This document shows, one piece after another, positions 1 to 64,000 of a stretch of 64,000 nucleotides of DNA; position 1 is the first letter of the stretch; each line of letters begins with the position of its first letter. Position numbers and translations under genes: made by a program. This DNA is from Methanocaldococcus vulcanius M7 (GTDB lineage: Archaea > AGJL01 > Methanococci > Methanococcales > Methanocaldococcaceae). The DNA is taken from positions 1,116,001 through 1,180,000 of the forward strand of contig NC_013407.1 in NCBI RefSeq assembly GCF_000024625.1, given 5' to 3'. Under the pieces are notes generated by a model. It did not search any database. It was not told where the DNA came from and saw nothing but the letters and a program-made list of their open reading frames with translations.

Positions 1-153
1 CTCAGCAGACACACTGACGTTCTCGCTTCCCATTTTTATAGGAAAGCCAGCTGGCTCTATAACCACATACTTTAATGATGGAATTGTATCATCGTAAGTT
101 TTAATCTTTGAAAATGTCTTTATTTTTATTGGAGTTAATCCAATCTTATTCAT
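1..153 (-). CDS. N-terminal fragment of an unrecognised protein (runs off left edge)
   Basis: Only the first 51 codons lie in the window. The reading begins MNKIGLTPIKIKTF and remains open to base 1. The ATG at 153 has GGTGAT a few bases upstream, the usual ribosome binding site form here, so the start is well supported. There is no signal peptide or membrane segment in the visible part. I do not recognise the family from this fragment. It is divergent from the gene starting at 248, and the 94 bp between them must hold both promoters. Confidence 0.6.
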   Translation of the reverse strand, partial: MNKIGLTPIKIKTFSKIKTYDDTIPSLKYVVIEPAGFPIKMGSENVSVSAE

Positions 154-247
154 AATAATCACCAATTTAGTGATGATAAAGGGCAACTATATTTATATTT
201 ATTAGGTTATATTAATAATTTACCTCACAAAAATCAAGGGGGATGAG

Positions 248-1084
248 ATGACATCGACGGACTTGTTTTTCTTTTTCTTCTTATTTTTCTTATTTATATA
301 TCCAGAGATGATGTTAAGATACAAGATAATGAGAAGATTGAGATGTATTAAAGAGATTGAGAAAGAAAGAGGAACGAGAGTTATTGCAATGATACACAGA
401 CAGGAAGCGTTAACTTTTTTAGGAATTCCATTATATAAATATATCACTATTGAAGATAGCGAGGAAATTTTAAGGGCTATACGTTTAACCCCCGAGGATA
501 TGCCTATTGACTTAATAATACACACTCCAGGAGGTTTGGCTTTGGCAAGTGAACAGATAGCATTAGCATTAAAAGAACACAAAGCAAAAACAACAGTTAT
601 AATTCCTCACTATGCGATGAGTGGAGGATCGCTAATTGCACTTGCAGCAGATGAGATACTGATCGATAAAAACGCGGTTATGGGGCCAGTAGATCCACAG
701 ATTGGGCAGTATCCAGCCGCTTCAATATTAGAAACATATTACAGAAAGGGAGAGAAGGTAAGTGATGAAACACTGATCTTAGTTGACATATCTAAAAAAG
801 CAATTAAGCAGATGTATGAATTTGTATATGAATTGTTAAAGGATAGATATGGAGAAGAGAAATCAAAAGACATAGCAAAAAAATTAACTGAAGGAAGATG
901 GACTCATGATTATCCATTAACCGTTAATAAACTAAAAGAACTTGGGATTGAAGTTAATACAAACGTCCCAAGGAAAGTTTATGAGTTATTAGAGCTCTAC
1001 CCTCAACCAATGGGATCAAAACCATCCGTTTACTACATCCCAGTTCCATATGAAAAGAAAGAAAGTGAAAAAAATGCAAAATAA
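248..1084 (+). CDS. Membrane-anchored SDH/ClpP-fold protease-like protein (PF01972 family)
   Basis: 278 residues. A very hydrophobic, Phe-rich N-terminal segment (about residues 6-22) looks like a single membrane anchor, followed by a soluble ClpP/crotonase-fold domain. Visible family signatures are the [10 protein letters not shown] segment, [18 protein letters not shown] with the candidate nucleophile Ser125, and [11 protein letters not shown]. These are typical of the 'serine dehydrogenase proteinase' family related to SppA/NfeD-type membrane proteases. The start at 248 is chosen because AGGGGGATG lies directly upstream; it overlaps nothing. The next gene (DUF192) overlaps its 3' end, so the two are probably co-transcribed. 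The substrate is unknown; a role in membrane protein quality control is an inference from the family. Confidence 0.8.
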
Positions 1085-1442
1085 TTCCAAATCTGTAAAA
1101 ATTAGAAAAAAAATTAGAAAAGTAAAAATAGGAGAATTAGAATTTGATGTTATATTGGCAGATAACTTTATTAAGAGAGCAATTGGTTTAATGATGAGAG
1201 ATATAGGAGATGGGGCTATGCTCTTTCTATATAAAAAGAGAAAAGTATCTATCCACACATTTTTCATGCGTTATCCCATAGATGTTATTTTCATTGATGA
1301 GAACAGGGTGGTTGAAACCACAACTCTCCCTCCGTGGAGAACTTACTCATGTAAAAGATATTCAACAGCAATGCTTGAATTTAAAAGTAGGGATGTTGAT
1401 TTAGAGGCGTTAATAGGAGAAGAAGTAAAGTTTATTTTTTAA
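1074..1442 (+). CDS. DUF192 family protein
   Basis: About 122 residues from the ATG at 1074; the frame is also open from an ATG at 1050. I prefer 1074 because its overlap with the upstream gene is then only 11 bp and a GTGA lies just before it. The segment with [11 protein letters not shown], the central [25 protein letters not shown] and the [10 protein letters not shown] motif are the hallmarks of DUF192 (PF02643), a small beta-barrel family of unknown function found in archaea and bacteria. No signal peptide is present, although some bacterial members are exported. The overlap suggests translation coupled to the membrane protease-like gene. Confidence 0.85.
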
Positions 1443-1492
1443 TTTTTAATTAATTTTTAATACTTTATTAAAATCATATTTGGAGGAATATT

Positions 1493-2545
1493 ATGGAGTA
1501 TTTAAAAATTTTAGAGGACTTAGTAAAAATTAGAACAGATAACGAAAAAGGAGTAAAAAAAGCGTTTAAATATTTATCAGATCTATTTAACAACCTTGGA
1601 ATAAAAAATGAAATAATAGAAGGATGTTTTATTGCATATAAAGATGATTTAAAAAAGATCAATAAAATATTTAACTCACATATTGATACTGTTAAATTTC
1701 AGAGGGAGTTTAAAAGAGAAGAGGATAAAATATATGGAACAGGAGTTATAGATGCAAAAGGAAACGTAATTTTAATGATGCACGCTTTTTTAACTACTGA
1801 AAATTCCTTATTGGTTATCTCCCCAGATGAAGAAACGAAATCTGAAGGGATTTGTAAATTTTGTCAGTATTTAAAAAATCATAAGGAATTTAAAGAAAAT
1901 ATTAAAAAAAGATCTCTCAACGTTATAGTTGGAGAACCAACCGACTTAAAAGTGTGCATTGGACATAAAGGTCGTTTTGAATATATGGTAGAGTGTTTTG
2001 GAGAAGCGAAACATGCGTCTTTTCCATCATCCACTAACCCAATAGAAATAATAAGTAAAGTGGTTTTAGATATTAAAAATATCCCATTAAAAAGCATAAA
2101 ATTCGAAAAAACATATTATTCATCTATAACACCAACAATTGTAAAGGGAGGAGTTCAAAGCAATATCACTCCCGACTATGCGAGTGTTTTATTTGATGTT
2201 CGCAGTGTAGAAAACGATCTCATAAAAAAGATCGATAATTTCTTATCTAAAAAAGAATATTATAACAAAATAAAAGCAGGTTTGGTTAAAAATAGAAATT
2301 TTGCTGACTTTTACATTTTAAAAAATGAGGAATTGTTGAAAAAATTATCGGATAATTTTGACATATCATTTTTTAATGCCACGTGTGAAGCTTTCTACTT
2401 CAACAAATTTTTAAACGCTGATGCCATAATATATGGAGTTGGAAGGTTAGAACTCGCACACTCAAAAAATGAACATCTATACATAAAAGAATTTTTTAAG
2501 GGAATAAAGGAGATAGAAAAACTCGCTAACTTGGTGGAAGAATGA
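1493..2545 (+). CDS. M20-family metallohydrolase (DapE/ArgE-like)
   Basis: 350 residues. The M20 dinuclear zinc site can be followed through the sequence: NSHIDTV (His and Asp), GTGVIDAKG (bridging Asp), PDEETKSEG (catalytic Glu pair), VGEPTD (metal Glu) and a C-terminal LAHSKNEH (His). A dimerisation domain fits about residues 165-270. Relatives are called succinyl-diaminopimelate desuccinylase or acetyl-lysine deacetylase, but methanococci are thought to make diaminopimelate by the aminotransferase route, so the substrate is open. The start follows GGAGGAATATT. The stop overlaps the ATG of the next gene as ATGA, so the two are translationally coupled. Confidence 0.85.
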   Translation: MEYLKILEDLVKIRTDNEKGVKKAFKYLSDLFNNLGIKNEIIEGCFIAYKDDLKKINKIFNSHIDTVKFQREFKREEDKIYGTGVIDAKGNVILMMHAFLTTENSLLVISPDEETKSEGICKFCQYLKNHKEFKENIKKRSLNVIVGEPTDLKVCIGHKGRFEYMVECFGEAKHASFPSSTNPIEIISKVVLDIKNIPLKSIKFEKTYYSSITPTIVKGGVQSNITPDYASVLFDVRSVENDLIKKIDNFLSKKEYYNKIKAGLVKNRNFADFYILKNEELLKKLSDNFDISFFNATCEAFYFNKFLNADAIIYGVGRLELAHSKNEHLYIKEFFKGIKEIEKLANLVEE

Positions 2546-3300
2546 TTGGAATAATAGGTGGAACAGGAATTGCAGGAATTTTGAAAGGAGATAAAGAGGA
2601 AGTGATTAACACAAAATATGGGAAAGCAAAAGTTATTATTGACAAAGAAAGTGATGTTGTTTTATTATTTAGACATGGAGCAAGTCATAGCTTACCTCCT
2701 CATAAAATAAATTATAGGGCAAACATATACGCTTTAAAAATGCTTGGAGTAGAGAGGATCTTGGCTATAAATTCTGTTGGTTCTCTAAAAATCGATTTAA
2801 AGCCAGGAATGTTTTTTATACCAAATGATTTTATCGAATTTACTAAAAAAAGAGAAGAAACATTTTACGATTGTGGAAAAGTTGTTCATATTGATATGAC
2901 AGAGCCATACTGCCCACAACTTAGGAATGTTTTAAAATCAATACTGGAAAAAAGGAAATACGCTTACGGAGAAGGGGTTTATGTTTGCACTGAAGGGCCG
3001 AGATTCGAAACAAAGAGAGAAATAGAGATATACAAAAATTGGGGAGATGTTGTAGGAATGACTGGCTATCCAGAAGTGGTTTTAGCGAGGGAGTTAGAAA
3101 TATGCTACACCTCACTGTGCAGTATAACTAACTATGCATGTGGTATTTCAAAGAACATTTTAACCGTTGATGAGGTCTTATCTACAATAAAAGAGATGGA
3201 AGATAAGATATTAAACATAGTTGAGGAATTTGTAAACTACAAATTCGGAGAAAGGGACTGTATTTGTAAAGATGCTTTAAAACATGCGGTTATTGGATAA
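2542..3300 (+). CDS. 6-oxopurine / methylthioinosine phosphorylase (PNP-MTAP family)
   Basis: 252 residues, the usual length for this family. Family signatures include IGIIGGTGIAG at the N-terminus (phosphate loop), RHGASHSLPPHKINYRAN, CTEGPRFETKREIEIY and MTGYPEVVLARELEICY. It catalyses phosphorolysis of a purine nucleoside. The M. jannaschii homologue (MJ0060, from memory) acts on 6-oxopurines including methylthioinosine, so a role in methionine and purine salvage is likely. It overlaps the M20 gene by 4 bp (ATGA). Whether the two act on the same pathway is unknown. Confidence 0.88.
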   Translation: MIGIIGGTGIAGILKGDKEEVINTKYGKAKVIIDKESDVVLLFRHGASHSLPPHKINYRANIYALKMLGVERILAINSVGSLKIDLKPGMFFIPNDFIEFTKKREETFYDCGKVVHIDMTEPYCPQLRNVLKSILEKRKYAYGEGVYVCTEGPRFETKREIEIYKNWGDVVGMTGYPEVVLARELEICYTSLCSITNYACGISKNILTVDEVLSTIKEMEDKILNIVEEFVNYKFGERDCICKDALKHAVIG

Positions 3301-3322
3301 ATATTTGAGCAATATTTTGTTT

Positions 3323-4777
3323 CTAATTTTTAGTTTTTATTAGGGTTTCAATCGTTTTAACATTAGCCATTCCCTTTCTTTCTGTCTCTTCCCATTCATT
3401 TTCTGGAACTGAATCAGCCACGATTCCTGCTCCAACTTGAATATATCCCTTATTTTTTAATATTACAAAGGTTCTTATGGTTATAGCAAGATCCATCAAA
3501 TCATCCCATCCGAAATATCCAACGCCTCCTCCGTAAGGTCCTCTCCATGTTTTTTCGAGTTCTTCAATGATCTCCATAGCTCTAACCTTTGGAGCTCCAC
3601 TTAACGTCCCAGCTGGAAATGTAGCTTTTACCGCCAAGAAGGAATCGTAATTATCTTTTAACTCTCCAATTACATTACTTACAATATGTTGAACATGAGA
3701 ATATTTCTCTATGGTCATAAAATCGCTAACTTCAACAGTTCCAAATTTTGAGATCTTTCCAATATCATTTCTTGCTAAATCAACAAGCATAACATGCTCA
3801 GCTCTCTCTTTTTCATCATTTAATAACTTATTTTCCAATTCCTTATCTTCCTCTTCTGTTTTTCCTCTTCTTATAGTTCCAGCAATCGGTCGTGTTATAA
3901 CCAATCTTTTATTGTTTGTATAGTTAGTTCTAACCAGTATTTCCGGAGAGGAACCGATAATTTTTCTATCTCCAAAGTCCAAATAATACATGTAAGGAGA
4001 AGGGTTAATCTCCCTAACTTTTTTGTAGATCTCTAAGTGATCTAAGTTTTCTAAATCAACCTCTATCCTCCTTGATAAAACAACCTGGAAAATATCTCCA
4101 GAGAAAATATACTCTTTTGCCTTTTTTACTGCTCCTATAAACTCCTCTTTACTCATATTCGACTTTATTTTTAAATTTTTTTCTTCCTGTTTTTCATTTT
4201 TATTTTTAACATTATCTTTATTATTTTTATTAATTTTAATACCTCTTGACCTCTCTACAATATCTTTCAAATGATCTATGCCCTCTTTACTTTCTGCAAC
4301 TAAGTTAACAACTCCTTCCTTTAAATCATAGGAGATAAAGTCCTTTATTATAAAAAACTCCGCATCTGGAAAGTTTAGGTCATTTACGGGCTTTGGATGA
4401 ATTTCAGAGAGATCTATCCAGTATCTTATAATATCATAACTTAAATATCCGACAAGTCCTCCTTTAAATCTTGGAATTGGTTCAATGTTTGATATATCAA
4501 TAAATCTTAAATAATGATTTCTAACTTCTCTTAAAGCATCTAATGGGCATTCATACTTTCCTTCTAATTCTTTTGCTAACTCTCCAAATTCTGTAAATGC
4601 ATCTACTTCCAATTTGCCATTTTTAAATGTTAACTTTCCCTCTGCTTTCCCTAAGATAGAATATCTTGCTATTTTTGGAACGCCCTCAGCGGACTCTAAT
4701 AAAAATGTATTCTCCCCTCTAATTTGTTCATAAACACTTAGAGGTTCAGAACTCATCTTTATTTTTTTAATTATCAT
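3323..4777 (-). CDS. trpE: Anthranilate synthase component I
   Basis: 484 residues. It converts chorismate to anthranilate with ammonia supplied by TrpG, the first committed step to tryptophan. The N-terminal TFLLES segment is the conserved tryptophan feedback site. The chorismate-binding domain (from about residue 205) shows [40 protein letters not shown] and [18 protein letters not shown] Lys/Asn-rich linker (about 185-205) separates the domains. The start at 4777 is preceded by GGTGATT. No trpG or other trp gene is adjacent, so in this window trpE stands alone. Its upstream region carries a perfect palindrome described separately. Confidence 0.95.
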
Positions 4778-5137
4778 TAATAATCACCATGAACTTACCA
4801 TCTGTTTTCTCTTTTTTCTTTTATCACTTATTAAATTTTTTAATTTTTTAATTTTTTGTTGAGTGTATCTAATGTCAAAGGATATGATGATTATCCTTTA
4901 CATCAACTTTTATTAAGATGACCCTTACACTTAATATTAAAACCCAATATAACAACCTATTAAAACTAAGATTATTTTTGAACATAAATATTTTTAAAGT
5001 TTAAATACATATCCGAATATAATTATATAATAAATAATAAATCTTCCGACAGAACCGTTAAGTATATATAGTAGTTATTTTTTATTTTTGAGGTTCTACA
5101 AATTATCACAACCCGAACGAAAAGAGCGAAAGGTGAA
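4778..5137. promoter_or_regulatory. 360-bp divergent control region between trpE and the CRISPR-Cas operon
   Basis: No gene is seen here. Reading toward trpE there is an 8-bp perfect inverted repeat, AAAGGATA (4877-4884) and TATCCTTT (4892-4899), about 100 bp before the trpE ATG. Its trpE-sense arm contains AGGATAATCATC, which recurs upstream of tyrA. Toward the cas genes there is a strong TATA element, AGTATATATAG at 5061-5071, followed by a roughly 65-nt leader and AAAGGTGAA before the ATG at 5138. Operator function for the palindrome is inference. Confidence 0.6.
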
Positions 5138-7066
5138 ATGTTGAAAGTTTTAATAGCACCTCTCGGCGTTGGAAAAAGTGCAGAAGAGAAAGATGTATCT
5201 AAAAGGAAATACAATACTGCAAAATATGTTCTCAATGGGGAAGAAGAAACCAGCCCATTTATATTATCTATTTTAACTAAAACATTAAAGGTTGATAAAG
5301 TTATTGTAGTTGGAACTGCGAGATCAATGTGGGAAGAGCTCTATCGATATTATGCTAATGAAGTAAAAGAATTTGATAAAGAATATTGGATAGAAATAGG
5401 AAAAAAAGTGGGGGAATCAAAACATAGTCATTACGCTCTCTCAGAAAACGATCTAAAAAAGGTAGAGGAAGTTATTGACAAATATCTACAAAAGATCAAC
5501 AAAAATGCTACTGGAGGATCTAAATGCAAGATAATCAAATATGGAATTAATAGAGAAGAGATCTGGGAGAATTTTGATATATTCATGGGATTAATAGATG
5601 AAATAAACGAGGGGGATGAAATATATTTAGACATAACCCATGCATTTCGATCCATTCCTCTATTTATGTATGTTATGTTAGAGTTTATGAGATACTTTAA
5701 AAATGTAAAGTTGAAGGGTATCTATTATGGAATGTTAGATGTGATGAGCGAATTAGGATATGCTCCAGTTGTTGATCTAAGCCCAATATTTGAAATCTCA
5801 GAGTGGGTTAGAGGAATGTATGAATTCACAACCTATGGAAATGGATATTTAATCTCAGAACTACTGGAAGAGGAGGATAAAGAAATAGCCAATAGATTGA
5901 AAAAGATCTCGCAGTATATTGATGCTAACTTCCTAAAAGAATTAAAAGAAGAAGTGAAAGACCTAAAACCACTGATTGATAGTAAAAAGAACAAAGGAAA
6001 GTTCTTAAAATACTTTATCCCAGAACTTCAAAAGTTTGTTAATAAACTAAATTATGAAAAATCCGACTTTGATTTTCAAATATCCATGGCTAAGTGGAAT
6101 TTTGAAAATAAAAAATATAGTTCTGGCTACATGTGTTTAACTGACTCGATATTTTGGAAAATGTGTAATATTTACAATCTTCCTCCAATTCACGAGAACA
6201 GAGAGATTATGAAAGGAATTATATACAATCCTCAATTACAAAGGCAGCATTCAGACATTAAAGCAGTGTGGGATCTTCATTACAACAGGTTAAGAGACAA
6301 AAGGAATAAAATAGCCCATGCAGATGTTAGTAAAGGTGGAAAAGGTTTAGATCCTGAAAAAGACCTTAATGACGTAATTAAAGTTTTAGAAGATATGAAA
6401 ATCAGGAATATGGATGATATAATTAAAGAATTACTCAATACATGTGAAAATGATAAGAAAACATTTGCCCTACTAATTAAAATCTTAAAATCCAAAATCG
6501 TGAAGAAAGTAATTGATGCATACAACTTAAACGATGACGAAAACTCATGGAACTTTGTTAAATGCAATCTTCTCCATAAAGAGAACAGATGTTCAAACGA
6601 AAATCTAAAAAAACTTATAAACTTGTTTAATAAAGAATATTCTTGTGTTGATGAGTTAAAAGAAGCATTTCAGGAGGTAAAAAGGATGAGAAATGAAGAT
6701 ATTGTAGATCTCTATGCATTACAGAATGCTCTTATTCACTACATTGCATTTAAACTTTCAAAAGCTTATAAAATTAGAAATAATGCAGAATATAAAAAAA
6801 TCTTTAAGTGGATGCTCTTAAATAAATCGTTATGCCAAAAAAATCCAATTTTAGAGGAACTAAATAAGAACTACTTTATAATTTTTAAAAACATGAAATC
6901 CCAAAATCCAGATTCAAAAAAAGAGATAATATCTGCTTCAAAAAATATAATAAATTTATTTAATAAAGATATTTCAAATATTAAGATGAATGTTCCTCTA
7001 AATGTGGTTTTAAAAGCATACAATAGATATAAAAATTTTAAAAACATTAAAAATAATGGAGGTTAG
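5138..7066 (+). CDS. csx1: Csx1-like CARF-HEPN ribonuclease of the type III CRISPR system
   Basis: 642 residues. The N-terminal CARF domain (about 1-200) starts with LKVLIAPLGVGKS and carries LDITHAFRSIP (D165-x-T167-H168), the DxTHG-type motif of Csx1/Csx2 proteins. The HEPN domain holds R389NKIAH394, a complete R-x4-H catalytic motif. In this family the CARF domain binds cyclic oligoadenylate made by Cas10 and switches on non-specific RNA cleavage. A further 220 residues after the HEPN motif form a helical, Lys/Asn-rich extension that I do not recognise. It is the first gene of the locus, has its own promoter, and its end nearly touches the ring-nuclease gene. Confidence 0.85.
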   Translation: MLKVLIAPLGVGKSAEEKDVSKRKYNTAKYVLNGEEETSPFILSILTKTLKVDKVIVVGTARSMWEELYRYYANEVKEFDKEYWIEIGKKVGESKHSHYALSENDLKKVEEVIDKYLQKINKNATGGSKCKIIKYGINREEIWENFDIFMGLIDEINEGDEIYLDITHAFRSIPLFMYVMLEFMRYFKNVKLKGIYYGMLDVMSELGYAPVVDLSPIFEISEWVRGMYEFTTYGNGYLISELLEEEDKEIANRLKKISQYIDANFLKELKEEVKDLKPLIDSKKNKGKFLKYFIPELQKFVNKLNYEKSDFDFQISMAKWNFENKKYSSGYMCLTDSIFWKMCNIYNLPPIHENREIMKGIIYNPQLQRQHSDIKAVWDLHYNRLRDKRNKIAHADVSKGGKGLDPEKDLNDVIKVLEDMKIRNMDDIIKELLNTCENDKKTFALLIKILKSKIVKKVIDAYNLNDDENSWNFVKCNLLHKENRCSNENLKKLINLFNKEYSCVDELKEAFQEVKRMRNEDIVDLYALQNALIHYIAFKLSKAYKIRNNAEYKKIFKWMLLNKSLCQKNPILEELNKNYFIIFKNMKSQNPDSKKEIISASKNIINLFNKDISNIKMNVPLNVVLKAYNRYKNFKNIKNNGG

Positions 7067-7070
7067 TTGT

Positions 7071-7460
7071 ATGAGGAGGATGATAATTATTTTATCTCAC
7101 AAACTTACAGAGGAGCAAATTAAGGATGCAAAAGAACATTTAGGTGTTGATGAATTTATTTACTTACCAAAACCTTTACGTGATTTATGGTCAAACATTC
7201 CGCCTGATATTGATGACATTGATGATCACTTAAAACCAATAAAGGACTTTTTAGAAAACAATACTAAACCAAAGGATTATGTTTTAGTTCAAGGGGACTT
7301 TGGAGCCACATATAAAATGGTAAATTTTGCACTTGATAAAAACTTGATTCCTGTATATGCAACTACAAAACGAATCGCAAAAGATATATATGATGGAAGG
7401 AAAACAATTACCATCAGAGAATTTAAACACTGTAAGTTTAGAAGATATGCAACATATTAG
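7071..7460 (+). CDS. csx20: Csx20-like CRISPR-associated protein, predicted ring nuclease
   Basis: 129 residues from the ATG at 7071, which has GGAGGT 8 bp upstream, inside the last codons of csx1. An in-frame ATG at 7056 inside csx1 has no such site. The sequence has the small alpha/beta look of Csx20: MIIILSHKLTEEQIKDA, LWSNIPPDID, DYVLVQGDFGATY and a basic C-terminus. Proteins of this family occur with type III systems and are thought to degrade cyclic oligoadenylates and so shut off Csx1. The 4-bp gap to csx1 suggests effector and off-switch are made together. The family call is from pattern memory, so the name is less sure than the CRISPR link. Confidence 0.7.
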   Translation: MRRMIIILSHKLTEEQIKDAKEHLGVDEFIYLPKPLRDLWSNIPPDIDDIDDHLKPIKDFLENNTKPKDYVLVQGDFGATYKMVNFALDKNLIPVYATTKRIAKDIYDGRKTITIREFKHCKFRRYATY

Positions 7461-7518
7461 ATAATTTATTTAGTTCATTTATATACTATCTTTACAAATG
7501 TAAATTTGGGGGATTTAG
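7461..7518 (+). promoter_or_regulatory. Internal promoter before csm1
   Basis: A TATA-like element, TTTATATAC at 7478-7486, sits about 33 bp before the csm1 ATG, with GGGGGAT as ribosome binding site just before 7519. This suggests csm1-csm5 and the last csx1-like gene can be transcribed separately from the csx1-csx20 pair. Confidence 0.5.
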
Positions 7519-10236
7519 ATGGGAAATTGTGATGAATACACTGCCTTAAAAATTGGGGCTTTATTGCATGATATTGGAAAGTTTGTTCAAAGAGTTGATA
7601 ATCAAGAAATAAAATCATTGAAAGATAAATCGAAGGATAAATATGGAAACATTAAACATCAATCAATCGGTGCTGTTTTTATTGAAAAATACTACAAAAA
7701 TCTTGGAATTAATGAAGAAATTAAAAACTTAATTATCGAATTTGTAAAAAATCACCACAATAGCAATATAAAAACTGGCTTAATAGGTATAATACGACTT
7801 GCTGACTGGCTGAGTAGTGCAGAGCGAGAGGAGATAGAGGAGTTTAAAAGTGAGGCAGGAAGTAAGAAAGAGGATCAAAGATTGCTCTCAATTTTTGAAT
7901 TGATTAGATTGGAGGAAGAAGATAGAAAAATAATTGATAAGAAACTTTCTGAGATCTACAATAATGGGGGAAAGTATGGGCTACAACCACTTGCAATAAA
8001 TTCCCATACAATATTTCCCTACAAATCTCCAAATCCAAGTTATGAACAACTTTATGAGGCATTTATAAATGAGTTAACTAACAATAAGATTGATAACTTC
8101 AAAAAACTCTACCAACTGGTTCAAAAATACTTCTGGTGCGTTCCATCAGCAACCAACTGGAAAAAATATGGAGGATATTTGCCTGACATATCTCTTTACG
8201 ATCACTTAAAAACAACCTGTGCAATTGCATGCTGTTTATATCAAATCTATAAAGGAAATGTTGAATCTGATGCAGTATTAACTGATGAAATGTTGAAAGA
8301 ACTTTTAAAACGGCTTCCTTTAGATAAAAATGGGCTATACGATCCAGAGTTAAATAAATCCTGGGAAAAATATACGTTGTTTTCTCTAATCCATGGGGAT
8401 ATTTCAGGAATACAGAAATTTATATTTAAAATATCCTCAAAGCATGCAGCAAAATCACTTAAAGGAAGAAGTTTTTATCTTGACTTCTTAACTGAGATAT
8501 TTGCAAAGTGGATATGTAAAGAGTTGGATTTACCAATAACAAATATCCTATTCTACGGAGGAGGACATTTTTACATTCTAAGTTATAAAATAACTGAAGA
8601 AAAAATAGAAGAATTCGAAAAAAAGATTAATGATTTGCTTTATGGAATGTTTAACACAGATCTCTACTTAACTATTGCAAAAGTTGATATAAAACCATCA
8701 GAATTTTTATCTCAGGCAACATCAAACTTCTCATACAAATGGAAAGAGGTTGCAGATGAAACAATAACCAAAAAATTAAAAAGATTTGGATATAAAATCC
8801 ATGAGATCTTTGAGGTTTATAACGAAGGGATCGATGAGAAATGTAAGATCTGTGGAAGAGAAATTACAGATACAGAATATTACCTCCCCTACCAAGATGA
8901 GAAGATAAAAATTTGTAAATATTGCGATTCGTTTGTTAAATTAACAAACTTCTTAAAAGAATGTCAAAAATCAAAAGAAATTGATTTCTCAAAATTCAAA
9001 AAGAAAAGTATTAAAAGCATTGAAATACCAGATCTAATTAAAATAAGTGATATTCCAGCAATAAGCAGTATAATAAAAGGAATAAATGAAAAAGGTAGAA
9101 AAATCGAGGGTTTAGGCATTACATTTGGAGATGGGGACTACTTTTTAACAAAATACAATCTACCAAAAAATGTTATCGACAAGGAGGACAATAAAATAAA
9201 AGAGGAAGGAGCATTGGAAATCCCATACAAAATTTGGAGCATTGCTTTCCCAATAAAAGACGGAGAAATTATCGATTTTGATGAATTAGCAGAAAAATCT
9301 TCTGGAACCAAAAAGATAGCCATCCTAAAAATGGATGTAGATAATCTTGGAAGTATATTTACCGAGGGTCTTGGAGATAGGGCATCAATATCAAGATTAA
9401 GTACGTTAAGTTCAATGCTAACGTTGTTTTTTACTGGTTATATTCCACATCTAATTAATAAAAAATACTCAGAAGATATTTATTTGGTTTATTCTGGGGG
9501 AGACGATACATTAATAGTTGGATCATGGGATAAAATTTGGGAATTGGCAAAAGAAATAAGAAAAGAGTTTAAAAAATTCGTATGTTATAACCCAGAAATA
9601 ACCCTAAGTGCAGGAGTTATGATAATAAATCCAAAATTTGAGTTTAGAAAAGCAGCGGATATGGCTGAGAAAGAGTTAGAAGCAGGAAAGCATAACATAA
9701 TCTATGAAAAAGAAGACGAAGAAGAAAAAATGGACAAAAATGCGATAACAATATTCGAATGTCCAATGAATTGGGATTTAGAAGTGTTTTATGATAGGGA
9801 TCTATGGGAAAAGATGAAGTTATTAAAAAACATTGGTGTTCTCCCAGAGATATATGATAAAGTTTTATTATCCAACGAAGAGATGGCTCTAAACTTTAAT
9901 GAAGATAATCTGGAGAAAGAATTTGATAGAGCCATTAAAAAAGTTGGAAGAAAAAGATTACTACATATAACTCAGATAGTCGCAGATCGACTTGGAAAAA
10001 TTGTAAAAAAAGAGGGAGAAAATGTAGTTTTGAACATTCCTTACTATTGGAGGACACTCTACTACCTACGTAGAAATTACTCCGATTCAGAAGAATATGT
10101 GGCATTTTTGAAAAAATATCTTAAAAATAAAGTGTTAACTTTCATAAAAGATGATAATAAAAATCTAAAAATAGAATTCAACGATTTAAAGGTCTCTGCC
10201 AAAATTGTTGAGTTGAAAAATAGACAGGAGAGGTGA
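7519..10236 (+). CDS. csm1: Csm1 (Cas10), cyclic oligoadenylate synthase subunit of type III-A effector
   Basis: 905 residues, rather long for Csm1. The order is: an N-terminal HD domain with LLHDIGKF (H17, D18) and a later KNHHNS, which cuts single-stranded DNA in this family; a zinc-binding element with C442, C445, C466 and C469; and two palm domains, the second bearing YSGGDD (GGDD at 660-663), the metal site that makes cyclic oligoadenylates from ATP when target RNA is bound. Both catalytic sites look intact, so DNase and signalling activity are expected. It is the large subunit of the Csm complex and is followed after 4 bp by csm2. Confidence 0.95.
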
Positions 10237-10240
10237 AATA

Positions 10241-10663
10241 ATGCAAAATAATGAAAATTTATCAAAAGAAATTGAAGTGATTCTGAATATAAAAAATGAC
10301 AATGCCAAGACAGTCATAGATATTGCTGAAAAATGGGCAAAAGAATTTAACGAGATCCCATCATCAAAAATGAGGGACTTCTATGACTATGTTTTAAGAA
10401 TTAAGGAGAATGAAGAAAACTGGTATAAGGATCTTGTCTTATTAAAACCAAAATTAGCTTATAACTACGGAAAAGAACCAAGTAAATTCGATAGAAGAAC
10501 AAGACAAGAGACAAACAAGAAGAAAATTGCTTTAAAATTGTTAATGGATAGATTTAGCAAGTTAATAGATGCAATAAATAACGATAAAGAGAAATTTAAA
10601 AACTTTAAGACATTCTTTGAGGCATTAGTTGCTTATCACAAAATCTACGCAAAATCACAATAA
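10241..10663 (+). CDS. csm2: Csm2, small helical subunit of the Csm complex
   Basis: 140 residues, entirely helical and basic, the usual size for Csm2. The conserved core segments [13 protein letters not shown] and a C-terminal [10 protein letters not shown] are typical. Csm2 forms the inner filament beside Csm3 and contacts crRNA-target duplex. It has GGAGAGGTGA upstream at the csm1 stop and is placed between csm1 and csm3 as in other III-A loci. Confidence 0.92.
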
Positions 10664-10713
10664 TTTTTGATAAAATTAAAAAATTATGTAATAAACGGAT
10701 AGGAGGGGATAAT

Positions 10714-11442
10714 ATGGAAAACAACAATTTAACCCTAAAAGGAAAAATAATCTTAGAAGGAAATATCAAACTACTAACAGGAATGCACATTGGCGGGACA
10801 AAAGAAACATTAAAAATTGGAGGAACCGATAACCCAGTTATTAAAGATGCATTTGATAATATATTAATCCCAGGAAGCTCTTTAAAAGGTAAGATTAGAT
10901 CGTTATTAGAGAAAAAAGATGGATTATATAAACATGAGAAAAATAGCTATATCCCATGCGATTGTGGAGAATGTTATATTTGCAAAATATTTGGCCCGCA
11001 TAAATCAGATAACATAAAAGAGCCCACAAGAGTTATAGTTAGAGATGCATACTTAATTCCAAAAGAAGGAAAAAAACAATACGAACATTTAGAAGTAAAG
11101 GCAGAAAACATAATCGATAGGGTAAAAGGAACCGCACAACACCCAAGATTTACAGAGAGAGTTGTAAAAGATAGTGAATTCAAATTTGAGGTTGTATTCA
11201 ACGTGTATAAAAAAGATGATATTGATTTAATTAAAAAATTCATTGAAGGTATGAGATTGTTAGAGGATGATTATTTAGGAGGATCAGGAAGCAGAGGTTA
11301 TGGAAAAATTAAATTTGAAAGTTTAAAAATTGTAAATAAACCAAAGGAATACTACGAAGGAAAAATGAAAGAAGTAGAACCAATACCTGCAAAGGACTTG
11401 GATGATTTGATAAAAAAATTAAATGAAATTTGGAATTATTAA
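10714..11442 (+). CDS. csm3: Csm3, backbone RAMP with target-RNA cleavage site
   Basis: 242 residues. This is a Cas7-type RAMP protein that polymerises along crRNA and cuts target RNA every six nucleotides. The expected catalytic aspartate is D39 in GGTDNPVIKD, followed by the crRNA-contacting PGSSLKGKIRSLLE. A Cys-rich insert (CDCGECYICKIFG) probably binds zinc, and the C-terminal glycine-rich loop LGGSGSRGYGKI is the RAMP signature. The ribosome binding site is AGGAGGGGAT. It sits between csm2 and csm4. Confidence 0.95.
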   Translation: MENNNLTLKGKIILEGNIKLLTGMHIGGTKETLKIGGTDNPVIKDAFDNILIPGSSLKGKIRSLLEKKDGLYKHEKNSYIPCDCGECYICKIFGPHKSDNIKEPTRVIVRDAYLIPKEGKKQYEHLEVKAENIIDRVKGTAQHPRFTERVVKDSEFKFEVVFNVYKKDDIDLIKKFIEGMRLLEDDYLGGSGSRGYGKIKFESLKIVNKPKEYYEGKMKEVEPIPAKDLDDLIKKLNEIWNY

Positions 11443-11496
11443 TTAATTATTTCTAAAAACTAAAAACAAATCTTTTTTAATTTTGTGGTGGGAGTT

Positions 11497-12639
11497 ATGA
11501 AAAAGGTTGTGGTATTGAAACCAAAAATTAACAGTAAATTCCATTTTGGAAATCTAAGTTTAGAGGAAAGTGAAAATATACTACATTCAAACAGTTTATT
11601 TTCTGCGATTGTAAATAACTATGTTAAATTATATGGAGAAGATGATTTAAACAGTAATATTAAAAATCTAAAAGAAATTAAGTTATCCTCTCTTCTGTAT
11701 AAGATAAAAAACATCTATTTAATTCCGAAGCCCGAACATCCAAGATTTTATATATTAAAAGAAAAAGTAAATGGAGTTAGACCAAAAGACATTAAAAAAA
11801 TCCAATTTTTCTCGATAAAAGCATATAGGGACTTGTTAGACGGAAATCTTCAATGGACAGAAAAAAACTTGAAAGATATTATTGATCATCAAACAATAAA
11901 CAAGAGCATTGTTATTTCAAAAAATGAAATTGAAGAAATAAAAAAAATTTTTGGTATAAAAGCAGAAAAACTAAAAAATACAAAGATCAATCTAATATCA
12001 AAACAAATAGAACAAAAAGTGGCAATAGATCGGCTTAAAGAAACTACCCTAAAAATGGAGGGCAGAGGACAACTCTACAACATCGAATTTATAAAACTAA
12101 ATGAAAATGTTGAGTTCTATTTCTTAATTGATTATAATAATGAAGATAAAGAATTTATCAAAAAATTAGAGGCATCAATAAAATTAATAGAGGATGAGGG
12201 TTTAGGAGGTAAGAGAAGTATTGGAGCAGGATTTTTTGAGAAGGTTGAGATAGTTGATTTACCAAAGGACTTTGATGAAATATTGGATAAAAATTCAAAA
12301 TACAACAATTTAGAATGTAAAATGCTCTTGGGAGTGGGAATTCCTAATAAAGAAGATATAAAAAATATTGAATATTACAAATTAATTGAAATTGGTGGCT
12401 ACATACACTCAACAAGTATTTTAACAAAACCATCAAATAATTTAGAAAGAGGTAAAAAAGCTTTAACCACTCCAAAAAGGAATATTTTATCTTTAACTGA
12501 GGGTTCAATTGTGAAAAATGACTTTAAAGGAAAAGTTGAAGAAGATCTGGCACCTGAGGGTTTTGAACATAAGGTTTATGCCCATGGAAAACCTATACTA
12601 ATTCCATTTGGATTAAAGGGGGATAACAATGGAAGTTAA
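11497..12639 (+). CDS. csm4: Csm4, Cas5-type RAMP that caps the crRNA 5' handle
   Basis: 380 residues from the ATG at 11497. I choose this over upstream GTG codons at 11485 and 11488 because GGTGGGAG lies immediately before it. It begins KKVVVLKPKINSKFHFG, as Csm4 proteins do, has a glycine-rich loop GLGGKRSIGAGFF, and a C-terminal GFEHKVYAHGKPILIPF. In the complex it binds the crRNA 5' handle and Csm1. Its last 11 bp overlap csm5. Confidence 0.92.
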   Translation: MKKVVVLKPKINSKFHFGNLSLEESENILHSNSLFSAIVNNYVKLYGEDDLNSNIKNLKEIKLSSLLYKIKNIYLIPKPEHPRFYILKEKVNGVRPKDIKKIQFFSIKAYRDLLDGNLQWTEKNLKDIIDHQTINKSIVISKNEIEEIKKIFGIKAEKLKNTKINLISKQIEQKVAIDRLKETTLKMEGRGQLYNIEFIKLNENVEFYFLIDYNNEDKEFIKKLEASIKLIEDEGLGGKRSIGAGFFEKVEIVDLPKDFDEILDKNSKYNNLECKMLLGVGIPNKEDIKNIEYYKLIEIGGYIHSTSILTKPSNNLERGKKALTTPKRNILSLTEGSIVKNDFKGKVEEDLAPEGFEHKVYAHGKPILIPFGLKGDNNGS

Positions 12640-13771
12640 ATGCACACTAAAAAGTCCCATATTTATCGGTTGCGGGGAGGAATATAGCCAATTAGATTAT
12701 TTTATAGACAAAGATAATAAAATAGCCAACATAGTTGATTTAGAAAAGGCGATTTCTGACTTAGATGATTTGAAAAAAGTCGATGAAATTTCTCGATTAA
12801 TCATACAGAACACCGTAAATACGAAAGTCGATGTAGATGCTAAAAAGGTTTTGGAAGGAATAGGTTTAAACCCGGAAGATTACGTTATTAAAAAAATAAA
12901 ATGTGAGATAAAGAGTACAAGTAAAACAAGAGTTAAAAAATTTATAAGCCAAAATAACTCCTACTACATTCCTGGAAGTTCAATAAAAGGGGCAATAAGA
13001 ACTGCTTATATATTCAATTATTATGATAGAAACTTTGATAAATTAGTAAATATATTAAAAGGAAAAGGAAATAAAGGAAAAAAAGTTGTAGAGGACTCAA
13101 TAGGAAAAATTCATGAAGATTTCTTCAAATATCTTAAAATCTCAGATAGTTTGGATTTAGATGGAGAATTTAGATTCATACATACAAGAAGATGGAGTGT
13201 TAAAAGAGATGGCCGTCCAAAAGTTCCCACAGACATTGAAGGAATGGTAAAAGGGACATTTTTAATAGATATAAAAATTGAAGATGAATTTTTCAAAAAT
13301 ATCAATAAAAAATTAAAGACAAATTATAATCCAAAAGATGATGAAGAGAAATTCAATATCTTAAAAGATCTCTGCAATTCTATGGCTAAAACAGTTGTTG
13401 AGTTTGAGTTAGAAAGAGAAAAACGAAACAAAAATAGGTTATATGTGGAGATGTTTTATCAACAACTTTTGAATGAGATAAACAATAACAACGCGTTATA
13501 CTTAAACTTAGGATTCGGAGGGGGCTTTTTAAATAAAACTATCTATCCTTTACTTTGGAAGCATGACAAAAACAACAGAAACTTCAATTGGATTAGAGAA
13601 ATATTCATCAACTTAGCAGGTAATCCCAAATTAAGGAAGGCCTGGGAGAAAGCAAGAACTTATTTGGACTTTCCAACTACACGAACATTCTACTCTACAT
13701 ATTCTCCAAAAGATGGAAAAGTTATTCCCCAAAAGCCATTAGGTTGGATTAAAATAGAGATGGTGGAATAA
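12629..13771 (+). CDS. csm5: Csm5, distal RAMP subunit of the Csm complex
   Basis: 380 residues. It starts with a RAMP core (KSPIFIGCGEEYSQLDYF), contains YYIPGSSIKGAIRTAYIF (the crRNA-binding loop also seen in Csm3) and a glycine-rich segment LNLGFGGGFLNKTIYPLL near residue 295. Csm5 caps the 3' end of the filament and helps crRNA 3' trimming by recruited host nucleases. It overlaps csm4 by 11 bp and the following csx1-like gene by one base (TAATG), showing tight translational coupling. Confidence 0.92.
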   Translation: MEVKCTLKSPIFIGCGEEYSQLDYFIDKDNKIANIVDLEKAISDLDDLKKVDEISRLIIQNTVNTKVDVDAKKVLEGIGLNPEDYVIKKIKCEIKSTSKTRVKKFISQNNSYYIPGSSIKGAIRTAYIFNYYDRNFDKLVNILKGKGNKGKKVVEDSIGKIHEDFFKYLKISDSLDLDGEFRFIHTRRWSVKRDGRPKVPTDIEGMVKGTFLIDIKIEDEFFKNINKKLKTNYNPKDDEEKFNILKDLCNSMAKTVVEFELEREKRNKNRLYVEMFYQQLLNEINNNNALYLNLGFGGGFLNKTIYPLLWKHDKNNRNFNWIREIFINLAGNPKLRKAWEKARTYLDFPTTRTFYSTYSPKDGKVIPQKPLGWIKIEMVE

Positions 13772-15222
13772 TGCAAAAGATATTAATTGCTCCATGGGGA
13801 AATTTTTCAAGTTGGAAGGAAGTTATCTACTTATTTGATGGGATTGAAAAAGAGTCGGAAAGTTCTTTGTCTGCTATTTATGAGAGTATAAAACCAGATA
13901 AAGTTTATATATTGGTTTTAGACACCCTATCGAAATTAGAATCAGAGAATTATGATGAAATTGTAAAAGAAGTTAAAGAGAAAACAGAAGATTTTATAAA
14001 AGATAAATTAAAAATAGATAACTTCGAAGTAATCGTGTGTCCAGGAGTCGGAACATTTTTTGATAGAGATACAAATAGAACATACAAATTTTTAGGTAAT
14101 TTAACTGATTATTATTCTTTTGCTCTTTATGAATTGTCTAAAAGATTGGATGGAGATTTGGAAGTGCATTTGGACTTAACACATGGATTAAACTACATGC
14201 CTGTTTTAACTTATAGGGTAATAAGAGATCTATTAGAGGCATTATCAATAAAAAATAAGGTTAGATTAGTTGTTTACAACTCCGATCCTTATGTTGGACG
14301 GGAAAAAGAGAAACTATCAATCCATATTGTTGAAGATGAAATTGTAAAACCCTATTATGATTTTAAAGGTATAAATGTAGAGTTTTTAAGGACAGTTGGG
14401 TTTATAGACAAAAAAGAGAGTGGAAATCTTAAAAAAGAAATAAATATGAATCCAAAAATAAAAGAATTAAAAGCAATTAAGCAAAATATTAACGTTTTTA
14501 TTGCTTCAATTGTTTATGCCCTCCCATTAATGTATTCAACATTTTATATAAAAAATGAGAAGATTAAGCCATATTTAGATGAGATCGTTAACATATTCCA
14601 ATCAAAGATCAAAATAAATTGCGATGATAAAATCATAACACGGCCTCTATTCCTTACTGAGAATTTTAATTCACTTGTTATGGCTTGGTTTATTTCAAAA
14701 GTTTGTGAACTTGAAGAGCACATAAAAGAAGAACTTAGTATAGAAGAAATAGAGGAGTTAGCAGATACAATATTTAGAGAAAATAAATATGTTCAATTCG
14801 TCAAAAGAGAGATGAATTCAATCAGAAACATAGCAAATATTCTTGTAAATGAATACGGAATTGAAGAACTCGAAAAACTCCATAAAAAATGGGTTCCAAT
14901 TTATAAATTTAGAGTGGATAAAGAAGAAAAGTTTAAATTTGATAATTTCTTGGCACATGGGGGATTTGAAAAAAGCATAACTCAGATTTTTATTTCGGAC
15001 TATACTATTGAAAAGGAGGTCATAGAGAAAGATGGCAAAATAAAAGAAAAATTAAAAGTAAAGTTATCTAAAAAAGAGACACGTCTAAGATATAATCCCG
15101 AATATATTATCGAAGAAAATGGCATAAAAAAATTTATATTCAACTACACAAATAAAAAAGGAGAATTAGAGAAAATAGACATATTTAAAGAACTTGAAAA
15201 AGAATTATTAAACAAGAAATAA
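13771..15222 (+). CDS. Second Csx1-like CARF protein (MJ1666 type) with an altered HEPN motif
   Basis: 483 residues. The CARF domain (about 1-190) begins QKILIAPWGNFSSWKEV and carries HLDLTHGLNYMPVLTYR (D135-x-T137-H138-G139), the classic DxTHG motif that binds cyclic oligoadenylate. The C-terminal half is a HEPN-like helical domain. Where Csx1 proteins normally have R-N-x-x-A-H-x-G, this one reads D391-N-F-L-A-H396-G-G: the histidine, Ala and Gly are kept but the catalytic arginine position is aspartate. A beta-rich tail (about 405-483) follows. It may be a weak nuclease, a sensor, or active through another arginine. It ends the csm operon. Confidence 0.85.
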   Translation: MQKILIAPWGNFSSWKEVIYLFDGIEKESESSLSAIYESIKPDKVYILVLDTLSKLESENYDEIVKEVKEKTEDFIKDKLKIDNFEVIVCPGVGTFFDRDTNRTYKFLGNLTDYYSFALYELSKRLDGDLEVHLDLTHGLNYMPVLTYRVIRDLLEALSIKNKVRLVVYNSDPYVGREKEKLSIHIVEDEIVKPYYDFKGINVEFLRTVGFIDKKESGNLKKEINMNPKIKELKAIKQNINVFIASIVYALPLMYSTFYIKNEKIKPYLDEIVNIFQSKIKINCDDKIITRPLFLTENFNSLVMAWFISKVCELEEHIKEELSIEEIEELADTIFRENKYVQFVKREMNSIRNIANILVNEYGIEELEKLHKKWVPIYKFRVDKEEKFKFDNFLAHGGFEKSITQIFISDYTIEKEVIEKDGKIKEKLKVKLSKKETRLRYNPEYIIEENGIKKFIFNYTNKKGELEKIDIFKELEKELLNKK

Positions 15223-15391
15223 AAATAAAATGGAATTACCTGTTTTAACATTTTATATATTTCTTATTGTTGTATAAAAAACTTTTTTAAACTACTTACT
15301 CAACATTTATTTTATAATATTATATTTTATAATTTATTTTATAAAATTTTCAGTTATTTTGAATTTTAAAAATTTTTAATGGTGATGTAAA

Positions 15392-16390
15392 TTGTTCTCA
15401 ATTCCCCATCCTGGAGATTTTGAATCACTAAAAGTTATTGTAAATGAGATTAAAAAAATTAAAAAATACGATAAAAGAGCAAGAAAGGAGAGATTCGAGA
15501 TATACTTGGGTTTTTCAGAGTTTATAGGAACTGGAAGAGCAACATTACATAAACCAAATTTTGAAGAGTTAGAAGAGCAAATAAGATATGCAAAGAAAAA
15601 TAACCTTCGAATGGAAGTGGTTATAAACGCATCATGCCTTGGCGGAACACATCTAACCGCAAACGGCATATCATACATAAACTGGATCTTTAATCAACTA
15701 AAAAATATAGGCGTGGAGTGTGTCGCACTCTCCGATCCTTACTTAGTAGATTTAGCCAAAAACAACGATTTAGATGTTAATGTTTCGTGTATTGCACTGG
15801 TTGACTGTTTAGATAAAGCATTATTTTGGGATGAGAAAGAAGTTTATGCAATAACATTGGATAGTTCAATTAACAGGCATTTTGATATTATCCAAGAAAT
15901 AAAAGATAATGTCAACTGTAAATTAAAAATACTGGTAAACGAAGCTTGTCTTTATAAATGTCCAATGAGGACTCAGCACTTTAACTTTTTCTCCCACGCA
16001 AATGCTCAAAACATCCCAGCGTTAGATGATTACTACTACAACAAATGTATAAACCTAAGAATTAAAAATAAAGAGTTAATAATAAAAAGCCCATTCATAA
16101 GACCAGAGGATTTAGCACACTACGAGAAAATGATTGATATATTTAAAATTTCTGGAAGGAGTCATCCAATTGGATGGATAAAAAGAGTTTTATTGGCTTA
16201 CTTAAAGAGAAAATGGGATGGTAACTTAATGGAACTCCTCGATTGTCCAAGAGAATTACAACACTTCTTTTATTTGGATAACAAAATATTAAACTCTGCC
16301 ATCAAAAAATGGAAAACTTGTAATAAAAGATGTAGTGGATGTAATTTCTGCAAAGATCTGGCAGAGAAAGCATTAAAGGTGAAAAATTGA
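15392..16390 (+). CDS. Peptidase U32 family protein, probable Fe-S tRNA/rRNA or cofactor-modifying type
   Basis: 332 residues starting with TTG at 15392, supported by GGTGATG seven bases upstream; there is no usable ATG nearby. The TIM-barrel pattern (FEIYLGFSEFIGTGRA, VINASCLGG, VALSDPYLVD, ILVNEACLYKCPMR) and Cys in NEACLYKC match the U32 family, whose members UbiU, UbiV and TrhP/RlhA are Fe-S enzymes for hydroxylation rather than proteases. A C-terminal Cys cluster, CNKRCSGCNFC, adds another likely metal site. The next gene overlaps by 4 bp, so a functional pair is likely. The substrate is unknown. Confidence 0.75.
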   Translation: MFSIPHPGDFESLKVIVNEIKKIKKYDKRARKERFEIYLGFSEFIGTGRATLHKPNFEELEEQIRYAKKNNLRMEVVINASCLGGTHLTANGISYINWIFNQLKNIGVECVALSDPYLVDLAKNNDLDVNVSCIALVDCLDKALFWDEKEVYAITLDSSINRHFDIIQEIKDNVNCKLKILVNEACLYKCPMRTQHFNFFSHANAQNIPALDDYYYNKCINLRIKNKELIIKSPFIRPEDLAHYEKMIDIFKISGRSHPIGWIKRVLLAYLKRKWDGNLMELLDCPRELQHFFYLDNKILNSAIKKWKTCNKRCSGCNFCKDLAEKALKVKN

Positions 16391-16752
16391 GTATAAAAGA
16401 AAAAATTTTAGAGGGTAGGGAAGATATTGAAAAATTTTTTATAAAAATAATTGGAAGAGAAATATTCGTTCCAGAGCTTGACGTATTCTCTTCAAGATGT
16501 GGATGTGTTGGAATAATGATCACCGTCCGAGGGCTTTTTACTGATGATGTGGAGATATTTCAAAAACAACTTGTTAAAAAATTGGAAGATCTTGCTAAAA
16601 GCTTTGATATAAATGCAGATTGGATATTTATCAGAACACTGCCCGGAAGTGATGATGTTATAAACATAGGAGTTAGAGAACTCTGCAATCTCTGTAAGGA
16701 AGAGTATTCTTATAAAAAACCAAGACCTGATCTTATTAGTTTAAAATTTTAG
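16387..16752 (+). CDS. Small conserved-looking protein of unknown function, coupled to the U32 gene
   Basis: 121 residues. It appears to start with TTG at 16387, overlapping the U32 stop as TTGA, with AAAGGTGA upstream. I do not recognise the family. Visible features are a segment SSRCGCVGIMITVRGLF with a Cys pair, a second Cys pair ELCNLCKEEY near residue 105, and an acidic helix. Four cysteines suggest a metal site. Coupling to a likely Fe-S U32 protein suggests it is a partner or accessory subunit, but that is inference. Confidence 0.65.
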   Translation: MSIKEKILEGREDIEKFFIKIIGREIFVPELDVFSSRCGCVGIMITVRGLFTDDVEIFQKQLVKKLEDLAKSFDINADWIFIRTLPGSDDVINIGVRELCNLCKEEYSYKKPRPDLISLKF

Positions 16753-16958
16753 TAAAATCCAACGTAAATTAAAATGATTAACTAAATACTAAAAATCGCA
16801 AAAATAAAGCAAATAAAAATAAAAAAGCAATAAAAATATGGCAATGAGATATAATTTTATTAAAAACTAAAAACATTATAATACAATAATGGCATTATAA
16901 ATTAAAATTAAAAATTAATTGTAGATTATTTGATTATAAATTAGACGGTGGGAAGATT

Positions 16959-18578
16959 ATGGCATTCGATACTAAAAAAATCGTAAAAATGGCAGAAAAA
17001 GATTTTGAAAGAACATGGAGAGAAACAAAAACACTAATAAAAGACAAACACATAGATAAAAAATATCCAAGAATAAAACCAATATATGGAAAGCCACATC
17101 CCGTAATGGAAACAATAGAGAAATTGAGGCAAGCATATTTAAGAATGGGATTTGAAGAGATGATAAACCCTATAATTGTTGATGAAATAGAAATCTATAA
17201 ACAATTTGGGCCTGAGGCAATGGCTGTCTTAGATAGATGCTTTTACTTAGCAGGACTACCAAGGCCAGACGTTGGATTAAGTAATGAAAAACTCGAAATT
17301 ATAAAAACACTGGGAATCCATATAGATGAAAGTAAAAAAGAGACACTGAGAGAAGTTCTTCATCAATATAAAAAAGGAATTATCGATGGAGATGACCTTG
17401 TTTTTGAAATTGCCAAGGCATTAAATATAAGCAACGAAATGGGATTAAAGGTCTTAGAAACTGCATTTCCAGAATTTAAAAACTTAGCTCCAAAGTCAAC
17501 ATCCCTTACGCTGAGAAGCCATATGACCTCTGGCTGGTTTATAACCCTAAGCAGTTTATTAAAGAAGAGAGAACTACCACTTAAACTGTTTTCAATTGAT
17601 AGATGTTTCAGGAGAGAACAGAGAGAAGATAAGAGCCATTTATTAAGTTATCACTCTGCTTCATGTGTAGTTGTTGGAGAAGATGTTAATGTAGACGATG
17701 GAATGGTAGTTGCTGAAGGATTATTAGCCCAATTTGGATTTACAAAATTTAAATTCAAACCAGATGAGAAAAAAAGTAAATATTACACCCCAGAAACTCA
17801 AACCGAAGTTTATGCTTTTCATCCAAAATTAAACGAGTGGATAGAGGTAGCAACCTTTGGAGTTTACTCTCCAATAGCCCTTTCCAAGTATGATATTGAT
17901 GTTCCAGTTATGAATCTTGGGCTGGGAGTAGAGAGGTTGGCAATGATTACATACAACTATGAAGATGTCAGAGCAATGGTCTATCCTCAATTTTATAATT
18001 ACAAACTAACTGATAGAGAAATTGCAAGCATGATAAAAATCGACAAACTCCCAATATTGGATGAGTTATACGAATTTGCAAGAGAGATTATAAGTTATTG
18101 CATAGCAAACAAGGACTTAGAAAGCCCCTGCTCAGTAAACATAAAAAAGGATTTCGAGTTTAATGGAGAGAAAAGGACAATATCTATTGATATATTTGAA
18201 AAAGAACCAAATAAAAAACTACTTGGCCCCTCAATATTAAACGAGGTTTACGTTTATGATGGAAATGTATACGGCATTCCACAAAACTATGAAGGAGTTA
18301 AAGAGGACTACTTGCCAATATTAAAAAAAGCAAAAGAAGAAGGAGTGTCAACCAATATAACCTATTTGGATGGAATAATTTATAAGTTAGTTTCTAAAAT
18401 TGAGGAAGCATTACTCTCCAATATAGATGAGTTTAAATATAGAGTTCCAATAGTTAGAAGTTTAAGCGACATAAATTTAAAAATAGACGAATTAGCCCTA
18501 AAACAAATAATGAGCGAGAATAAGATCATAGATGTTAGAGGTCCCGTCTTTTTAAATGCAAAAATTAACATAAAATAA
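16959..18578 (+). CDS. sepS: O-phosphoseryl-tRNA(Cys) synthetase (SepRS)
   Basis: 539 residues. It charges tRNA-Cys with O-phosphoserine, which SepCysS then converts to Cys-tRNA; this is the main cysteine route in methanogens lacking CysRS. Class II motifs are clear: PIYGKPHPVMETIEKLRQAYLRMGF (motif 1 region), LRSHMTSGWFITLSSL with the phosphoserine-binding THMT-like SHMTS segment, DRCFRREQREDKSHL (motif 2) and MNLGLGVERLAMI (motif 3). The start follows GGTGGGAAGATT. It stands alone after a 206-bp A-rich gap that also holds its promoter. Confidence 0.97.
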   Translation: MAFDTKKIVKMAEKDFERTWRETKTLIKDKHIDKKYPRIKPIYGKPHPVMETIEKLRQAYLRMGFEEMINPIIVDEIEIYKQFGPEAMAVLDRCFYLAGLPRPDVGLSNEKLEIIKTLGIHIDESKKETLREVLHQYKKGIIDGDDLVFEIAKALNISNEMGLKVLETAFPEFKNLAPKSTSLTLRSHMTSGWFITLSSLLKKRELPLKLFSIDRCFRREQREDKSHLLSYHSASCVVVGEDVNVDDGMVVAEGLLAQFGFTKFKFKPDEKKSKYYTPETQTEVYAFHPKLNEWIEVATFGVYSPIALSKYDIDVPVMNLGLGVERLAMITYNYEDVRAMVYPQFYNYKLTDREIASMIKIDKLPILDELYEFAREIISYCIANKDLESPCSVNIKKDFEFNGEKRTISIDIFEKEPNKKLLGPSILNEVYVYDGNVYGIPQNYEGVKEDYLPILKKAKEEGVSTNITYLDGIIYKLVSKIEEALLSNIDEFKYRVPIVRSLSDINLKIDELALKQIMSENKIIDVRGPVFLNAKINIK

Positions 18579-18675
18579 ACATTTTTAACTTTTTTTATTT
18601 ATATTGTTAATTTAACATCTAAAAACCTATTTTAATAAATATTGCCCAATATTTGAAAATTATAACTTTTTTCCT

Positions 18676-19852
18676 GTTTCCATCACGATCCGTGCTGATT
18701 TTAATCCCCGTAACCCTTGTAGCAGTGCTTCTCCATGATGGTTTCCATCACGATCCGTGCTGATTTTAATGTAAATACAATGAAGGTATAAAGTATTTAA
18801 TAGGTGTTTCCATCACGATCCGTGCTGATTTTAATCTTTAATTAGTAAATGTCATAATGATACTGATACTGTAATATTTGTTTCCATCACGATCCGTGCT
18901 GATTTTAATTAATAGGGAGCTGTATATATCGCATCAAGGTCTTTCATGCGTTTCCATCACGATCCGTGCTGATTTTAATGTATTTATTTGCGGTTATAAA
19001 ACATAAAGAGGTAGTAAAAAAGCAGTTTCCATCACGATCCGTGCTGATTTTAATGATAGGATTTCCATCCTTATCAAATTCTATCTCTTCGTTTCCATCA
19101 CGATCCGTGCTGATTTTAATTGCATTGTTTAAAATATATAAATGGAGTGAAGGATCGTTTCCATCACGATCCGTGCTGATTTTAATAGACAGACGACTAT
19201 TCAGAATTTATAGATCTCTTCGACGAGTTTCCATCACGATCCGTGCTGATTTTAATTTGATTTATTACTTCTATTATATCCTCAGCTAATTTCGTTTCCA
19301 TCACGATCCGTGCTGATTTTAATCCCCGTAACCCTTGTAGCAGTGCTTCTCCATGATGGTTTCCATCACGATCCGTGCTGATTTTAATGTAAATACAATG
19401 AAGGTATAAAGTATTTAATAGGTGTTTCCATCACGATCCGTGCTGATTTTAATTGCATTGTTTAAAATATATAAATGGAGTGAAGGATCGTTTCCATCAC
19501 GATCCGTGCTGATTTTAATAGACAGACGACTATTCAGAATTTATAGATCTCTTCGACGAGTTTCCATCACGATCCGTGCTGATTTTAATTTGATTTATTA
19601 CTTCTATTATATCCTCAGCTAATTTCGTTTCCATCACGATCCGTGCTGATTTTAATAGGACTTCTGTAATCTACATAACTTAATTCAATAACGTTTCCAT
19701 CACGATCCGTGCTGATTTTAATATAACTGATCTTACTAAAAATATAAGAGAAGAGAGTTTCCATCACGATCCGTGCTGATTTTAATATAAATAAGTATTT
19801 TCTATATGATGCTAACGAAAGAGTTTCCATCACGATCCGTGCTGATTTTAAT
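18676..19852 (-). CRISPR. CRISPR array, 18 identical 30-bp repeats and 17 spacers, with a duplicated spacer block
   Basis: On the + strand the repeat begins GTTTCCATCACGATCC and ends TGATTTTAAT; on the minus strand it starts ATTAAAATCAG and ends GATGGAAAC, the Methanocaldococcus repeat style, so transcription is taken as minus. Repeats start at 18676, 18741, 18806, 18880, 18950, 19025, 19091, 19157, 19227, 19294, 19359, 19424, 19490, 19560, 19627, 19693, 19757 and 19823. All 18 read the same, including the terminal ones. Spacers are 34-45 bp. Numbered left to right, spacers 10-14 are exact copies of 1, 2, 7, 8 and 9, so there are 12 different spacers. The nearest cas genes are the csm set about 3.4 kb to the left. 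Confidence 0.98.
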
Positions 19853-20250
19853 AGGGCAATCTTTCTTATTTCATTATAATGTTTTTACTGATATTTATAT
19901 TTTTCTACACTATAAGATTTCTACCCATAGATAACCCCTTTTCTTTATAAACCTTTTAACAAAACAATTCAAACTTTTATTTAAAAAATAACTGCAAATA
20001 ATCAATAAAAATAAATAGATCAAATAATCAACCATGGATTTCTAAAAACAACTGTAAATAACTAAAAACTCTAAAAAATCTCCATAATTAAATACATCTA
20101 AATATAAAAAATAATAAAACAAACCAACCCTCAGAAACCAACTAAAAAACAAATAAAAAACACAAAATATAAACTAAAAACTCAAAAATCAGAAAAACAG
20201 AAACAAACAACAAGATAACATCTCTAAATTTTAAAAGGTCGTATAAATAT
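19853..20250 (-). promoter_or_regulatory. CRISPR leader (long-repeat type)
   Basis: 398 bp without a gene, lying to the right of the array, upstream for minus-strand transcription. A TATA element, TTTATAAA at 19944-19951, preceded on the minus strand by GTTAAAAGG, would start RNA about 70 nt before the first repeat. From about 19960 to 20220 the + strand is almost free of G and rich in A and C, a strong strand bias. Several near-repeats of the type ACTGTAAATAACTAAAAA occur. It resembles the long-repeat leaders described for M. jannaschii arrays. The three spacers nearest this side (15-17) are the only ones outside the duplicated block, as expected for the newest ones. Confidence 0.75.
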
Positions 20251-20523
20251 TTAAATTCTATGCATATATTTAAAGATGTCTTCATGCTGAACAATAACTT
20301 GGACGCCGAGATTTTCTCCTACATGTTCCAATTCTTTTTTTAATGTGGCAAAGTCAACATTGGCGTTTGAAATATCCACTAACATGATCATTGCAAAAAC
20401 ATTATCCATTATTGTCTGACTTATATCTAATATATTTGCATTGTTCTCAGCTAAAACTTTCGAGATTCCAGCAACAATTCCTGTTTTATCCATTCCCATG
20501 ACTGAAACTATGATTTTTTCCAT
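20251..20523 (-). CDS. ACT-domain protein, UPF0237 family
   Basis: 90 residues, one ACT domain: VSVMGMDKTGIVAGISKVLAENNANILDISQTI is the typical ligand-loop segment. The UPF0237 family consists of single ACT domains resembling the regulatory part of glycine cleavage repressors; the ligand is not known. The start at 20523 has GAGGGAAG upstream. A TATA element (TTTATAAA, 20614-20621) precedes it on the minus strand. It is divergent from porC and convergent with the CRISPR leader region. Confidence 0.9.
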   Translation of the reverse strand: MEKIIVSVMGMDKTGIVAGISKVLAENNANILDISQTIMDNVFAMIMLVDISNANVDFATLKKELEHVGENLGVQVIVQHEDIFKYMHRI

Positions 20524-20686
20524 AATACTTCCCTCTATTATAAGTTATTACAATTATTTAAAGTTTTCAGATTTTTAATTTTGCATGTGATTATCTTAAA
20601 TATACCCCAACTGTTTATAAACCTTTACCTGGTTTAAATCTTTTACACGTCTAAATTAAACTCGTCAATTGTCTTAATCTCCAAAA

Positions 20687-20732
20687 CTTTATATACAACC
20701 TTTGCAATTGTTAATGATTGATAATGACAATT
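20687..20732 (+). promoter_or_regulatory. por promoter with an inverted repeat over the likely transcription start
   Basis: CTTTATATAC at 20687-20696 is a good TATA element for porC. The predicted start point, about 25 bp on, falls inside an imperfect palindrome with arms AATTGT (20706-20711) and ACAATT (20727-20732). A repressor site here is plausible but unproven. Confidence 0.45.
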
Positions 20733-20752
20733 TAGACATAAAGAGGGATACG

Positions 20753-21292
20753 ATGATAGAAGTTAGGTTTCATGGGCGAGGAGGGCAAGGGGCAGTTACT
20801 GCTGCTCAAATTTTAGCAAAGGCCTCATTTTACGATGGAAAATTTTGCCAAGCGTTTCCGTTTTTTGGTGTTGAGAGAAGAGGAGCTCCAGTTATGGCAT
20901 TTACAAGAATAGATGATAAAAAGATCACACTAAGATGTCAAATATATGAGCCGGACTATGTTATTGTCCAAGATCCTACACTTTTGGAGAGTGTGAATGT
21001 TGTTGATGGATTAAAGGAGAATGGGGCAGTTATTATAAATACCGTTAAAGAAGATCTGGATTTAGGATACAAAACCTATACAATAGACGCGACAGGGATA
21101 GCGTTAGATGTTTTAGGAGTTCCTATTGTTAATACTGCGATGGTTGGTGCTTTTGCAGGAGTTACAAAACTTGTTAGCATTGAATCAGTAAAAAAAGCAA
21201 TTTTAGATACATTTAAAGGTAAATTAGGAGAAAAAAACGCAAAAGCAGCTGAATTGGCATACAACGAAATGATCAAAAAATATGGAAAATAA
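20753..21292 (+). CDS. porC: Pyruvate:ferredoxin oxidoreductase, gamma subunit
   Basis: 179 residues from the ATG at 20753, chosen because GAGGGATACG precedes it and the protein then starts [20 protein letters not shown], as all gamma subunits do; 17 upstream in-frame codons from 20702 are rejected. Features are the glycine-rich HGRGGQG loop and [15 protein letters not shown]. It is part of the enzyme that makes pyruvate from acetyl-CoA, CO2 and reduced ferredoxin, the main anabolic entry in methanogens. It is first in the porCDAB-EF order. Confidence 0.95.
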
Positions 21293-21315
21293 TTTTTTAT
21301 TGAGGTGGGTAATTT

Positions 21316-21576
21316 ATGGTTACCATTGCTGCGATAATATACGAGCCGGGAAATTCAATAAGGAACAAGACAGGAACCTGGAGAACTTTTAAGCCAATAT
21401 TAGATGTTGAAAAATGTGTAAAATGTGAAAATTGCTATATTTTCTGCCCGGAAGGGGCTATTCAAGAAGATGAAAATGGAAACTTCAAAATAGATTACGA
21501 CTACTGCAAAGGTTGCCTTATATGTATGAATGAATGTCCTGTAAATGCAATAACCAAAGTTAGAGAAGAAAAATAA
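21316..21576 (+). CDS. porD: Pyruvate:ferredoxin oxidoreductase, delta subunit (two [4Fe-4S])
   Basis: 86 residues. It has two ferredoxin-type cluster motifs, CVKCENCYIFCP and CKGCLICMNECP, preceded by the TGTWRTFKPI segment typical of PorD. It carries electrons between the thiamine site and ferredoxin. The ribosome binding site is GAGGTGGG. It follows porC after 23 bp and precedes porA after 251 bp, a gap that holds a promoter-like site and a hairpin. Confidence 0.95.
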   Translation: MVTIAAIIYEPGNSIRNKTGTWRTFKPILDVEKCVKCENCYIFCPEGAIQEDENGNFKIDYDYCKGCLICMNECPVNAITKVREEK

Positions 21577-21827
21577 AAGAAAAAGAGAAAAATTAATGAG
21601 TATTCCCGTTTAGAAACACGTTTATAAATGATATTAACGTTGGTATATTATTTGAGGTAATATGTGGATTTATATTGATCAAATTTTAAATTAGAAATTA
21701 TGAAATTAGCAAAATCAGGAGAAATTAAAATAAACAAAAAGGGCAGTATTTAGGTAAACTACTGCTCTTAAATGATATAACCTATCAATTGAGATATAGA
21801 TTAATTGAAATATAGAATGGTGAAAAA
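21577..21827 (+). promoter_or_regulatory. porD-porA spacer with TATA element and stable hairpin
   Basis: The spacer contains TTTATAAAT (21621-21629), a promoter-like site, and a hairpin at 21741-21767 with arms GGGCAGTA (21741-21748) and TACTGCTC (21760-21767), plus two inner A-T pairs. The hairpin lies about 60 bp before the porA start. It could be a processing site, a partial terminator, or a stabilising 5' end for the porAB message. Confidence 0.5.
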
Positions 21828-22988
21828 ATGTGTGAAGTTAAGGTCATCACAGGAACTTCCGCAGCTGCCGAAGCTGCAAAATTGGCAGATGTCGATGTCA
21901 TTGCAGCGTATCCTATAACTCCACAAACAACGTGTGTTGAAAAATTGGCTGAGTTTGTAGCCAATGGCGAGTTAGATGCCGAATACATAAAGGTTGAAAG
22001 TGAACATTCAGCAATGTCTGCCTGTATTGGAGCTGCTGCAACAGGAGCAAGGACATTTACAGCAACTGCTTCACAAGGTTTAGCTTTAATGCATGAAATG
22101 CTGTTTATAGCTTCAGGAATGCGACTACCAATAGTTATGATGGTTGCTAACAGGGCTTTATCAGCTCCTATAAACATATGGAATGATCATCAGGATTCAA
22201 TAGCTGAGAGAGATACTGGATGGATCCAAATATATGCAGAGGATAATCAAGAAACACTCGATAGTATAATTCAGGCCTACAAAATAGCTGAAAATGAAAA
22301 TGTTTTACTTCCGGTTATGGTCTGTTTAGATGGTTTCATATTAACCCACACAGTTGAACCAGTTATAATTCCAAAAGCAGAGAGAGTTAGGGATTTCTTA
22401 GGTGTTTACGAGCCAAAGCATGCATATTTAGATCCAGATCGGCCAATAACTCAAGGGCCTGTAGGAGTGCCAGATTGTTATATGGAGACGAGAAAACAGT
22501 TAGAGGATGCAATAGAAAGATCTAAAAGAGTTATTAAAGATGTAAATGCAGAATTCGCAGAATTGTTTAACAGAAAGTATGGAAACGGATTGGTTGAAGC
22601 ATACAATTTGGATAATGCAGATACTGTTTTGGTGGCAATGGGAACCGTCTGTGGAACTATAAAGTATGTCATTGATCAACTCAAAAAAGAAGGGAAAAAT
22701 GTTGGACTATTGAGAATAAGAACATTCAGACCATTTCCAAAAGAAGATATAAAGGATCTGTTAAAAGAAGTAGATAACATTGCAGTTTTAGATAAAAACG
22801 TATCATTTGGATTTAATAAAGGAGCGTTAGGAATAGAGATGTCATCAATTTTAAAGAATAAAAAAGTTTGTAATTATATTGTTGGTTTGGGAGGAAGGGA
22901 CATAAAAATAGAAGATATAAAGAAAATAATCAGCCATGTTGAAAAAGCAGAGGACGATGAAACAATGTGGATAGGATTAAAGGAATAA
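21828..22988 (+). CDS. porA: Pyruvate:ferredoxin oxidoreductase, alpha subunit
   Basis: 386 residues. The N-terminal domain shows DVIAAYPITPQTTCVEKL and VESEHSAMSACIGAAATGARTFTATASQGLALMHEML, the pyrimidine-binding side of the thiamine diphosphate site. The C-terminal domain shows VLVAMGTVCGTIKYV and LLRIRTFRPFP, the transketolase C-terminal fold. It pairs with PorB to form the active site. A ribosome binding site of the GGTGA type precedes the ATG. It is in line with porB after 87 bp. Confidence 0.96.
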   Translation: MCEVKVITGTSAAAEAAKLADVDVIAAYPITPQTTCVEKLAEFVANGELDAEYIKVESEHSAMSACIGAAATGARTFTATASQGLALMHEMLFIASGMRLPIVMMVANRALSAPINIWNDHQDSIAERDTGWIQIYAEDNQETLDSIIQAYKIAENENVLLPVMVCLDGFILTHTVEPVIIPKAERVRDFLGVYEPKHAYLDPDRPITQGPVGVPDCYMETRKQLEDAIERSKRVIKDVNAEFAELFNRKYGNGLVEAYNLDNADTVLVAMGTVCGTIKYVIDQLKKEGKNVGLLRIRTFRPFPKEDIKDLLKEVDNIAVLDKNVSFGFNKGALGIEMSSILKNKKVCNYIVGLGGRDIKIEDIKKIISHVEKAEDDETMWIGLKE

Positions 22989-23075
22989 AAAATTTGGCAA
23001 TTGGAAGAAACGTTAGAACATAAAATACATGATTTAGATAGGTGAAAAATATAAAAATAATTTTAAGGTGATTGT

Positions 23076-23963
23076 ATGCAATTCCCAAGAGAAGAGTTTT
23101 TTGCTCCGGGACATAGAGGATGTGCAGGTTGCGGAGCTGCAATTGTTGCAAGATTGTTATTAAAAGCAACTGGAAAAGATACAATAATTTCCAATGCAAC
23201 TGGTTGTTTAGAGGTTATGACAACACCATATCCAGAAACATCATGGAGAGTGCCATGGATTCACACAGCGTTTGAGAATGCAGCAGCAACTGCGAGCGGT
23301 ATAGAGGCGGCTATAAAAGTGTTAAAGAGGAAAAGAGGAAAGTATGCCGACAAGAAAATACATGTAATTGCGATAGGAGGGGATGGAGGAACAGCAGATA
23401 TTGGTTTCCAATCATTAAGTGGAGCAATGGAGAGAGGACATGATCTTCTCTATATAATGTATGATAATGAAGCATACATGAACACTGGAATACAGAGAAG
23501 TTCTTCAACACCGTTTTTAGCTGCTACAACAACATCCCCTGCAGGATCAAAAATAAGAGGGGAAGATAGGCCTAAAAAAGATGTAGCAATGATAATGGCA
23601 GCCCATGGAATCCCATACGTCGCCACAGCATGTATTTCATACCCTGAGGACTTTATAAGGAAAGTAAAAAGAGCTTTGGAAATAGAAGGACCAAAGTTTA
23701 TACAGGTTTTACAACCATGCACAACTGGATGGGGATTCCCACCAGAGAAAACAATAGAAATAGGCAGATTGGCTGTTGAGACAGGCGTTTTTCCTCTATA
23801 TGAGATAGATCATGGAAACTTTAAGATAACCTACAAACCTGCTAAGAGAAAGCCAGTTAGGGAGTATTTAAAAATGCAGAAAAGATATAGACATTTAACT
23901 GATGAGGATATTGAAAGAATTCAAAAGTATATTGATGAAAAGTGTAAACTGTTAGGTCTTTAA
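23076..23963 (+). CDS. porB: Pyruvate:ferredoxin oxidoreductase, beta subunit (thiamine diphosphate binding)
   Basis: 295 residues. The thiamine diphosphate motif is plain: [20 protein letters not shown] (GDG) ending at [15 protein letters not shown]-terminal [12 protein letters not shown] holds two of the cysteines for the proximal [4Fe-4S] cluster, with further Cys in ATGCLEV and later CTTGW. The start has AAGGTGATT upstream. It forms the catalytic core with PorA. Confidence 0.96.
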
Positions 23964-24230
23964 GTCAAGAAAGAGGATGTTATCTTCTGACAAACCCCAA
24001 AAATTTTAAATTTTTATTTAAAAGATTCGTAAAAAAATATTAAACCTTAATTTAATTATATATAATTTAATTATACATAATGGGAATAAACTACCAAGTA
24101 TCGACCTCAAACCAAATAAAAAGAAAATTTGAACCTTGAAAATTTCCATCTTAAAATGTTTTGAATTTTAATAACAACCTAAAATAAACTGCTTAAATAA
24201 AACTAAGATCTCCTGATTAGGGGTGATTAA

Positions 24231-24725
24231 ATGAAAAAGATAATCATGACAAACTTTAACTGCGATAACTGTGGGGACTGTGTAAAAGCATGCATGGAAA
24301 AAAACAAAGTTGGAAGAATTGCAATAATGCAGAAAGAAGATAAATATATCCCAATAATCTGCCAACACTGTGCATCCGCTCCATGTAAAGAGGTCTGTCC
24401 CGTCTCAGCAATTGAGCATAAAGATGGATACGTTTACTTAAACGAAGATATATGTATTGGTTGTGGTTTGTGTGCTTTGGCATGTCCATTCGGAGCTATA
24501 AGTATGGAAGATAAAGCATACAAGTGTATTTTGTGTAATGGAGAAGAACCTGCCTGTGTTAAAGCATGTTCAAAGAGATGTTTGGAGTTAGTTAACGTAA
24601 ACGACCTTGTATTTATAAAGAGAGATAAAACATTGGAGTTATTTAGCAAGATGTCATTTCCATCCACAACTTCAGATAACTCATTAATTTCAAAAATAAC
24701 AATAAATTCAAAAGTGCAACCTTAA
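24231..24725 (+). CDS. porE: Ferredoxin-like accessory subunit PorE
   Basis: 164 residues with four cysteine clusters: [39 protein letters not shown] and CILCNGEEPACVKAC, as in polyferredoxin HycB/PorE types. The C-terminal 40 residues are low-complexity Ser/Lys/Asn. In methanococci porE and porF follow porCDAB and help route electrons to the oxidoreductase. The ribosome binding site is AGGGGTGATT. A 267-bp AT-rich gap after porB may contain a separate promoter. 44 bp of this gene (24459-24502) are identical to porF. Confidence 0.88.
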   Translation: MKKIIMTNFNCDNCGDCVKACMEKNKVGRIAIMQKEDKYIPIICQHCASAPCKEVCPVSAIEHKDGYVYLNEDICIGCGLCALACPFGAISMEDKAYKCILCNGEEPACVKACSKRCLELVNVNDLVFIKRDKTLELFSKMSFPSTTSDNSLISKITINSKVQP

Positions 24726-24859
24726 TCCTTTATAACAAATTCCATAAAATACATAATTCATTATTTTTGACTGAATTATTTTAAGTTTATTTAATTAATT
24801 ATTTAAATATCATAAAAAATAAAGTTATAAAGTTTTATAAATTCCTTTGGTGAAAAGAC

Positions 24860-25273
24860 ATGGTGGTAGTAAATGTTGGTTCTTGTGTTGGATGTAGGAG
24901 ATGCGAAAGAAGTTGCCCAATAAATGGAATTATATTTGAAAATCTTCCAATAAAATGTATGCATTGTGATAAAAACCCTTGCCTTTATGCTTGCCCTGAA
25001 AATGCCATAGAAAGAATAAACAATAAAGTCGTTGTTATAGAAGAAAAATGTATCGGTTGTGGTTTGTGTGCTTTGGCATGTCCATTCGGAGCTATAAGAA
25101 TTGATGGAGTTGCTTTAAAGTGCAATGGATGTTATAAGAGAGATGTAGAAGTATGTAAAGAAGTTTGCCCAACAGGAGCAATAGATCACCTTGAAGATCT
25201 ACTTTGCAGTAAGTTGGAGAATACTCTTAACAAATTTAGTAAACTTCATGCGTTATATGCGAAGATGAGATAA
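24860..25273 (+). CDS. porF: Ferredoxin-like accessory subunit PorF
   Basis: 137 residues. It is a paralogue of PorE with cysteine clusters [40 protein letters not shown] and [17 protein letters not shown], so four [4Fe-4S] clusters are expected. The segment around the third cluster is identical in DNA to porE (25055-25098). It ends the por cluster and is followed by a 376-bp gap before fdhA. The ribosome binding site is TTTGGTGAAA. Confidence 0.88.
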
Positions 25274-25559
25274 TACTTTTTTTAATTTTTTCAGTTGTTT
25301 ATCATTAGAAGTATTTTAATTCAAATTATTTGTTTTAAAATTTACAATATCATCTACATTTACATCTTTCATTTATAAATTTCATTATAGTGATATAAGT
25401 TATAACAATTAGATTGAAGCAAATTTTTGATAACAAATTTATTTTATAACCAAACAATATATAAGAAAATCATTTATAATCCTCCATTAATTAAAATTAA
25501 CAACAATAACAATGAAACTTTTAAAAATTAGAAAGATAATAGTAAATACAGCAAGCACC

Positions 25560-25594
25560 CGCTACTCTGCCAACCTGTAAAGGAGCAGGTAGCG
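25560..25594 (+). promoter_or_regulatory. Archaeal SECIS element in the fdhA 5' leader
   Basis: The fold is: CGCTAC (25560-25565) with GTAGCG (25589-25594); a bulged T; CTGC (25567-25570) with GCAG (25585-25588); an asymmetric internal loop CAA / A; a 3-bp stem CCT (25574-25576) with AGG (25581-25583); and a GTAA (GNRA-type) tetraloop. Archaeal SECIS elements have a GAA / A internal loop below a short GC-rich stem, so this fits apart from C in the first loop position. A 5' leader position is known for M. jannaschii fdhA, whereas other archaeal SECIS elements are in 3' UTRs. Confidence 0.85.
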
Positions 25595-25599
25595 AAAAA

Positions 25600-25615
25600 A
25601 GATCCGAAGCACGCA
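25600..25615 (+). promoter_or_regulatory. Leader segment perfectly complementary to fdhA coding sequence after the UGA
   Basis: AGATCCGAAGCACGCA, six bases after the SECIS hairpin, is the exact reverse complement of TGCGTGCTTCGGATCT at 26069-26084. The 16-bp pairing would be inside one mRNA and lies 26 nt beyond the Sec UGA. Its role is inference; the complementarity itself is directly visible. Confidence 0.7.
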
Positions 25616-25649
25616 AACTAAATATTTTCAATTTAAAAGGTGAGAAATA

Positions 25650-27683
25650 ATGGAATTCAAAGTAGTAAATACAATCTGCCCGTATTGTGGGGTTGGTTGT
25701 GGAGTTGGTCTTGTTGTTAAAAATAATAAAGTTGTTGGGGTCTATCCTAACAAAAGACATCCTATAAACGAAGGAAAATTATGTGCAAAAGGAAACTATT
25801 GCTATCAATTTATACACAATAAAGATCGATTAAAAAAGCCATTAATAAAAAAAGAAAGTGGATTTTCAGAAATATCTTATAAAAAGGCCTTAGAACTCGT
25901 AGCTGAAAATTTAAAGAACTTTAAAGATGAGATAGGTTTTTTCTCGTCTGCAAGATGCACGAATGAGGAAAACTATATTACTCAAAAATTTGCACGAGTG
26001 GTTTTAAAAACAAACAACATCGATCACTGTGCACGATTATGACACTCAGCAACCGTTAGCGGAATGAGTGCGTGCTTCGGATCTGGTGCTATGACCAACA
26101 CAATTGAGGATATTAAGCAAGCAAACTGTATCTTAATTATAGGATCTAATACATTTGAACAACACCCTCTAATTGCAAGAATAATAATGAAAGCCAAAGA
26201 TAAAGGGGCTAAGATAATTACCATAGATCCGAGAAAAACGATAACAGCAAAAAACTCTGATTTACATCTTCAAATAACTCCAGGAACTAATGTTGCTTTA
26301 ATAAACTCACTAATGCATGTTATTATAGAAAAAGGACTAATTGACGAAGAATTCATAAAAAAAAGAACTGAGGGGTTTGAAAAGTTAAAAGAGGTTGTTA
26401 AAAACTATCCTCCGAAAATTGTTTCAAAGATATGCGGAATTGATGAAGAGGCAATAATTAGAACTGCCGAGATCTATGGAGGTGCTGAAAGAGCGAGTAT
26501 AATATACTGCATGGGAATAACACAATTCACACACGGAGTTGAGGCAGTTAAAGCATTGTGTAATTTAGCCATGATCACTGGAAATATAGGAAAAGAAGGA
26601 ACAGGAGTTAATCCATTAAGGGGGCAGAATAACGTTCAAGGAGCTTGTGATATGGGTGCACTTCCAGACCTTCTACCTGGCTATAAAAAAGTAGATCTCC
26701 ACTATTCAGAATTCGAAGAACTATGGAAAACTGAACTCAACCCAGATCCTGGGTTAACAATTCCTGAGATGATAGATAAATCCGGAAAAGAAATTAAATG
26801 CCTATATATCATAGGAGAAAATCCAATGGTTTCAGATCCAAACATTAAGCATGTTGAAAAGGCATTAAAAAATCTGGACTTTTTAGTAGTTCAAGATATA
26901 TTTTTAACAGAAACTGCTAAGATGGCAGATGTTGTTCTTCCAACAAAATGCTGGGCTGAGAAAGACGGAACATTTACAAACACCGAAAGAAGAGTTCAAC
27001 TCATAAATAAAGCGATTGATACTGATCTACCAAGTGATTGGGAGATAATAAAAAAGTTGTCCGAAAAACTTGGATTTAGTGATAAGTTCAACTACAACAC
27101 TTCACAAGACATTTTCAACGAAATAAGGAAAGTTGTGCCACAGTATAGGGGTATAAGTTATGAACGATTAAAAAAAGGAGGAATTCACTATCCTTGTTTC
27201 AATGAGGATGATGAAGGAGTTAAGATCCTATATAGAGACAAGTTTTTAACAAGTAATGGAAAGGGTAAGATTCTACCAGTTGAGTATAGAGAAATTTCAG
27301 AATTGCCAAATGATAAATTCCCATTTATCTTAACAACTGGAAGGATAGTGTTTCACTACCACACTGGAACGATGACTCGTAGGTGTAAAAACTTAACTGA
27401 GGAAATAAACGAGGCATTTGTGGAGATAAATAGTGAAGATGCTAAATCATTAAAAATTGAAAATTGGGACTTTGTTAAAATAGTTTCTAAGAGAGGAGAG
27501 GTTATTGCAAGAGCAAGAATAACTGATGATATTAAAAAAGGTGTTGTTTTTATGCCATTTCACTTCTCAGAGGCAAATCCAAATCTTATAACCAATGATG
27601 CGTTAGATAAGGAATGTAAGATACCAGAATTAAAAGCTTGTGCAGTTAATATACTAAAAATCGAAACTAAAAATAAAAAATAA
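25650..27683 (+). CDS. fdhA: Formate dehydrogenase catalytic subunit, selenocysteine-containing
   Basis: 677 residues if UGA at 26040-26042 is read as selenocysteine (U131). Both sides of the UGA are in one frame and form one intact protein: [17 protein letters not shown] and [14 protein letters not shown] bind the [4Fe-4S] cluster; [24 protein letters not shown] holds the Mo/W-ligating Sec; and molybdopterin-binding segments ([21 protein letters not shown]-like [50 protein letters not shown]) follow. It oxidises formate to CO2. The 5' SECIS supports Sec insertion. No fdhB is adjacent, so the electron-transfer partner is encoded elsewhere. A pseudogene reading is unlikely since every motif is intact. 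Confidence 0.95.
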
Positions 27684-27744
27684 TAAAAAAAGATAAAAAA
27701 AGAAATAAAAAATAAAAATTTAAAAGACATATCTTAGGGGGACT

Positions 27745-28512
27745 ATGAGCGGATTTGAGGAATATGCAGAGGAATACGATAGATGGTTTGATGAAAATGA
27801 AATTATCTATAAATCAGAAATTGAAGCATTAAAAAGACATATTCCAAAGGGAAAAGGTTTAGAAATTGGAGTTGGAACCGGTAGATTTGCTAAACCATTT
27901 AATATAAAGATTGGTGTTGATATATCTAAAAAAATGGCTGAAATAGCTAAAAAAAGGGGTATTGATGTTATAATAGCAAGAGGAGAAGATTTGCCATTTA
28001 ACGACAATGAGTTTGATTTTGTATTAATAAATACTGTCTTAGAATTTTCTGAAGATCCAAAAAAGATGCTAAAAGAGGCAAAGAGAGTTTTAAAGAACGG
28101 TGGAAAAATAATTATAGGCATTATAGATAAAGATAGCTTTTTAGGAAAAATGTATGAAAAAAAGAAACAAAAAAGTAAATTTTATAAGGATGCCAATTTT
28201 TTATCAGCGAGAGAAGTTATAGAAATGCTAAAAGAATTGGGATTTAAAAATATAAAAGCCACACAAACAATTTTTAAAGGAATAGATAAAGCTGATAAAG
28301 TTAAAGATGATAAAAACGTAAAATTATTGAAAGAAACCCCTTCCCGTAGTAGTAATTATAACCAAATCTTAGATGGGACATTAATTGAGGTTGAAAACCC
28401 TAATTTAATGGACGTCGGGTATCTCAATAAGGCAGAGCCCTATGAAGTTAAAGAGGGTTATGGAGAAGGAGGATTTGTAGCAATATCTGCTGAGGTGTGC
28501 AAAGATGGATAA
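27745..28512 (+). CDS. Class I SAM-dependent methyltransferase with an unusual C-terminal insertion
   Basis: 255 residues. Rossmann motifs are GKGLEIGVGTGRF (SAM loop), IGVDISKKM, ARGEDLPFNDNEFDFVLINTVLEF and RVLKNGGKIIIGII, typical of Methyltransf_11. Small-molecule methyltransferases of this type usually end with a PxEGYGxGGFV segment shortly after the last core helix; here EGYGEGGFVAIS is present, but about 45 residues (roughly 186-232, from 28300 to 28440) come before it and look unlike the rest, with Arg CGT and other uncommon codons. The substrate is unknown. The ribosome binding site is TAGGGGGACT. The 3' end overlaps the helicase gene by 8 bp. Confidence 0.75.
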   Translation: MSGFEEYAEEYDRWFDENEIIYKSEIEALKRHIPKGKGLEIGVGTGRFAKPFNIKIGVDISKKMAEIAKKRGIDVIIARGEDLPFNDNEFDFVLINTVLEFSEDPKKMLKEAKRVLKNGGKIIIGIIDKDSFLGKMYEKKKQKSKFYKDANFLSAREVIEMLKELGFKNIKATQTIFKGIDKADKVKDDKNVKLLKETPSRSSNYNQILDGTLIEVENPNLMDVGYLNKAEPYEVKEGYGEGGFVAISAEVCKDG

Positions 28513-31396
28513 AATTACTAAGGTTTTAAATGATTTTGGTATCTCAGAATTGAGGCCTCCTCAAAAAAAGGCATTAGAAATGGGATTATTAGACAAAAAT
28601 AAAAATTTTATAATATCTATTCCAACAGCTTCCGGAAAAACACTTATTGGAGAGATTGCATTAATAAACCATCTATTAGATGATAATTTAACCCCCACTG
28701 GAAGAAAAGGCATATTTATAGTGCCTTTGAAAGCACTCGCATCTGAAAAATATGAAGAATTTAAAAATAAGTATGAGAAATTTGGGTTGAGAATCGCACT
28801 TTCCATAGGGGATTATGATGAGGAAGAAGACCTTAGCAAATACGATTTAATTATAACAACGGCAGAGAAACTCGATTCGCTATGGAGGCATAAAATCAGC
28901 TGGATCGATGATGTCTCTGTTGTTATTGTTGATGAAATTCATCTAATAAACGATGAAACAAGAGGAGGGACATTAGAGATCTTACTAACAAAATTGAAAG
29001 AATATAACATACAGATTATTGGATTATCTGCAACAATTGGAAACCCCGATGAGTTGGCTGAGTGGTTAAACGCTGAACTTGTAGTTGATGATTGGAGACC
29101 AATTGAATTAAAAAAAGGAGTTTATAGAAATGGTGTTATTGAATATATCAACGGATCTGTAAAAGAGATAAAAGTAGTCAACAGTGATGTTTACAGTTTA
29201 GTAGTGGATTGTATAAAAGATGGAGGCAGTTGTTTAGTGTTTTGTAATACCAAAAGAGGAGCTGTAAACGAGGCAAAAAACCTTAATTTAACAAAATTTT
29301 TAAGTGAAGAAGAGCGATCAAAATTAAAAGAAGTTGCAGAAGAAGTGCTGTCAATTTTAGAACCCCCTACTGAGATGTGTAAAACACTTGCAGAGTGTAT
29401 TTTACAGGGATCTGCCTTTCATCATGCTGGTTTAACCTATCAACATAGAAAGATAGTAGAGGATGCTTTTAGAAAACGATTAATAAAGGTTATATGTTGC
29501 ACTCCAACACTATGTTTAAATGCAAAGACAGAAATACTTCAAGAAAATGGATATAGAAAAATAACTGAGTTAAATAAAAATGAGAAGATATTTGCTCTAT
29601 GTGGAGGAAAAATAAAACCAATCGGGAGATGGAAAATTCATAAGACACCACAACACGACTATAACATAACAATAAAAACTGAGAATGGATTAGAGATAAC
29701 AACTACTCCAAATCACATATTTTTAGTTAAAAATGGAAAAAGCATAAAGGAAAAGGAAGCAAAAGATCTAAAAATTGGAGATCTTGTTGCAACCGTTGGC
29801 AAAATAATAGTAGATGAGGACATTAACACATCAAACTTTGTTAAATTTCCGATACGTCGTCTTTCTCAGTTTATTGCAGAGACATTCAATTCAAAGGGAG
29901 TAATTAACAATTCCATTGAGATTTATTCAACGTCCGAATTATTTATTAAAAGATTACAAGTTGCATTATTGAGATTTGGAATACATTCACAGATCGAAAT
30001 TAAAAACTCAGATAAAAAAGATGATAAAACATACCTATTAAAAATCTCAGATCTTGAAGGTTTAAAATTATTTTATAAGAATTTTCCAATTGACTTAAAA
30101 GAAAAAGAGAAGCTTTTCTACCTTATCAAAAAGAAAATCAACAATAAGCCATATGAAGATAACTTAGAGCATATTGATTTTGATAACTCCTTCAATAACA
30201 TAGCAATCTGTTGGAAAAAGATTTTAGAAATTAAAAAAGTGAAAGTAGAAGATGAGTATGTGTATGATATAGAACTTCCAAATGATGGAAGCAATGATCA
30301 CTACTTCGTAGCAAATGGATTTGTTGTTCATAACTCCGCTGGTTTAAACTTACCTTGTAGAAGAGCAATAATTAAAGATCTAATGAGATTTACAAAAACA
30401 GGAATGAGATATATCCCAATAATGGAAATACAACAATGTATTGGTAGGGCAGGAAGACCAGGTTTAGATCCATATGGAGAAGGAATCGTTATTGCAAAAA
30501 ATGATCGGGACTATTTAAGGGCTTATCAAACATTAACTCAGAAACCTGAGCCGATCTATTCAAAATTATCAAATTATGCTGTTCTTAGAACGCAGTTATT
30601 GGGGTTAATCTCTACAGGAGAGATAAAAGATGAGTATGATTTAGAATGGTTTGTAAGAAATACCTTCTATGCTCATCAATACGGGAACTTGAAGAAAGTT
30701 GCTAAAAATATAATGGAGATTATCCAGTTTTTAGAAGAAAACGAGTTTATTGTTGGTTTTACAGCAACAGAACTGGGTAAAAGGATTTCTGAATTGTATA
30801 TAGATCCGCTCTCAGCGAAGTATATAATAGATGGATTAAATGAAATGGAAGTGGAGCATGATCTCTACTATCTCTATTTAATATCAAGAACTCTGGAAAT
30901 GACGCCAAATTTAAGGGTTTATAGATCTGAAGAAATGAGTTTAATGGATGAAATGGAATCATTAAAAATAAAAAACTTTAATATTGAGGACTTAGAAGCG
31001 TTTAAAACAGCAAAAATGCTTTATGATTGGATTAACGAGGTTCCAGAGGATAAAATATTAGAAAAATATAAAATTGAGCCGGGAATTTTAAGGTATAAAG
31101 TTGAAAATGCTCGATGGATGATGCATTCGTTAAAAGAAATTGCTAAATTACTAAACTTAAATTCAGAAATTCCAGAAAAGTTGGAAATAAGATTGGAATA
31201 TGGGGCTAAGGAGGATATTATCGAATTGCTAAATATAAAATATATTGGAAGAGTAAGGGCAAGAAAACTATACAATGAAGGGATTAGATGTGTTGAGGAT
31301 ATATTAAAAAATCCTGAAAAGGTTGTTCATATTGTTGGACGAAAAACTGCTGAAAAAATCTTAAAGGAAATATTAAAAGAGAAAGAAAACCTTTAA
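28505..31396 (+). CDS. Hel308-type DNA helicase precursor, interrupted by an intein
   Basis: 963 residues as translated; about 689 after removing a 274-residue intein (337-610), the normal Hel308/Hjm length. Superfamily 2 motifs are IPTASGKTLIGEIAL (Walker A), VIVDEIHLIND (DEIH box), LSATIGN (motif III), GSAFHHAGL (motif IV region), CTPTL+SAGLNLP (motif V region, split by the intein) and QCIGRAGRPGLD (motif VI). A C-terminal helix-hairpin-helix (KYIGRVRARKLY, HIVGRKTAEKIL) completes the domain set. It unwinds forks and lagging strands in replication restart. It overlaps the methyltransferase gene by 8 bp. The M. jannaschii homologue (MJ1124) also carries an intein. Confidence 0.95.
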   Translation: MDKITKVLNDFGISELRPPQKKALEMGLLDKNKNFIISIPTASGKTLIGEIALINHLLDDNLTPTGRKGIFIVPLKALASEKYEEFKNKYEKFGLRIALSIGDYDEEEDLSKYDLIITTAEKLDSLWRHKISWIDDVSVVIVDEIHLINDETRGGTLEILLTKLKEYNIQIIGLSATIGNPDELAEWLNAELVVDDWRPIELKKGVYRNGVIEYINGSVKEIKVVNSDVYSLVVDCIKDGGSCLVFCNTKRGAVNEAKNLNLTKFLSEEERSKLKEVAEEVLSILEPPTEMCKTLAECILQGSAFHHAGLTYQHRKIVEDAFRKRLIKVICCTPTLCLNAKTEILQENGYRKITELNKNEKIFALCGGKIKPIGRWKIHKTPQHDYNITIKTENGLEITTTPNHIFLVKNGKSIKEKEAKDLKIGDLVATVGKIIVDEDINTSNFVKFPIRRLSQFIAETFNSKGVINNSIEIYSTSELFIKRLQVALLRFGIHSQIEIKNSDKKDDKTYLLKISDLEGLKLFYKNFPIDLKEKEKLFYLIKKKINNKPYEDNLEHIDFDNSFNNIAICWKKILEIKKVKVEDEYVYDIELPNDGSNDHYFVANGFVVHNSAGLNLPCRRAIIKDLMRFTKTGMRYIPIMEIQQCIGRAGRPGLDPYGEGIVIAKNDRDYLRAYQTLTQKPEPIYSKLSNYAVLRTQLLGLISTGEIKDEYDLEWFVRNTFYAHQYGNLKKVAKNIMEIIQFLEENEFIVGFTATELGKRISELYIDPLSAKYIIDGLNEMEVEHDLYYLYLISRTLEMTPNLRVYRSEEMSLMDEMESLKIKNFNIEDLEAFKTAKMLYDWINEVPEDKILEKYKIEPGILRYKVENARWMMHSLKEIAKLLNLNSEIPEKLEIRLEYGAKEDIIELLNIKYIGRVRARKLYNEGIRCVEDILKNPEKVVHIVGRKTAEKILKEILKEKENL
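29513..30334 (+). mobile_element. Intein in the Hel308 helicase (274 residues), endonuclease domain degenerate
   Basis: The intein starts at Cys337 (CLNAKTEIL, block A), has TTPNHIFLV (block B with its His) and ends YFVANGFVVHN (blocks F/G, penultimate His, last Asn610), followed by extein Ser611. The residues for self-splicing are therefore intact. The middle (about 440-560) has one LAGLIDADG-like segment, LSQFIAETFNSKGVI, in which the acidic residue before Gly is Lys, and I see no clear second copy. With only about 120 residues there, homing activity is probably lost. It sits in the conserved motif between CTPTL and SAGLN. Confidence 0.92.
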
Positions 31397-31469
31397 ACTT
31401 ATATTCCACATTAAAAGATTATAGAGATATAAATAACCACAAATTAAATATTTTTTATTTTATTTATTT

Positions 31470-32495
31470 TTATTTTATTTTTTGTTTTGTATTTATTGTA
31501 GTGTAGATGTGAATCAGATCGCTTAAAATTGCTGAGGCGGTTTCTATTGGACCCGCTCCTCTTCCAACTACAACAACTTCTCTTGCCAGATCTGTCTCAA
31601 ACATTGCAACATTCAACGTTCCTTTTACATTTAAAGGACTGTCAATTGGGACAAGCATCGGTTCAACAATCAAATGATTTTCTTTTATCTGCCCAATTAA
31701 TTTTATAGTATAACCCCTTTTATTAGCTAAAAACAACGCTTCAGGAGTTATTTTTGTTATTCCCTTCACTTTAACATCTTTTATTGTCTTCTCCAACCCC
31801 ATAATTGAATTTGCTAAAATAACAATCTTTGCAGCAGTATCTAAACCTTCAATGTCTTGTGTAGGATCTGTTTCAGCTATTCCCAACTCTTTTGCTTCTT
31901 TTAAGGCAGTTTCGAAATCTAACCCTTCTTTCTCCATTTTTGTCAATATATAATTAGTTGTTCCGTTTAAAATTCCCCTTATTGATAAAATTTCATTTCC
32001 AGCTAAGGTTTCCTTAGCCAAATTTATTATAGGCATTGCTCCACCAACAGACGCTTCATGCCTAAACATAACACCGTGTTTTTTCGCTTCTTCAACCAAC
32101 TCCTTATAACACAATGCCAGCGGCCCTTTATTTGCAGTTACAACGTGTTTTTTATTTCTAAAACTTTCTAAAATATGGGTCTTAGCTGGCTCTCCTGTTT
32201 CTAAGTTTGAAGGTGTGATTTCAACAACCACATCCGCTTTAACTTCTCTTATTACATCTATTGACTTCATTTTGCTACCTTTTTCTGGATAGTTTTTGAT
32301 CGATCCTGTTGTTTCTTTAACCTCTATCGCTTTAATTAGATCTAAACCATTCTCATCGATTGCTGAGCCAGAACTGTCAGTTATTGCCACTACCTTAAAG
32401 TCCCCATAGTTCTTTTTTAAATAATCTCTTTTTTCGTGTAAAACCTTAGCAACTCCTTTTCCAATCGCTCCAAAGCCAACAAGAATTATTTTCAT
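31470..32495 (-). CDS. hom: Homoserine dehydrogenase
   Basis: 341 residues. It reduces aspartate semialdehyde to homoserine for threonine and methionine. Visible are the NAD(P) loop [51 protein letters not shown] and [22 protein letters not shown] (substrate and catalytic Lys region). There is no C-terminal ACT domain, unlike many bacterial forms; a separate ACT protein is encoded just upstream on the same strand. The start follows GGTGAGATA. A T-rich end near 31440 may terminate it, facing the helicase. Confidence 0.95.
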
Positions 32496-32617
32496 TATCT
32501 CACCATTTTTATATTAAATGTTCATTGTAAAGTTTTATCTTTAATAAAGTGATCTAAGGAAATCCTTAAAGACAGTAAATTTACAAATTTAAATAAATCT
32601 AACGCATAACGTTATAT

Positions 32618-33100
32618 TTAAATCATTGATTTAACAAATAAAAGTCCTTTTTCTTTCTCCAACTCTTCAAACAAGTAAAAAAGTTCTCCTATCTTCTCTT
32701 CATCAACTATAATCCTCATCATTGCAGATGACTCTTTTTCTGGATGAGGCATGATCAGATCTAAGTCCTCAACAAGGCCAATCTGATTAATTCTGTCAAT
32801 CGTATCTCTAACGTTAGTGTCAACTACATGTCCAATAACAACAACATCCAAGTAAACCTTTTTATCTCTTCCGTCAATCTTTTTTATCACTGCCCCCTCT
32901 CTTTCTAAGTCCTCCAATATCATATTTAACTTATCTTTATCTTCAACATCAATAACAATCCTTACAGGGACTTTTCCTCCTCTTTTTTCTTCTCTTGAAT
33001 GAATAACACTGATCACATTTGCTCCATACTTAGAAATTGGAGTTAACACTCTTAACAACTCTCCCGGTTTGTCTTTTAACTCAATATCTATTGTAATCAT
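32618..33100 (-). CDS. Stand-alone ACT-domain regulatory protein, probably linked to homoserine dehydrogenase
   Basis: 160 residues. The N-terminal ACT domain ([34 protein letters not shown]) is followed by a second half that also has alpha/beta character (residues 85-160). Such proteins bind amino acids. Placement just before hom, which lacks its own ACT domain, suggests feedback control by threonine or a relative. This is inference from context. The start has GGTGGT upstream, and only 3 bp separate it from carS. Confidence 0.8.
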
Positions 33101-33103
33101 AAT

Positions 33104-33637
33104 TTACCACCACACCTCTTTAATTCCTAACTTATAGGCAACAATATTCCCAAGCAAGTGAATAAACACCGTAAGTAGGCAAATAATAATCATCATTTCA
33201 TAAGGAATTGGTGCAACAATGTATCCAAATGCCAAAGCACCTATAACAAAGTCAAGTTGATCCAATAATGGAGCTGGCTTTCCTCTTTCAATATTTAACC
33301 TCCTCTTTATAAAACTACCTACTGCATCACCAACTATTGCCCCAACGGACAAAAAGAAAGCCAGTATTACGTGATCTAAAACTGTTCCATAAAAATCCAA
33401 CGAGTTAACAATGCTAAGATCAACCAGTATACCCTGAATTAGTCCAACTAATGTTCCACATAAAACTCCAAAAATACAACCTTTGTATGTCACTCCATTG
33501 CCGATTAATCTTCTTCCGTCAATAAAATCTTTCCCGAGATCTACTGGCGTTCCTCCACCGAATATGCAAGCAGAGGCATTTGCCACATACGCTGGAAGAA
33601 TATACCAAAACGATGCAAATAACAACCTATAAAACAT
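33104..33637 (-). CDS. carS: CDP-archaeol synthase
   Basis: 177 residues, an integral membrane protein with about five hydrophobic segments. The conserved loop FGGGTPVDLGKDFIDGRRLIGNG and the segment VGDAVGSFIKRRLNIERGKPAPLLDQLDF are the CarS/CdsA signatures, with acidic residues for Mg-CTP. It makes CDP-archaeol from digeranylgeranylglycerol phosphate and CTP, the activated precursor of archaeal phospholipids. The start is preceded by GGGGAGAAG. It heads the carS-ACT-hom run on the minus strand. Confidence 0.95.
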   Translation of the reverse strand: MFYRLLFASFWYILPAYVANASACIFGGGTPVDLGKDFIDGRRLIGNGVTYKGCIFGVLCGTLVGLIQGILVDLSIVNSLDFYGTVLDHVILAFFLSVGAIVGDAVGSFIKRRLNIERGKPAPLLDQLDFVIGALAFGYIVAPIPYEMMIIICLLTVFIHLLGNIVAYKLGIKEVWW

Positions 33638-34098
33638 CTTCTCCCCTTCAAAGTGATGAGATCGTTTTTATAATTATTTCGATATATTATAACTATCATC
33701 TCTTATATCTATTTATATCCATATATGCATGTGTATGTATTGACATTTACAGTAATTTCATAATTTAATTTCGTGATATTATGATTAATTCTTGTATTTA
33801 TTTTAATTCTTTACTCATTTTAATCAGTTATCTGTTATTTTTTATTTTTTAGATTTTCTCAGTTTTTTGTGGTCTTTTTTCTGATTATTACTTCAAGGTG
33901 TCTTTATAGTTTTATTTTCTATTTTCAATGATTAGTTATCTAATTTAAACTATATAAACTCAATATATGTCAATCATTCGTTTTCAGTATTTTTAATAAA
34001 AAACACTTAATCATTCAGTTAAAATCTTAAAGGTTTAGGAGGTAATAACTCTTAATAGTTTACTCCCTTTCTATATAAAAATTACTCAAAGTGAAATT
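33638..34098. promoter_or_regulatory. 461-bp divergent spacer between carS and the PP-loop gene
   Basis: This AT-rich spacer has no supported gene. Toward the PP-loop gene there is a TATA element CTATATAAAA (about 34070-34079) and, just before it, an imperfect inverted repeat GGAG...CTCC at 34039-34066 with one bulge. Toward carS, TATATTATAAC-type sequence lies near 33690. The rest is T-rich and unremarkable. Confidence 0.5.
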
Positions 34099-34932
34099 AT
34101 GAAATGCTCAATTTGTATTCACACTTCTAAAACAAAGAAGATAATAAATAAAAATGGAAAAGTATTTTGTATAGATTGCTTAAATTTTTTAAAATATCCT
34201 CCAAATTTTGAATTAATGAAAAAAGAAGTAGAAGAAATACTGCACAACCTAAAAAAGTCGGAAGGAAGGTATCATTGCATTTTGGCATTTTCTGGAGGAA
34301 AGGATAGTGTTTTAGCATTGAAATTATTAAAAGAAAAGTTTAAATTAAATCCCTTATGTGTCATGGTAGACAACAATTATATCTCAAAGGAAGCAATAGA
34401 AAATGCTCTAAAAATAACGAAATATTATGAAGTAGATCTAATGATATTAAATCGTGATTATACCGATCTCTTTGAAGATGCAATAAGGAGAGGGGAGAGC
34501 CCCTGTAGGAGATGCTCTAAGCTTATACTACGAGAGGTTTGGAGAGTAGCTAAAATGTTGAACATGAAGTATATAATAACAGGACATGAACTACCCTTTG
34601 GACACTCTGCAATACGAAAGATGAAAGAAGGAGTAGAGATGATTCGACTTCTTGCTCCTTATAAGATTAAAGAAGAGGAAAAATATAAAATGCTAAAAAA
34701 TCTTCCATGGAAAAAGCCGAATTTGGGGGGCTACACTACAAACTGTTTAGTTCTGGGTGTTGCATTAGAGAGATTTTATGAGAAGTATGGGTTTAGTTTT
34801 GAAGTTGATAGAGTTGCAACACTCGTTAGATTTGGATTGTTATCAAAAGAAAAAGCAGAAGAAGTTCTTAAAAAGCCAGATATTCCAGAAGAGGTTTATA
34901 AAGAGTTGAGAAGGAGGGGATTAAATATATAA
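34099..34932 (+). CDS. PP-loop ATPase with N-terminal zinc finger, probable tRNA thiolation type enzyme
   Basis: 277 residues. The N-terminal CSIC...CIDC pair is a likely zinc knuckle. The PP-loop ILAFSGGKDSVLALKLL (about residue 66) activates a substrate by adenylation. ESPCRRCSKLILREV supplies a CxxC that could hold a sulfur or Fe-S cluster, as in TtuA/NcsA-like enzymes. ITGHELPFGHS and TTNCLVLGVALE are further conserved blocks. The fold predicts nucleotide or tRNA modification, but the exact substrate is not clear, and the family also contains other ATP-pyrophosphatases. It is a monocistronic gene with its own promoter. Confidence 0.7.
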   Translation: MKCSICIHTSKTKKIINKNGKVFCIDCLNFLKYPPNFELMKKEVEEILHNLKKSEGRYHCILAFSGGKDSVLALKLLKEKFKLNPLCVMVDNNYISKEAIENALKITKYYEVDLMILNRDYTDLFEDAIRRGESPCRRCSKLILREVWRVAKMLNMKYIITGHELPFGHSAIRKMKEGVEMIRLLAPYKIKEEEKYKMLKNLPWKKPNLGGYTTNCLVLGVALERFYEKYGFSFEVDRVATLVRFGLLSKEKAEEVLKKPDIPEEVYKELRRRGLNI

Positions 34933-35051
34933 ATCTAAAATCTAATCTAAAAAATCTAAAAAAATATTTGTTGAAGTTGTGGTTATTTTTTGATTTTATA
35001 TATTTTGATTTTTTTAATTTTTTATAATTTTTAATCGTTTGTTGATTTGAT

Positions 35052-36053
35052 TTAATCTCCCCTATATTGCATTTTCTCTTCTTCACTCATTTGAGTTATA
35101 TCTAATCCCTTCATCGCTTCTCCTAAGTTTTTACTAACCTCTGCCACGATTTCTGGCTTGTCATAGTTGTACGTTGCCTCAACTATTGCCTTAGCTCTTT
35201 CTAATGGATTTTCTGATTTAAATATCCCTGAACCAACAAAAACCCCATCAGAACCGAGTTTCATCATCAATGCAGCATCTGCGGGTGTTGCCACTCCTCC
35301 AGCTGCAAAGTTAACAACAGGCAATCTTTTCAGTTTTTTTACTTCTAAGAGAGTGGAGTAAAGCCCTTCAATGATCTCAGAGAGCGTAAAATCTTCATAA
35401 ACAACTTCGTTTTCTAAAACAGATGTTGGTAATCCCATTCCCTCCTTAACAGTTTTTGATAACTCAGCATATCTTCCAGCGTAAAATTTAGCAACTCCGT
35501 AGATCTCATCATCTGACATTTTTTCTAACTGGGAGATCGCTTCATTCATCAATCTCATATGTCTAACTGCCTCAACAATATTTCCAGTTCCTGCCTCTCC
35601 CTTTGTTCTTATCATCGCTGCTCCTTCCCAGATCCTTCTAACTGCCTCTCCTAAGTTTCTCGCTCCACAAACAAATGGAACTTTAAATTTCCTTTTATAG
35701 ATATGGAAGAAAGGATCTGCTTGTGTTAAGACCTCACTCTCGTCTATCATATCAACTCCAATCGCCTCTAAAACCTCTGCCTCCGTTGTATGGCCTATTC
35801 TACACTTTGCCATCACTGGGATTGAAACAGCATCCATAATTTCTTCTATTAACGCAGGATCTGACATTCTCGCAACTCCACCACTTGCCCTTATATCCGC
35901 AGGAACTCTCTCCAAAGCCATAACTGCAACAGCTCCTGCTTCCTCAGCAATCTGTGCCTGCTCTACATTGGTAACGTCCATTACAACTCCATGTTTAACC
36001 ATCTTTGCAAATCCTTTTTTTAGTAAATCAGTTCCTTTCTTTGCAGTTTCCAT
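35052..36053 (-). CDS. pdxS: Pyridoxal 5'-phosphate synthase, PdxS subunit
   Basis: 333 residues, a TIM barrel that builds PLP from ribose 5-phosphate, glyceraldehyde 3-phosphate and ammonia. Hallmarks are [34 protein letters not shown] (Schiff-base Lys region follows in VMAKCRIGH), [31 protein letters not shown] and [18 protein letters not shown]. There is a Methanocaldococcus-type extra segment of about 35 residues (about 170-205). The start follows GGTGAGATT. PdxT, which provides ammonia, is not in the window. Confidence 0.97.
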
Positions 36054-36240
36054 AATCTCACCGTTTAGGATTTCATATTCTATTTAGATTTTGCATTTCT
36101 ATTGTTTTTCTATTGTTTTATTGTTCTTTATAATTTTTATTTTGAATTTAATTTATTGTAATTTTGATATTTATTTTTCATTATCATCTTAAACGTCAAT
36201 TCTATATCTGATGTATGTTTTTTATAGTTTTTGTTAAAAA

Positions 36241-37200
36241 TTATCGAGTGAATATTAAAACAAAAACAAATACAAGCAAAGAGAGCCAAAGTATTATTGC
36301 ATATATTGTATATTTTTTTGCTTTTTCCTTTTCCCACCATCTGTATGGTGAAACACCATATGAGGAAAATATTGCAACAGCAGATAGGTTTATTGCAATC
36401 ATATTTATTAAAAATAATATAAATGCTGAAAAACTATATCCTACATACCCCGCCCCAATTAGTAGTCCAAATACTACAAGAGGAGGTAAGAGGGCAATCG
36501 CAATCATAACTCCAACAACTGAAGAGGATATGTTAGTTATTGTCGATAAACTCCCTGCTATCCCTGCCGAAAGTGCGATTACCACATTCCATAGATCTAA
36601 TGTTATTCTTGAATGTATCTGAGGATTTTCTAAATTTATAGGAAGATAATGTCCCGCTATGGCTGAAATAACAATCACAATCAGCAACTCCACAACAATC
36701 GTCTTTATACTTTTTAATGCCAGTTTGTAATCTGCCACAGTAATCGATAATGCCAATGCAATATGTGGACTTAATAGTGGGGCAATAATCATAGAAGCGA
36801 TCAGTAAAACAATATCATTCCTGTATATCCCTGCTATCGCAACGATCGTTGAAAGAAGAAGCATCATTATATTATCTTTATTGAGTTTTGCAATATCTGC
36901 TACCACGTTGTATAACTCTTCCCTGATTAATCTCTCTGGCTCTTTATCTTCTTTTTCTTCAATTGGAGGATACGTCATTGTTGGTTCAAACACTACAATT
37001 CTGTAATTTGCTCCTCCAAACTCCTCTTTTAGCTTATCAACGATCTTTTCACTATCTTTTAATGTTGTCAAGATTTGTATTGTTGAGATAGAATTATTTG
37101 TTTTTACATCTGCCCATACGACTCCATCCCATTTTTTTATTTCATCGATCCCTACAAATAAATGCTTTGGAATATAACACTCGATAAATCTAAGTTTCAT
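36241..37200 (-). CDS. DUF389 / TIGR00341 membrane protein
   Basis: 319 residues. A soluble N-terminal part (1-100) is followed by a membrane part with about six hydrophobic segments. The conserved stretch LIASMIIAPLLSPHIALALSITV and the later VVGVMIAIALLPPLVVFGLLIGAG mark the DUF389 family. The function is unknown; transport or a channel-like role has been suggested for the family. It lies upstream of pdxS on the same strand after a 187-bp gap. Confidence 0.88.
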   Translation of the reverse strand: MKLRFIECYIPKHLFVGIDEIKKWDGVVWADVKTNNSISTIQILTTLKDSEKIVDKLKEEFGGANYRIVVFEPTMTYPPIEEKEDKEPERLIREELYNVVADIAKLNKDNIMMLLLSTIVAIAGIYRNDIVLLIASMIIAPLLSPHIALALSITVADYKLALKSIKTIVVELLIVIVISAIAGHYLPINLENPQIHSRITLDLWNVVIALSAGIAGSLSTITNISSSVVGVMIAIALLPPLVVFGLLIGAGYVGYSFSAFILFLINMIAINLSAVAIFSSYGVSPYRWWEKEKAKKYTIYAIILWLSLLVFVFVLIFTR

Positions 37201-37354
37201 AACTAAACGCCCATCTTTTTAATATTTTTAATGTTCTTTTTTAATTCTCTTTGATTCTAATACGATAAGATATATATAAGATATATATTGGAGTTATTAA
37301 AATAATATCAAAATAATAAAACTAAATAGATTTAAGTTAGATTTAAAAGTTAAG

Positions 37355-38710
37355 CTATGAAACCGTAGCTATCGTTCTAACAAACCCTCCACCATCACCA
37401 ACAGGAACACTTTGCCCATCTTTTCCGCAGTATCCCACACTAAGTTTGAAATCCTTAGTTATTGCATCTACCTTGAATAAAATATCTAATATCTCTCCAC
37501 TCAGCCCAGCATCTTTTAAGATAGTGGTTAATTTTCCTCCTTCTATTAGGTATGCCTCAACCGCACTAAACTGAAACAGGCCTTTTCCAGTATCAACCTG
37601 CCCTCCCCTCGAACCTTTTAAAAATATTCCGTTTTTAGTATCTTCCAACAACTCCTCAAATGTCCAATCTCCAGGTTTTATATAGGTGTTGCTCATTCTT
37701 ACTATTGGTTTGTTCAGCCCTTCCGCTCTTCCATTACCTGTTAGTTCAGCATCCATTCTCCCAGCTGTCTCTCTTGAATGAAGAAACGTTTTTAAGATCC
37801 CATCTTCAATTATTGTAGTTTTTTGTCCTTTAACTCCTTCGTCATCATAGACATAAGATCCAAAAGCTCCTTTTATCGTGGAATCATCTACTACACTTAC
37901 ATATTCGCTGCCCACTTTTTCTCCCAACTTGTCTTTAAATACGCTATCGTTCTGTAATACAAGATCCGCTTCAGATGCATGCCCTACTGCCTCATGGATA
38001 AAGACGCCTGCAAGTTCTGGGTCTAATATAACTTTAAATTTTCCTTTTGGACATGGTTTTGCATTTAATAATCGTATTGCTCGATTTTTAGCTTCTGAAG
38101 CTAATGTTTTGTAGTTATTTTTTATTTCTTCAAATCCAAAACCTCCAGCCCTTTCAGATCCATACTGTAAATTTCCATTTTCTCGGGATACACAGTTCAT
38201 ATACATTATACATCTTGTTATCTCTCCTTCAATTCTCGATCCCTCACTATTTAGGTAGAGTTTTCTTGAAAATCCGTCAGAATAACTTACAGAAATACTT
38301 TTTATTTTTTCATCTATCATTATTTTGTATGTTTCCATAATAATTTCTTTTTTTTCTTCAATATCCACATTTATAGGATTTATTTTTCCTATCATTTTGT
38401 ATTCGTCTATAACTGTTTTATAATCCTTCAACTTAACGTCTTTTTCTGAATATCTATTGGATAATTTTGCCATCTTATATGCTCTTTCTAATAGCGATTC
38501 TACTTCTTTTTCACTTACAATATTTGATGTAGCAAATCCCCATCCATTTTTATACAAGACCCTAACTGCAACTCCATTACCAAACCCAGAGGAGATTTCT
38601 TCTATATTTCCATCTTTTAATGTAAGAGTTGTTGTTTCTCCAACATTTATTCTAATATCTGCATAATCTCCTAACTCTAATAATTTCTCTAATCTTTCTA
38701 AGTTCAGCAT
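37355..38710 (-). CDS. tldD: TldD family zinc metalloprotease
   Basis: 451 residues. The TldD active site HEAVGH is in GVFIHEAVGHASEADLV, with a downstream GxC-type Cys in VGYCGKDGQSVPVG. TldD works with TldE as a heterodimeric protease that degrades unfolded peptides and matures microcin-like peptides in bacteria; the archaeal role is unknown. No tldE is adjacent. The start has GGTGAAGAT upstream. It is divergent from the small membrane protein gene. Confidence 0.93.
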   Translation of the reverse strand: MLNLERLEKLLELGDYADIRINVGETTTLTLKDGNIEEISSGFGNGVAVRVLYKNGWGFATSNIVSEKEVESLLERAYKMAKLSNRYSEKDVKLKDYKTVIDEYKMIGKINPINVDIEEKKEIIMETYKIMIDEKIKSISVSYSDGFSRKLYLNSEGSRIEGEITRCIMYMNCVSRENGNLQYGSERAGGFGFEEIKNNYKTLASEAKNRAIRLLNAKPCPKGKFKVILDPELAGVFIHEAVGHASEADLVLQNDSVFKDKLGEKVGSEYVSVVDDSTIKGAFGSYVYDDEGVKGQKTTIIEDGILKTFLHSRETAGRMDAELTGNGRAEGLNKPIVRMSNTYIKPGDWTFEELLEDTKNGIFLKGSRGGQVDTGKGLFQFSAVEAYLIEGGKLTTILKDAGLSGEILDILFKVDAITKDFKLSVGYCGKDGQSVPVGDGGGFVRTIATVS

Positions 38711-38939
38711 ATCTTCACCATAGTTATTTTTTAGATTGATTTAATTAAAATTAAATTGATGATATGTGGGGTGTTAAATATTAAATATTATAGGTTTATC
38801 ATTTTAAGTTTTTTAAGTTTTTTTAGATTAAAAATGCTAAACATTTATTAATAATCTCTTATTTTTATTTCACCTACATTCACGTCCCATATATCATAAA
38901 TTCTATAAAGTATCAAATAATTTGAATTGTTAAATAATA

Positions 38940-39003
38940 GAAAAATATATATAGTAGTTGTTGTATATTTTTACGGCTTCACAAACAAAAAAGAGGTGAT
39001 ACC
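38940..39003 (+). promoter_or_regulatory. Strong promoter, near-copy of the CRISPR-Cas promoter
   Basis: AAATATATATAGTAGTTGTT (38942-38961) is a strong TATA element. The sequence from the TATA box through the leader (TATATATAGTAGTT, then T-rich, then GG.TTC.ACA) matches the promoter at 5061-5100 upstream of the csx1 gene. It drives the small membrane protein that follows. Confidence 0.5.
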
Positions 39004-39006
39004 GTG

Positions 39007-39339
39007 ATGAAAGAAATAAAGAGAATAAATACCATATCTCTTGCGTTAGTTTCTGGAATGATCCATTCTATAATTGTAGCAATATTTGGGTTGATCATGT
39101 TAATAATTCCAGCTGTTGCGTCGATGATAAGCTTAGCCGCAGTGCATAGTGAAATGGCTGGATTGTTCGCATATATGGTTGGTTATGGTTTAGTTATGGG
39201 TATTTTTATATGGGTAATTGCAGTTATAATATCGTTTGCAGTAGGTTTTGTCTTTGGAGGATTGTTTGGAATAATATATAACTTTGTCGCTTCAAAAATT
39301 GGCGGAGTGAAAGTTGAGCTTAAAGATGTGCAAGCATAA
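39007..39339 (+). CDS. Small membrane protein of unknown function
   Basis: 110 residues from the ATG at 39007; a GTG at 39004 is the only other option and is too close to GAGGTGAT. There are two to three hydrophobic segments: about 11-45 (ALVSGMIHSIIVAIFGLIML) and 60-100 with repeated Gly (GYGLVMGIFIWVIAVIISFA, VGFVFGGLFGIIYNFVASKIGG). The C-terminus is short and charged. It resembles DUF3566-like small archaeal membrane proteins, but I cannot assign a function. The strong promoter suggests good expression. Confidence 0.8.
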   Translation: MKEIKRINTISLALVSGMIHSIIVAIFGLIMLIIPAVASMISLAAVHSEMAGLFAYMVGYGLVMGIFIWVIAVIISFAVGFVFGGLFGIIYNFVASKIGGVKVELKDVQA

Positions 39340-39493
39340 TTATGCCAGAATAAGGATTTAATGTTTATTCTACTTATATCTTTTCATAACTTTTTATATG
39401 TTATTGCTATTTTAATGATCTAAATTTAAATATGGAAAAAATGACTATCGTAAAAATTTTATATGAGGATTTTATTATCTAATAATCGGCATT

Positions 39494-39566
39494 GGGCTCG
39501 TGGTCTAGTGGCTATGACACCGCCCTCACAAGGCGGAGGTCGCGGGTTCGAATCCCGCCGAGCCCA
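39494..39566 (+). tRNA. tRNA-Val (anticodon CAC)
   Basis: The cloverleaf folds fully: acceptor GGGCTCG (39494-39500) with CGAGCCC (39559-39565); anticodon stem CCGCC/GGCGG around loop CTCACAA, giving anticodon CAC; T arm GCGGG-TTCGAAT-CCCGC; D loop with TAGTGG. Discriminator A is at 39566, and CCA is not encoded. There is no intron. A TATA element TTTTATATG at 39457-39465 lies about 30 bp upstream. Confidence 0.98.
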
Positions 39567-39779
39567 TTATATTTTTCATTTTTAAATTACTTTATTTTTG
39601 AAGATTATTAACTACTTAACCTTCTGTCTAACTTAATTTATCTTTTTATTTTGAGTTATTTTTTATATTATTTTTACCAACACCTTTATTAAATACTTAA
39701 TATTTTATTTTAGATATTTTAGTATTTTTAAAACCAATTACAACCAAAATTATGTCCATAAATAAAAATCGGTGAAATT

Positions 39780-40976
39780 GTGAAACTTAGGATGAAACCA
39801 GAGGACTTTATTGTTGAAGAAATCATAAACCCCGAAAAAATAGCAGGGGACAAGTGTTATTTATATATTTTAACTAAAAAAAATATAGAAAGTTTAAAAG
39901 CTCTGTCTTATATCTCAAAAAAATTCAAAATCCCTCTTAAAGATATAGGATACTGCGGTTTAAAGGATAGACATGCAATAACTAAGCAATACATTTCTAT
40001 ACCGAAATATTATAAGAAATTATATTTAGAAGAGCCAAACCTAAAATTAAAACCCATAGGAATCTCGAGATTTTTGTTATTAGGGGATTTAGAGGGTAAT
40101 AAATTTACTATAACTATTAGAGGAATAAAAAAAGAAGATATTCCAAAATTAGAAGAGAATCTAAAATATTTAGATATGGGAGCTCCTAACTACTTCGATA
40201 GTCAGAGGTTTGGTAGCGTTTTTGATGGAAAATTTATAGCAAAAGAGATAATAATGGGAAATATAGAAGAAGCAGTAAAAATATTGTTGACCAGATACAA
40301 AAAATCAGAAAAAAAGAGGATAAAAGATCTCAAAAGATTTATCTCTAAAAACTGGGGGGACTGGGAGAAAATTTGGAAATATATAAAAGAAAATAATATA
40401 AAAGCAAAAATGTATGTAAATATTGTCAAAGAACTTAAAAAGAGTGGAGATTACAAAAAAGCATTTAATTATGTAGACGATAGGTTAAAAAAACTATTCC
40501 TTTCTGCATACCAAAGCTATTTATGGAACGAATGTATAAAAGAACTTCTAAAAGAGTATATTCCAAAAGAAGATCGGGTTTACTACGAGTATGAATGTGG
40601 ATCACTCCTCTTCTATAAAAAACTTGATGAAAACTCTCTAAATTATTTAAAAAATTTGAAATTTCCAATGATTTCTCCTGAAGCTCATTACTCTGAAAAA
40701 GAACAAAAGATCATAGAGAGAGTGCTAAAAAAAGAAAATATAAAAATTGAAGATCTCCAAAAAGAGGACTTAAAAATACTTGGAAACTTTGTCCGTGGAG
40801 AAAGAGATGTTATCTCAATTCCAAAAAACTTAAAAATTGGAGATATTGTGGAAGATGATCTGGTCAAAGGAAAATATAAAATAACCCTAACTTTTGAATT
40901 AAAAAAAGGAAGTTATGCAACAATAATCATAAAACGAGCGTTTCTTGGCATAAAAAATAAGAAAAGGAAAAAATAA
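39780..40976 (+). CDS. truD: tRNA pseudouridine-13 synthase TruD
   Basis: 398 residues, starting with GTG at 39780 after CGGTGAAATT. The catalytic motif GYCGLKDRHAITKQY contains the Asp that attacks the uridine, with MKPEDFIVEE at the N-terminus, NYFDSQRFGS and AYQSYLWNE as further TruD motifs. The insertion domain (about 170-230) is Lys-rich. It modifies U13 (or U35 in some RNAs) of tRNA. It is monocistronic, with 213 bp of AT-rich sequence before it. Confidence 0.95.
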   Translation: MKLRMKPEDFIVEEIINPEKIAGDKCYLYILTKKNIESLKALSYISKKFKIPLKDIGYCGLKDRHAITKQYISIPKYYKKLYLEEPNLKLKPIGISRFLLLGDLEGNKFTITIRGIKKEDIPKLEENLKYLDMGAPNYFDSQRFGSVFDGKFIAKEIIMGNIEEAVKILLTRYKKSEKKRIKDLKRFISKNWGDWEKIWKYIKENNIKAKMYVNIVKELKKSGDYKKAFNYVDDRLKKLFLSAYQSYLWNECIKELLKEYIPKEDRVYYEYECGSLLFYKKLDENSLNYLKNLKFPMISPEAHYSEKEQKIIERVLKKENIKIEDLQKEDLKILGNFVRGERDVISIPKNLKIGDIVEDDLVKGKYKITLTFELKKGSYATIIIKRAFLGIKNKKRKK

Positions 40977-41033
40977 GTAAAAAGCAATAAAAATTATTAA
41001 AAACAAAATCAAAAACAACTATGTGGTGGTATC

Positions 41034-41807
41034 GTGGAAAAACCAGTGATTTGCAAAATAAAAGAAATAATAAAAGAGAGCCCAACAGTAAAAACATTTA
41101 TAATAGATAGAGATTTCGATTTTAAGCCGGGACAGTTTGCAATGCTTTGGCTTCCAGGAGTTGATGAGAAACCATTTGGATTTTCTTCTAAAAATAGTTT
41201 TAGTGTTGCAAAAGTTGGTTATTTTACCAAAAAAATGCATGAACTAAAAGAAGGAGATATAATAGGAGTTAGGGGCCCTTATGGGACATATTTTGAGCCC
41301 ATTGGAGACAAAATTTTAGCAGTTGCGGGAGGGATTGGAGCAGTTCCCATAATAACAGCAGTTGAGGACTTTTCGAAACAGGGAATTGAAATAACTACCA
41401 TATTGGGAGCAAGAAGTAAAGATGAACTGTTATTTTTAGATAGATTTGAAAAAGTTAGTAGATTAGAGATTTGCACAGATGATGGCAGTTTTGGATTTAA
41501 GGGCTTTACAACTGAAAAAATGAAAGAAATTTTAAAAGAGGAGAGATTTGATTTAATTATAACTTGTGGGCCAGAGATAATGATGAAAAAGGTTGTTGAT
41601 ATATCTAATGAACATAACATCCCAGTTCAGGTTTCAATGGAGAGGTATATGAAGTGTGGTATAGGGATTTGCGGACAGTGTTGTGTAGATGATGAAGGTC
41701 TCTGCGTTTGTAAAGACGGCCCTGTATTTTGGGGAGATAAGTTGAAATTTATTAAAGAGTTCGGGAAGTATAAGAGGGATGCGAGTGGTAAGAAGGTTTA
41801 TTATTAA
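41034..41807 (+). CDS. pyrK: Dihydroorotate dehydrogenase electron transfer subunit PyrK
   Basis: 257 residues, starting with GTG at 41034 after GGTGGTATC. Domains are an FAD-binding barrel (KPGQFAMLWLPGVDEKPFGFSS), an NAD-binding domain (ILAVAGGIGAVPIITA, LITCGPEIMMKKV) and a C-terminal [2Fe-2S] motif CGIGICGQCCVDDEGLCVC. It passes electrons from dihydroorotate oxidation to NAD. The pyrD partner is not adjacent. The last 15 codons are repeated, slightly diverged, 90 bp downstream, suggesting the present C-terminus was rebuilt by an insertion. Confidence 0.93.
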   Translation: MEKPVICKIKEIIKESPTVKTFIIDRDFDFKPGQFAMLWLPGVDEKPFGFSSKNSFSVAKVGYFTKKMHELKEGDIIGVRGPYGTYFEPIGDKILAVAGGIGAVPIITAVEDFSKQGIEITTILGARSKDELLFLDRFEKVSRLEICTDDGSFGFKGFTTEKMKEILKEERFDLIITCGPEIMMKKVVDISNEHNIPVQVSMERYMKCGIGICGQCCVDDEGLCVCKDGPVFWGDKLKFIKEFGKYKRDASGKKVYY

Positions 41808-41832
41808 CAACTAATAGATGTTTAGTTTTGAT

Positions 41833-41853
41833 CAACCTTTTCTAAAAAGGTTG
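41833..41853. repeat. Perfect 9-bp hairpin at the edge of a pyrK duplication
   Basis: CAACCTTTT (41833-41841) and AAAAGGTTG (41845-41853) flank a 3-base loop. The hairpin ends exactly where the second copy of the pyrK 3' end begins. It could act as a terminator for pyrK or be part of a small inserted element. Confidence 0.6.
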
Positions 41854-41901
41854 TTCGGGAAGTATAAGAGGGATGCGAGCGGAAAGCGTGTAGTTTTTTG
41901 A
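41853..41901 (+). pseudogene. Remnant second copy of the pyrK 3' end
   Basis: 27 bp (41853-41879) are identical to 41759-41785 inside pyrK, and the frame then continues with small differences to a stop at 41901. The two tails read FGKYKRDASGKKVYY (in pyrK) and [15 protein letters not shown] (remnant). The remnant has no start and cannot be expressed alone. It is most likely the original 3' end of pyrK displaced by a short insertion. Confidence 0.7.
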
Positions 41902-42042
41902 AATAGGTGGTAAAAATAATTTAGTTGAGAGAAATATCTTATTTTTAGATCCTATTAGAAGGATTTTAAAACCACAATCTTATTTAGTTTGGAATGCCAT
42001 AAAAAGGTTGTTATAATTATTAAAAATTATATAGGGATGGTT

Positions 42043-43188
42043 ATGATAAAATTCGGAGAAGCAGTTTTGGGAAATGAGATTAAAGCAATAATTAATGTTG
42101 CATTAGGAAATGATAAAGAGATCAATGAAATTTTCACAAATGCCTTAACAAGAGGCAACTGTGTATTTGCCAATTTAAGGCCTAATTTAATAGTTAAACC
42201 ATTAACTTTGGTAGTTCCAAGGCATAATATAGAGAGCGATATACAAGATGAGCTATTTCAGGGAGTTATTCAGTATGCTGTTGCCAAAGCAGTTGCTGAT
42301 TTGGATTTAGATGAGAACTTAAAGGTTGTTATCTCTGTTAATGTTCCAGAAGTTCCAATAACCAATCTAAATAAGAGAAAACTCTTCCAATACTTCTACG
42401 CCTCAGCAAAGTTAGCTATAAACAGAGCTTTAAATGAATATCCTTCAAAAGAGAAGGTGAAGAAAGAAAAATACAGAGCTTTGCATCCATTAGTTGGATT
42501 TAGGGATGTTAGATTAGAATATCCTCCATATCTACAAATTGCGTTAGATGTTCCAACAATGGAAAACTTAGAGTTTTTATTACAAACAATCCCTAAAAGT
42601 GATCACATCATCTTAGAGGCAGGAACTCCGTTAATTAAAAAGTTTGGTTTAGAGGTTATTGAAATAATGAGAGAGTATTTCGATGGGTTTATAGTTGCTG
42701 ATTTAAAAACATTAGATACTGGAAGGGTTGAGGTTAGATTAGCTTTTGAAGCAACAGCTAATGCAGTGGCAATAAGTGGGGTAGCTCCAAAATCAACAAT
42801 AATTAAGGCAATCCACGAATGTCAAAAATGTGGTTTAATAAGTTATTTGGATATGATGAATGTCTCTGAGCCACAAAAATTATATGATTCATTAAAATTA
42901 AAGCCAGATGTTGTTATCTTGCATAGAGGGATTGATGAAGAAACATTTGGAGTTAAAAAGGAGTGGAAGTTTAAAGGAAACTGCTTATTAGCAATTGCTG
43001 GAGGAGTTGGAGTGGAGAATGTTGAGGAGCTTTTAAAAGAATATCAAATATTGATTGTTGGTAGGGCAATTACAAAATCAAGAGACCCGGGAAGAGTGAT
43101 TAGGATGTTTATAAATAAGATGGGTTATGATATAGACACTTATCGGCTTTATTTTGATGAAGATGAAGATATAGGGGAAGAATTATGA
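42043..43188 (+). CDS. fae-hps: Bifunctional formaldehyde-activating enzyme / hexulose-6-phosphate synthase
   Basis: 381 residues from the ATG at 42043; ATGs at 42037 and 41989 are rejected because Fae proteins begin MIKFGEAVLG. The Fae domain (1-160) condenses formaldehyde with tetrahydromethanopterin (GNEIKAIINVALG, LTLVVPRH). The HPS domain (165-381) is an OMP-decarboxylase-like barrel (LQIALDVPT, VADLKTLDTGRVEVRLAFEATANAV, LAIAGGVGVENVEEL, IIVGRAITKSRDPG-type end). In methanogens it makes ribose phosphate from hexulose phosphate. The stop overlaps the methyltransferase ATG (ATGA). Confidence 0.95.
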   Translation: MIKFGEAVLGNEIKAIINVALGNDKEINEIFTNALTRGNCVFANLRPNLIVKPLTLVVPRHNIESDIQDELFQGVIQYAVAKAVADLDLDENLKVVISVNVPEVPITNLNKRKLFQYFYASAKLAINRALNEYPSKEKVKKEKYRALHPLVGFRDVRLEYPPYLQIALDVPTMENLEFLLQTIPKSDHIILEAGTPLIKKFGLEVIEIMREYFDGFIVADLKTLDTGRVEVRLAFEATANAVAISGVAPKSTIIKAIHECQKCGLISYLDMMNVSEPQKLYDSLKLKPDVVILHRGIDEETFGVKKEWKFKGNCLLAIAGGVGVENVEELLKEYQILIVGRAITKSRDPGRVIRMFINKMGYDIDTYRLYFDEDEDIGEEL

Positions 43189-44777
43189 ATTTGGATGTAT
43201 GGTTAAATATGCAGTCAGCAAAAAAACTTTATACGATAAAAGAGGCATCGAGAATATTAACAAAAAAGTTTAGTAGGGAAATTAAAGAGCATAATATTTC
43301 ATATTTGGTGCAGTATGGAAGAGTCACTAAGTATAAAATCAAAAATAGAGTTTATGTGGATATTGACGAGGTTGAAAACTATTATAAAAAATTATTTTTT
43401 GAAAAAAGAAAAGAATGGGAAGAAAAATTGGGATTTAAATTGAATTGGGATTTAGCATTTGATTTGTTATCTGAGAAGGAAAGAACTAAACATGTCCATG
43501 GAATTCACCCATACAAAGGAAAATTTATTCCACAATTGACAGAATATTTTTTAAAGAGACATTTTAACGTTGGAGATATTGTAATAGACCCGTTTATGGG
43601 TTCCGGAACAACATTGGTGCAATGTATGGAGATGGGCATTAATTCTATTGGCATTGATATATCACCATTTAACTGTTTAATTGCTGAAGTTAAATTGCAG
43701 AAATACGATATTCAAAAATTAAAGAAAATTTTATTAGATATGCTAAATAAAACAAGGGAATTTTCAAAAAATTTAGGAGATGAGGAATTTATTAAAGAAA
43801 TGGATAAATTAATTAAAAAATACAACAAAAAATACTTTACCTTAGAATATAAAAGAAAATTATCAAAAAAAGAGATTGATGAAGATAGCTACTCTGAAAA
43901 AATCATGGAAATGTTTTATTTAGAATATAAAAAACTTAAGGAAAAATATTGCAAAAATGATGATAAATTTGATGATATTTTTAAAGATAAGCCATTTTTA
44001 TATAAGTGGTATTCTCCAAGAATTAGGGCAGAATTAAACTTTTATTTAAATTTAATCAACGATTGTAAAGATGAAGTAATAAAAAAAGTGGCAATGATCA
44101 TTTTGAGTAGAACGGCAAGGTCTGTTAGAGGAACTACTCATTTTGATTTAGCCACACTAAAAGAGCCAGTTTTTGACCCATACTATTGCTATAAGCATAA
44201 AAAAATTTGCAGACCAGTTCAAACAATTTTAAGACACTTAGAGGACTATACAAATGATGTAATTAGCAGAATAGTGGACTTTTCAAAGATTAGGAAAGAT
44301 GCACATTATTTAATCATTAACGGGGACTCAAGGACTGTTGATATTGAAGAAGAACTAAAAAAACATCCAAACTTTTATGAACTTTATAAAAACAAAAAAA
44401 TTGATGGTATTTTTACATCTCCTCCTTATTTAGGGCAGATTGACTATCATGAACAACATGCCTATGCTTATGAGCTTTTTGATATTCCACGACTGGATGA
44501 GTTGGAAATTGGGGCTAAATTTAAAGGTAGTTCAAAGAAAGCACAAAAAGAGTATATTGAAGGCATGTCAGATGTGTTAATCAATATGAAAAAATTTTTG
44601 AAAAATGATGCGAAGATTTTCATTGTAGTTAATGATAAAAAGAAACTATATAACGAGATTTTTGAGAAAAGTGGGCTTATTTTAGTTAGAGAGTTTAAAA
44701 GACCTGTTCTAAATAGAACAGAGAGAGATAGAAACCCATACTATGAAAGCATCTTTGAATTAAAAATGGAGGAATAG
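43185..44777 (+). CDS. Type II DNA modification methyltransferase, MjaII-like (GGNCC)
   Basis: 530 residues. Motif I is VIDPFMGSGTTLVQ (D135-T143) and the catalytic motif is TSPPY (411-415), with about 270 residues between, so the order is motif I, target region, motif IV. SPPY points to N4-cytosine (or N6-adenine) methylation. The N-terminus (about 13-67) is a MerR/excisionase-like helix-turn-helix (YTIKEASRIL...YVDIDEVENYY). In M. jannaschii the fae-hps gene is followed by the MjaII pair, so GGNCC is the likely target. It overlaps fae-hps by 4 bp (ATGA) and is 2 bp from the endonuclease gene. Confidence 0.88.
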   Translation: MNLDVWLNMQSAKKLYTIKEASRILTKKFSREIKEHNISYLVQYGRVTKYKIKNRVYVDIDEVENYYKKLFFEKRKEWEEKLGFKLNWDLAFDLLSEKERTKHVHGIHPYKGKFIPQLTEYFLKRHFNVGDIVIDPFMGSGTTLVQCMEMGINSIGIDISPFNCLIAEVKLQKYDIQKLKKILLDMLNKTREFSKNLGDEEFIKEMDKLIKKYNKKYFTLEYKRKLSKKEIDEDSYSEKIMEMFYLEYKKLKEKYCKNDDKFDDIFKDKPFLYKWYSPRIRAELNFYLNLINDCKDEVIKKVAMIILSRTARSVRGTTHFDLATLKEPVFDPYYCYKHKKICRPVQTILRHLEDYTNDVISRIVDFSKIRKDAHYLIINGDSRTVDIEEELKKHPNFYELYKNKKIDGIFTSPPYLGQIDYHEQHAYAYELFDIPRLDELEIGAKFKGSSKKAQKEYIEGMSDVLINMKKFLKNDAKIFIVVNDKKKLYNEIFEKSGLILVREFKRPVLNRTERDRNPYYESIFELKMEE

Positions 44778-44779
44778 TT

Positions 44780-45904
44780 ATGCCACTAAGTAAAGATGTC
44801 ATAGAAAAAATTAGCATTGAGACAATAAGGGTATTAAAATCAAGATTTGATACAATATCAGATGGAGATATAAAAATAAGAAATATGCCATTCCATATGG
44901 CTTTTTTAAGGGCTTTTTATGGGAAGATTGGGATAAACGATGATAATGAAGCATTAAAGTTTTTAACTTTATCACAGTGGTTTCATGGATTAAGCACAAC
45001 GTTGGGGCAGAGCTACTTTGAAAATATTGCTCATATTTTATCTAACGGTGAAAAAAAGACGTTTAAAAACTATAAAATTAAAAAAAGTGTTAGAGATAAA
45101 ATATCTGAGATTATAAATGATTTAAAAAGTGGAGAAAGATTACCAAATGTGGAAGAGGAAGATAAAGAGTTAAGAGAAGCAACTTTAAAAAATTCTGAAT
45201 ATGTAAATGGACTGAACTTTACAGCAGATGTTTATTTTGAAGATAGGGATAAAGTTGTCATGATTGAGTTAAAAAGTGTTAGACCAAATGCCGGAGAAAT
45301 GAGGGGAGAAAAACAGAAAATTCTTTATGGAAAAGCTTATATGATGGAAACAAAACCAGACAAAAAAGTTTATTATTTTATTGGCTTTCCATATGATCCT
45401 ACTGAAAATCCAGAAAATCCCTGTGGATATGATAAAGATAGATTTATGAATAGTTTGATAGAATTTTCCAAGTATTTTGATAAAAGAGAGGTTTTAATTG
45501 CAGAAGAGTTGTGGAGTTTTTTGTCTGGAGAAAAAAAGACGATGGAAAAAATATTGGATATTATTAATTCAATAGCAAAACCTGATTTTAAAGAAAAGTT
45601 TGATTTTATAAATACATTCCCATTTATTAATCAAGATAGATTGTACACCAAAGATGCCATTGATGAACAAAAATTCAAAAAATATATCGAAATTCTTCAA
45701 GAATGGAAACTTTATTCAGAAATCGAATGTGCAAAAGCTGTAAAAGAGCTGAGTTTATTAAAATTACCTTCAAAAGATAGAAGAATCTTTGAAAGATTGA
45801 TCAACAATTCTATGTTTAGCAGTAATAACAAGTATAACGAGAACAGGAGGATGAAAATATTGGAACTATATAAAAAATACATAAAAAATACTACACAACC
45901 TTAA
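44780..45904 (+). CDS. Type II restriction endonuclease, TdeIII/MjaII-like
   Basis: 374 residues. A PD-(D/E)xK nuclease core is visible as TADVYF (D150) and VMIELKSVRPNAGEMRGEKQKIL (E163-x-K165). N-terminal helices with FLTLSQWFHGLSTTLGQSYFENIAHIL are typical of the TdeIII family, which cuts GGNCC. It pairs with the methyltransferase just upstream (2-bp gap, GGAGGAATAG ribosome binding site). Order is methyltransferase first, so protection is made before cutting. The gene is intact. It is followed by endonuclease III after 33 bp. Confidence 0.85.
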   Translation: MPLSKDVIEKISIETIRVLKSRFDTISDGDIKIRNMPFHMAFLRAFYGKIGINDDNEALKFLTLSQWFHGLSTTLGQSYFENIAHILSNGEKKTFKNYKIKKSVRDKISEIINDLKSGERLPNVEEEDKELREATLKNSEYVNGLNFTADVYFEDRDKVVMIELKSVRPNAGEMRGEKQKILYGKAYMMETKPDKKVYYFIGFPYDPTENPENPCGYDKDRFMNSLIEFSKYFDKREVLIAEELWSFLSGEKKTMEKILDIINSIAKPDFKEKFDFINTFPFINQDRLYTKDAIDEQKFKKYIEILQEWKLYSEIECAKAVKELSLLKLPSKDRRIFERLINNSMFSSNNKYNENRRMKILELYKKYIKNTTQP

Positions 45905-45937
45905 ATAAAAATAAAAAATTCTCAAGGTTGATCCAAA

Positions 45938-46978
45938 ATGTCTCTCGAATTAATAGATCTTCTTATGGAAAAAATAAATAAAAATGCAGTAGTTACGGAA
46001 ATTGCTAAGGAGAGAGATCCGTTTAAAGTTCTTGTTTCTACGGTAATAAGTGCAAGGACTAAGGATGAAATTACTGAAGAGGTTTCAAAAAAACTATTCA
46101 AGGAAGTTAAAAACGTGGATGATCTCCTCAAGATAGATGAGGAAAAATTGGCAAATTTAATTTATCCTGCAGGATTTTATAAAAACAAGGCAAAAAATTT
46201 AAAAAAGATGGCAAAAATCTTAAAAGAGGAGTATGGTGGAAAGGTTCCAAATTCTTTGGAGGATTTATTAAAACTTCCTGGAGTTGGGAGAAAAACTGCA
46301 AATTTAGTTCTGACTTTGGCGTTTGATAAAGATGGAATATGCGTAGATACTCACGTTCATAGAATATGCAATAGATGGGAGATCGTTGAGACGGAAACTC
46401 CCGAAGAAACAGAATTTGAATTGAGAAAAAAACTACCTAAAAAATACTGGAAAGTTATAAATAACTTGTTAGTTGTTTTTGGAAAGGAGATCTGTTCTCC
46501 AAAACCAAAATGTGAAAAGTGTTTTTATGAAATAAGAGATAAATGTCCATATTATGCAAAAATTAAGCATTTTAATAGAACTCTAAAAAAATTTAATTTC
46601 GAAAAGGTTTCTAAGACCAAAATTCCTAATGAGAAAGGGACATATATCTTAAAGATTAGATTAAAAGAAGGTAAAAATATAAGATTTGGGAAAACAGAGA
46701 AATTTTTTAAAAAAGGTTATTACTTTTATGTTGGATCTGCCTTTGGTAATTCAATTAACCTAAAAAATAGAATAGAAAGGCATTTAAGAGAAGACAAGAA
46801 AATGCATTGGCATATTGATTATCTACTAAAATATGGAAGAATTGAGGAGATATTCATTAGTAAAGAAAAAATAGAGTGTGAAGTAGCAAAAGAACTATCA
46901 AAAAAGCTTGATTATGTTGAAAACTTTGGATGTTCTGATTGTAAGTGTAAAAGCCATCTATTTTATTTAAAATTGTAA
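45938..46978 (+). CDS. nth: Endonuclease III fused to a DUF123/GIY-YIG-like domain
   Basis: 346 residues. Residues 1-210 are endonuclease III: the helix-hairpin-helix [13 protein letters not shown] holds the catalytic Lys, [12 protein letters not shown] the Asp, and [18 protein letters not shown] the [4Fe-4S] cluster. Residues 225-346 are DUF123: [37 protein letters not shown] and C-terminal cysteines SDCKC. The glycosylase/lyase removes oxidised or deaminated pyrimidines, and the fused domain may add a nuclease step. A similar fusion is known from M. jannaschii. The ribosome binding site is AAGGTTGATC. Confidence 0.93.
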
Positions 46979-47040
46979 ATGATGGATTTAAAAGTGTAGG
47001 GATTTCTCATCTTATACGTTAATTTTTAATTTTAGCCCCG

Positions 47041-47100
47041 CCATATTTTATTATCCAAATAATAGGATAATCATCTAAATTTAAACTATTTTAAAACTTT
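47041..47100 (+). promoter_or_regulatory. Inverted repeat upstream of tyrA sharing a 12-bp word with trpE
   Basis: ATTATCC (47050-47056) and GGATAAT (47065-47071) form an inverted repeat about 87 bp before tyrA. AGGATAATCATC at 47064-47075 is identical to the trpE-sense sequence at 4886-4897. TATA-like stretches follow. A shared regulator of aromatic amino acid genes would explain this. Confidence 0.45.
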
Positions 47101-47157
47101 TAAATAACTCAAATTTAAACATTAATGCTAAATAAAGTTAAATGAGAGGTTGAAATA

Positions 47158-48510
47158 ATGAAGCCAAAAATCTCAATAATTGGAGGAACGGATGGTTTGG
47201 GAAAATGGTTCGCAAGATACTTAAAAAATAAGGGATTTGACGTAATAGTTAGCGGTAGGGATATAGAAAAAGGAAAAAATGTAGAGAAAGAACTTGGAGT
47301 TAAATTCACAAATAACAACATAAAAGCAGCACAAGAAGGAGATGTGGTAATAATCGCAGTGCCAATCAACGTAACTGAGAGGGTTATAAAAGAAGTAGCC
47401 CCCCATGTAAAGGAGGGATCTCTATTAATGGATATAACTTCAATAAAAGAAATTCCCGCCAAAACTATGGAAAAATATGCTAAGAAAGGAGTCGTAGTGA
47501 TCCCAACTCATCCCATGTTCGGCCCATCCACACCATCTCTACTGAGGCAGGTTGTTATACTAACACCAAGTGAAGAACACAAAAAAAGCGAATGGTTTAA
47601 AAAGGTATATAATTTTTTAAAAGAAGAAGGAGCGAAAGTAATAATCATTCCCCCAGATAAACATGATAGAATTATGGGAATAGTGCAAGGATTAACACAT
47701 TATGCTTTTATTTCATTGGGCGCTACGTTAAAAGAATTAAATGTAGATATAAAAGAGTCGAGAAAATTTGCCTCTCCAATATACGAGTTGATGATCTCAA
47801 TAATCGGAAGGATAATAGGCCAGAATCCCTATCTTTATGCAGATATTCAAATGTTTAATCCAAAAATATCGGAGATACACGAAACATTTATAGATCAGTG
47901 CCAAAAAATCAGTGAGATTGTAAAAAACAAAGATAGAGAGGCATTTGTTAAGATTATGAAAGAGGCCTCGAAACATTTCGGAAGCGAAGCAAAAAGAGGA
48001 GCTTACTATTCCGATAAGGCGGTCTTTGCATTAACATCCGAAATCGAAAATCTAAATAAGTTAATTGGAAAGGAGATAGCAGTAAAAAACATCAACTCCA
48101 ACAAAATACACTTTGGGATATTAAAAAGCATAGATGATGATTATTTAACCCTCGAAAAAAATGGAAATGAACAAAAATTCAATATACTCAGAGTTGATGT
48201 GTTTTCAGGTGAGGAACTTGAAAAATTAAAAAGGAAACACCTTAAAAGAAAGCATATTGATATATCTATTCTCTTCAAAAGAGATGTTGATGAAAATATA
48301 ATCTTAAAATTGTTAAAAGATCTATTTGATATTGATATTGTGGACATATACGAAGGGAAAAATATAGAAAAGGGATACAAGAGCATAACTTTCAGAATCT
48401 ATGGATACAATAAAAAAGAATTAAAAGATAAAGAGGAAGAATTTTTAAGAATTATTAAAAATATTGGTGGAAAAGAAAGATTCAGCAAAATAAAAAAATT
48501 AAAAAATTAA
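47158..48510 (+). CDS. tyrA: Prephenate dehydrogenase with C-terminal Lsm-like and ferredoxin-fold regions
   Basis: 450 residues. The N-terminal half is a TyrA dehydrogenase: ISIIGGTDGLGKWFARYL (NAD loop), AVPINVTERVIKEV, DITSIKEIP, THPMFGPSTPSL and VQGLTHYAFISLG. It oxidises prephenate to 4-hydroxyphenylpyruvate for tyrosine. From about 300 there is an Lsm-like beta segment (LIGKEIAVKNINSNKIHFGILKSI) and a final FDX-ACB-like alpha/beta region (360-450), as also in the M. jannaschii protein. These extra parts may bind ligand or subunits. The ribosome binding site is GAGGTTGA. Confidence 0.9.
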   Translation: MKPKISIIGGTDGLGKWFARYLKNKGFDVIVSGRDIEKGKNVEKELGVKFTNNNIKAAQEGDVVIIAVPINVTERVIKEVAPHVKEGSLLMDITSIKEIPAKTMEKYAKKGVVVIPTHPMFGPSTPSLLRQVVILTPSEEHKKSEWFKKVYNFLKEEGAKVIIIPPDKHDRIMGIVQGLTHYAFISLGATLKELNVDIKESRKFASPIYELMISIIGRIIGQNPYLYADIQMFNPKISEIHETFIDQCQKISEIVKNKDREAFVKIMKEASKHFGSEAKRGAYYSDKAVFALTSEIENLNKLIGKEIAVKNINSNKIHFGILKSIDDDYLTLEKNGNEQKFNILRVDVFSGEELEKLKRKHLKRKHIDISILFKRDVDENIILKLLKDLFDIDIVDIYEGKNIEKGYKSITFRIYGYNKKELKDKEEEFLRIIKNIGGKERFSKIKKLKN

Positions 48511-48625
48511 AATGTAAATATGGACAATCAAAAATAAAGAACATACAAAAATAGAAATAATATCAAAAATAACTATATAAAATAACCATCAAAAGAGTTA
48601 GTATAAAACCTAAGGAGGAACTATT

Positions 48626-49195
48626 ATGCTTCCTAAAAGAATAGATATAATAAAAAAGATCGTTGATAATGTTGGAGATAATGAAATAATTGTTAGCAAT
48701 ATTGGTTTTCCTTCAAAGGAACTTTATTTTTTAAAAGATAGGGATAGAAATTTTTATATGTTGGGTTCTATGGGATTGGCCTCGTCTATTGGATTAGGCA
48801 TTTCATTAAACTGCGAGGATAAAGTTGTGGTAATAGATGGGGATGGATCGGTTTTAATGAACCTTGGATCTCTCTCAACAATAGGAAACACATCTCCAAA
48901 AAATTATATTTTGGTTATAATCGATAACTCCGCTTATGGATCAACTGGAAATCAAAAAACCCATACAGAAAAAAATACTAACTTAGAAAAAATAGCGAAA
49001 GGTTGTGGATTGGACTCAATAACGGTAGAAAGTTTAGACGACTTTGAAAAAGAATTTAAAAAAGCGTTAAAAGAAGATATATGTAAGGTAATTATTGCAA
49101 AAACAATTCCATATAATGAAAAGTGCCCTAACATCGAAATTCCACCAGTAGTTTTAAAATATAGATTTAAAACTTCTTTAAAAAATAAAAAATAA
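48626..49195 (+). CDS. comE: Sulfopyruvate decarboxylase, beta subunit
   Basis: 189 residues. The thiamine diphosphate motif VVVIDGDGSVLMNLGSLSTI ending with IDNSAYGSTGNQ is complete. With ComD it decarboxylates sulfopyruvate to sulfoacetaldehyde in coenzyme M synthesis. The C-terminal part (CKVIIAKTIP, NIEIPPVVLKYRF) matches the family. comD is not in the window. The start has AAGGAGGAAC upstream. Confidence 0.93.
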   Translation: MLPKRIDIIKKIVDNVGDNEIIVSNIGFPSKELYFLKDRDRNFYMLGSMGLASSIGLGISLNCEDKVVVIDGDGSVLMNLGSLSTIGNTSPKNYILVIIDNSAYGSTGNQKTHTEKNTNLEKIAKGCGLDSITVESLDDFEKEFKKALKEDICKVIIAKTIPYNEKCPNIEIPPVVLKYRFKTSLKNKK

Positions 49196-49237
49196 AAATA
49201 ATTAAAAGATGAAAATAAAAAAGCAGATAAAATGATC

Positions 49238-49879
<642 letters not shown>

Positions 49880-50102
49880 TTATTTTTTTAGCCAGTGATA
49901 AAATAAATTCTTAACACTATCAATAAGTATTTAGTGAATTAGTGGGGCTTAAAAATAGAAAAAAGATGAAAATCTAAATTAGAAGCATTCCAAAAATTTG
50001 ATTATACTATACAATAAATGTTATAAAATAATAAAATAAAATATATATAATAGAAACAGTGAAAAACAAACTTAAAAATAAAAGTAGACGGAGGAAGAAA
50101 AA

Positions 50103-50597
50103 ATGATAAGAGGAAGGGTCTGGAAATTTGGAGATAACGTAGATACTGATGCCATACTACCCGCAAGATACCTTGTTTACACAAAACCTGAAGAACTGGC
50201 ACAGTTTGTTATGACAGGAGCAGATCCCGAGTTTCCAAAAAAAGTTAAAAGAGGAGATATAATCGTTGGAGGAAAAAACTTCGGTTGTGGTTCAAGTAGA
50301 GAACATGCTCCGTTAGGTTTAAAAGGAGCAGGAATCAGTTGTGTAATCGCTGAGAGTTTTGCAAGAATCTTTTACAGAAACTCTATAAATGTCGGTTTGC
50401 CATTAATAGAGTGTAAAGATATTACTAAAAAAGTTAACGAAGGGGATGAATTAGAAGTTAACTTAGAAACAGGAGAGATAAAAAACCTAACAACAGGAGA
50501 GGTTTTTAAAGGGCAAAAATTACCAAGTTTCATGATGGAAATATTAGAAGCAGGAGGATTAATGCCTTATCTCAAAAAGAAAATGGCAAAATGTTAA
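50103..50597 (+). CDS. leuD: 3-isopropylmalate / citramalate isomerase small subunit
   Basis: 164 residues. The small-subunit swivel domain has [35 protein letters not shown] and [23 protein letters not shown]. The YLVY loop fits isopropylmalate isomerases, while homoaconitase small subunits in methanogens have YLRT, so leucine and isoleucine synthesis is preferred. The large subunit is not adjacent. The ribosome binding site is GGAGGAAG. Confidence 0.88.
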
Positions 50598-50685
50598 ATT
50601 TAATATATTAAAATCTCCTATAAAAAATTAAAAAATTATTTTGATTATTTTATTGATTTTATTTGATCTTATTTTTTCTCATTGT

Positions 50686-52086
50686 TTACTTTTTCTTTTT
50701 TGGTTCTTCTTTCGTTATTACAATTTTCTCCGCCTTAATAACTGCATTATAGAGTACTATTTTTATCCCTGGAGGTAAACCAGCAAAGGTTCCCGGAAGA
50801 GTCATAGTTGGAACTGCAATATCTCCAACATCCTCTTTTTCTTCCTCAACTTCCTCCTCTATCTCTTCAACAACCTCCTCAGTTTCAGCACCTATTCTTT
50901 CAGCACAAGGATGTCCTTTTTCTTTTAGGAATTTTATTAATTCATCGGTGGTTTTAACCTCCTCCTCAGTTGCAATCTTATCAAACAACCCCTCAGGAAT
51001 CGCATCCTTAACCCTCTCCTTCAACTCCTTTGGCAACCAAACAATCCTCTCCCAACCACCATCACCCTGCAAAAACTTAGGCGACTTCATATAAGAAATA
51101 GAAATACCAACAAACCCAGGAACCTGCTTACCACCACTACACTGCCCTGCCAATGTAGAAAATGGAATTCCCATTGGTGTTTCTCCTTTAAAACCCCTGT
51201 GTGCTATTCCAAATCCATCAACTTCTGGAATGTAAAAGACAATTGCCTCGAAACAACCACAAGACGTGCATGGCTTTTCCAATGCACTGTGAAGTGTTAC
51301 TTCTTCAACACTTCCCTGTGATTTTTCTCTAACAACCTCATTAACTCCACTATATACCCCCAATTTTTCATCCAAACACTCTCCCTTCTTAATCTCAAAT
51401 ATTGGCCCATTAGGATCTATTTTAGCAGCAGCCCTCGCATCTAAATAGTTAATCCCACCACATAAAGCGGGCCTATCTGGGGTTATAACGCATACGTGGG
51501 TTGGAGCGAAACTCTGACACATGATACATCCATAGAAAACATCAACATCCTCTTCATGTAAAGATTTCGTCCTTTCGTCTCTTTTATTATATATTTCTCT
51601 CGCTTTTTCCAGTTCTTCTTTAACTTTATCTGGATCTGTTATCAATAAAATATCACACTTCTCTATAAATGGAAACTCTGCTTTGAATAGTTGTTTTATT
51701 ACTTCTCCTATGTGTTTTAGTCGTAGTCCTTTTTGGTATGCGTCTTTGCTTATTCTGATCCAGACCTGGTCTCTTTGGTTTAGGTGCATTACTCCTTCGA
51801 TGTAGTTGAAGAATTCATGAACTCTCCTTTCTAAAACACCCTCTAAGTCCTCTTCCAAGTTCTCTCCACTAACTCTCACAATAACTGCAAACGGATTTCT
51901 ACTACCCTCCTCCATCTCATCAATATCCTTCCCAATAATCTTAACCTCATCATCAGCATTATCAACAACCCTAACCAACTCAAACCCATAACTCTTCGGA
52001 CCCGCTAACTCAACATACATATCAGGCCCCCTAATCCTCTCACCCTCATTCATCGGCCCAACAGAAACAGGAATCTCTTCAAACAT
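50686..52086 (-). CDS. cdhC: Acetyl-CoA decarbonylase/synthase, beta subunit (A-cluster)
   Basis: 466 residues. It joins a methyl group, CO and CoA into acetyl-CoA. The A-cluster cysteines are in VFYGCIMCQSFAPTHVC and EKPCTSCGCFEAIVF, with PDRPALCGGINYLDARAAAKIDP typical of the family. The C-terminus after about residue 395 is a highly acidic Glu-rich linker followed by a short PTMTLPGTFAGLPPGIK segment. It is the last gene of the minus-strand cdhA-cdhB-ferredoxin-cdhC run. The start follows AAGGTGAAAT. Confidence 0.96.
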   Translation of the reverse strand: MFEEIPVSVGPMNEGERIRGPDMYVELAGPKSYGFELVRVVDNADDEVKIIGKDIDEMEEGSRNPFAVIVRVSGENLEEDLEGVLERRVHEFFNYIEGVMHLNQRDQVWIRISKDAYQKGLRLKHIGEVIKQLFKAEFPFIEKCDILLITDPDKVKEELEKAREIYNKRDERTKSLHEEDVDVFYGCIMCQSFAPTHVCVITPDRPALCGGINYLDARAAAKIDPNGPIFEIKKGECLDEKLGVYSGVNEVVREKSQGSVEEVTLHSALEKPCTSCGCFEAIVFYIPEVDGFGIAHRGFKGETPMGIPFSTLAGQCSGGKQVPGFVGISISYMKSPKFLQGDGGWERIVWLPKELKERVKDAIPEGLFDKIATEEEVKTTDELIKFLKEKGHPCAERIGAETEEVVEEIEEEVEEEKEDVGDIAVPTMTLPGTFAGLPPGIKIVLYNAVIKAEKIVITKEEPKKKK

Positions 52087-52150
52087 TTTATTTCACCTTC
52101 TTATTTTTATTTTCGTTTTTATGAATCTTTTTTTATTATAATTCCCATTT

Positions 52151-52615
52151 TTACTTTATTATTGGTGTTTCTTTTGCTTCTTCTCTCAATATTTTTAAAA
52201 TTTTCTTTCGTTTTTCTTCTTTCATCATATCGAGGGTTTCTTCTGATACGAGCAATAATGCCCTATCTTTGCAGACCTCAATACATGCAGGTGTTATTCT
52301 ATCAGCGTCTAAACAAAGAGTGCATTTGTGGGCTGTTTTATTTTTTATAAAGATTGCACCAATTGGACATGCCAAAGCACACATTCCACAGGCAATACAT
52401 TTTTCTTTACTTACTATTGGAATCCCATCTTTTAGATAAATTGCATCTACGGGGCAGATTTCTTTACATGGGGCGTTTTCGCATTGCATACAAAATATCG
52501 GAATGCCATCTACTTTTCTAATTCTACTTTCTCCATGAATCTTTTTGCAGATGTTTATACAATCGTAGCATTTACTACACTTTTCTGGATTTAAAACCAC
52601 TATTTTTGGATTCAT
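52151..52615 (-). CDS. Four-cluster ferredoxin of the Cdh operon
   Basis: 154 residues with four cysteine groups: CSKCYDCINICK, CMQCENAPCKEICP, CIACGMCALACPIG and CTLCLDADRITPACIEVCK. It is probably the electron carrier for the CO dehydrogenase part of the complex. It starts 3 bp after the cdhB stop, with GAGGGAT as ribosome binding site, and precedes cdhC after 64 bp. It resembles PorE in layout, so the two may share ancestry. Confidence 0.88.
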   Translation of the reverse strand: MNPKIVVLNPEKCSKCYDCINICKKIHGESRIRKVDGIPIFCMQCENAPCKEICPVDAIYLKDGIPIVSKEKCIACGMCALACPIGAIFIKNKTAHKCTLCLDADRITPACIEVCKDRALLLVSEETLDMMKEEKRKKILKILREEAKETPIIK

Positions 52616-52618
52616 TGG

Positions 52619-53059
52619 TTATCCCTCTAACATCTTATTTAAGTAATCCATATACTCATCCTTGCTTAGATTTGGAAATGAATAAAGTGCGTTTGGTTGA
52701 TAATATTTATCAATAGAGATTGTTATTACATTTGAAAACTGTTTTAAGTGAGTTATTGTTTGTGCTAAATAGTAGTAGGTTATTCCAGTAAATAGGGCAA
52801 GATCATGTTCATTTCTTTGTAATAATTTTGTTAACACAACTAAATTAACATCTTCTGGTGTTTTTATCATTTTAATATTGAATTTTTCCCCAAATTTTAT
52901 TATTGCCTCTTTTTCGTCTTCTTCCAAGTTTTCTCCTATTATCAGTATTGGATTTTTTGCTCTTTTTACCATCATTTTAACAAGGGAGGGGGAGGTTATC
53001 TCTGCATGAGCAATATTACTCCCTGCGGTTGGAATATAAGCAGTGAATCTTTCGTCCAT
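52619..53059 (-). CDS. cdhB: CO dehydrogenase / acetyl-CoA synthase, epsilon subunit
   Basis: 146 residues, a Rossmann-like small subunit that binds CdhA and may help FAD-linked electron transfer. The N-terminal TAYIPTAGSNIAHAEITSP and NPILIIGENLEEDEKEAI segments match CdhB. The start has AAGGTGGTATT upstream. It lies between cdhA (29 bp) and the ferredoxin gene (3 bp). Confidence 0.93.
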   Translation of the reverse strand: MDERFTAYIPTAGSNIAHAEITSPSLVKMMVKRAKNPILIIGENLEEDEKEAIIKFGEKFNIKMIKTPEDVNLVVLTKLLQRNEHDLALFTGITYYYLAQTITHLKQFSNVITISIDKYYQPNALYSFPNLSKDEYMDYLNKMLEG

Positions 53060-53088
53060 AATACCACCTTTAATTTAAAAAAGTGTTG

Positions 53089-55407
53089 TTAATAGAGCAC
53101 AGTTGGATCTTGAGGGTATTTATCAAATGGTTTCCAACCCTTTTCTTCTAAATAGGACATTACTTTGTCTTTTATCATGAATGGAATGTCTTTTTCAGTT
53201 CTGACAAATTTTTCTAAGTCAGGAGGCATTCTTCCAAAGTATTTTTCATATACATCTACATAGTGATAGATCTTGTTTGCTCTTCCTTTTGGAGTATCAT
53301 TTGGCCTCATACACAGTTTTGGAATCATACAAATACATTCCTTCATATTTTCGGCAGTGATTATTAGATGTTCTGGAACTGGCTCTATTTCCATCAAGCT
53401 TTCGGTTCTCTTATCTTTAACTGTAAACTTTTCTCCATTGCCTATATACAATCGTCTATACTTTGCACCGTGAGGTCCTAAAATTACCGGAATTCCCCAT
53501 CTGTTAACTCCTGTTGCAATAGCAGCTGCCTTTTGACTCATCGCACCCCAGGCAACTCCCACAGCTCCAACTTTGTTTAATATGTAGTCGGCGACTTCTG
53601 CATAGTTGCCTCTCAGTGGAACTTTTGCAAAGATGTTGGCAATTTTTATTGCAGCCCCTGTGATATGGCAGTTTGAGAGACAGGAACCACAATTTACAAG
53701 TCCTCCTGCTTTAAACTCTCCTGGATATTTTTCATACAGCGTTTTTCCGTCTTTATCTTTCCACATCCCTATTGCCATTGCTGCACAGCCGGTTGCTACA
53801 ACAATGTATTTTCTCTCTAAAAACTCTTTTGCAATCATTGCGACTTCTTCTTCTCCGTTTGGATGGTTTGAACACCCAACCAAAGCAACAACTCCCGGAA
53901 TATCTCCGAAAACGATTGGAGCCCCAACGCTTCTAATTTCAACGTCTTTTATTGGTCCTCTACCTGCCCTCATCTTAAATTTTAAATCTTTGTAGTATGC
54001 CTCCCCAACTTTTGTGGTCATGCTAACTATCGGAAGGTTTCTTTGGCAGATCTCTTCACATCGTCCACAACCATAACATCTTCTATAAAGATCTATAAAT
54101 CCATCAAAGTTTCCTTTTTTAGCCAAGATCATTGCTTCTTTAACTTTAAAGGTATTTGGACAGTTTCTATTACACCATCCGCATTCGGAACACTGTTTTG
54201 CTAACTCTACAATTTCACTTAGATCTGGAAGTGTTTTTCTATCTTTTCGTTCTTTTGCAATTATCTTTGCAATTTCAACTGCAACTTTTCCAACCTTTTC
54301 TTCATCTAAAATTAGGCAAGCTCTTTTTCTCAATAAATAGCCAATAATTTCATCTTCGCTCATGTGGGAAACATCTTCAAGTCCGAGACACATTTTTTCG
54401 TTTGTTGCTATTAAGACAGCTCCTGTTTTTAAAACCTCTTCTAAAATATCAGTTCTTATACACTGCTCATCTACAATAACCACATCTGCGACTCCGCTCC
54501 TAACAAACATCAGTTGTCTTGATAATGGCCCAACAACTTTCGGTTTTTCAGAAACACGCGTTATATCTATTGCCGTGCAACATATTCCACATATTTCAAC
54601 ATCATCTTCTATGCCATTTTCTTCTAAGTATTCTAATATATAGCTTCCAGGAACTACATTGTGGCCTATACACAGAATAACGGGCTTACTTTTGTCAATG
54701 CAACCAAATCCTAAGTCAATTAATGGGGCATCTTCATCTCCTTTTGGCATGTTGTAAGCGACTATTTGAGCAATATCTCCTGCTTCTCTTGCTAAATCAT
54801 CGATCATTCCTGCGTGTAATGCCTTACTTTCAAAATCCAAATAGCTTCCTTCCTGTCCTGTGTGTGCAGCAGATAACAGATGAGTTATCTGTTCTTCACA
54901 ATAATCTAAGATTCTCTCTAAATCTGCAAGAGTTCTGGGTCTTATTCCAGTAACTGTTCTCGCTATTGGTGCTTCAACTTCTATCTCATTACCTAAGTTT
55001 ATTGGATAATCCCTTCCTAAGACCTCGATTAAGTGATGAACTAAGTGTCTACTATGTCCTGCGTGGCAAGATGCCCCTATACAGCAGGCAATTAAGACAA
55101 TTCTTGCCTGTTGGGCTTTGATGTTTAGACCACAAGCCCCCTTTTTTCCTTTACTTAGATCACATTTTCCAAAGGTGCAGAGACAGCACATATCACAGAT
55201 CGGCATGTAGAATGGAGGGTATCTTTCTAAGAGTTTAAAATCCCAATGTCTTAGTGTCGGAATTTTCGGCATTGGAGTGGGACCCATCGGCTCCCAGTCC
55301 TCGTCTTCATCTTCTCCAACTTTTATGGTCATTGATATGTTGGCGTTTTTCATTTTTATTAGTGGAAATAATAGCTTTTTTATGTCTGAATCTGTTCTGT
55401 TTCCCAT
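53089..55407 (-). CDS. cdhA: CO dehydrogenase / acetyl-CoA synthase, alpha subunit (Ni-Fe-S C-cluster)
   Basis: 772 residues from the ATG at 55407 (MGNRTDSDIKK); further in-frame starts at 55413 (ATG) and 55416 (GTG) cannot be excluded, but GTGAT just before 55407 favours it. The N-terminal CDMCCLCTFGKCDLSKGKKGAC holds cysteines of the D and B clusters. The middle shows ferredoxin-type clusters (CSECGWCNRNCP, CYGCGRCEEICQ) unique to the archaeal alpha subunit. CGSCLSNCHI and GCAAMAIG lie near the C-cluster. It interconverts CO2 and CO. A TATA element (about 55472-55480) precedes it. It heads the operon. Confidence 0.95.
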   Translation of the reverse strand: MGNRTDSDIKKLLFPLIKMKNANISMTIKVGEDEDEDWEPMGPTPMPKIPTLRHWDFKLLERYPPFYMPICDMCCLCTFGKCDLSKGKKGACGLNIKAQQARIVLIACCIGASCHAGHSRHLVHHLIEVLGRDYPINLGNEIEVEAPIARTVTGIRPRTLADLERILDYCEEQITHLLSAAHTGQEGSYLDFESKALHAGMIDDLAREAGDIAQIVAYNMPKGDEDAPLIDLGFGCIDKSKPVILCIGHNVVPGSYILEYLEENGIEDDVEICGICCTAIDITRVSEKPKVVGPLSRQLMFVRSGVADVVIVDEQCIRTDILEEVLKTGAVLIATNEKMCLGLEDVSHMSEDEIIGYLLRKRACLILDEEKVGKVAVEIAKIIAKERKDRKTLPDLSEIVELAKQCSECGWCNRNCPNTFKVKEAMILAKKGNFDGFIDLYRRCYGCGRCEEICQRNLPIVSMTTKVGEAYYKDLKFKMRAGRGPIKDVEIRSVGAPIVFGDIPGVVALVGCSNHPNGEEEVAMIAKEFLERKYIVVATGCAAMAIGMWKDKDGKTLYEKYPGEFKAGGLVNCGSCLSNCHITGAAIKIANIFAKVPLRGNYAEVADYILNKVGAVGVAWGAMSQKAAAIATGVNRWGIPVILGPHGAKYRRLYIGNGEKFTVKDKRTESLMEIEPVPEHLIITAENMKECICMIPKLCMRPNDTPKGRANKIYHYVDVYEKYFGRMPPDLEKFVRTEKDIPFMIKDKVMSYLEEKGWKPFDKYPQDPTVLY

Positions 55408-55673
55408 GATCATCACTTCTTAATTGTCATGATTAATCATTATAATTTTAGGTTAAATTTTTAAAACATTAATATATAAACTTTGTTATGATTAAAATCG
55501 AATTTAATATGAAAATAAGGAGTAGGAGTTTTCAATGAAAAAAATTTACGCAAGTTTGTAATAATCTTATTGTAAATTTTAAAAAATGCGAATCGCTATA
55601 TTTAAATTATGTGATTATTATATTAAATATAATCTGTCCATATATTTTAATGACCTTAAATCAATAATAGATT

Positions 55674-56825
55674 TCAAATGATCATATCAAAGATCTGCTC
55701 AGCCACTTTTGAATTTAATTCATAAATGGTTAAAACAACATCTGATATGTTTTTTAAAGTAATCGTCGGCTTAGTGTTTATACATAAGGAATATATCTTT
55801 ATTTCTTTTTTTTCTTTTTCTTTTTTTATCTCATTTAACATATCTAATGGTATTTCACACTCTCCATCTGTTATAAAAACAACATCTCCATTAAATTTTA
55901 ACGCCTCTCTCAATGGTTTTTCAAAATTTGTCCCTCCGCCGTAAAACACTGATGCAAAGTCCAAAACCTCTTTAAAATGTATGTTTTTTTCAAATATCTT
56001 TGTTTCCCTAACACCGTCATCAAATATTATAACAACACATCTCTTCCCTCTCTTTAATGACGCCTCTATTAAACATAAAGAAACGGCCTTTGCCCAGATT
56101 TCTTTATTCCCCCTCATAGATCCACTTAAATCTAAGCATATGACAAAATCTCCATGATTTTTTATATTATCCAATATTTTGTAATTTAATAATTTATTTT
56201 CATTATATCTCCTTAATAAATCAACAAATAACATTTCATCTGTGAAATTTTTATATTCGCAGGATAGTAAGTTTGTTAAACTGTTCCCGCATGTTGTTGA
56301 ATACTTCTCACCTGAGAAATGTTTTATCCTTCTTTTTGCCTTTTTTAAGGAGATCCTTCTAAATGTGCCAAGTAATTTTATGAATTCCTTTAATTTTTTA
56401 TTTTTTAATAATTTTTCAGCAAGTTCTAATTTTTTTGTTGGATCGGTGTAGGATCTATAACCACAACCTGAACCAAAACAACCCAAAGAATATGAAATGT
56501 TCTCCATATAACTCTCTAATTCATCAAATATATCACTTAAATCTTCCTCTCTACTTTTCTCTTTTAATTCTTTAAATTTTTCACAAAAAAACTCAGTGGC
56601 AATTATTGAATAATTCTCATCTAAGGTCGTGATCGTTTTAATATGTTTAAATTTCCTATCATTAATTATTTTTCTGATTATTTCAGAATCATCCAATAAT
56701 TCAACCTCATATTTAAAAAATAGATAGAATATTATCTCGGTATCTTTTTCACTTATATGAAAAGTTATTTTATCCTTACAACGCTCCCATACCATCTTAT
56801 CGTATTTATCATACTTTATTATCAT
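55674..56825 (-). CDS. VWA-domain protein, partner of a MoxR ATPase
   Basis: 383 residues from the ATG at 56825; a GTG at 56834 that overlaps the upstream stop is an alternative. The C-terminal half is a von Willebrand A domain with an intact metal site, VICLDLSGSMRGNKEIW, plus YGGGTNFEKPL and VFITDGECEIP. The N-terminal half is helical, with a Cys-containing segment LGCFGSGCGYRSY. Together with a MoxR ATPase this is a RavA-ViaA/MoxR-VWA arrangement, which elsewhere remodels proteins or inserts metals. The client is unknown. It is the last gene of the minus-strand operon. Confidence 0.85.
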   Translation of the reverse strand: MIIKYDKYDKMVWERCKDKITFHISEKDTEIIFYLFFKYEVELLDDSEIIRKIINDRKFKHIKTITTLDENYSIIATEFFCEKFKELKEKSREEDLSDIFDELESYMENISYSLGCFGSGCGYRSYTDPTKKLELAEKLLKNKKLKEFIKLLGTFRRISLKKAKRRIKHFSGEKYSTTCGNSLTNLLSCEYKNFTDEMLFVDLLRRYNENKLLNYKILDNIKNHGDFVICLDLSGSMRGNKEIWAKAVSLCLIEASLKRGKRCVVIIFDDGVRETKIFEKNIHFKEVLDFASVFYGGGTNFEKPLREALKFNGDVVFITDGECEIPLDMLNEIKKEKEKKEIKIYSLCINTKPTITLKNISDVVLTIYELNSKVAEQIFDMII

Positions 56826-56833
56826 TTCTACCA

Positions 56834-57460
56834 CTATTTTACGAGATTTAAAATGTTTTTTGCCTCTTTTACTCCATATCTTTTTAATATAAGTGGAATA
56901 AACTCATATATTAACATTCTGTTGTATTCAGATAACTCTCTTATAACATACAAGGCATTTTCATTAAAATTTTCAAATAACTTCAATAAAATTGCTTCTT
57001 TGTTTTCTGACTTTTTTATGATTTTTACAAGAGTTTTAGCATAGATTTCATTATTTAGTTTTTTTATAATCTTTGGATAAGCATATATTGTCAATTTTGA
57101 TGGAATATTTGCCAATGCTTCTGCACTTGTAAATTTTATTTCTTCAAACTCGCTATCTAAAAGTTTTATTAAGTAAGGAATATATGTAAACACTAAATCA
57201 GGATATTTAACACCAACTTTCTCAATAATTTTTATACAAAGTATAATAATATCTCTATTTTTTGAATCAAACATATAATGTGGAGATATTATATCTTCAA
57301 ATCCTCTCTCTTTTGTTGATGTCAATAACTCAAAAATATCATCAATAATATTTAGATTTACGATTTCATCAGCATTCATTTTGTATATCTCCATCAATAC
57401 TTTTAATTTTTCCTCTTCTCCATAATTCAACCTCAGTTTCTTTTTATAATTACATTTCAT
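56834..57460 (-). CDS. HEAT-like helical-repeat protein
   Basis: 208 residues, nearly all helical, with repeats of about 35 residues such as DIIILCIKIIEKVGVKYPDLV and EEIKFTSAEALANIPSKL, which look like HEAT or armadillo repeats. This suggests a scaffold or client-binding adaptor between the MoxR and VWA proteins. The start overlaps the MoxR gene by 11 bp, and its stop meets the VWA start. I do not recognise a named family. Confidence 0.7.
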   Translation of the reverse strand: MKCNYKKKLRLNYGEEEKLKVLMEIYKMNADEIVNLNIIDDIFELLTSTKERGFEDIISPHYMFDSKNRDIIILCIKIIEKVGVKYPDLVFTYIPYLIKLLDSEFEEIKFTSAEALANIPSKLTIYAYPKIIKKLNNEIYAKTLVKIIKKSENKEAILLKLFENFNENALYVIRELSEYNRMLIYEFIPLILKRYGVKEAKNILNLVK

Positions 57461-58580
57461 TTAAGATCCCTTCAATATAATTATTAAACTCGTCTGTTTC
57501 TTTTATGATCTCATCTATAAAGTCAGTTTTCCTTTTCTTTAATTTTGCCTCATTTTTTATCTTTTTTAATTCTAATCTTATACGTGCCATCTTACACAAA
57601 ATTTCAATTAATTTGTTATAATCCTTTTTACATTCTCCAATTTTATTTATATCAATGTATTTAAGCTCATTTTTTAAATTTTTTATTATTTCTGCCTTTT
57701 CTAATACCTGATCTGCATATTTATTGGTTATATCAAATACAACTTTTGAAACGATCAATATATCTTCAATATCCTCCCAATATACATGTCTTAAAATATC
57801 TAAGTCCTCAACTTCTGCCTCTTTTTTACCATTTAGGTAGGCAAAGCATTTAACTGCTTTAACTGACTTTTTAAATCTTCGATCTGAAATGTAAATGTGA
57901 TTTTGTGATAGTTTCTTCTTTATATCAATTAGATAATCGATTATTCCATCTATCTCAACTTTTTTAGCTTTTTCTTGCATTTTTAGAACATCTTTTACTG
58001 AAATTTTTGTTTTAGGTTTGTAGTTTTCGTCCAGTTTAACAAGTTTTTTTAAATTTTCGTAGTTTTTTATTCCTTTTATTGTTTTTCTGAATAGGAATCT
58101 GTCGTAGAAGGCGAGTAATTCGTTTTCTTCTGGGAGTTCGTTTGATGCTCCAAATAAGCTTATTAATGGAACTTTTTCAATCCTGTCTCCATTGTGATAA
58201 AGTCGCTCGTTAATTATTGATAATAAAGCATTTAATATTGAACTGTTTGCCTTAAAAACCTCATCCAAAAAGGCAATCTCAGCAGTTGGCAAATATCCAG
58301 AGGTTTTTCTAACAAACCTATCATTATCCTTCAACTCCTTAATGCTTAAAGGCCCAAACAACTCATCCTCTGTAGTAAATCTTGTTATAAGCTTCTCAAA
58401 ATAATCAGCATTAACATGAGAAGCAACCGCCCTAATCAACTGAGATTTAGCAACCCCCGGATTTCCCAAAAACACAACATGCTCATTAGCCAAAATCGAA
58501 GTCAAAGCAACATCAACCTCCTCCCTCCTCTCCAAAAAATAAGAATTCAACTCCCATCTAATTTTTTCAATCTTTTTCAT
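57450..58580 (-). CDS. MoxR-family AAA+ ATPase
   Basis: 376 residues. Walker A is GNPGVAKSQLIRA (about 38-50), Walker B IAFLDEVFKAN, sensor 1 in FGASNELPEENEL, with an arginine in YDRFLFRKT as finger candidate. The sequence continues into a lid helical bundle and a long Lys-rich coiled tail (300-376), as in RavA. MoxR ATPases work with VWA partners as chaperones. It follows the RHH gene after 4 bp, with AAAGTGAAAC as ribosome binding site. Confidence 0.92.
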   Translation of the reverse strand: MKKIEKIRWELNSYFLERREEVDVALTSILANEHVVFLGNPGVAKSQLIRAVASHVNADYFEKLITRFTTEDELFGPLSIKELKDNDRFVRKTSGYLPTAEIAFLDEVFKANSSILNALLSIINERLYHNGDRIEKVPLISLFGASNELPEENELLAFYDRFLFRKTIKGIKNYENLKKLVKLDENYKPKTKISVKDVLKMQEKAKKVEIDGIIDYLIDIKKKLSQNHIYISDRRFKKSVKAVKCFAYLNGKKEAEVEDLDILRHVYWEDIEDILIVSKVVFDITNKYADQVLEKAEIIKNLKNELKYIDINKIGECKKDYNKLIEILCKMARIRLELKKIKNEAKLKKRKTDFIDEIIKETDEFNNYIEGILNEM

Positions 58581-58584
58581 AGTT

Positions 58585-58968
58585 TCACTTTACACTTATT
58601 GTTAATAACTGAGCAAATTCTACATTACTAAGGCCTTTTAATTTATTTGTAAATTCGATTATTTTGTCTCTCTGTCCTTTAATTGCAATCTTTTTGATTA
58701 TTTTTCCTTCAAAAGGAATTTCAAGGGAGACGATAATTATATGTTTATATTCGCTTTCTAATTGAACTATATTTTTAACTGATTTTGGATTGCAAATTAT
58801 TGTTATTTCTCCCATTTTGGACTCAATCCTGCTAAGCCAATCGTATTTTTTTATATAATACTCTAACGCTCTTCTAATAAGCTCAGATCTTGATATTTTC
58901 TCAAGATCTACTATTTCATCAACTTCTTTTAAGAGATTTTTTTCAATAGTTAAAGAAATACGCTCCAT
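58585..58968 (-). CDS. Ribbon-helix-helix regulator with NikR-like C-terminal domain lacking nickel ligands
   Basis: 127 residues. The N-terminal RHH domain (ERISLTIEKNLLKEVDEIVDLEKISRSELIRRAL) is clear. The C-terminal 80 residues resemble the ACT-like NikR sensor (ITIICNPKSVKNIVQLESEYKHIIIVSLEIP), but the H-x-H and Cys ligands that bind nickel in NikR are not present. It is the first gene of the RHH-MoxR-HEAT-VWA run and probably autoregulates it. The ligand is unknown. Confidence 0.82.
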   Translation of the reverse strand: MERISLTIEKNLLKEVDEIVDLEKISRSELIRRALEYYIKKYDWLSRIESKMGEITIICNPKSVKNIVQLESEYKHIIIVSLEIPFEGKIIKKIAIKGQRDKIIEFTNKLKGLSNVEFAQLLTISVK

Positions 58969-59589
58969 ATTCTCACTCGTAATATTTATTTCAAAAATAG
59001 TATTATGAGATGTTTTATAAAAACATTATCTTTAATAACGATAAAGATCGATTCATTATATTTTTATATTTATACATTTTAAAATAGAAAATAAATGTGC
59101 AAAATAGATATATTAAACAATTGATAATAATTAATATGGCAATTAATAGTATCAATACATGGGCATAAAATTTATAAATGAAAATTACAACTTATCCCAC
59201 ATAATTGTACATATTTAATTATTCAACTACTCATATCTTATGATTAATTTTCATAATAAAAATCAAATAAAAAGTATTATATATGATGAATTTTATTAGA
59301 TTAGTTATGCCATAGGAATCCTCCCACATAGAAACTGAATGTAAGAAATATATTAAAAATAAACAAAATAACACTCACCTCTGCGAGGATTATTTCATAC
59401 AAGGTTATTTTTAGTTTGTTTTTTTTCAATTATCAATATTTTTTCTGAATTTTTATATTTATTTTAAACTTGATATTATTATTTTAATATTTTTAATATT
59501 AATTAAGACAAAATAGAAAATTTTATATACTAATTACTATTATTTGTTGTAGTTGTAGTATTTTATTCATAAAAAAGTTGGTGTTGGTA
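58969..59589. promoter_or_regulatory. 621-bp spacer upstream of mrtB with promoter and a GC-rich patch
   Basis: No gene is supported. For mrtBGA, TTTATATAC at 59522-59530 is a strong TATA element, about 60 bp before the ATG at 59590. Between 59308 and 59395 a relatively GC-rich patch in an AT-rich background contains an inverted repeat AATCCTC (59317-59323) and GAGGATT (59385-59391). In these genomes GC-rich spacers often hold RNA genes. Toward the RHH gene the spacer is AT-rich without a clear feature. Confidence 0.5.
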
Positions 59590-60918
59590 ATGCTACATTA
59601 TGAAGATAAAATAGATCTATATGATGAAAGAGGGAAAGTGTTAGAGGAAAACGTTCCATTAGAGGCAATAAGCCCCCTAAAAAACCCAACGATTGAGAGG
59701 ATAGTTAACGATATTAAGAGAAGCGTTGCCATAAATTTGTCAGGAATAGAAAATGCGCTAAGAACAGGAGCCATTGGAGGAAAGGCATGCTTTTGCCCGG
59801 GAAGAGAGTTGGACTTACCAATCGTAGATAACGCAGAATTTATTGCTGAAAAAATCAAAAAAATCGTTCAAATAGAGGATGAAGATGATACTGTTGTTAA
59901 ATTGATCAACGGAGGAAAGCAAATACTCCTACAACTGCCTTCAAAGAGATTGAGGGTTTCTGCCGATTACACCGTTTCAGCGCTAATTGGAGGAGGAGCT
60001 ACAATTCAAGCAATTGTAGATACTTTCAATATTGACATGTTTGATGCCCCAGCTGTAAAAACCGCAGTTATGGGGAGGTATCCCCAAACAGTTGATTTTC
60101 ACGGGGCAAATATTGCCACCCTACTTGGACCTCCGGTATTATTGGAAGGTCTTGGTTATGGACTGAGAAATATTATGGCAAACCATATTGTAGCAGTTAC
60201 GAGGAAAAAAACACTAAATGCAGTTGCGTTAGCATCAATATTAGAACAAACAGCAATGTTTGAAACAGGAGATGCGTTAGGCGCTTTTGAAAGATTACAT
60301 CTATTGGGCTTAGCATACCAAGGACTAAACGCCAACAATCTAACATTCGAACTTGTAAAAGAGAATGGTAAAAACGGAACTGTTGGAACTGTTGTTGCTT
60401 CAACAGTTGAGAGAGCATTAGAAGATGGAGTAATAAAACCAGTAAAAACGTTGCCTTCTGGATTTACCATATATGAGCCCGTTGATTGGGCTTTATGGAA
60501 TGCTTATGCAGCTGCTGGTTTAGTCGCAGCAGTTATCGTTAACGTAGGAGCAGCAAGAGCAGCCCAAGGTGTTGCATCAACAGTTCTATATTATAACGAT
60601 ATCTTAGAATATGAAACTGGTTTACCAAGCGTTGATTTTGGTAGAGCAGAGGGAACAGCCGTCGGTTTTTCATTTTTCTCCCACTCAATCTATGGAGGAG
60701 GAGGGCCTGGAACATTCCATGGAAATCACGTTGTTACACGACATTCAAAAGGATTTGCCATACCCTGTGCAGCTGCTGCTATGTGTTTAGATGCAGGAAC
60801 CCAAATGTTTTCAGTTGAAAGAACATCAGCATTAGTTGGAGCAGTTTATAGTGCCATCGATCACCTTAGAGAGCCATTAAAACACGTATCTGAAGGAGTT
60901 AAAAAAATCAACTATTAG
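59590..60918 (+). CDS. mrtB: Methyl-coenzyme M reductase isoenzyme II, beta subunit
   Basis: 442 residues from the ATG at 59590, placed after GGTGTTGG; upstream in-frame TTG and GTG codons are rejected since the protein begins [31 protein letters not shown] as its relatives do. Further marks are [29 protein letters not shown] and [27 protein letters not shown] (coenzyme site). It releases methane from methyl-CoM and CoB. There are no mcrD or mcrC genes between beta and gamma, which points to the mrt rather than the mcr operon. Confidence 0.93.
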
Positions 60919-60930
60919 TAGGGTGGTTAA

Positions 60931-61731
60931 ATGCCATATAACCCACAATTTTATCCAGGAAATACATTAATTGCTGAGAATAGAAGAAAACATATGAATC
61001 CAGAAGTTGAGTTAAAAAAGCTGAGAGATATTCCTGACGATGAGATAGTTAAAATATTGGGGCATAGAAACCCTGGAGAGAGTTATAAGACAGTTCATCC
61101 TCCGCTGGAAGAGATGGATTTTGAAGAGGATATTATTAAAGATATTGTTGAACCAATTCAAGGAGCTAAGGAAGGAGTTAGAGTCAGATACATCCAATTC
61201 GCTGATTCGATGTATAATGCCCCAGCTCAGCCATATGATAGAGCAAGAACATATATGTGGAGATTTAGAGGGATTGATACTGGAACATTATCGGGAAGAC
61301 AAGTTATTGAAATGAGAGAACTCGACTTAGAAAAAATCTCTAAAAACTTTTTAATTGATACTGCCTTTTTCGACCCGGCAACTTGTGGAATTAGAGGAGC
61401 TACTGTCCACGGACACTCATTAAGGTTAGATGAAAACGGTTTAATGTTTGATGGTTTGCAGAGATACATCTATGATGAAAAGACAGGACACGTTTTATAT
61501 GTTAAAGATCAAGTTGGAAGACCTTTGGATGAACCAGTAGATGTCGGAGAACCATTACCTCATGATTATTTGGCAAAAATAACAACAATTTACAGAAAGG
61601 ATAACATCGGAATGAGAGAAGATAAAGAAGCGTTGGAAGTTGTTCAAACCATCCATGAGGTAAGAACTAAGGGAGGATTTGGTTTAGAAGTGTTTAAAAA
61701 AGACCTTAAAAAGAGATTGGGTGAAGATTAA
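60931..61731 (+). CDS. mrtG: Methyl-coenzyme M reductase isoenzyme II, gamma subunit
   Basis: 266 residues. It starts [23 protein letters not shown], followed by [42 protein letters not shown] and [25 protein letters not shown], all standard for McrG. It contributes to the F430 pocket in the alpha2-beta2-gamma2 enzyme. It lies 12 bp after mrtB and overlaps mrtA by one base (TAATG). Confidence 0.95.
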
Positions 61732-63389
61732 TGGATGAAGAAAAAAAACTCTTCCTAAAAGCATTAAAAGAAAAATTCGAAGAAGATCCAAAAGAAAAAT
61801 ACACTAAGTTCTATGTCTTTGGAGGTTGGAGGCAATCAGCAAGAAAAAGAGAGTTTGTTGAATTTGCTCAGAAGTTAATTGAGAAGAGAGGGGGAATTCC
61901 ATTCTACAACCCAGATATTGGGGTTCCATTGGGACAGAGAAAGTTAATGACCTACAAAATATCAGGAACTGATGCTTTTGTTGAGGGAGATGATCTACAC
62001 TTCTGCAACAATGCAGCAATACAGCAGTTGGTTGATGATATTAAGAGAACAGTTATTGTTGGGATGGATACAGCTCACGCTGTTCTTGAAAAGAGGTTGG
62101 GAGTAGAGGTTACTCCAGAGACAATTAACGAATACATGGAAACAATTAACCACGCTCTCCCAGGAGGAGCAGTTGTTCAGGAGCACATGGTTGAGGTTCA
62201 CCCTGGTTTAGTGTGGGACTGTTATGCAAAGATATTTACAGGAAATGATGAATTAGCCGATGAAATTGACAAGAGATTCTTAATTGACATAAATAAAGAA
62301 TTTCCAGAAGAGCAAGCAGAGATGTTAAAGAAATACATTGGAAATAGAACCTATCAAGTGAGTAGAGTTCCCACACTTGTTGTTAGATGTTGTGATGGTG
62401 GAACTGTTTCAAGATGGAGTGCTATGCAGATAGGAATGAGTTTCATTACTGCTTATAAGTTGTGTGCTGGAGAGGCAGCAATTGCTGACTTCTCATACGC
62501 TGCAAAACACGCAGATGTCATTCAAATGGGTATGATATTGCCAGCAAGAAGAGCAAGAGGGCCAAATGAACCAGGAGGAGTGCCATTTGGAATATTTGCC
62601 GATATAATACAGACCTCGAGGGTTTCGGAAGATCCTGCTCAGATAACGTTAGAGGTTATTGGTGCTGCTGCAACATTCTATGATCAGGTTTGGTTAGGAA
62701 GTTATATGTCTGGAGGGGTTGGATTCACTCAGTATGCGTCAGCAACATATACAGATGACATATTGGATGATTTTGTCTATTATGGAATGGATTATGTTGA
62801 GAAGAAGTATGGATTGTGTGGGGTTAAAGCAAATATGGATGTTGTTAAAGATATAGCAACTGAGGTAACACTCTACGGATTGGAGCAGTATGATGAATAC
62901 CCTGCCCTGTTGGAGGACCACTTTGGTGGCTCACAAAGAGCAGGAGTTACAGCAGCAGCTGCGGGCTGTTCAGTGGCGTTTGCAACAGGAAACTCAAACG
63001 CTGGAATCAATGGGTGGTATTTAAGTCAAATTATGCATAAAGAGTACCACAGCAGATTAGGATTCTATGGTTATGATTTGCAAGATCAGTGTGGAGCAGC
63101 TAACTCGTTATCAATAAGAAGTGATGAGGGTTTATTGCATGAGGCAAGGGGGCCTAACTATCCAAACTACGCTATGAATGTTGGACATCAGCCAGAGTAT
63201 GCTGGAATTGCCCAAGCTCCCCATGCGGCGAGAGGAGATGCTTTCTGCTTGAATCCAATAATTAAGGTGGCTTTTGCAGATAATAATTTAATATTTAACT
63301 TTAAGTGGCCAAGGAACTGTATAGCCAAAGGGGCTTTAAGAGAGTTTGAACCAGCTGGAGAAAGAGATTTAATTATTCCTGCTGCGTAG
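61731..63389 (+). CDS. mrtA: Methyl-coenzyme M reductase isoenzyme II, alpha subunit
   Basis: 552 residues. Active-site features are clear: [18 protein letters not shown] (region of the modified His and Arg), [20 protein letters not shown] (F430 and CoB channel), and [20 protein letters not shown], which includes the glycine converted to thioglycine in Mcr. The length is normal. It overlaps mrtG by 1 bp. It is followed by an inverted repeat that can end transcription before the facing mrtD. Confidence 0.95.
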
Positions 63390-63532
63390 ATTTTAAATTT
63401 TTAAGTTTTTAACTATTTGTTTTATTCTTTTATATTTTTATAGAGCAATTTGGGATTAATTATTGATAAAACATAAAATTTAATTGGAAAGATAAAGATA
63501 AAAATTATAAAAAAGGAAAAATATTTAGAAAC

Positions 63533-63563
63533 AGAATAAAAGTAATTTATTTTATTCTTTTTT
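63533..63563. terminator. Terminator-like inverted repeat between mrtA and mrtD
   Basis: AGAATAAAA (63533-63541) and TTTTATTCT (63550-63558) form a perfect 9-bp inverted repeat, with T-rich sequence on both sides. It lies between two converging genes, so it may serve both. Archaea often end transcripts at T-tracts without hairpins, so the role is probable, not certain. Confidence 0.5.
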
Positions 63564-64000
63564 TATTTTATCAGTTTTACGGAATCTTTTAATGTTGAAG
63601 TTGTATCAACCATCCCAATTAATCTCGGATCTATTCTGTTAACATCCCCATACTTCATATAATCAGTTACTGTTGGTTTTATTTTTGTAAACACGCCTAC
63701 TCCAATATCATATCCAAACGGAAAATCCTCTTCACATATTTTTTCTAAATTTTTTATTATTTCTTCGAGTTTCTCTTCGCATGCGGTTATGATTATCTCT
63801 CCAACTTTGATTTTTAATTCCATTTCTTCTCCTTTAACTTTTATAACCTTTCTATCTTTATGATTTACTGGCAAACCTCTTGCTGGTCCAAAAGGAACGG
63901 TTTTTGGTAGTGGCTGTCCATGAATTATAACTCTTACAACTCCATCTAAATCATATATTTTATTTAAAACTCTTTCCGTAGTTTCTGCCTTTAAATATCT
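63563..64000 (-). CDS. mrtD: Methyl-coenzyme M reductase operon protein D homologue (3' part, runs off right edge)
   Basis: 146 codons are visible; the frame is open through base 64000, so the N-terminus is outside the window. An apparent TTG start at 63874 is internal and not the real one, because conserved sequence continues upstream (TTERVLNKIYDLDGVVRVII, HGQPLPKTVPFGPARGLPV). McrD-family proteins are chaperones for MCR maturation. In M. jannaschii mrtD is also separate from mrtBGA. Here it faces mrtA. Confidence 0.9.
   Translation of the reverse strand, partial: RYLKAETTERVLNKIYDLDGVVRVIIHGQPLPKTVPFGPARGLPVNHKDRKVIKVKGEEMELKIKVGEIIITACEEKLEEIIKNLEKICEEDFPFGYDIGVGVFTKIKPTVTDYMKYGDVNRIDPRLIGMVDTTSTLKDSVKLIK

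Follow-up and report, generated by a model that had tools for sequence, protein, structure and literature searches.

In Methanococcales, antisense segments beside SECIS elements probably serve as address tethers through which a distant SECIS reaches its own UGA codon. In the window analysed here, a 64-kb stretch of the Methanocaldococcus vulcanius M7 genome, the SECIS hairpin in the leader of fdhA lies between two arms that are complementary to the coding sequence just past the selenocysteine UGA (Table 1), and addresses of the same design accompany the SECIS elements of fwuB, selD and hdrA. By sequence, the case is based on complementarity, conservation, compensatory change, predicted stability, and the tie of the pairing to the presence of a SECIS. 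There is good support for selection acting on the pairing; that the duplex forms in cells and serves for tethering is inferred.

The fdhA leader and its target in the coding sequence

Gene names were assigned from similarity and position. Translated with TGA as U, fdhA encodes a protein of 677 aa with selenocysteine at U131, and the in-frame TGA is present in all fdhA orthologues (24 genomes). Two small, CxxCxxC-rich, ferredoxin-like ORFs (24231-24725 and 24860-25273) lie directly upstream of the fdhA leader, and a large helicase-like ORF with an apparent intein, judged by eye from the translation, occupies positions 28505-31396 of the window.

Table 1. Features of fdhA and its leader in the window of Mc. 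vulcanius M7
Feature	Position	Strand	Basis or remark
fdhA, formate dehydrogenase alpha subunit with selenocysteine	25650..27683	+	open with TGA=U
Selenocysteine UGA of fdhA	26040..26042	+	in-frame, common to orthologues
5' address arm, AGCACC	25554..25559	+	pairs with 26085-26090
Archaeal SECIS hairpin, CAA/A kink-turn-like motif	25560..25594	+	fold and alignment with relatives
A-rich linker, SECIS to 3' address arm	25595..25599	+	sequence (five A); A-rich in relatives also
3' address arm, AGATCCGAAGCACGCA	25600..25615	+	pairs with 26069-26084
Likely ribosome binding site of fdhA, AGGTGA	25638..25643	+	sequence; outside the duplex
Target of 3' address arm, coding side	26069..26084	+	26 nt after the UGA
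Target of 5' address arm, GGTGCT, coding side	26085..26090	+	SECIS emerges at the 26084/26085 junction

The leader hairpin fits the archaeal SECIS form (CGCUAC.CUGC-CAA-CCU-GUAA-AGG-A-GCAG-GUAGCG) and folds at -19 kcal/mol (z -2.86) with 10 basal and 3 apical pairs. Archaeal SECIS elements have an asymmetric loop in which GAA faces A and the final two A residues of GAA are invariant; this loop is present as CAA/A in the window and as GAA/A in relatives, together with a stable basal stem and a short apical GC clamp. In an Rfam search of the whole window at the gathering threshold, tRNA was the sole match. Mc. vulcanius has been named as a CAA-for-GAA variant of the fdhA1 SECIS; this variant is reported to function at reduced capacity, and Sec insertion by the M. 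maripaludis fdhA1 element has been demonstrated in cells (PMC11881835).

The initial annotation had reported a perfect complementarity of 16 nt between the leader and the coding sequence, and a sequence search bore this out for the 3' arm and its target. Just these two places match in the 64-kb window when up to 3 mismatches are allowed (expected 0.08). The longest complement was 14 nt for shuffled leaders and 14-15 nt for other 150-nt/2-kb pairs in the window. Chance pairing had been called very unlikely; in the single sequence the match is unusual but not overwhelming, and it is the comparative data that settle its reality.

A second arm, overlooked in the initial annotation, lies 5' of the SECIS and pairs with the coding sequence immediately past the first target, so that an uninterrupted 22 nt of the coding strand would be bound. 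The SECIS would emerge where the two long-range helices meet, 43 nt past the UGA. When the stretch from the leader through 120 nt beyond the UGA was folded as an unconstrained ensemble, the pair probabilities of these helices averaged 0.94-0.96 at 37 C and 0.80-0.93 at 80 C. The likely ribosome binding site is left free, as had been proposed. A 3'-UTR partner for the fdhA target was also sought, and none was convincing.

The proposed geometry, in which folding brings the SECIS downstream of the UGA, agrees with that published for fdhA. In M. maripaludis fdhA1, ORF-complementary stretches of 7 and 10 nt flank the 5' SECIS, pairing of these flanks would put the SECIS 43 nt past the UGA, and the complementarity is conserved in Methanococcales and longer in thermophiles (PMC11881835, RNA Biology, Feb 2025). 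The window has the same gene, the same two ORF-complementary flanks, and the same 43-nt placement, so that the fdhA observation itself was already known, with its function left open in that report.

Covariation of the fdhA pairing in Methanococcales

Orthologues were sampled from 36 genomes of the order, and second fdhA copies were added by a separate search. A phylum-wide genome search yielded the same 36 genomes, with Methanopyrus outside the sample. Covariation in related fdhA genes had been set beforehand as the test on which the pairing would stand or fall, and it was clear. Among 19 distinct genes, 91.6% of fdhA cells were paired, compared to 81.2 +/- 0.8 in shuffles and 28-47% when the partner was slid; 45 cells were changed on both sides, compared to 11.3 in shuffles. 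Both sides change in 11 of the 25 pairs (19 distinct rows). In the 5' arm, GCAC is invariant in the 19 distinct leaders, and the third pair covaries (A-U in 9, G-C in 9). The paired changes recur on a nucleotide tree built from the rest of the gene, on which pair 21 needs 5 leader, 5 coding, and 5 pair-state changes.

All 21 fdhA copies with a leader SECIS pair by both arms (the 3' arm is partial in L018), and these copies come from five genera, in agreement with the reported conservation of the fdhA1 flank pairing in Methanococcales. By contrast, such pairing was found in 0 of the 10 Sec fdhA copies without a leader SECIS (L020, L022, L023, and L033-L039). In two cases (L004 and L013), an ORF of about 118 aa lies between the SECIS and fdhA, and the SECIS is 448-460 nt ahead of the fdhA start codon. 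These genes retain 24 and 22 of the 25 pairs, respectively, and ensemble folding predicts their pairing with a probability of about 0.9-1.0 at 37 C (the value for the L018 3' arm is left out of the fold probabilities). The variable distance from SECIS to start codon and the constant target past the UGA fit a UGA-related role, and descent could also fix the coding target. Intervening-gene cases would fall outside the scope of PMC11881835, in which the transcript start was taken as 300 nt upstream of fdhA. The intervening ORF matched no Pfam family above cut-off, and some of its homologues elsewhere adjoin a shortened FdhA-like gene.

The second Sec fdhA of Methanococcus-type genomes (L033-L039) contains a SECIS-like coding hairpin, CAATACTTTT-GAA-GCT...AGC-A-AGAAGTATTG, about 102-145 nt after the UGA. 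Its apical pairs shift from GCT:AGC to GCA:TGC, and 11-13 of 3000 synonymous resamples gave an equally good hairpin; possibly, this is an archaeal SECIS within the coding region. The UGA-containing fdhA genes of L020, L022, and L023 show no recognisable SECIS within 1.5 kb and have in common a leader hairpin, AAGATG-TTAGCGGTGG-CATCTT, about 120 nt upstream of fdhA.

The coding side of the pairing had been noted for its GCG, TGC and TTC codons, unusual choices in this AT-rich sequence; the comparison did not favour strong synonymous constraint on it. Synonymous conservation there is 0.647 compared to a mean of 0.583, and 114 of 675 windows are at least as high. The lack of a strong excess implies that the leader follows the gene and that the gene is not frozen.

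Addresses on the SECIS elements of fwuB, selD, and hdrA

The other selenoprotein genes were first examined as controls, by setting the sequence immediately after each UGA in this genome against its surroundings. Here, the fwuB SECIS lies in the 3' UTR, 1076 nt after the UGA, and is preceded by an 18-nt perfect address for UGA+26..+43. Across the order, 20 fwuB genes have addresses of 12-26 nt, with double changes in 9 pairs and 79.6% of cells paired, compared to 31-44% when slid. One pair takes the states AU, GC, CG, and UA and joins the third base of an Asp/Glu codon to the 3' UTR ~1 kb away. In ensemble folding, the mean probability of the fwuB pairing is 0.85-1.0 in seven genes and 0.59 in L094. 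Orthologues of fwuB that have the UGA and no nearby 3' SECIS (L089, L093, and L104) have no address. The 3' UTR of a Cys-type fwuB (L090) retains a 9-nt address and a SECIS-like remnant and is a fossil of the address system.

The selD address, found in 15 Methanocaldococcus and Methanotorris-type genomes and in no others of the order, comprises 17-22 nt directed at UGA+10..+31 and includes the stop codon in some genomes; double changes occur in 7 pairs, and 93.4% of cells are paired, compared to 22-46% when slid. In 16 genomes, hdrA has an address of 12-28 nt before its own SECIS, with 87.5% paired compared to 25-45% when slid, and covariation is modest (double changes in 2 pairs). Ensemble folding of 1.1-1.5 kb gave mean probabilities of 0.92-1.0 at 37 C in the selD and hdrA genes tested. 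Addresses of fwuB, selD, and hdrA are typically 17-28 nt long, with targets 10-66 nt past their own UGA. By comparison with the 17-28 nt of most address genes, ordinary ORFs of the window reached complements of at most 12 nt in 190 tests.

Since the 3'-UTR SECIS elements of these three genes pair likewise, the pairing is not confined to SECIS elements of the 5' UTR, for which the initial annotation had offered it as an explanation. Instead, the same design in fdhA and three further genes suggests a general address system for the right codon. The address adjoins the SECIS in fdhA and lies roughly 10-100 nt from it in fwuB, selD, and hdrA, which implies that exact placement is not conserved across genes. 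Moreover, tethering is not obligatory, because selD of Methanococcus and Methanothermococcus-type genomes has its SECIS about 1 kb away and no address. An address was likewise not found in vhuU, whose SECIS is 74 nt from the UGA. In vhuD of Methanocaldococcus and Methanotorris-type genomes, an 11-13-nt complement to UGA+48..+60 overlaps the coding end (L115, ~4925-4945); this match is within chance reach and is not claimed as an address.

In eight Methanocaldococcus genomes, the fwuB 3' UTR additionally bears TGCAACGCTAACCATCTTTGG(GG), an hdrA address of 21-23 nt that is perfectly complementary to hdrA at about UGA+10..+32 and overlaps the fwuB address by a G run. The hdrA target is 7.1-7.3 kb upstream, and the genes from hdrA to fwuB are co-directional with short gaps. 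In this genome, the 3' hairpin of hdrA itself no longer has the GAA/A motif and lacks an address, and among the strong SECIS elements of the region only that of fwuB carries the hdrA address. With the essential GAA/A missing from its own hairpin, hdrA of this organism would depend on the shared, far fwuB SECIS. The hairpin 3' of hdrA in L115 retains the outer AUGA/UGAU frame without the GAA/A motif. No address accompanies hdrA in L184, L187, and L188, and fwuB of the same genomes (L089, L093, and L104) has no nearby 3' SECIS. We judge the chances evenly balanced that antisense addresses form a general SECIS-to-UGA code, usable 5' or 3', in which the fwuB SECIS serves the UGAs of hdrA and fwuB kilobases apart on one polycistronic mRNA.

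Proposed tethering, competing explanations, and known systems

We favour the interpretation that address tethers deliver the SECIS. In fdhA, the SECIS would be held between antisense arms of 6-11 nt (5') and about 9-17 nt (3'), both paired to a single uninterrupted coding stretch that starts 26 nt past the UGA. The duplex would fold the mRNA such that the SECIS is placed about 43 nt downstream of the UGA, presumably beyond the cover of a ribosome stalled there, and the SECIS with its Sec-tRNA deliverer could thus be presented to the waiting ribosome, after which translation past the UGA would melt the duplex. The device would extend more widely in Methanococcales, where the SECIS elements of fwuB, selD, and hdrA are each addressed to their own UGA region and that of fwuB may bear the addresses of two genes. 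Arm length is greater in hyperthermophiles, as would be expected if stability is required there. No SECIS-binding protein is known from archaea, and the covariation of addresses in four gene families suggests that base pairing could in itself match a SECIS to its UGA. Address pairing would explain a working 5' SECIS and would predict SECIS elements common to two genes.

That the UGA needs the pairing is not supported: in a beta-lactamase reporter in M. maripaludis the 5' SECIS worked with non-matching flanks (PMC11881835), and the address-less selD genes likewise argue against necessity. When the flanks matched, total activity was similar and mRNA was threefold lower, which amounts to about twofold higher activity per mRNA (PMC11881835). 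The geometry of the initial interpretation and the covariation test set for it are borne out; a solution special to a 5' SECIS, necessity, and strong constraint on the coding side are not supported.

The threefold loss of mRNA, together with the position of the duplex always just past the UGA, could also indicate that the duplex is real and selected mainly as a ribosome pause site or an mRNA-stability switch at the UGA, and not for SECIS delivery. This explanation is unlikely, since the antisense strand lies near the SECIS in every solid case and is absent where the SECIS is absent, and since the duplex starts anywhere from +10 to +38 after the UGA, with no fixed pause geometry. A relic, needed in ancestors (perhaps hyperthermophiles) and with little effect today, would be consistent with the mesophile reporter that works without pairing, and with the shorter arms and missing selD address in Methanococcus. 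However, ongoing compensatory change in fdhA, fwuB, and selD implies current selection, at least in thermophiles, and makes a relic quite improbable. Inverted repeats homogenised at the DNA level by gene conversion or template switching, with no RNA function, would account for perfect identity within many single genomes; they are highly implausible, since identity ends at the arm ends and is broken by the SECIS, the pairing includes G-U steps and single mismatches, the repeats are on the side of the gene where the SECIS is, 5' or 3', and ordinary genes lack them in the control. A chance match aided by the conserved active-site motif of FdhA that the coding side encodes has negligible probability, since shuffled leaders stop at 14 nt and leader and coding letters change together.

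Relative to the open-licence PMC literature, the present comparison adds the covariation of fdhA, pairing across an intervening gene, the addresses of fwuB, selD, and hdrA, and the double-address fwuB 3' UTR. The main text of PMC11881835 presents predicted folds and a reporter and describes no covariation test; it reports no pairing for fwuB, selD, or hdrA, and the fwuB SECIS was tested there without mention in that text of an address. Reporter data had led to the fdhA flanks being regarded as dispensable, and covarying addresses bear on how a distant archaeal SECIS reaches its UGA.

The fdhA leader element resembles the archaeal SECIS with its kink-turn-like GAA/A motif in hairpin anatomy and in its link to a gene with an in-frame UGA, and differs by its 5' position, CAA in place of GAA, and address arms outside the hairpin. 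Its likeness to the bacterial SECIS is one of functional placement downstream of the UGA, reached here by folding and not by sequence position, and the archaeal SECIS motif is unrelated. A bacterial-type hairpin right after the UGA (26043-26070), SECIS-like by eye, was rejected (segment z -0.43; not conserved in relatives). Finally, the tethering hypothesised for selenoprotein P of eukaryotes (eIF4A3; PMC5133445) shares the idea that a SECIS is delivered to a far UGA; there the tether is made through proteins, whereas here it would be made through base pairing in the mRNA.

Follow-up and report, generated by a model that had tools for sequence, protein, structure and literature searches.

A family of small noncoding palindromic elements is found in Methanocaldococcus, and many of its copies lie at gene ends, between long direct repeats of the gene end itself. 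One of them separates two 3' ends of pyrK in the genome of Methanocaldococcus vulcanius M7 (G000 below), within the 64,000-nucleotide stretch of DNA analyzed here (the window). This arrangement probably reflects insertion of a hairpin element accompanied by a long duplication of the gene end, with subsequent recombination of the tail and the element between species. In what follows, genomes are designated by G numbers and loci by L numbers; G004 is, we presume, Methanocaldococcus jannaschii.

The features of the pyrK region, in window coordinates, are as follows.
41034..41807, plus strand: pyrK, encoding the dihydroorotate dehydrogenase electron-transfer subunit (257 amino acids, GTG start), an open reading frame (ORF) with NCBIfam and Pfam matches.
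41759..41807, plus strand: tail 1, the pyrK 3' end in use, stop codon included (FGKYKRDASGKKVYY and stop), seen in the sequence.
41808..41852, plus strand: 45-nt insert separating the two tails, consisting of a spacer and a hairpin module, seen in the sequence and the predicted fold.
41833..41853, plus strand: perfect 9-bp hairpin with a 3-nt loop, one module of the palindromic element family, seen in the sequence.
41853..41901, plus strand: tail 2, a detached second pyrK 3' end with its own stop codon and no gene body attached, seen in the sequence.
42043..43188, plus strand: fae-hps fusion gene (Pfam Fae and OMPdecase), an older downstream neighbor outside the insertion.

The PyrK protein passes the cutoff of NCBIfam NF000796 (403.9 bits, with a cutoff of 224) and matches the Pfam domains DHODB_Fe-S_bind and NAD_binding_1. 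The last 49 nt of its gene (41759 to 41807) are present again at 41853 to 41901. As the earlier note had stated, 27 bp of this segment recur exactly (41759 to 41785 and 41853 to 41879), and the second copy continues in frame to its own stop codon (41854 to 41901, compared with FGKYKRDASGKKVYY and stop at 41760 to 41807). The ungapped repeat covers 34 nt (41759 to 41792 and 41853 to 41886; 94% identity) with a start-to-start spacing of 94 nt. After the 27 identical nucleotides the two tails diverge, tail 1 ending in KKVYY and tail 2 in KRVVF. The perfect 9-bp hairpin ending precisely at the second copy was also confirmed: it reads CAACCTTTT-CTA-AAAAGGTTG at 41833 to 41853 and shares its final base with the start of tail 2. 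The segment from 41808 to 41860, i.e., the insert and 8 nt of tail 2, folds at -14.1 kcal/mol (z score of -2.87), with 2 of 200 shuffled sequences folding as well. The hairpin is the single recognized module of this insert, and no match to another module could be seen by eye in the spacer. G000 contains a single copy of the exact 19-nt word AACCTTTTCTAAAAAGGTT and G004 contains three; the 12 other genomes searched have none.

A search of 14 genomes of the genus matched pyrK in 11 and yielded no match in the sister genome G008; the pyrK loci inspected from other organisms were L012 to L015, of 80. Comparison of the pyrK 3' region among relatives, the check proposed in the earlier note, revealed a single tail, followed within about 25 to 100 nt by fae-hps, in five genomes (G001, G005, G006, G007, and G010) and a double tail in G004 and G002. 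In G003, G009, and G013, no fae-hps start is found in the approximately 400 nt shown behind pyrK. The two tails of G004 are separated by the same hairpin with the same flanking words as in the window; the sequence TTTAGTTTTGATCAACCTTTTCTAAAAAGGTTGTTCGGG, which runs from the 3' part of the insert into tail 2, is identical at both sites. The first G004 tail ends in KKIYY, similar to tail 1 of the window. The second has a one-base deletion; it matches, together with the flank behind it, the single-tail relatives and runs directly into their intergenic sequence without a second hairpin. The downstream tail of G004 is thus ancestral, and the first tail arrived with the insert. In G002, a related hairpin, GAAACTTTTTCTAAAAGTTTC, accompanies the double tail, whose end types, judged by eye, are reversed in order.

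The suggestion of the earlier note that pyrK acquired a new C terminus and retained the old one as a remnant is therefore supported for G004, where the downstream copy is ancestral. The end type found in the single-tail relatives is present in neither tail of the window, and for this locus we infer that tail 1 (KKVYY) would be the newcomer, tail 2 (KRVVF) the older end, and the 27 identical nucleotides the zone of recombination. Over its last 45 nt, the pyrK gene of the window differs from that of G004 at 4 positions, from G007 at 8, from G001 at 9, and from G002 at 13; the 4 differences from G004 fall within the range of 0 to 9 seen in other segments compared for the same pair, so no recent exchange is demonstrated for pyrK itself.

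The earlier note had also proposed that the double tail may mark the edge at which the adjacent block of fae-hps and restriction-modification (RM) genes arrived. Proximity alone favors this proposal, and we consider it refuted, with next to no probability left to it. The fae-hps gene adjoins pyrK in all seven relatives compared, and the adjacency is older than the insertion. Among the fetched stretches, a pair of genes for a DNA methylase and a TdeIII-type endonuclease lies behind pyrK-fae-hps only in G004 and G005; those fetched for G001, G002, G006, G007, and G010 gave no match to the pair at an E value of ≤1e-10. The RM pair of G005 is accompanied by a single pyrK tail, and the double tail of G002 is not accompanied by the RM pair, an arrangement that speaks against the link even on the earlier note's own terms. 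These patterns show that the double tail and the RM pair are independent. In G005 (L290, behind fae-hps), the methylase matches only over residues 1 to 168 of 530 and the endonuclease over 369 residues, which suggests that the methylase gene of this genome may be broken or replaced.

The module TTTTGATCAACCTTTTY was found in 5 of the 14 genomes, often within longer multihairpin elements, as at several loci of G001, G002, G004, and G007; its 6 matches in G004 make it a short palindromic sequence present in several copies. The stem word CCGAGCGWAGCGAGGNAATGCAT, with up to 1 mismatch allowed, occurs in 11 of the 14 genomes of the genus and in both genomes of a further genus of the order, g5, from a neighboring family; it was found in none of the 20 genomes of three other genera, and the reversed pattern, used as a control, was absent from all 36. 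Folds of three elements gave z scores from -2.87 to -3.80. Four pattern searches returned 58 element loci, 37 of them distinct. At 18 of these 37, the flanks share a direct repeat with an alignment score of at least 37; in a control of 1,332 mismatched flank pairs, the 99th percentile was 30 and the maximum 56. The other 19 had no flanking repeat at this cutoff and include the G004 pyrK locus, missed through an indel. The 18 repeat-flanked loci comprise 14 that overlap an ORF at its 3' end, two at gene 5' ends (L122 and L124), one (L139) at the 3' end of a tRNA gene recognized by ARAGORN, and one (L121) that is unclear. The flanking copies, at gene 3' ends but also at tRNA 3' ends and gene 5' ends, span from 22 to about 77 nt, and the repeated segment is the local gene's own, different at each gene.

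At about 1283050 to 1283460 of G000 contig C1 (in L269), a gene has its 5' end, with the start region, duplicated around a composite multihairpin element. In G004 (contig C1, 97164 to 97450 and 97694 to 97831; L214), the 3' ends of two tRNA genes recur beside hairpin elements; ARAGORN places the tRNAs of L214 at 17426 to 17511, with an odd "Stop" anticodon call, and at 17629 to 17716.

Gene ends were also scanned without reference to the element, by aligning the last 75 nt of each retained ORF of at least 80 amino acids to the next 400 nt and accepting scores of at least 36, with reversed downstream sequence as the control. Within 400 kb of G004, 440 gene ends yielded 16 tail copies (one a CRISPR and 15 others); a 400-kb stretch of G000, with 356 ends, yielded 5 (one a CRISPR, two read as not element-like, guaB, and pyrK). 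The counts were 2 of 418 in G003, neither with element-like hairpins between the copies; 4 of 371 in G035, which belongs to another genus, 3 of the 4 with such hairpins; and 1 of 390 in G014, without them (all three by eye). The reversed control gave nothing at this score in any of the five genomes. In the 15 G004 cases, the copies are 61 to 247 nt apart, and the DNA between them has a minimum free energy per nucleotide of -0.353, compared with -0.110 in 200 ordinary 3' flanks (P = 2e-9); TATGG or TATGC is found in the last 12 nt in 8 of the 15, compared with 9 of 419 controls examined at a fixed position. We considered and rejected the idea that the pyrK repeat derives from a CRISPR; such an array does account for the other strong tail repeat of the window, at 19289. 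This array (window positions 18800 to 19700; repeat GTTTCCATCACGATCCGTGCTGATTTTAAT) contains a 233-nt block with several spacers that is found again 333 nt further on.

Elements of the family recur at the ends of the same genes in different genomes. Of the 10 displayed orthologs of an FrhG-like gene, which matched FrhG below the NCBIfam cutoff, 9 end in an element (the exception being L191), 8 of them with a tail copy; L192, from the window's own genome, is without one, and G008 has nested insertions. At L194 to L197 (G010, G005, G006, and G011, respectively), the frame of this gene enters the element and stops inside the hairpin, which adds PSEAR to the protein. A methyltransferase gene, which we take to be trmI and which has no NCBIfam match above the cutoff, carries an element behind its stop codon in 6 of 13 displayed orthologs, five of them with a tail copy; the count leaves out L182 (G012), whose hairpin modules lie further downstream. 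The comE gene (sulfopyruvate decarboxylase beta subunit; NCBIfam cutoff passed) has an element in 3 of 13 displayed orthologs. For guaB, which was scanned with NCBIfam as a 178-amino-acid piece, one and the same element occupies an equivalent position in 4 of 12, namely, in G000, G008, G007, and G001. The G000 copy lies outside the window (C1, 1230211 to 1231825; L270 and L283); there the guaB tail is present on both sides of a 64-nt hairpin element, with 64 of 65 positions identical. Within the shared guaB element, one hairpin is apparently inverted between G007 (L275, CCTCCGAGCGAAGCGAGGAGG) and G001 (L277, CCTCCTCGCTTCGCTCGGAGA).

The two copies of a tail range from nearly identical to clearly diverged. 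At L141 (G012), they are identical at 50 of 51 positions; an element or tail copy of this type is absent from the approximately 190 nt behind the stop codon in 12 other genomes with the gene, and the G001 ortholog has an unrelated inverted repeat there. We read L141 as a recent insertion that would have duplicated the host's own tail. The copies are identical at 62 of 63 positions in G035 and, at guaB of G008, over 66 nt and a further 7 nt past the stop. Copies are nearly identical where the element is confined to one species and diverged in other cases. Among the 26 ungapped element loci (30 entries minus two that are not elements, G000:118993 and G000:160667, and two with gaps), 234 codons are the same in both copies, 69 differ synonymously, and 33 differ nonsynonymously. 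The 14 ungapped G004 cases have 34 synonymous and 17 nonsynonymous codon changes, compared with a neutral expectation of 78% nonsynonymous (P = 1.7e-11, with changes treated as independent and a transition/transversion ratio of 2 assumed). We dropped the idea that the stop codon marks the exact end of the copies, as the closest pairs continue past it, by 2 nt at L141, by 7 at guaB of G008, and by 12 of 14 in G035. At L111, which is not among the 26 loci, the repeat takes in about 25 nt after the stop codon, and none of the 26 has more than 5 matches in the 8 nt that follow the stop; in old pairs, the loss of similarity past the stop may reflect decay.

Evidence of exchange between species comes from comE and guaB. 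Over the last 45 nt of comE, there are 0 differences between G004 and G002, 1 between G001 and G002, and 1 between G001 and G004, compared with 8, 11, and 5, respectively, in the next 45-nt window upstream. Relative to G012, the last 45 nt have 1 difference in G004 and 2 in G001, and the next segment has 9 and 12. The element-free G007 differs from all four others at 8 to 9 positions in the last 45 nt. The G001-G004 pair is weak when taken alone, since its other windows vary from 1 to 8 differences, and the G012-G002 pair, with 0 to 5 throughout, is uninformative. The second comE tail of G001 resembles the tail of the element-free G007. G002 has the shared tail and no element, the pattern expected from removal of the element by recombination between two tails. 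For guaB, the first 66-nt tails of G001 and G007 are identical, and the 150 nt leading up to the stop codon contain a single difference; further upstream, 134 of 1,372 aligned positions differ (9.8%), although one distant window also has only 1 difference in 60. The second tails of the same pair differ at 10 of 66 positions. In G000 and G008, the guaB copies are nearly identical although the element is shared with G001 and G007, so gene conversion or repeated events are needed.

In the mechanism that we favor, a new insertion would generate a long target duplication of variable length at a gene end. The tail and the element would then be exchanged between species as a unit, by homologous recombination within the tail, leaving a foreign tail in use and the old one downstream; recombination between the two tails could finally eliminate the element, after which the gene would have one tail, a replaced one. 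An element of this kind would be tolerated because the long duplication rebuilds the gene end on one side, with a complete frame and stop codon. No transposase, intermediate, or excision was seen across the loci analyzed. A stronger version of the proposal would make the protein-free hairpin element mobile between species together with the divergent 3' end of its host gene, entering an ortholog by tail recombination, leaving by recombination between tails, and so repeatedly replacing the C termini of core genes (pyrK, guaB, comE, and the methyltransferase and FrhG-like genes). We offer this version tentatively and think it somewhat more likely to be wrong than right.

Among the alternatives, a Campbell-type process comes closest, being a special form of the exchange step: an excised circle of the element and one tail would reintegrate, through one crossover, at the orthologous tail in a different cell or species, so that the upstream copy has the 3' part from the circle and the downstream copy that of the host. 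The pyrK tails, identical in their 5' part and different in their 3' part, are as this scheme predicts; the comE tract shared between species has about the length of the duplicated tail, tails differ mostly synonymously, and several species have elements at the same sites. However, the nearly identical guaB tract, at 150 nt, is longer than the 66-nt tail, as under ordinary recombination with two crossovers, no circle or free form was observed, and the first occupation of new sites such as L141 would be left unexplained; on balance, the process is rather unlikely. An ordinary long target-site duplication, with the detached copy decaying by mutation and no exchange between species, would account for the near identity of copies in single-species cases such as L141 and also for the one-base deletion in the second pyrK tail of G004 and the one-base gaps in two other pairs, G004:343752 and L145. 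Decay of a nonfunctional copy is, however, difficult to reconcile with the predominance of synonymous differences (69 versus 33 codons at the 26 loci, and the neutral expectation in G004), and comE and guaB tails are closer between species than the neighboring gene body. This explanation is disfavored for the older loci and seems improbable overall.

Another possibility is that the pyrK 3' end was duplicated in tandem or by slippage and that the hairpin is an ordinary terminator; the insert is short, and a hairpin following a stop codon can look like a terminator. Against it, the second G004 copy has no hairpin of its own and sits directly on the intergenic sequence of the single-tail relatives, the module is also found next to unrelated genes, the stretch separating the two copies shows an unusual degree of structure in 15 genes of G004, and a tail copy with an element was found at 0 of 418 gene ends in G003 and 0 of 390 in G014. 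Slippage was rejected, being refuted for G004 by these observations, and little probability remains for it at large. We retain insertion with gene-end duplication and interspecies exchange of tail and element as the preferred explanation.

This explanation ties archaeal hairpin repeats to a testable insertion signature, the long gene-end duplication, and provides a route by which an element could enter essential genes and leave them intact. It also suggests that hairpin repeats and short gene segments would move between species together, and it cautions that C-terminal differences among Methanocaldococcus orthologs can be insertion scars. If the stronger version is true, the mobile tail and hairpin would be a natural counterpart of a homing cassette that carries its own rescue.

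Palindromic repetitive elements of M. jannaschii (MJRE), some of them fused into protein genes, were reportedly described in 2005 by Suyama, Lathe, and Bork (FEBS Lett 579:5281). The hairpin repeats described here probably belong to these elements: both are short palindromic repeats of the same genus, and TTTTGATCAACCTTTTY is present in several copies in G004, the likeness being one of description rather than of compared consensus sequences. To our knowledge, neither direct repeats of gene tails nor tail exchange between species has been reported for MJRE. Classical MITEs are moved by a transposase and generate a short target duplication of fixed length, whereas the copies seen here vary from 22 to about 77 nt and rebuild the gene end. 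Site-specific integrative elements carry an integrase gene between their repeats and use one attachment core; in contrast, the 45-nt insert leaves no room for a gene, and the repeat differs from gene to gene. Bacterial MITE-like sequences, as characterized in parts of a review (PMC2229807) that also cites the 2005 description of the M. jannaschii elements, are small, palindromic, and dispersed, and some are located inside genes. A literature search whose scope did not extend to the 2005 report itself found no description of such gene-end duplications in Methanocaldococcus.

The closest architecture in print, judging from sections of the report on Glomus mitochondrial genomes (PMC3630166), is that of the mobile ORFs of fungal mitochondrial DNA. 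These sections describe hybrid atp6, atp9, cox2, and nad3 genes to which mobile ORFs have brought foreign 3' ends, cite atp6 of Allomyces as a similar case, and give identities of 63.5% in DNA and 91% in protein for the two tails of Glomus atp6. The likeness lies in the order of a foreign C-terminal tail in frame, an element, and the native tail downstream, an order that is found at pyrK of G004 and comE of G001 and is inferred for the window. As described there, the fungal mobile ORFs encode endonucleases, whereas the insert in the window is 45 nt of endonuclease-free hairpin DNA, and the setting here is an archaeal chromosome with many unrelated genes rather than a fungal mitochondrial genome.
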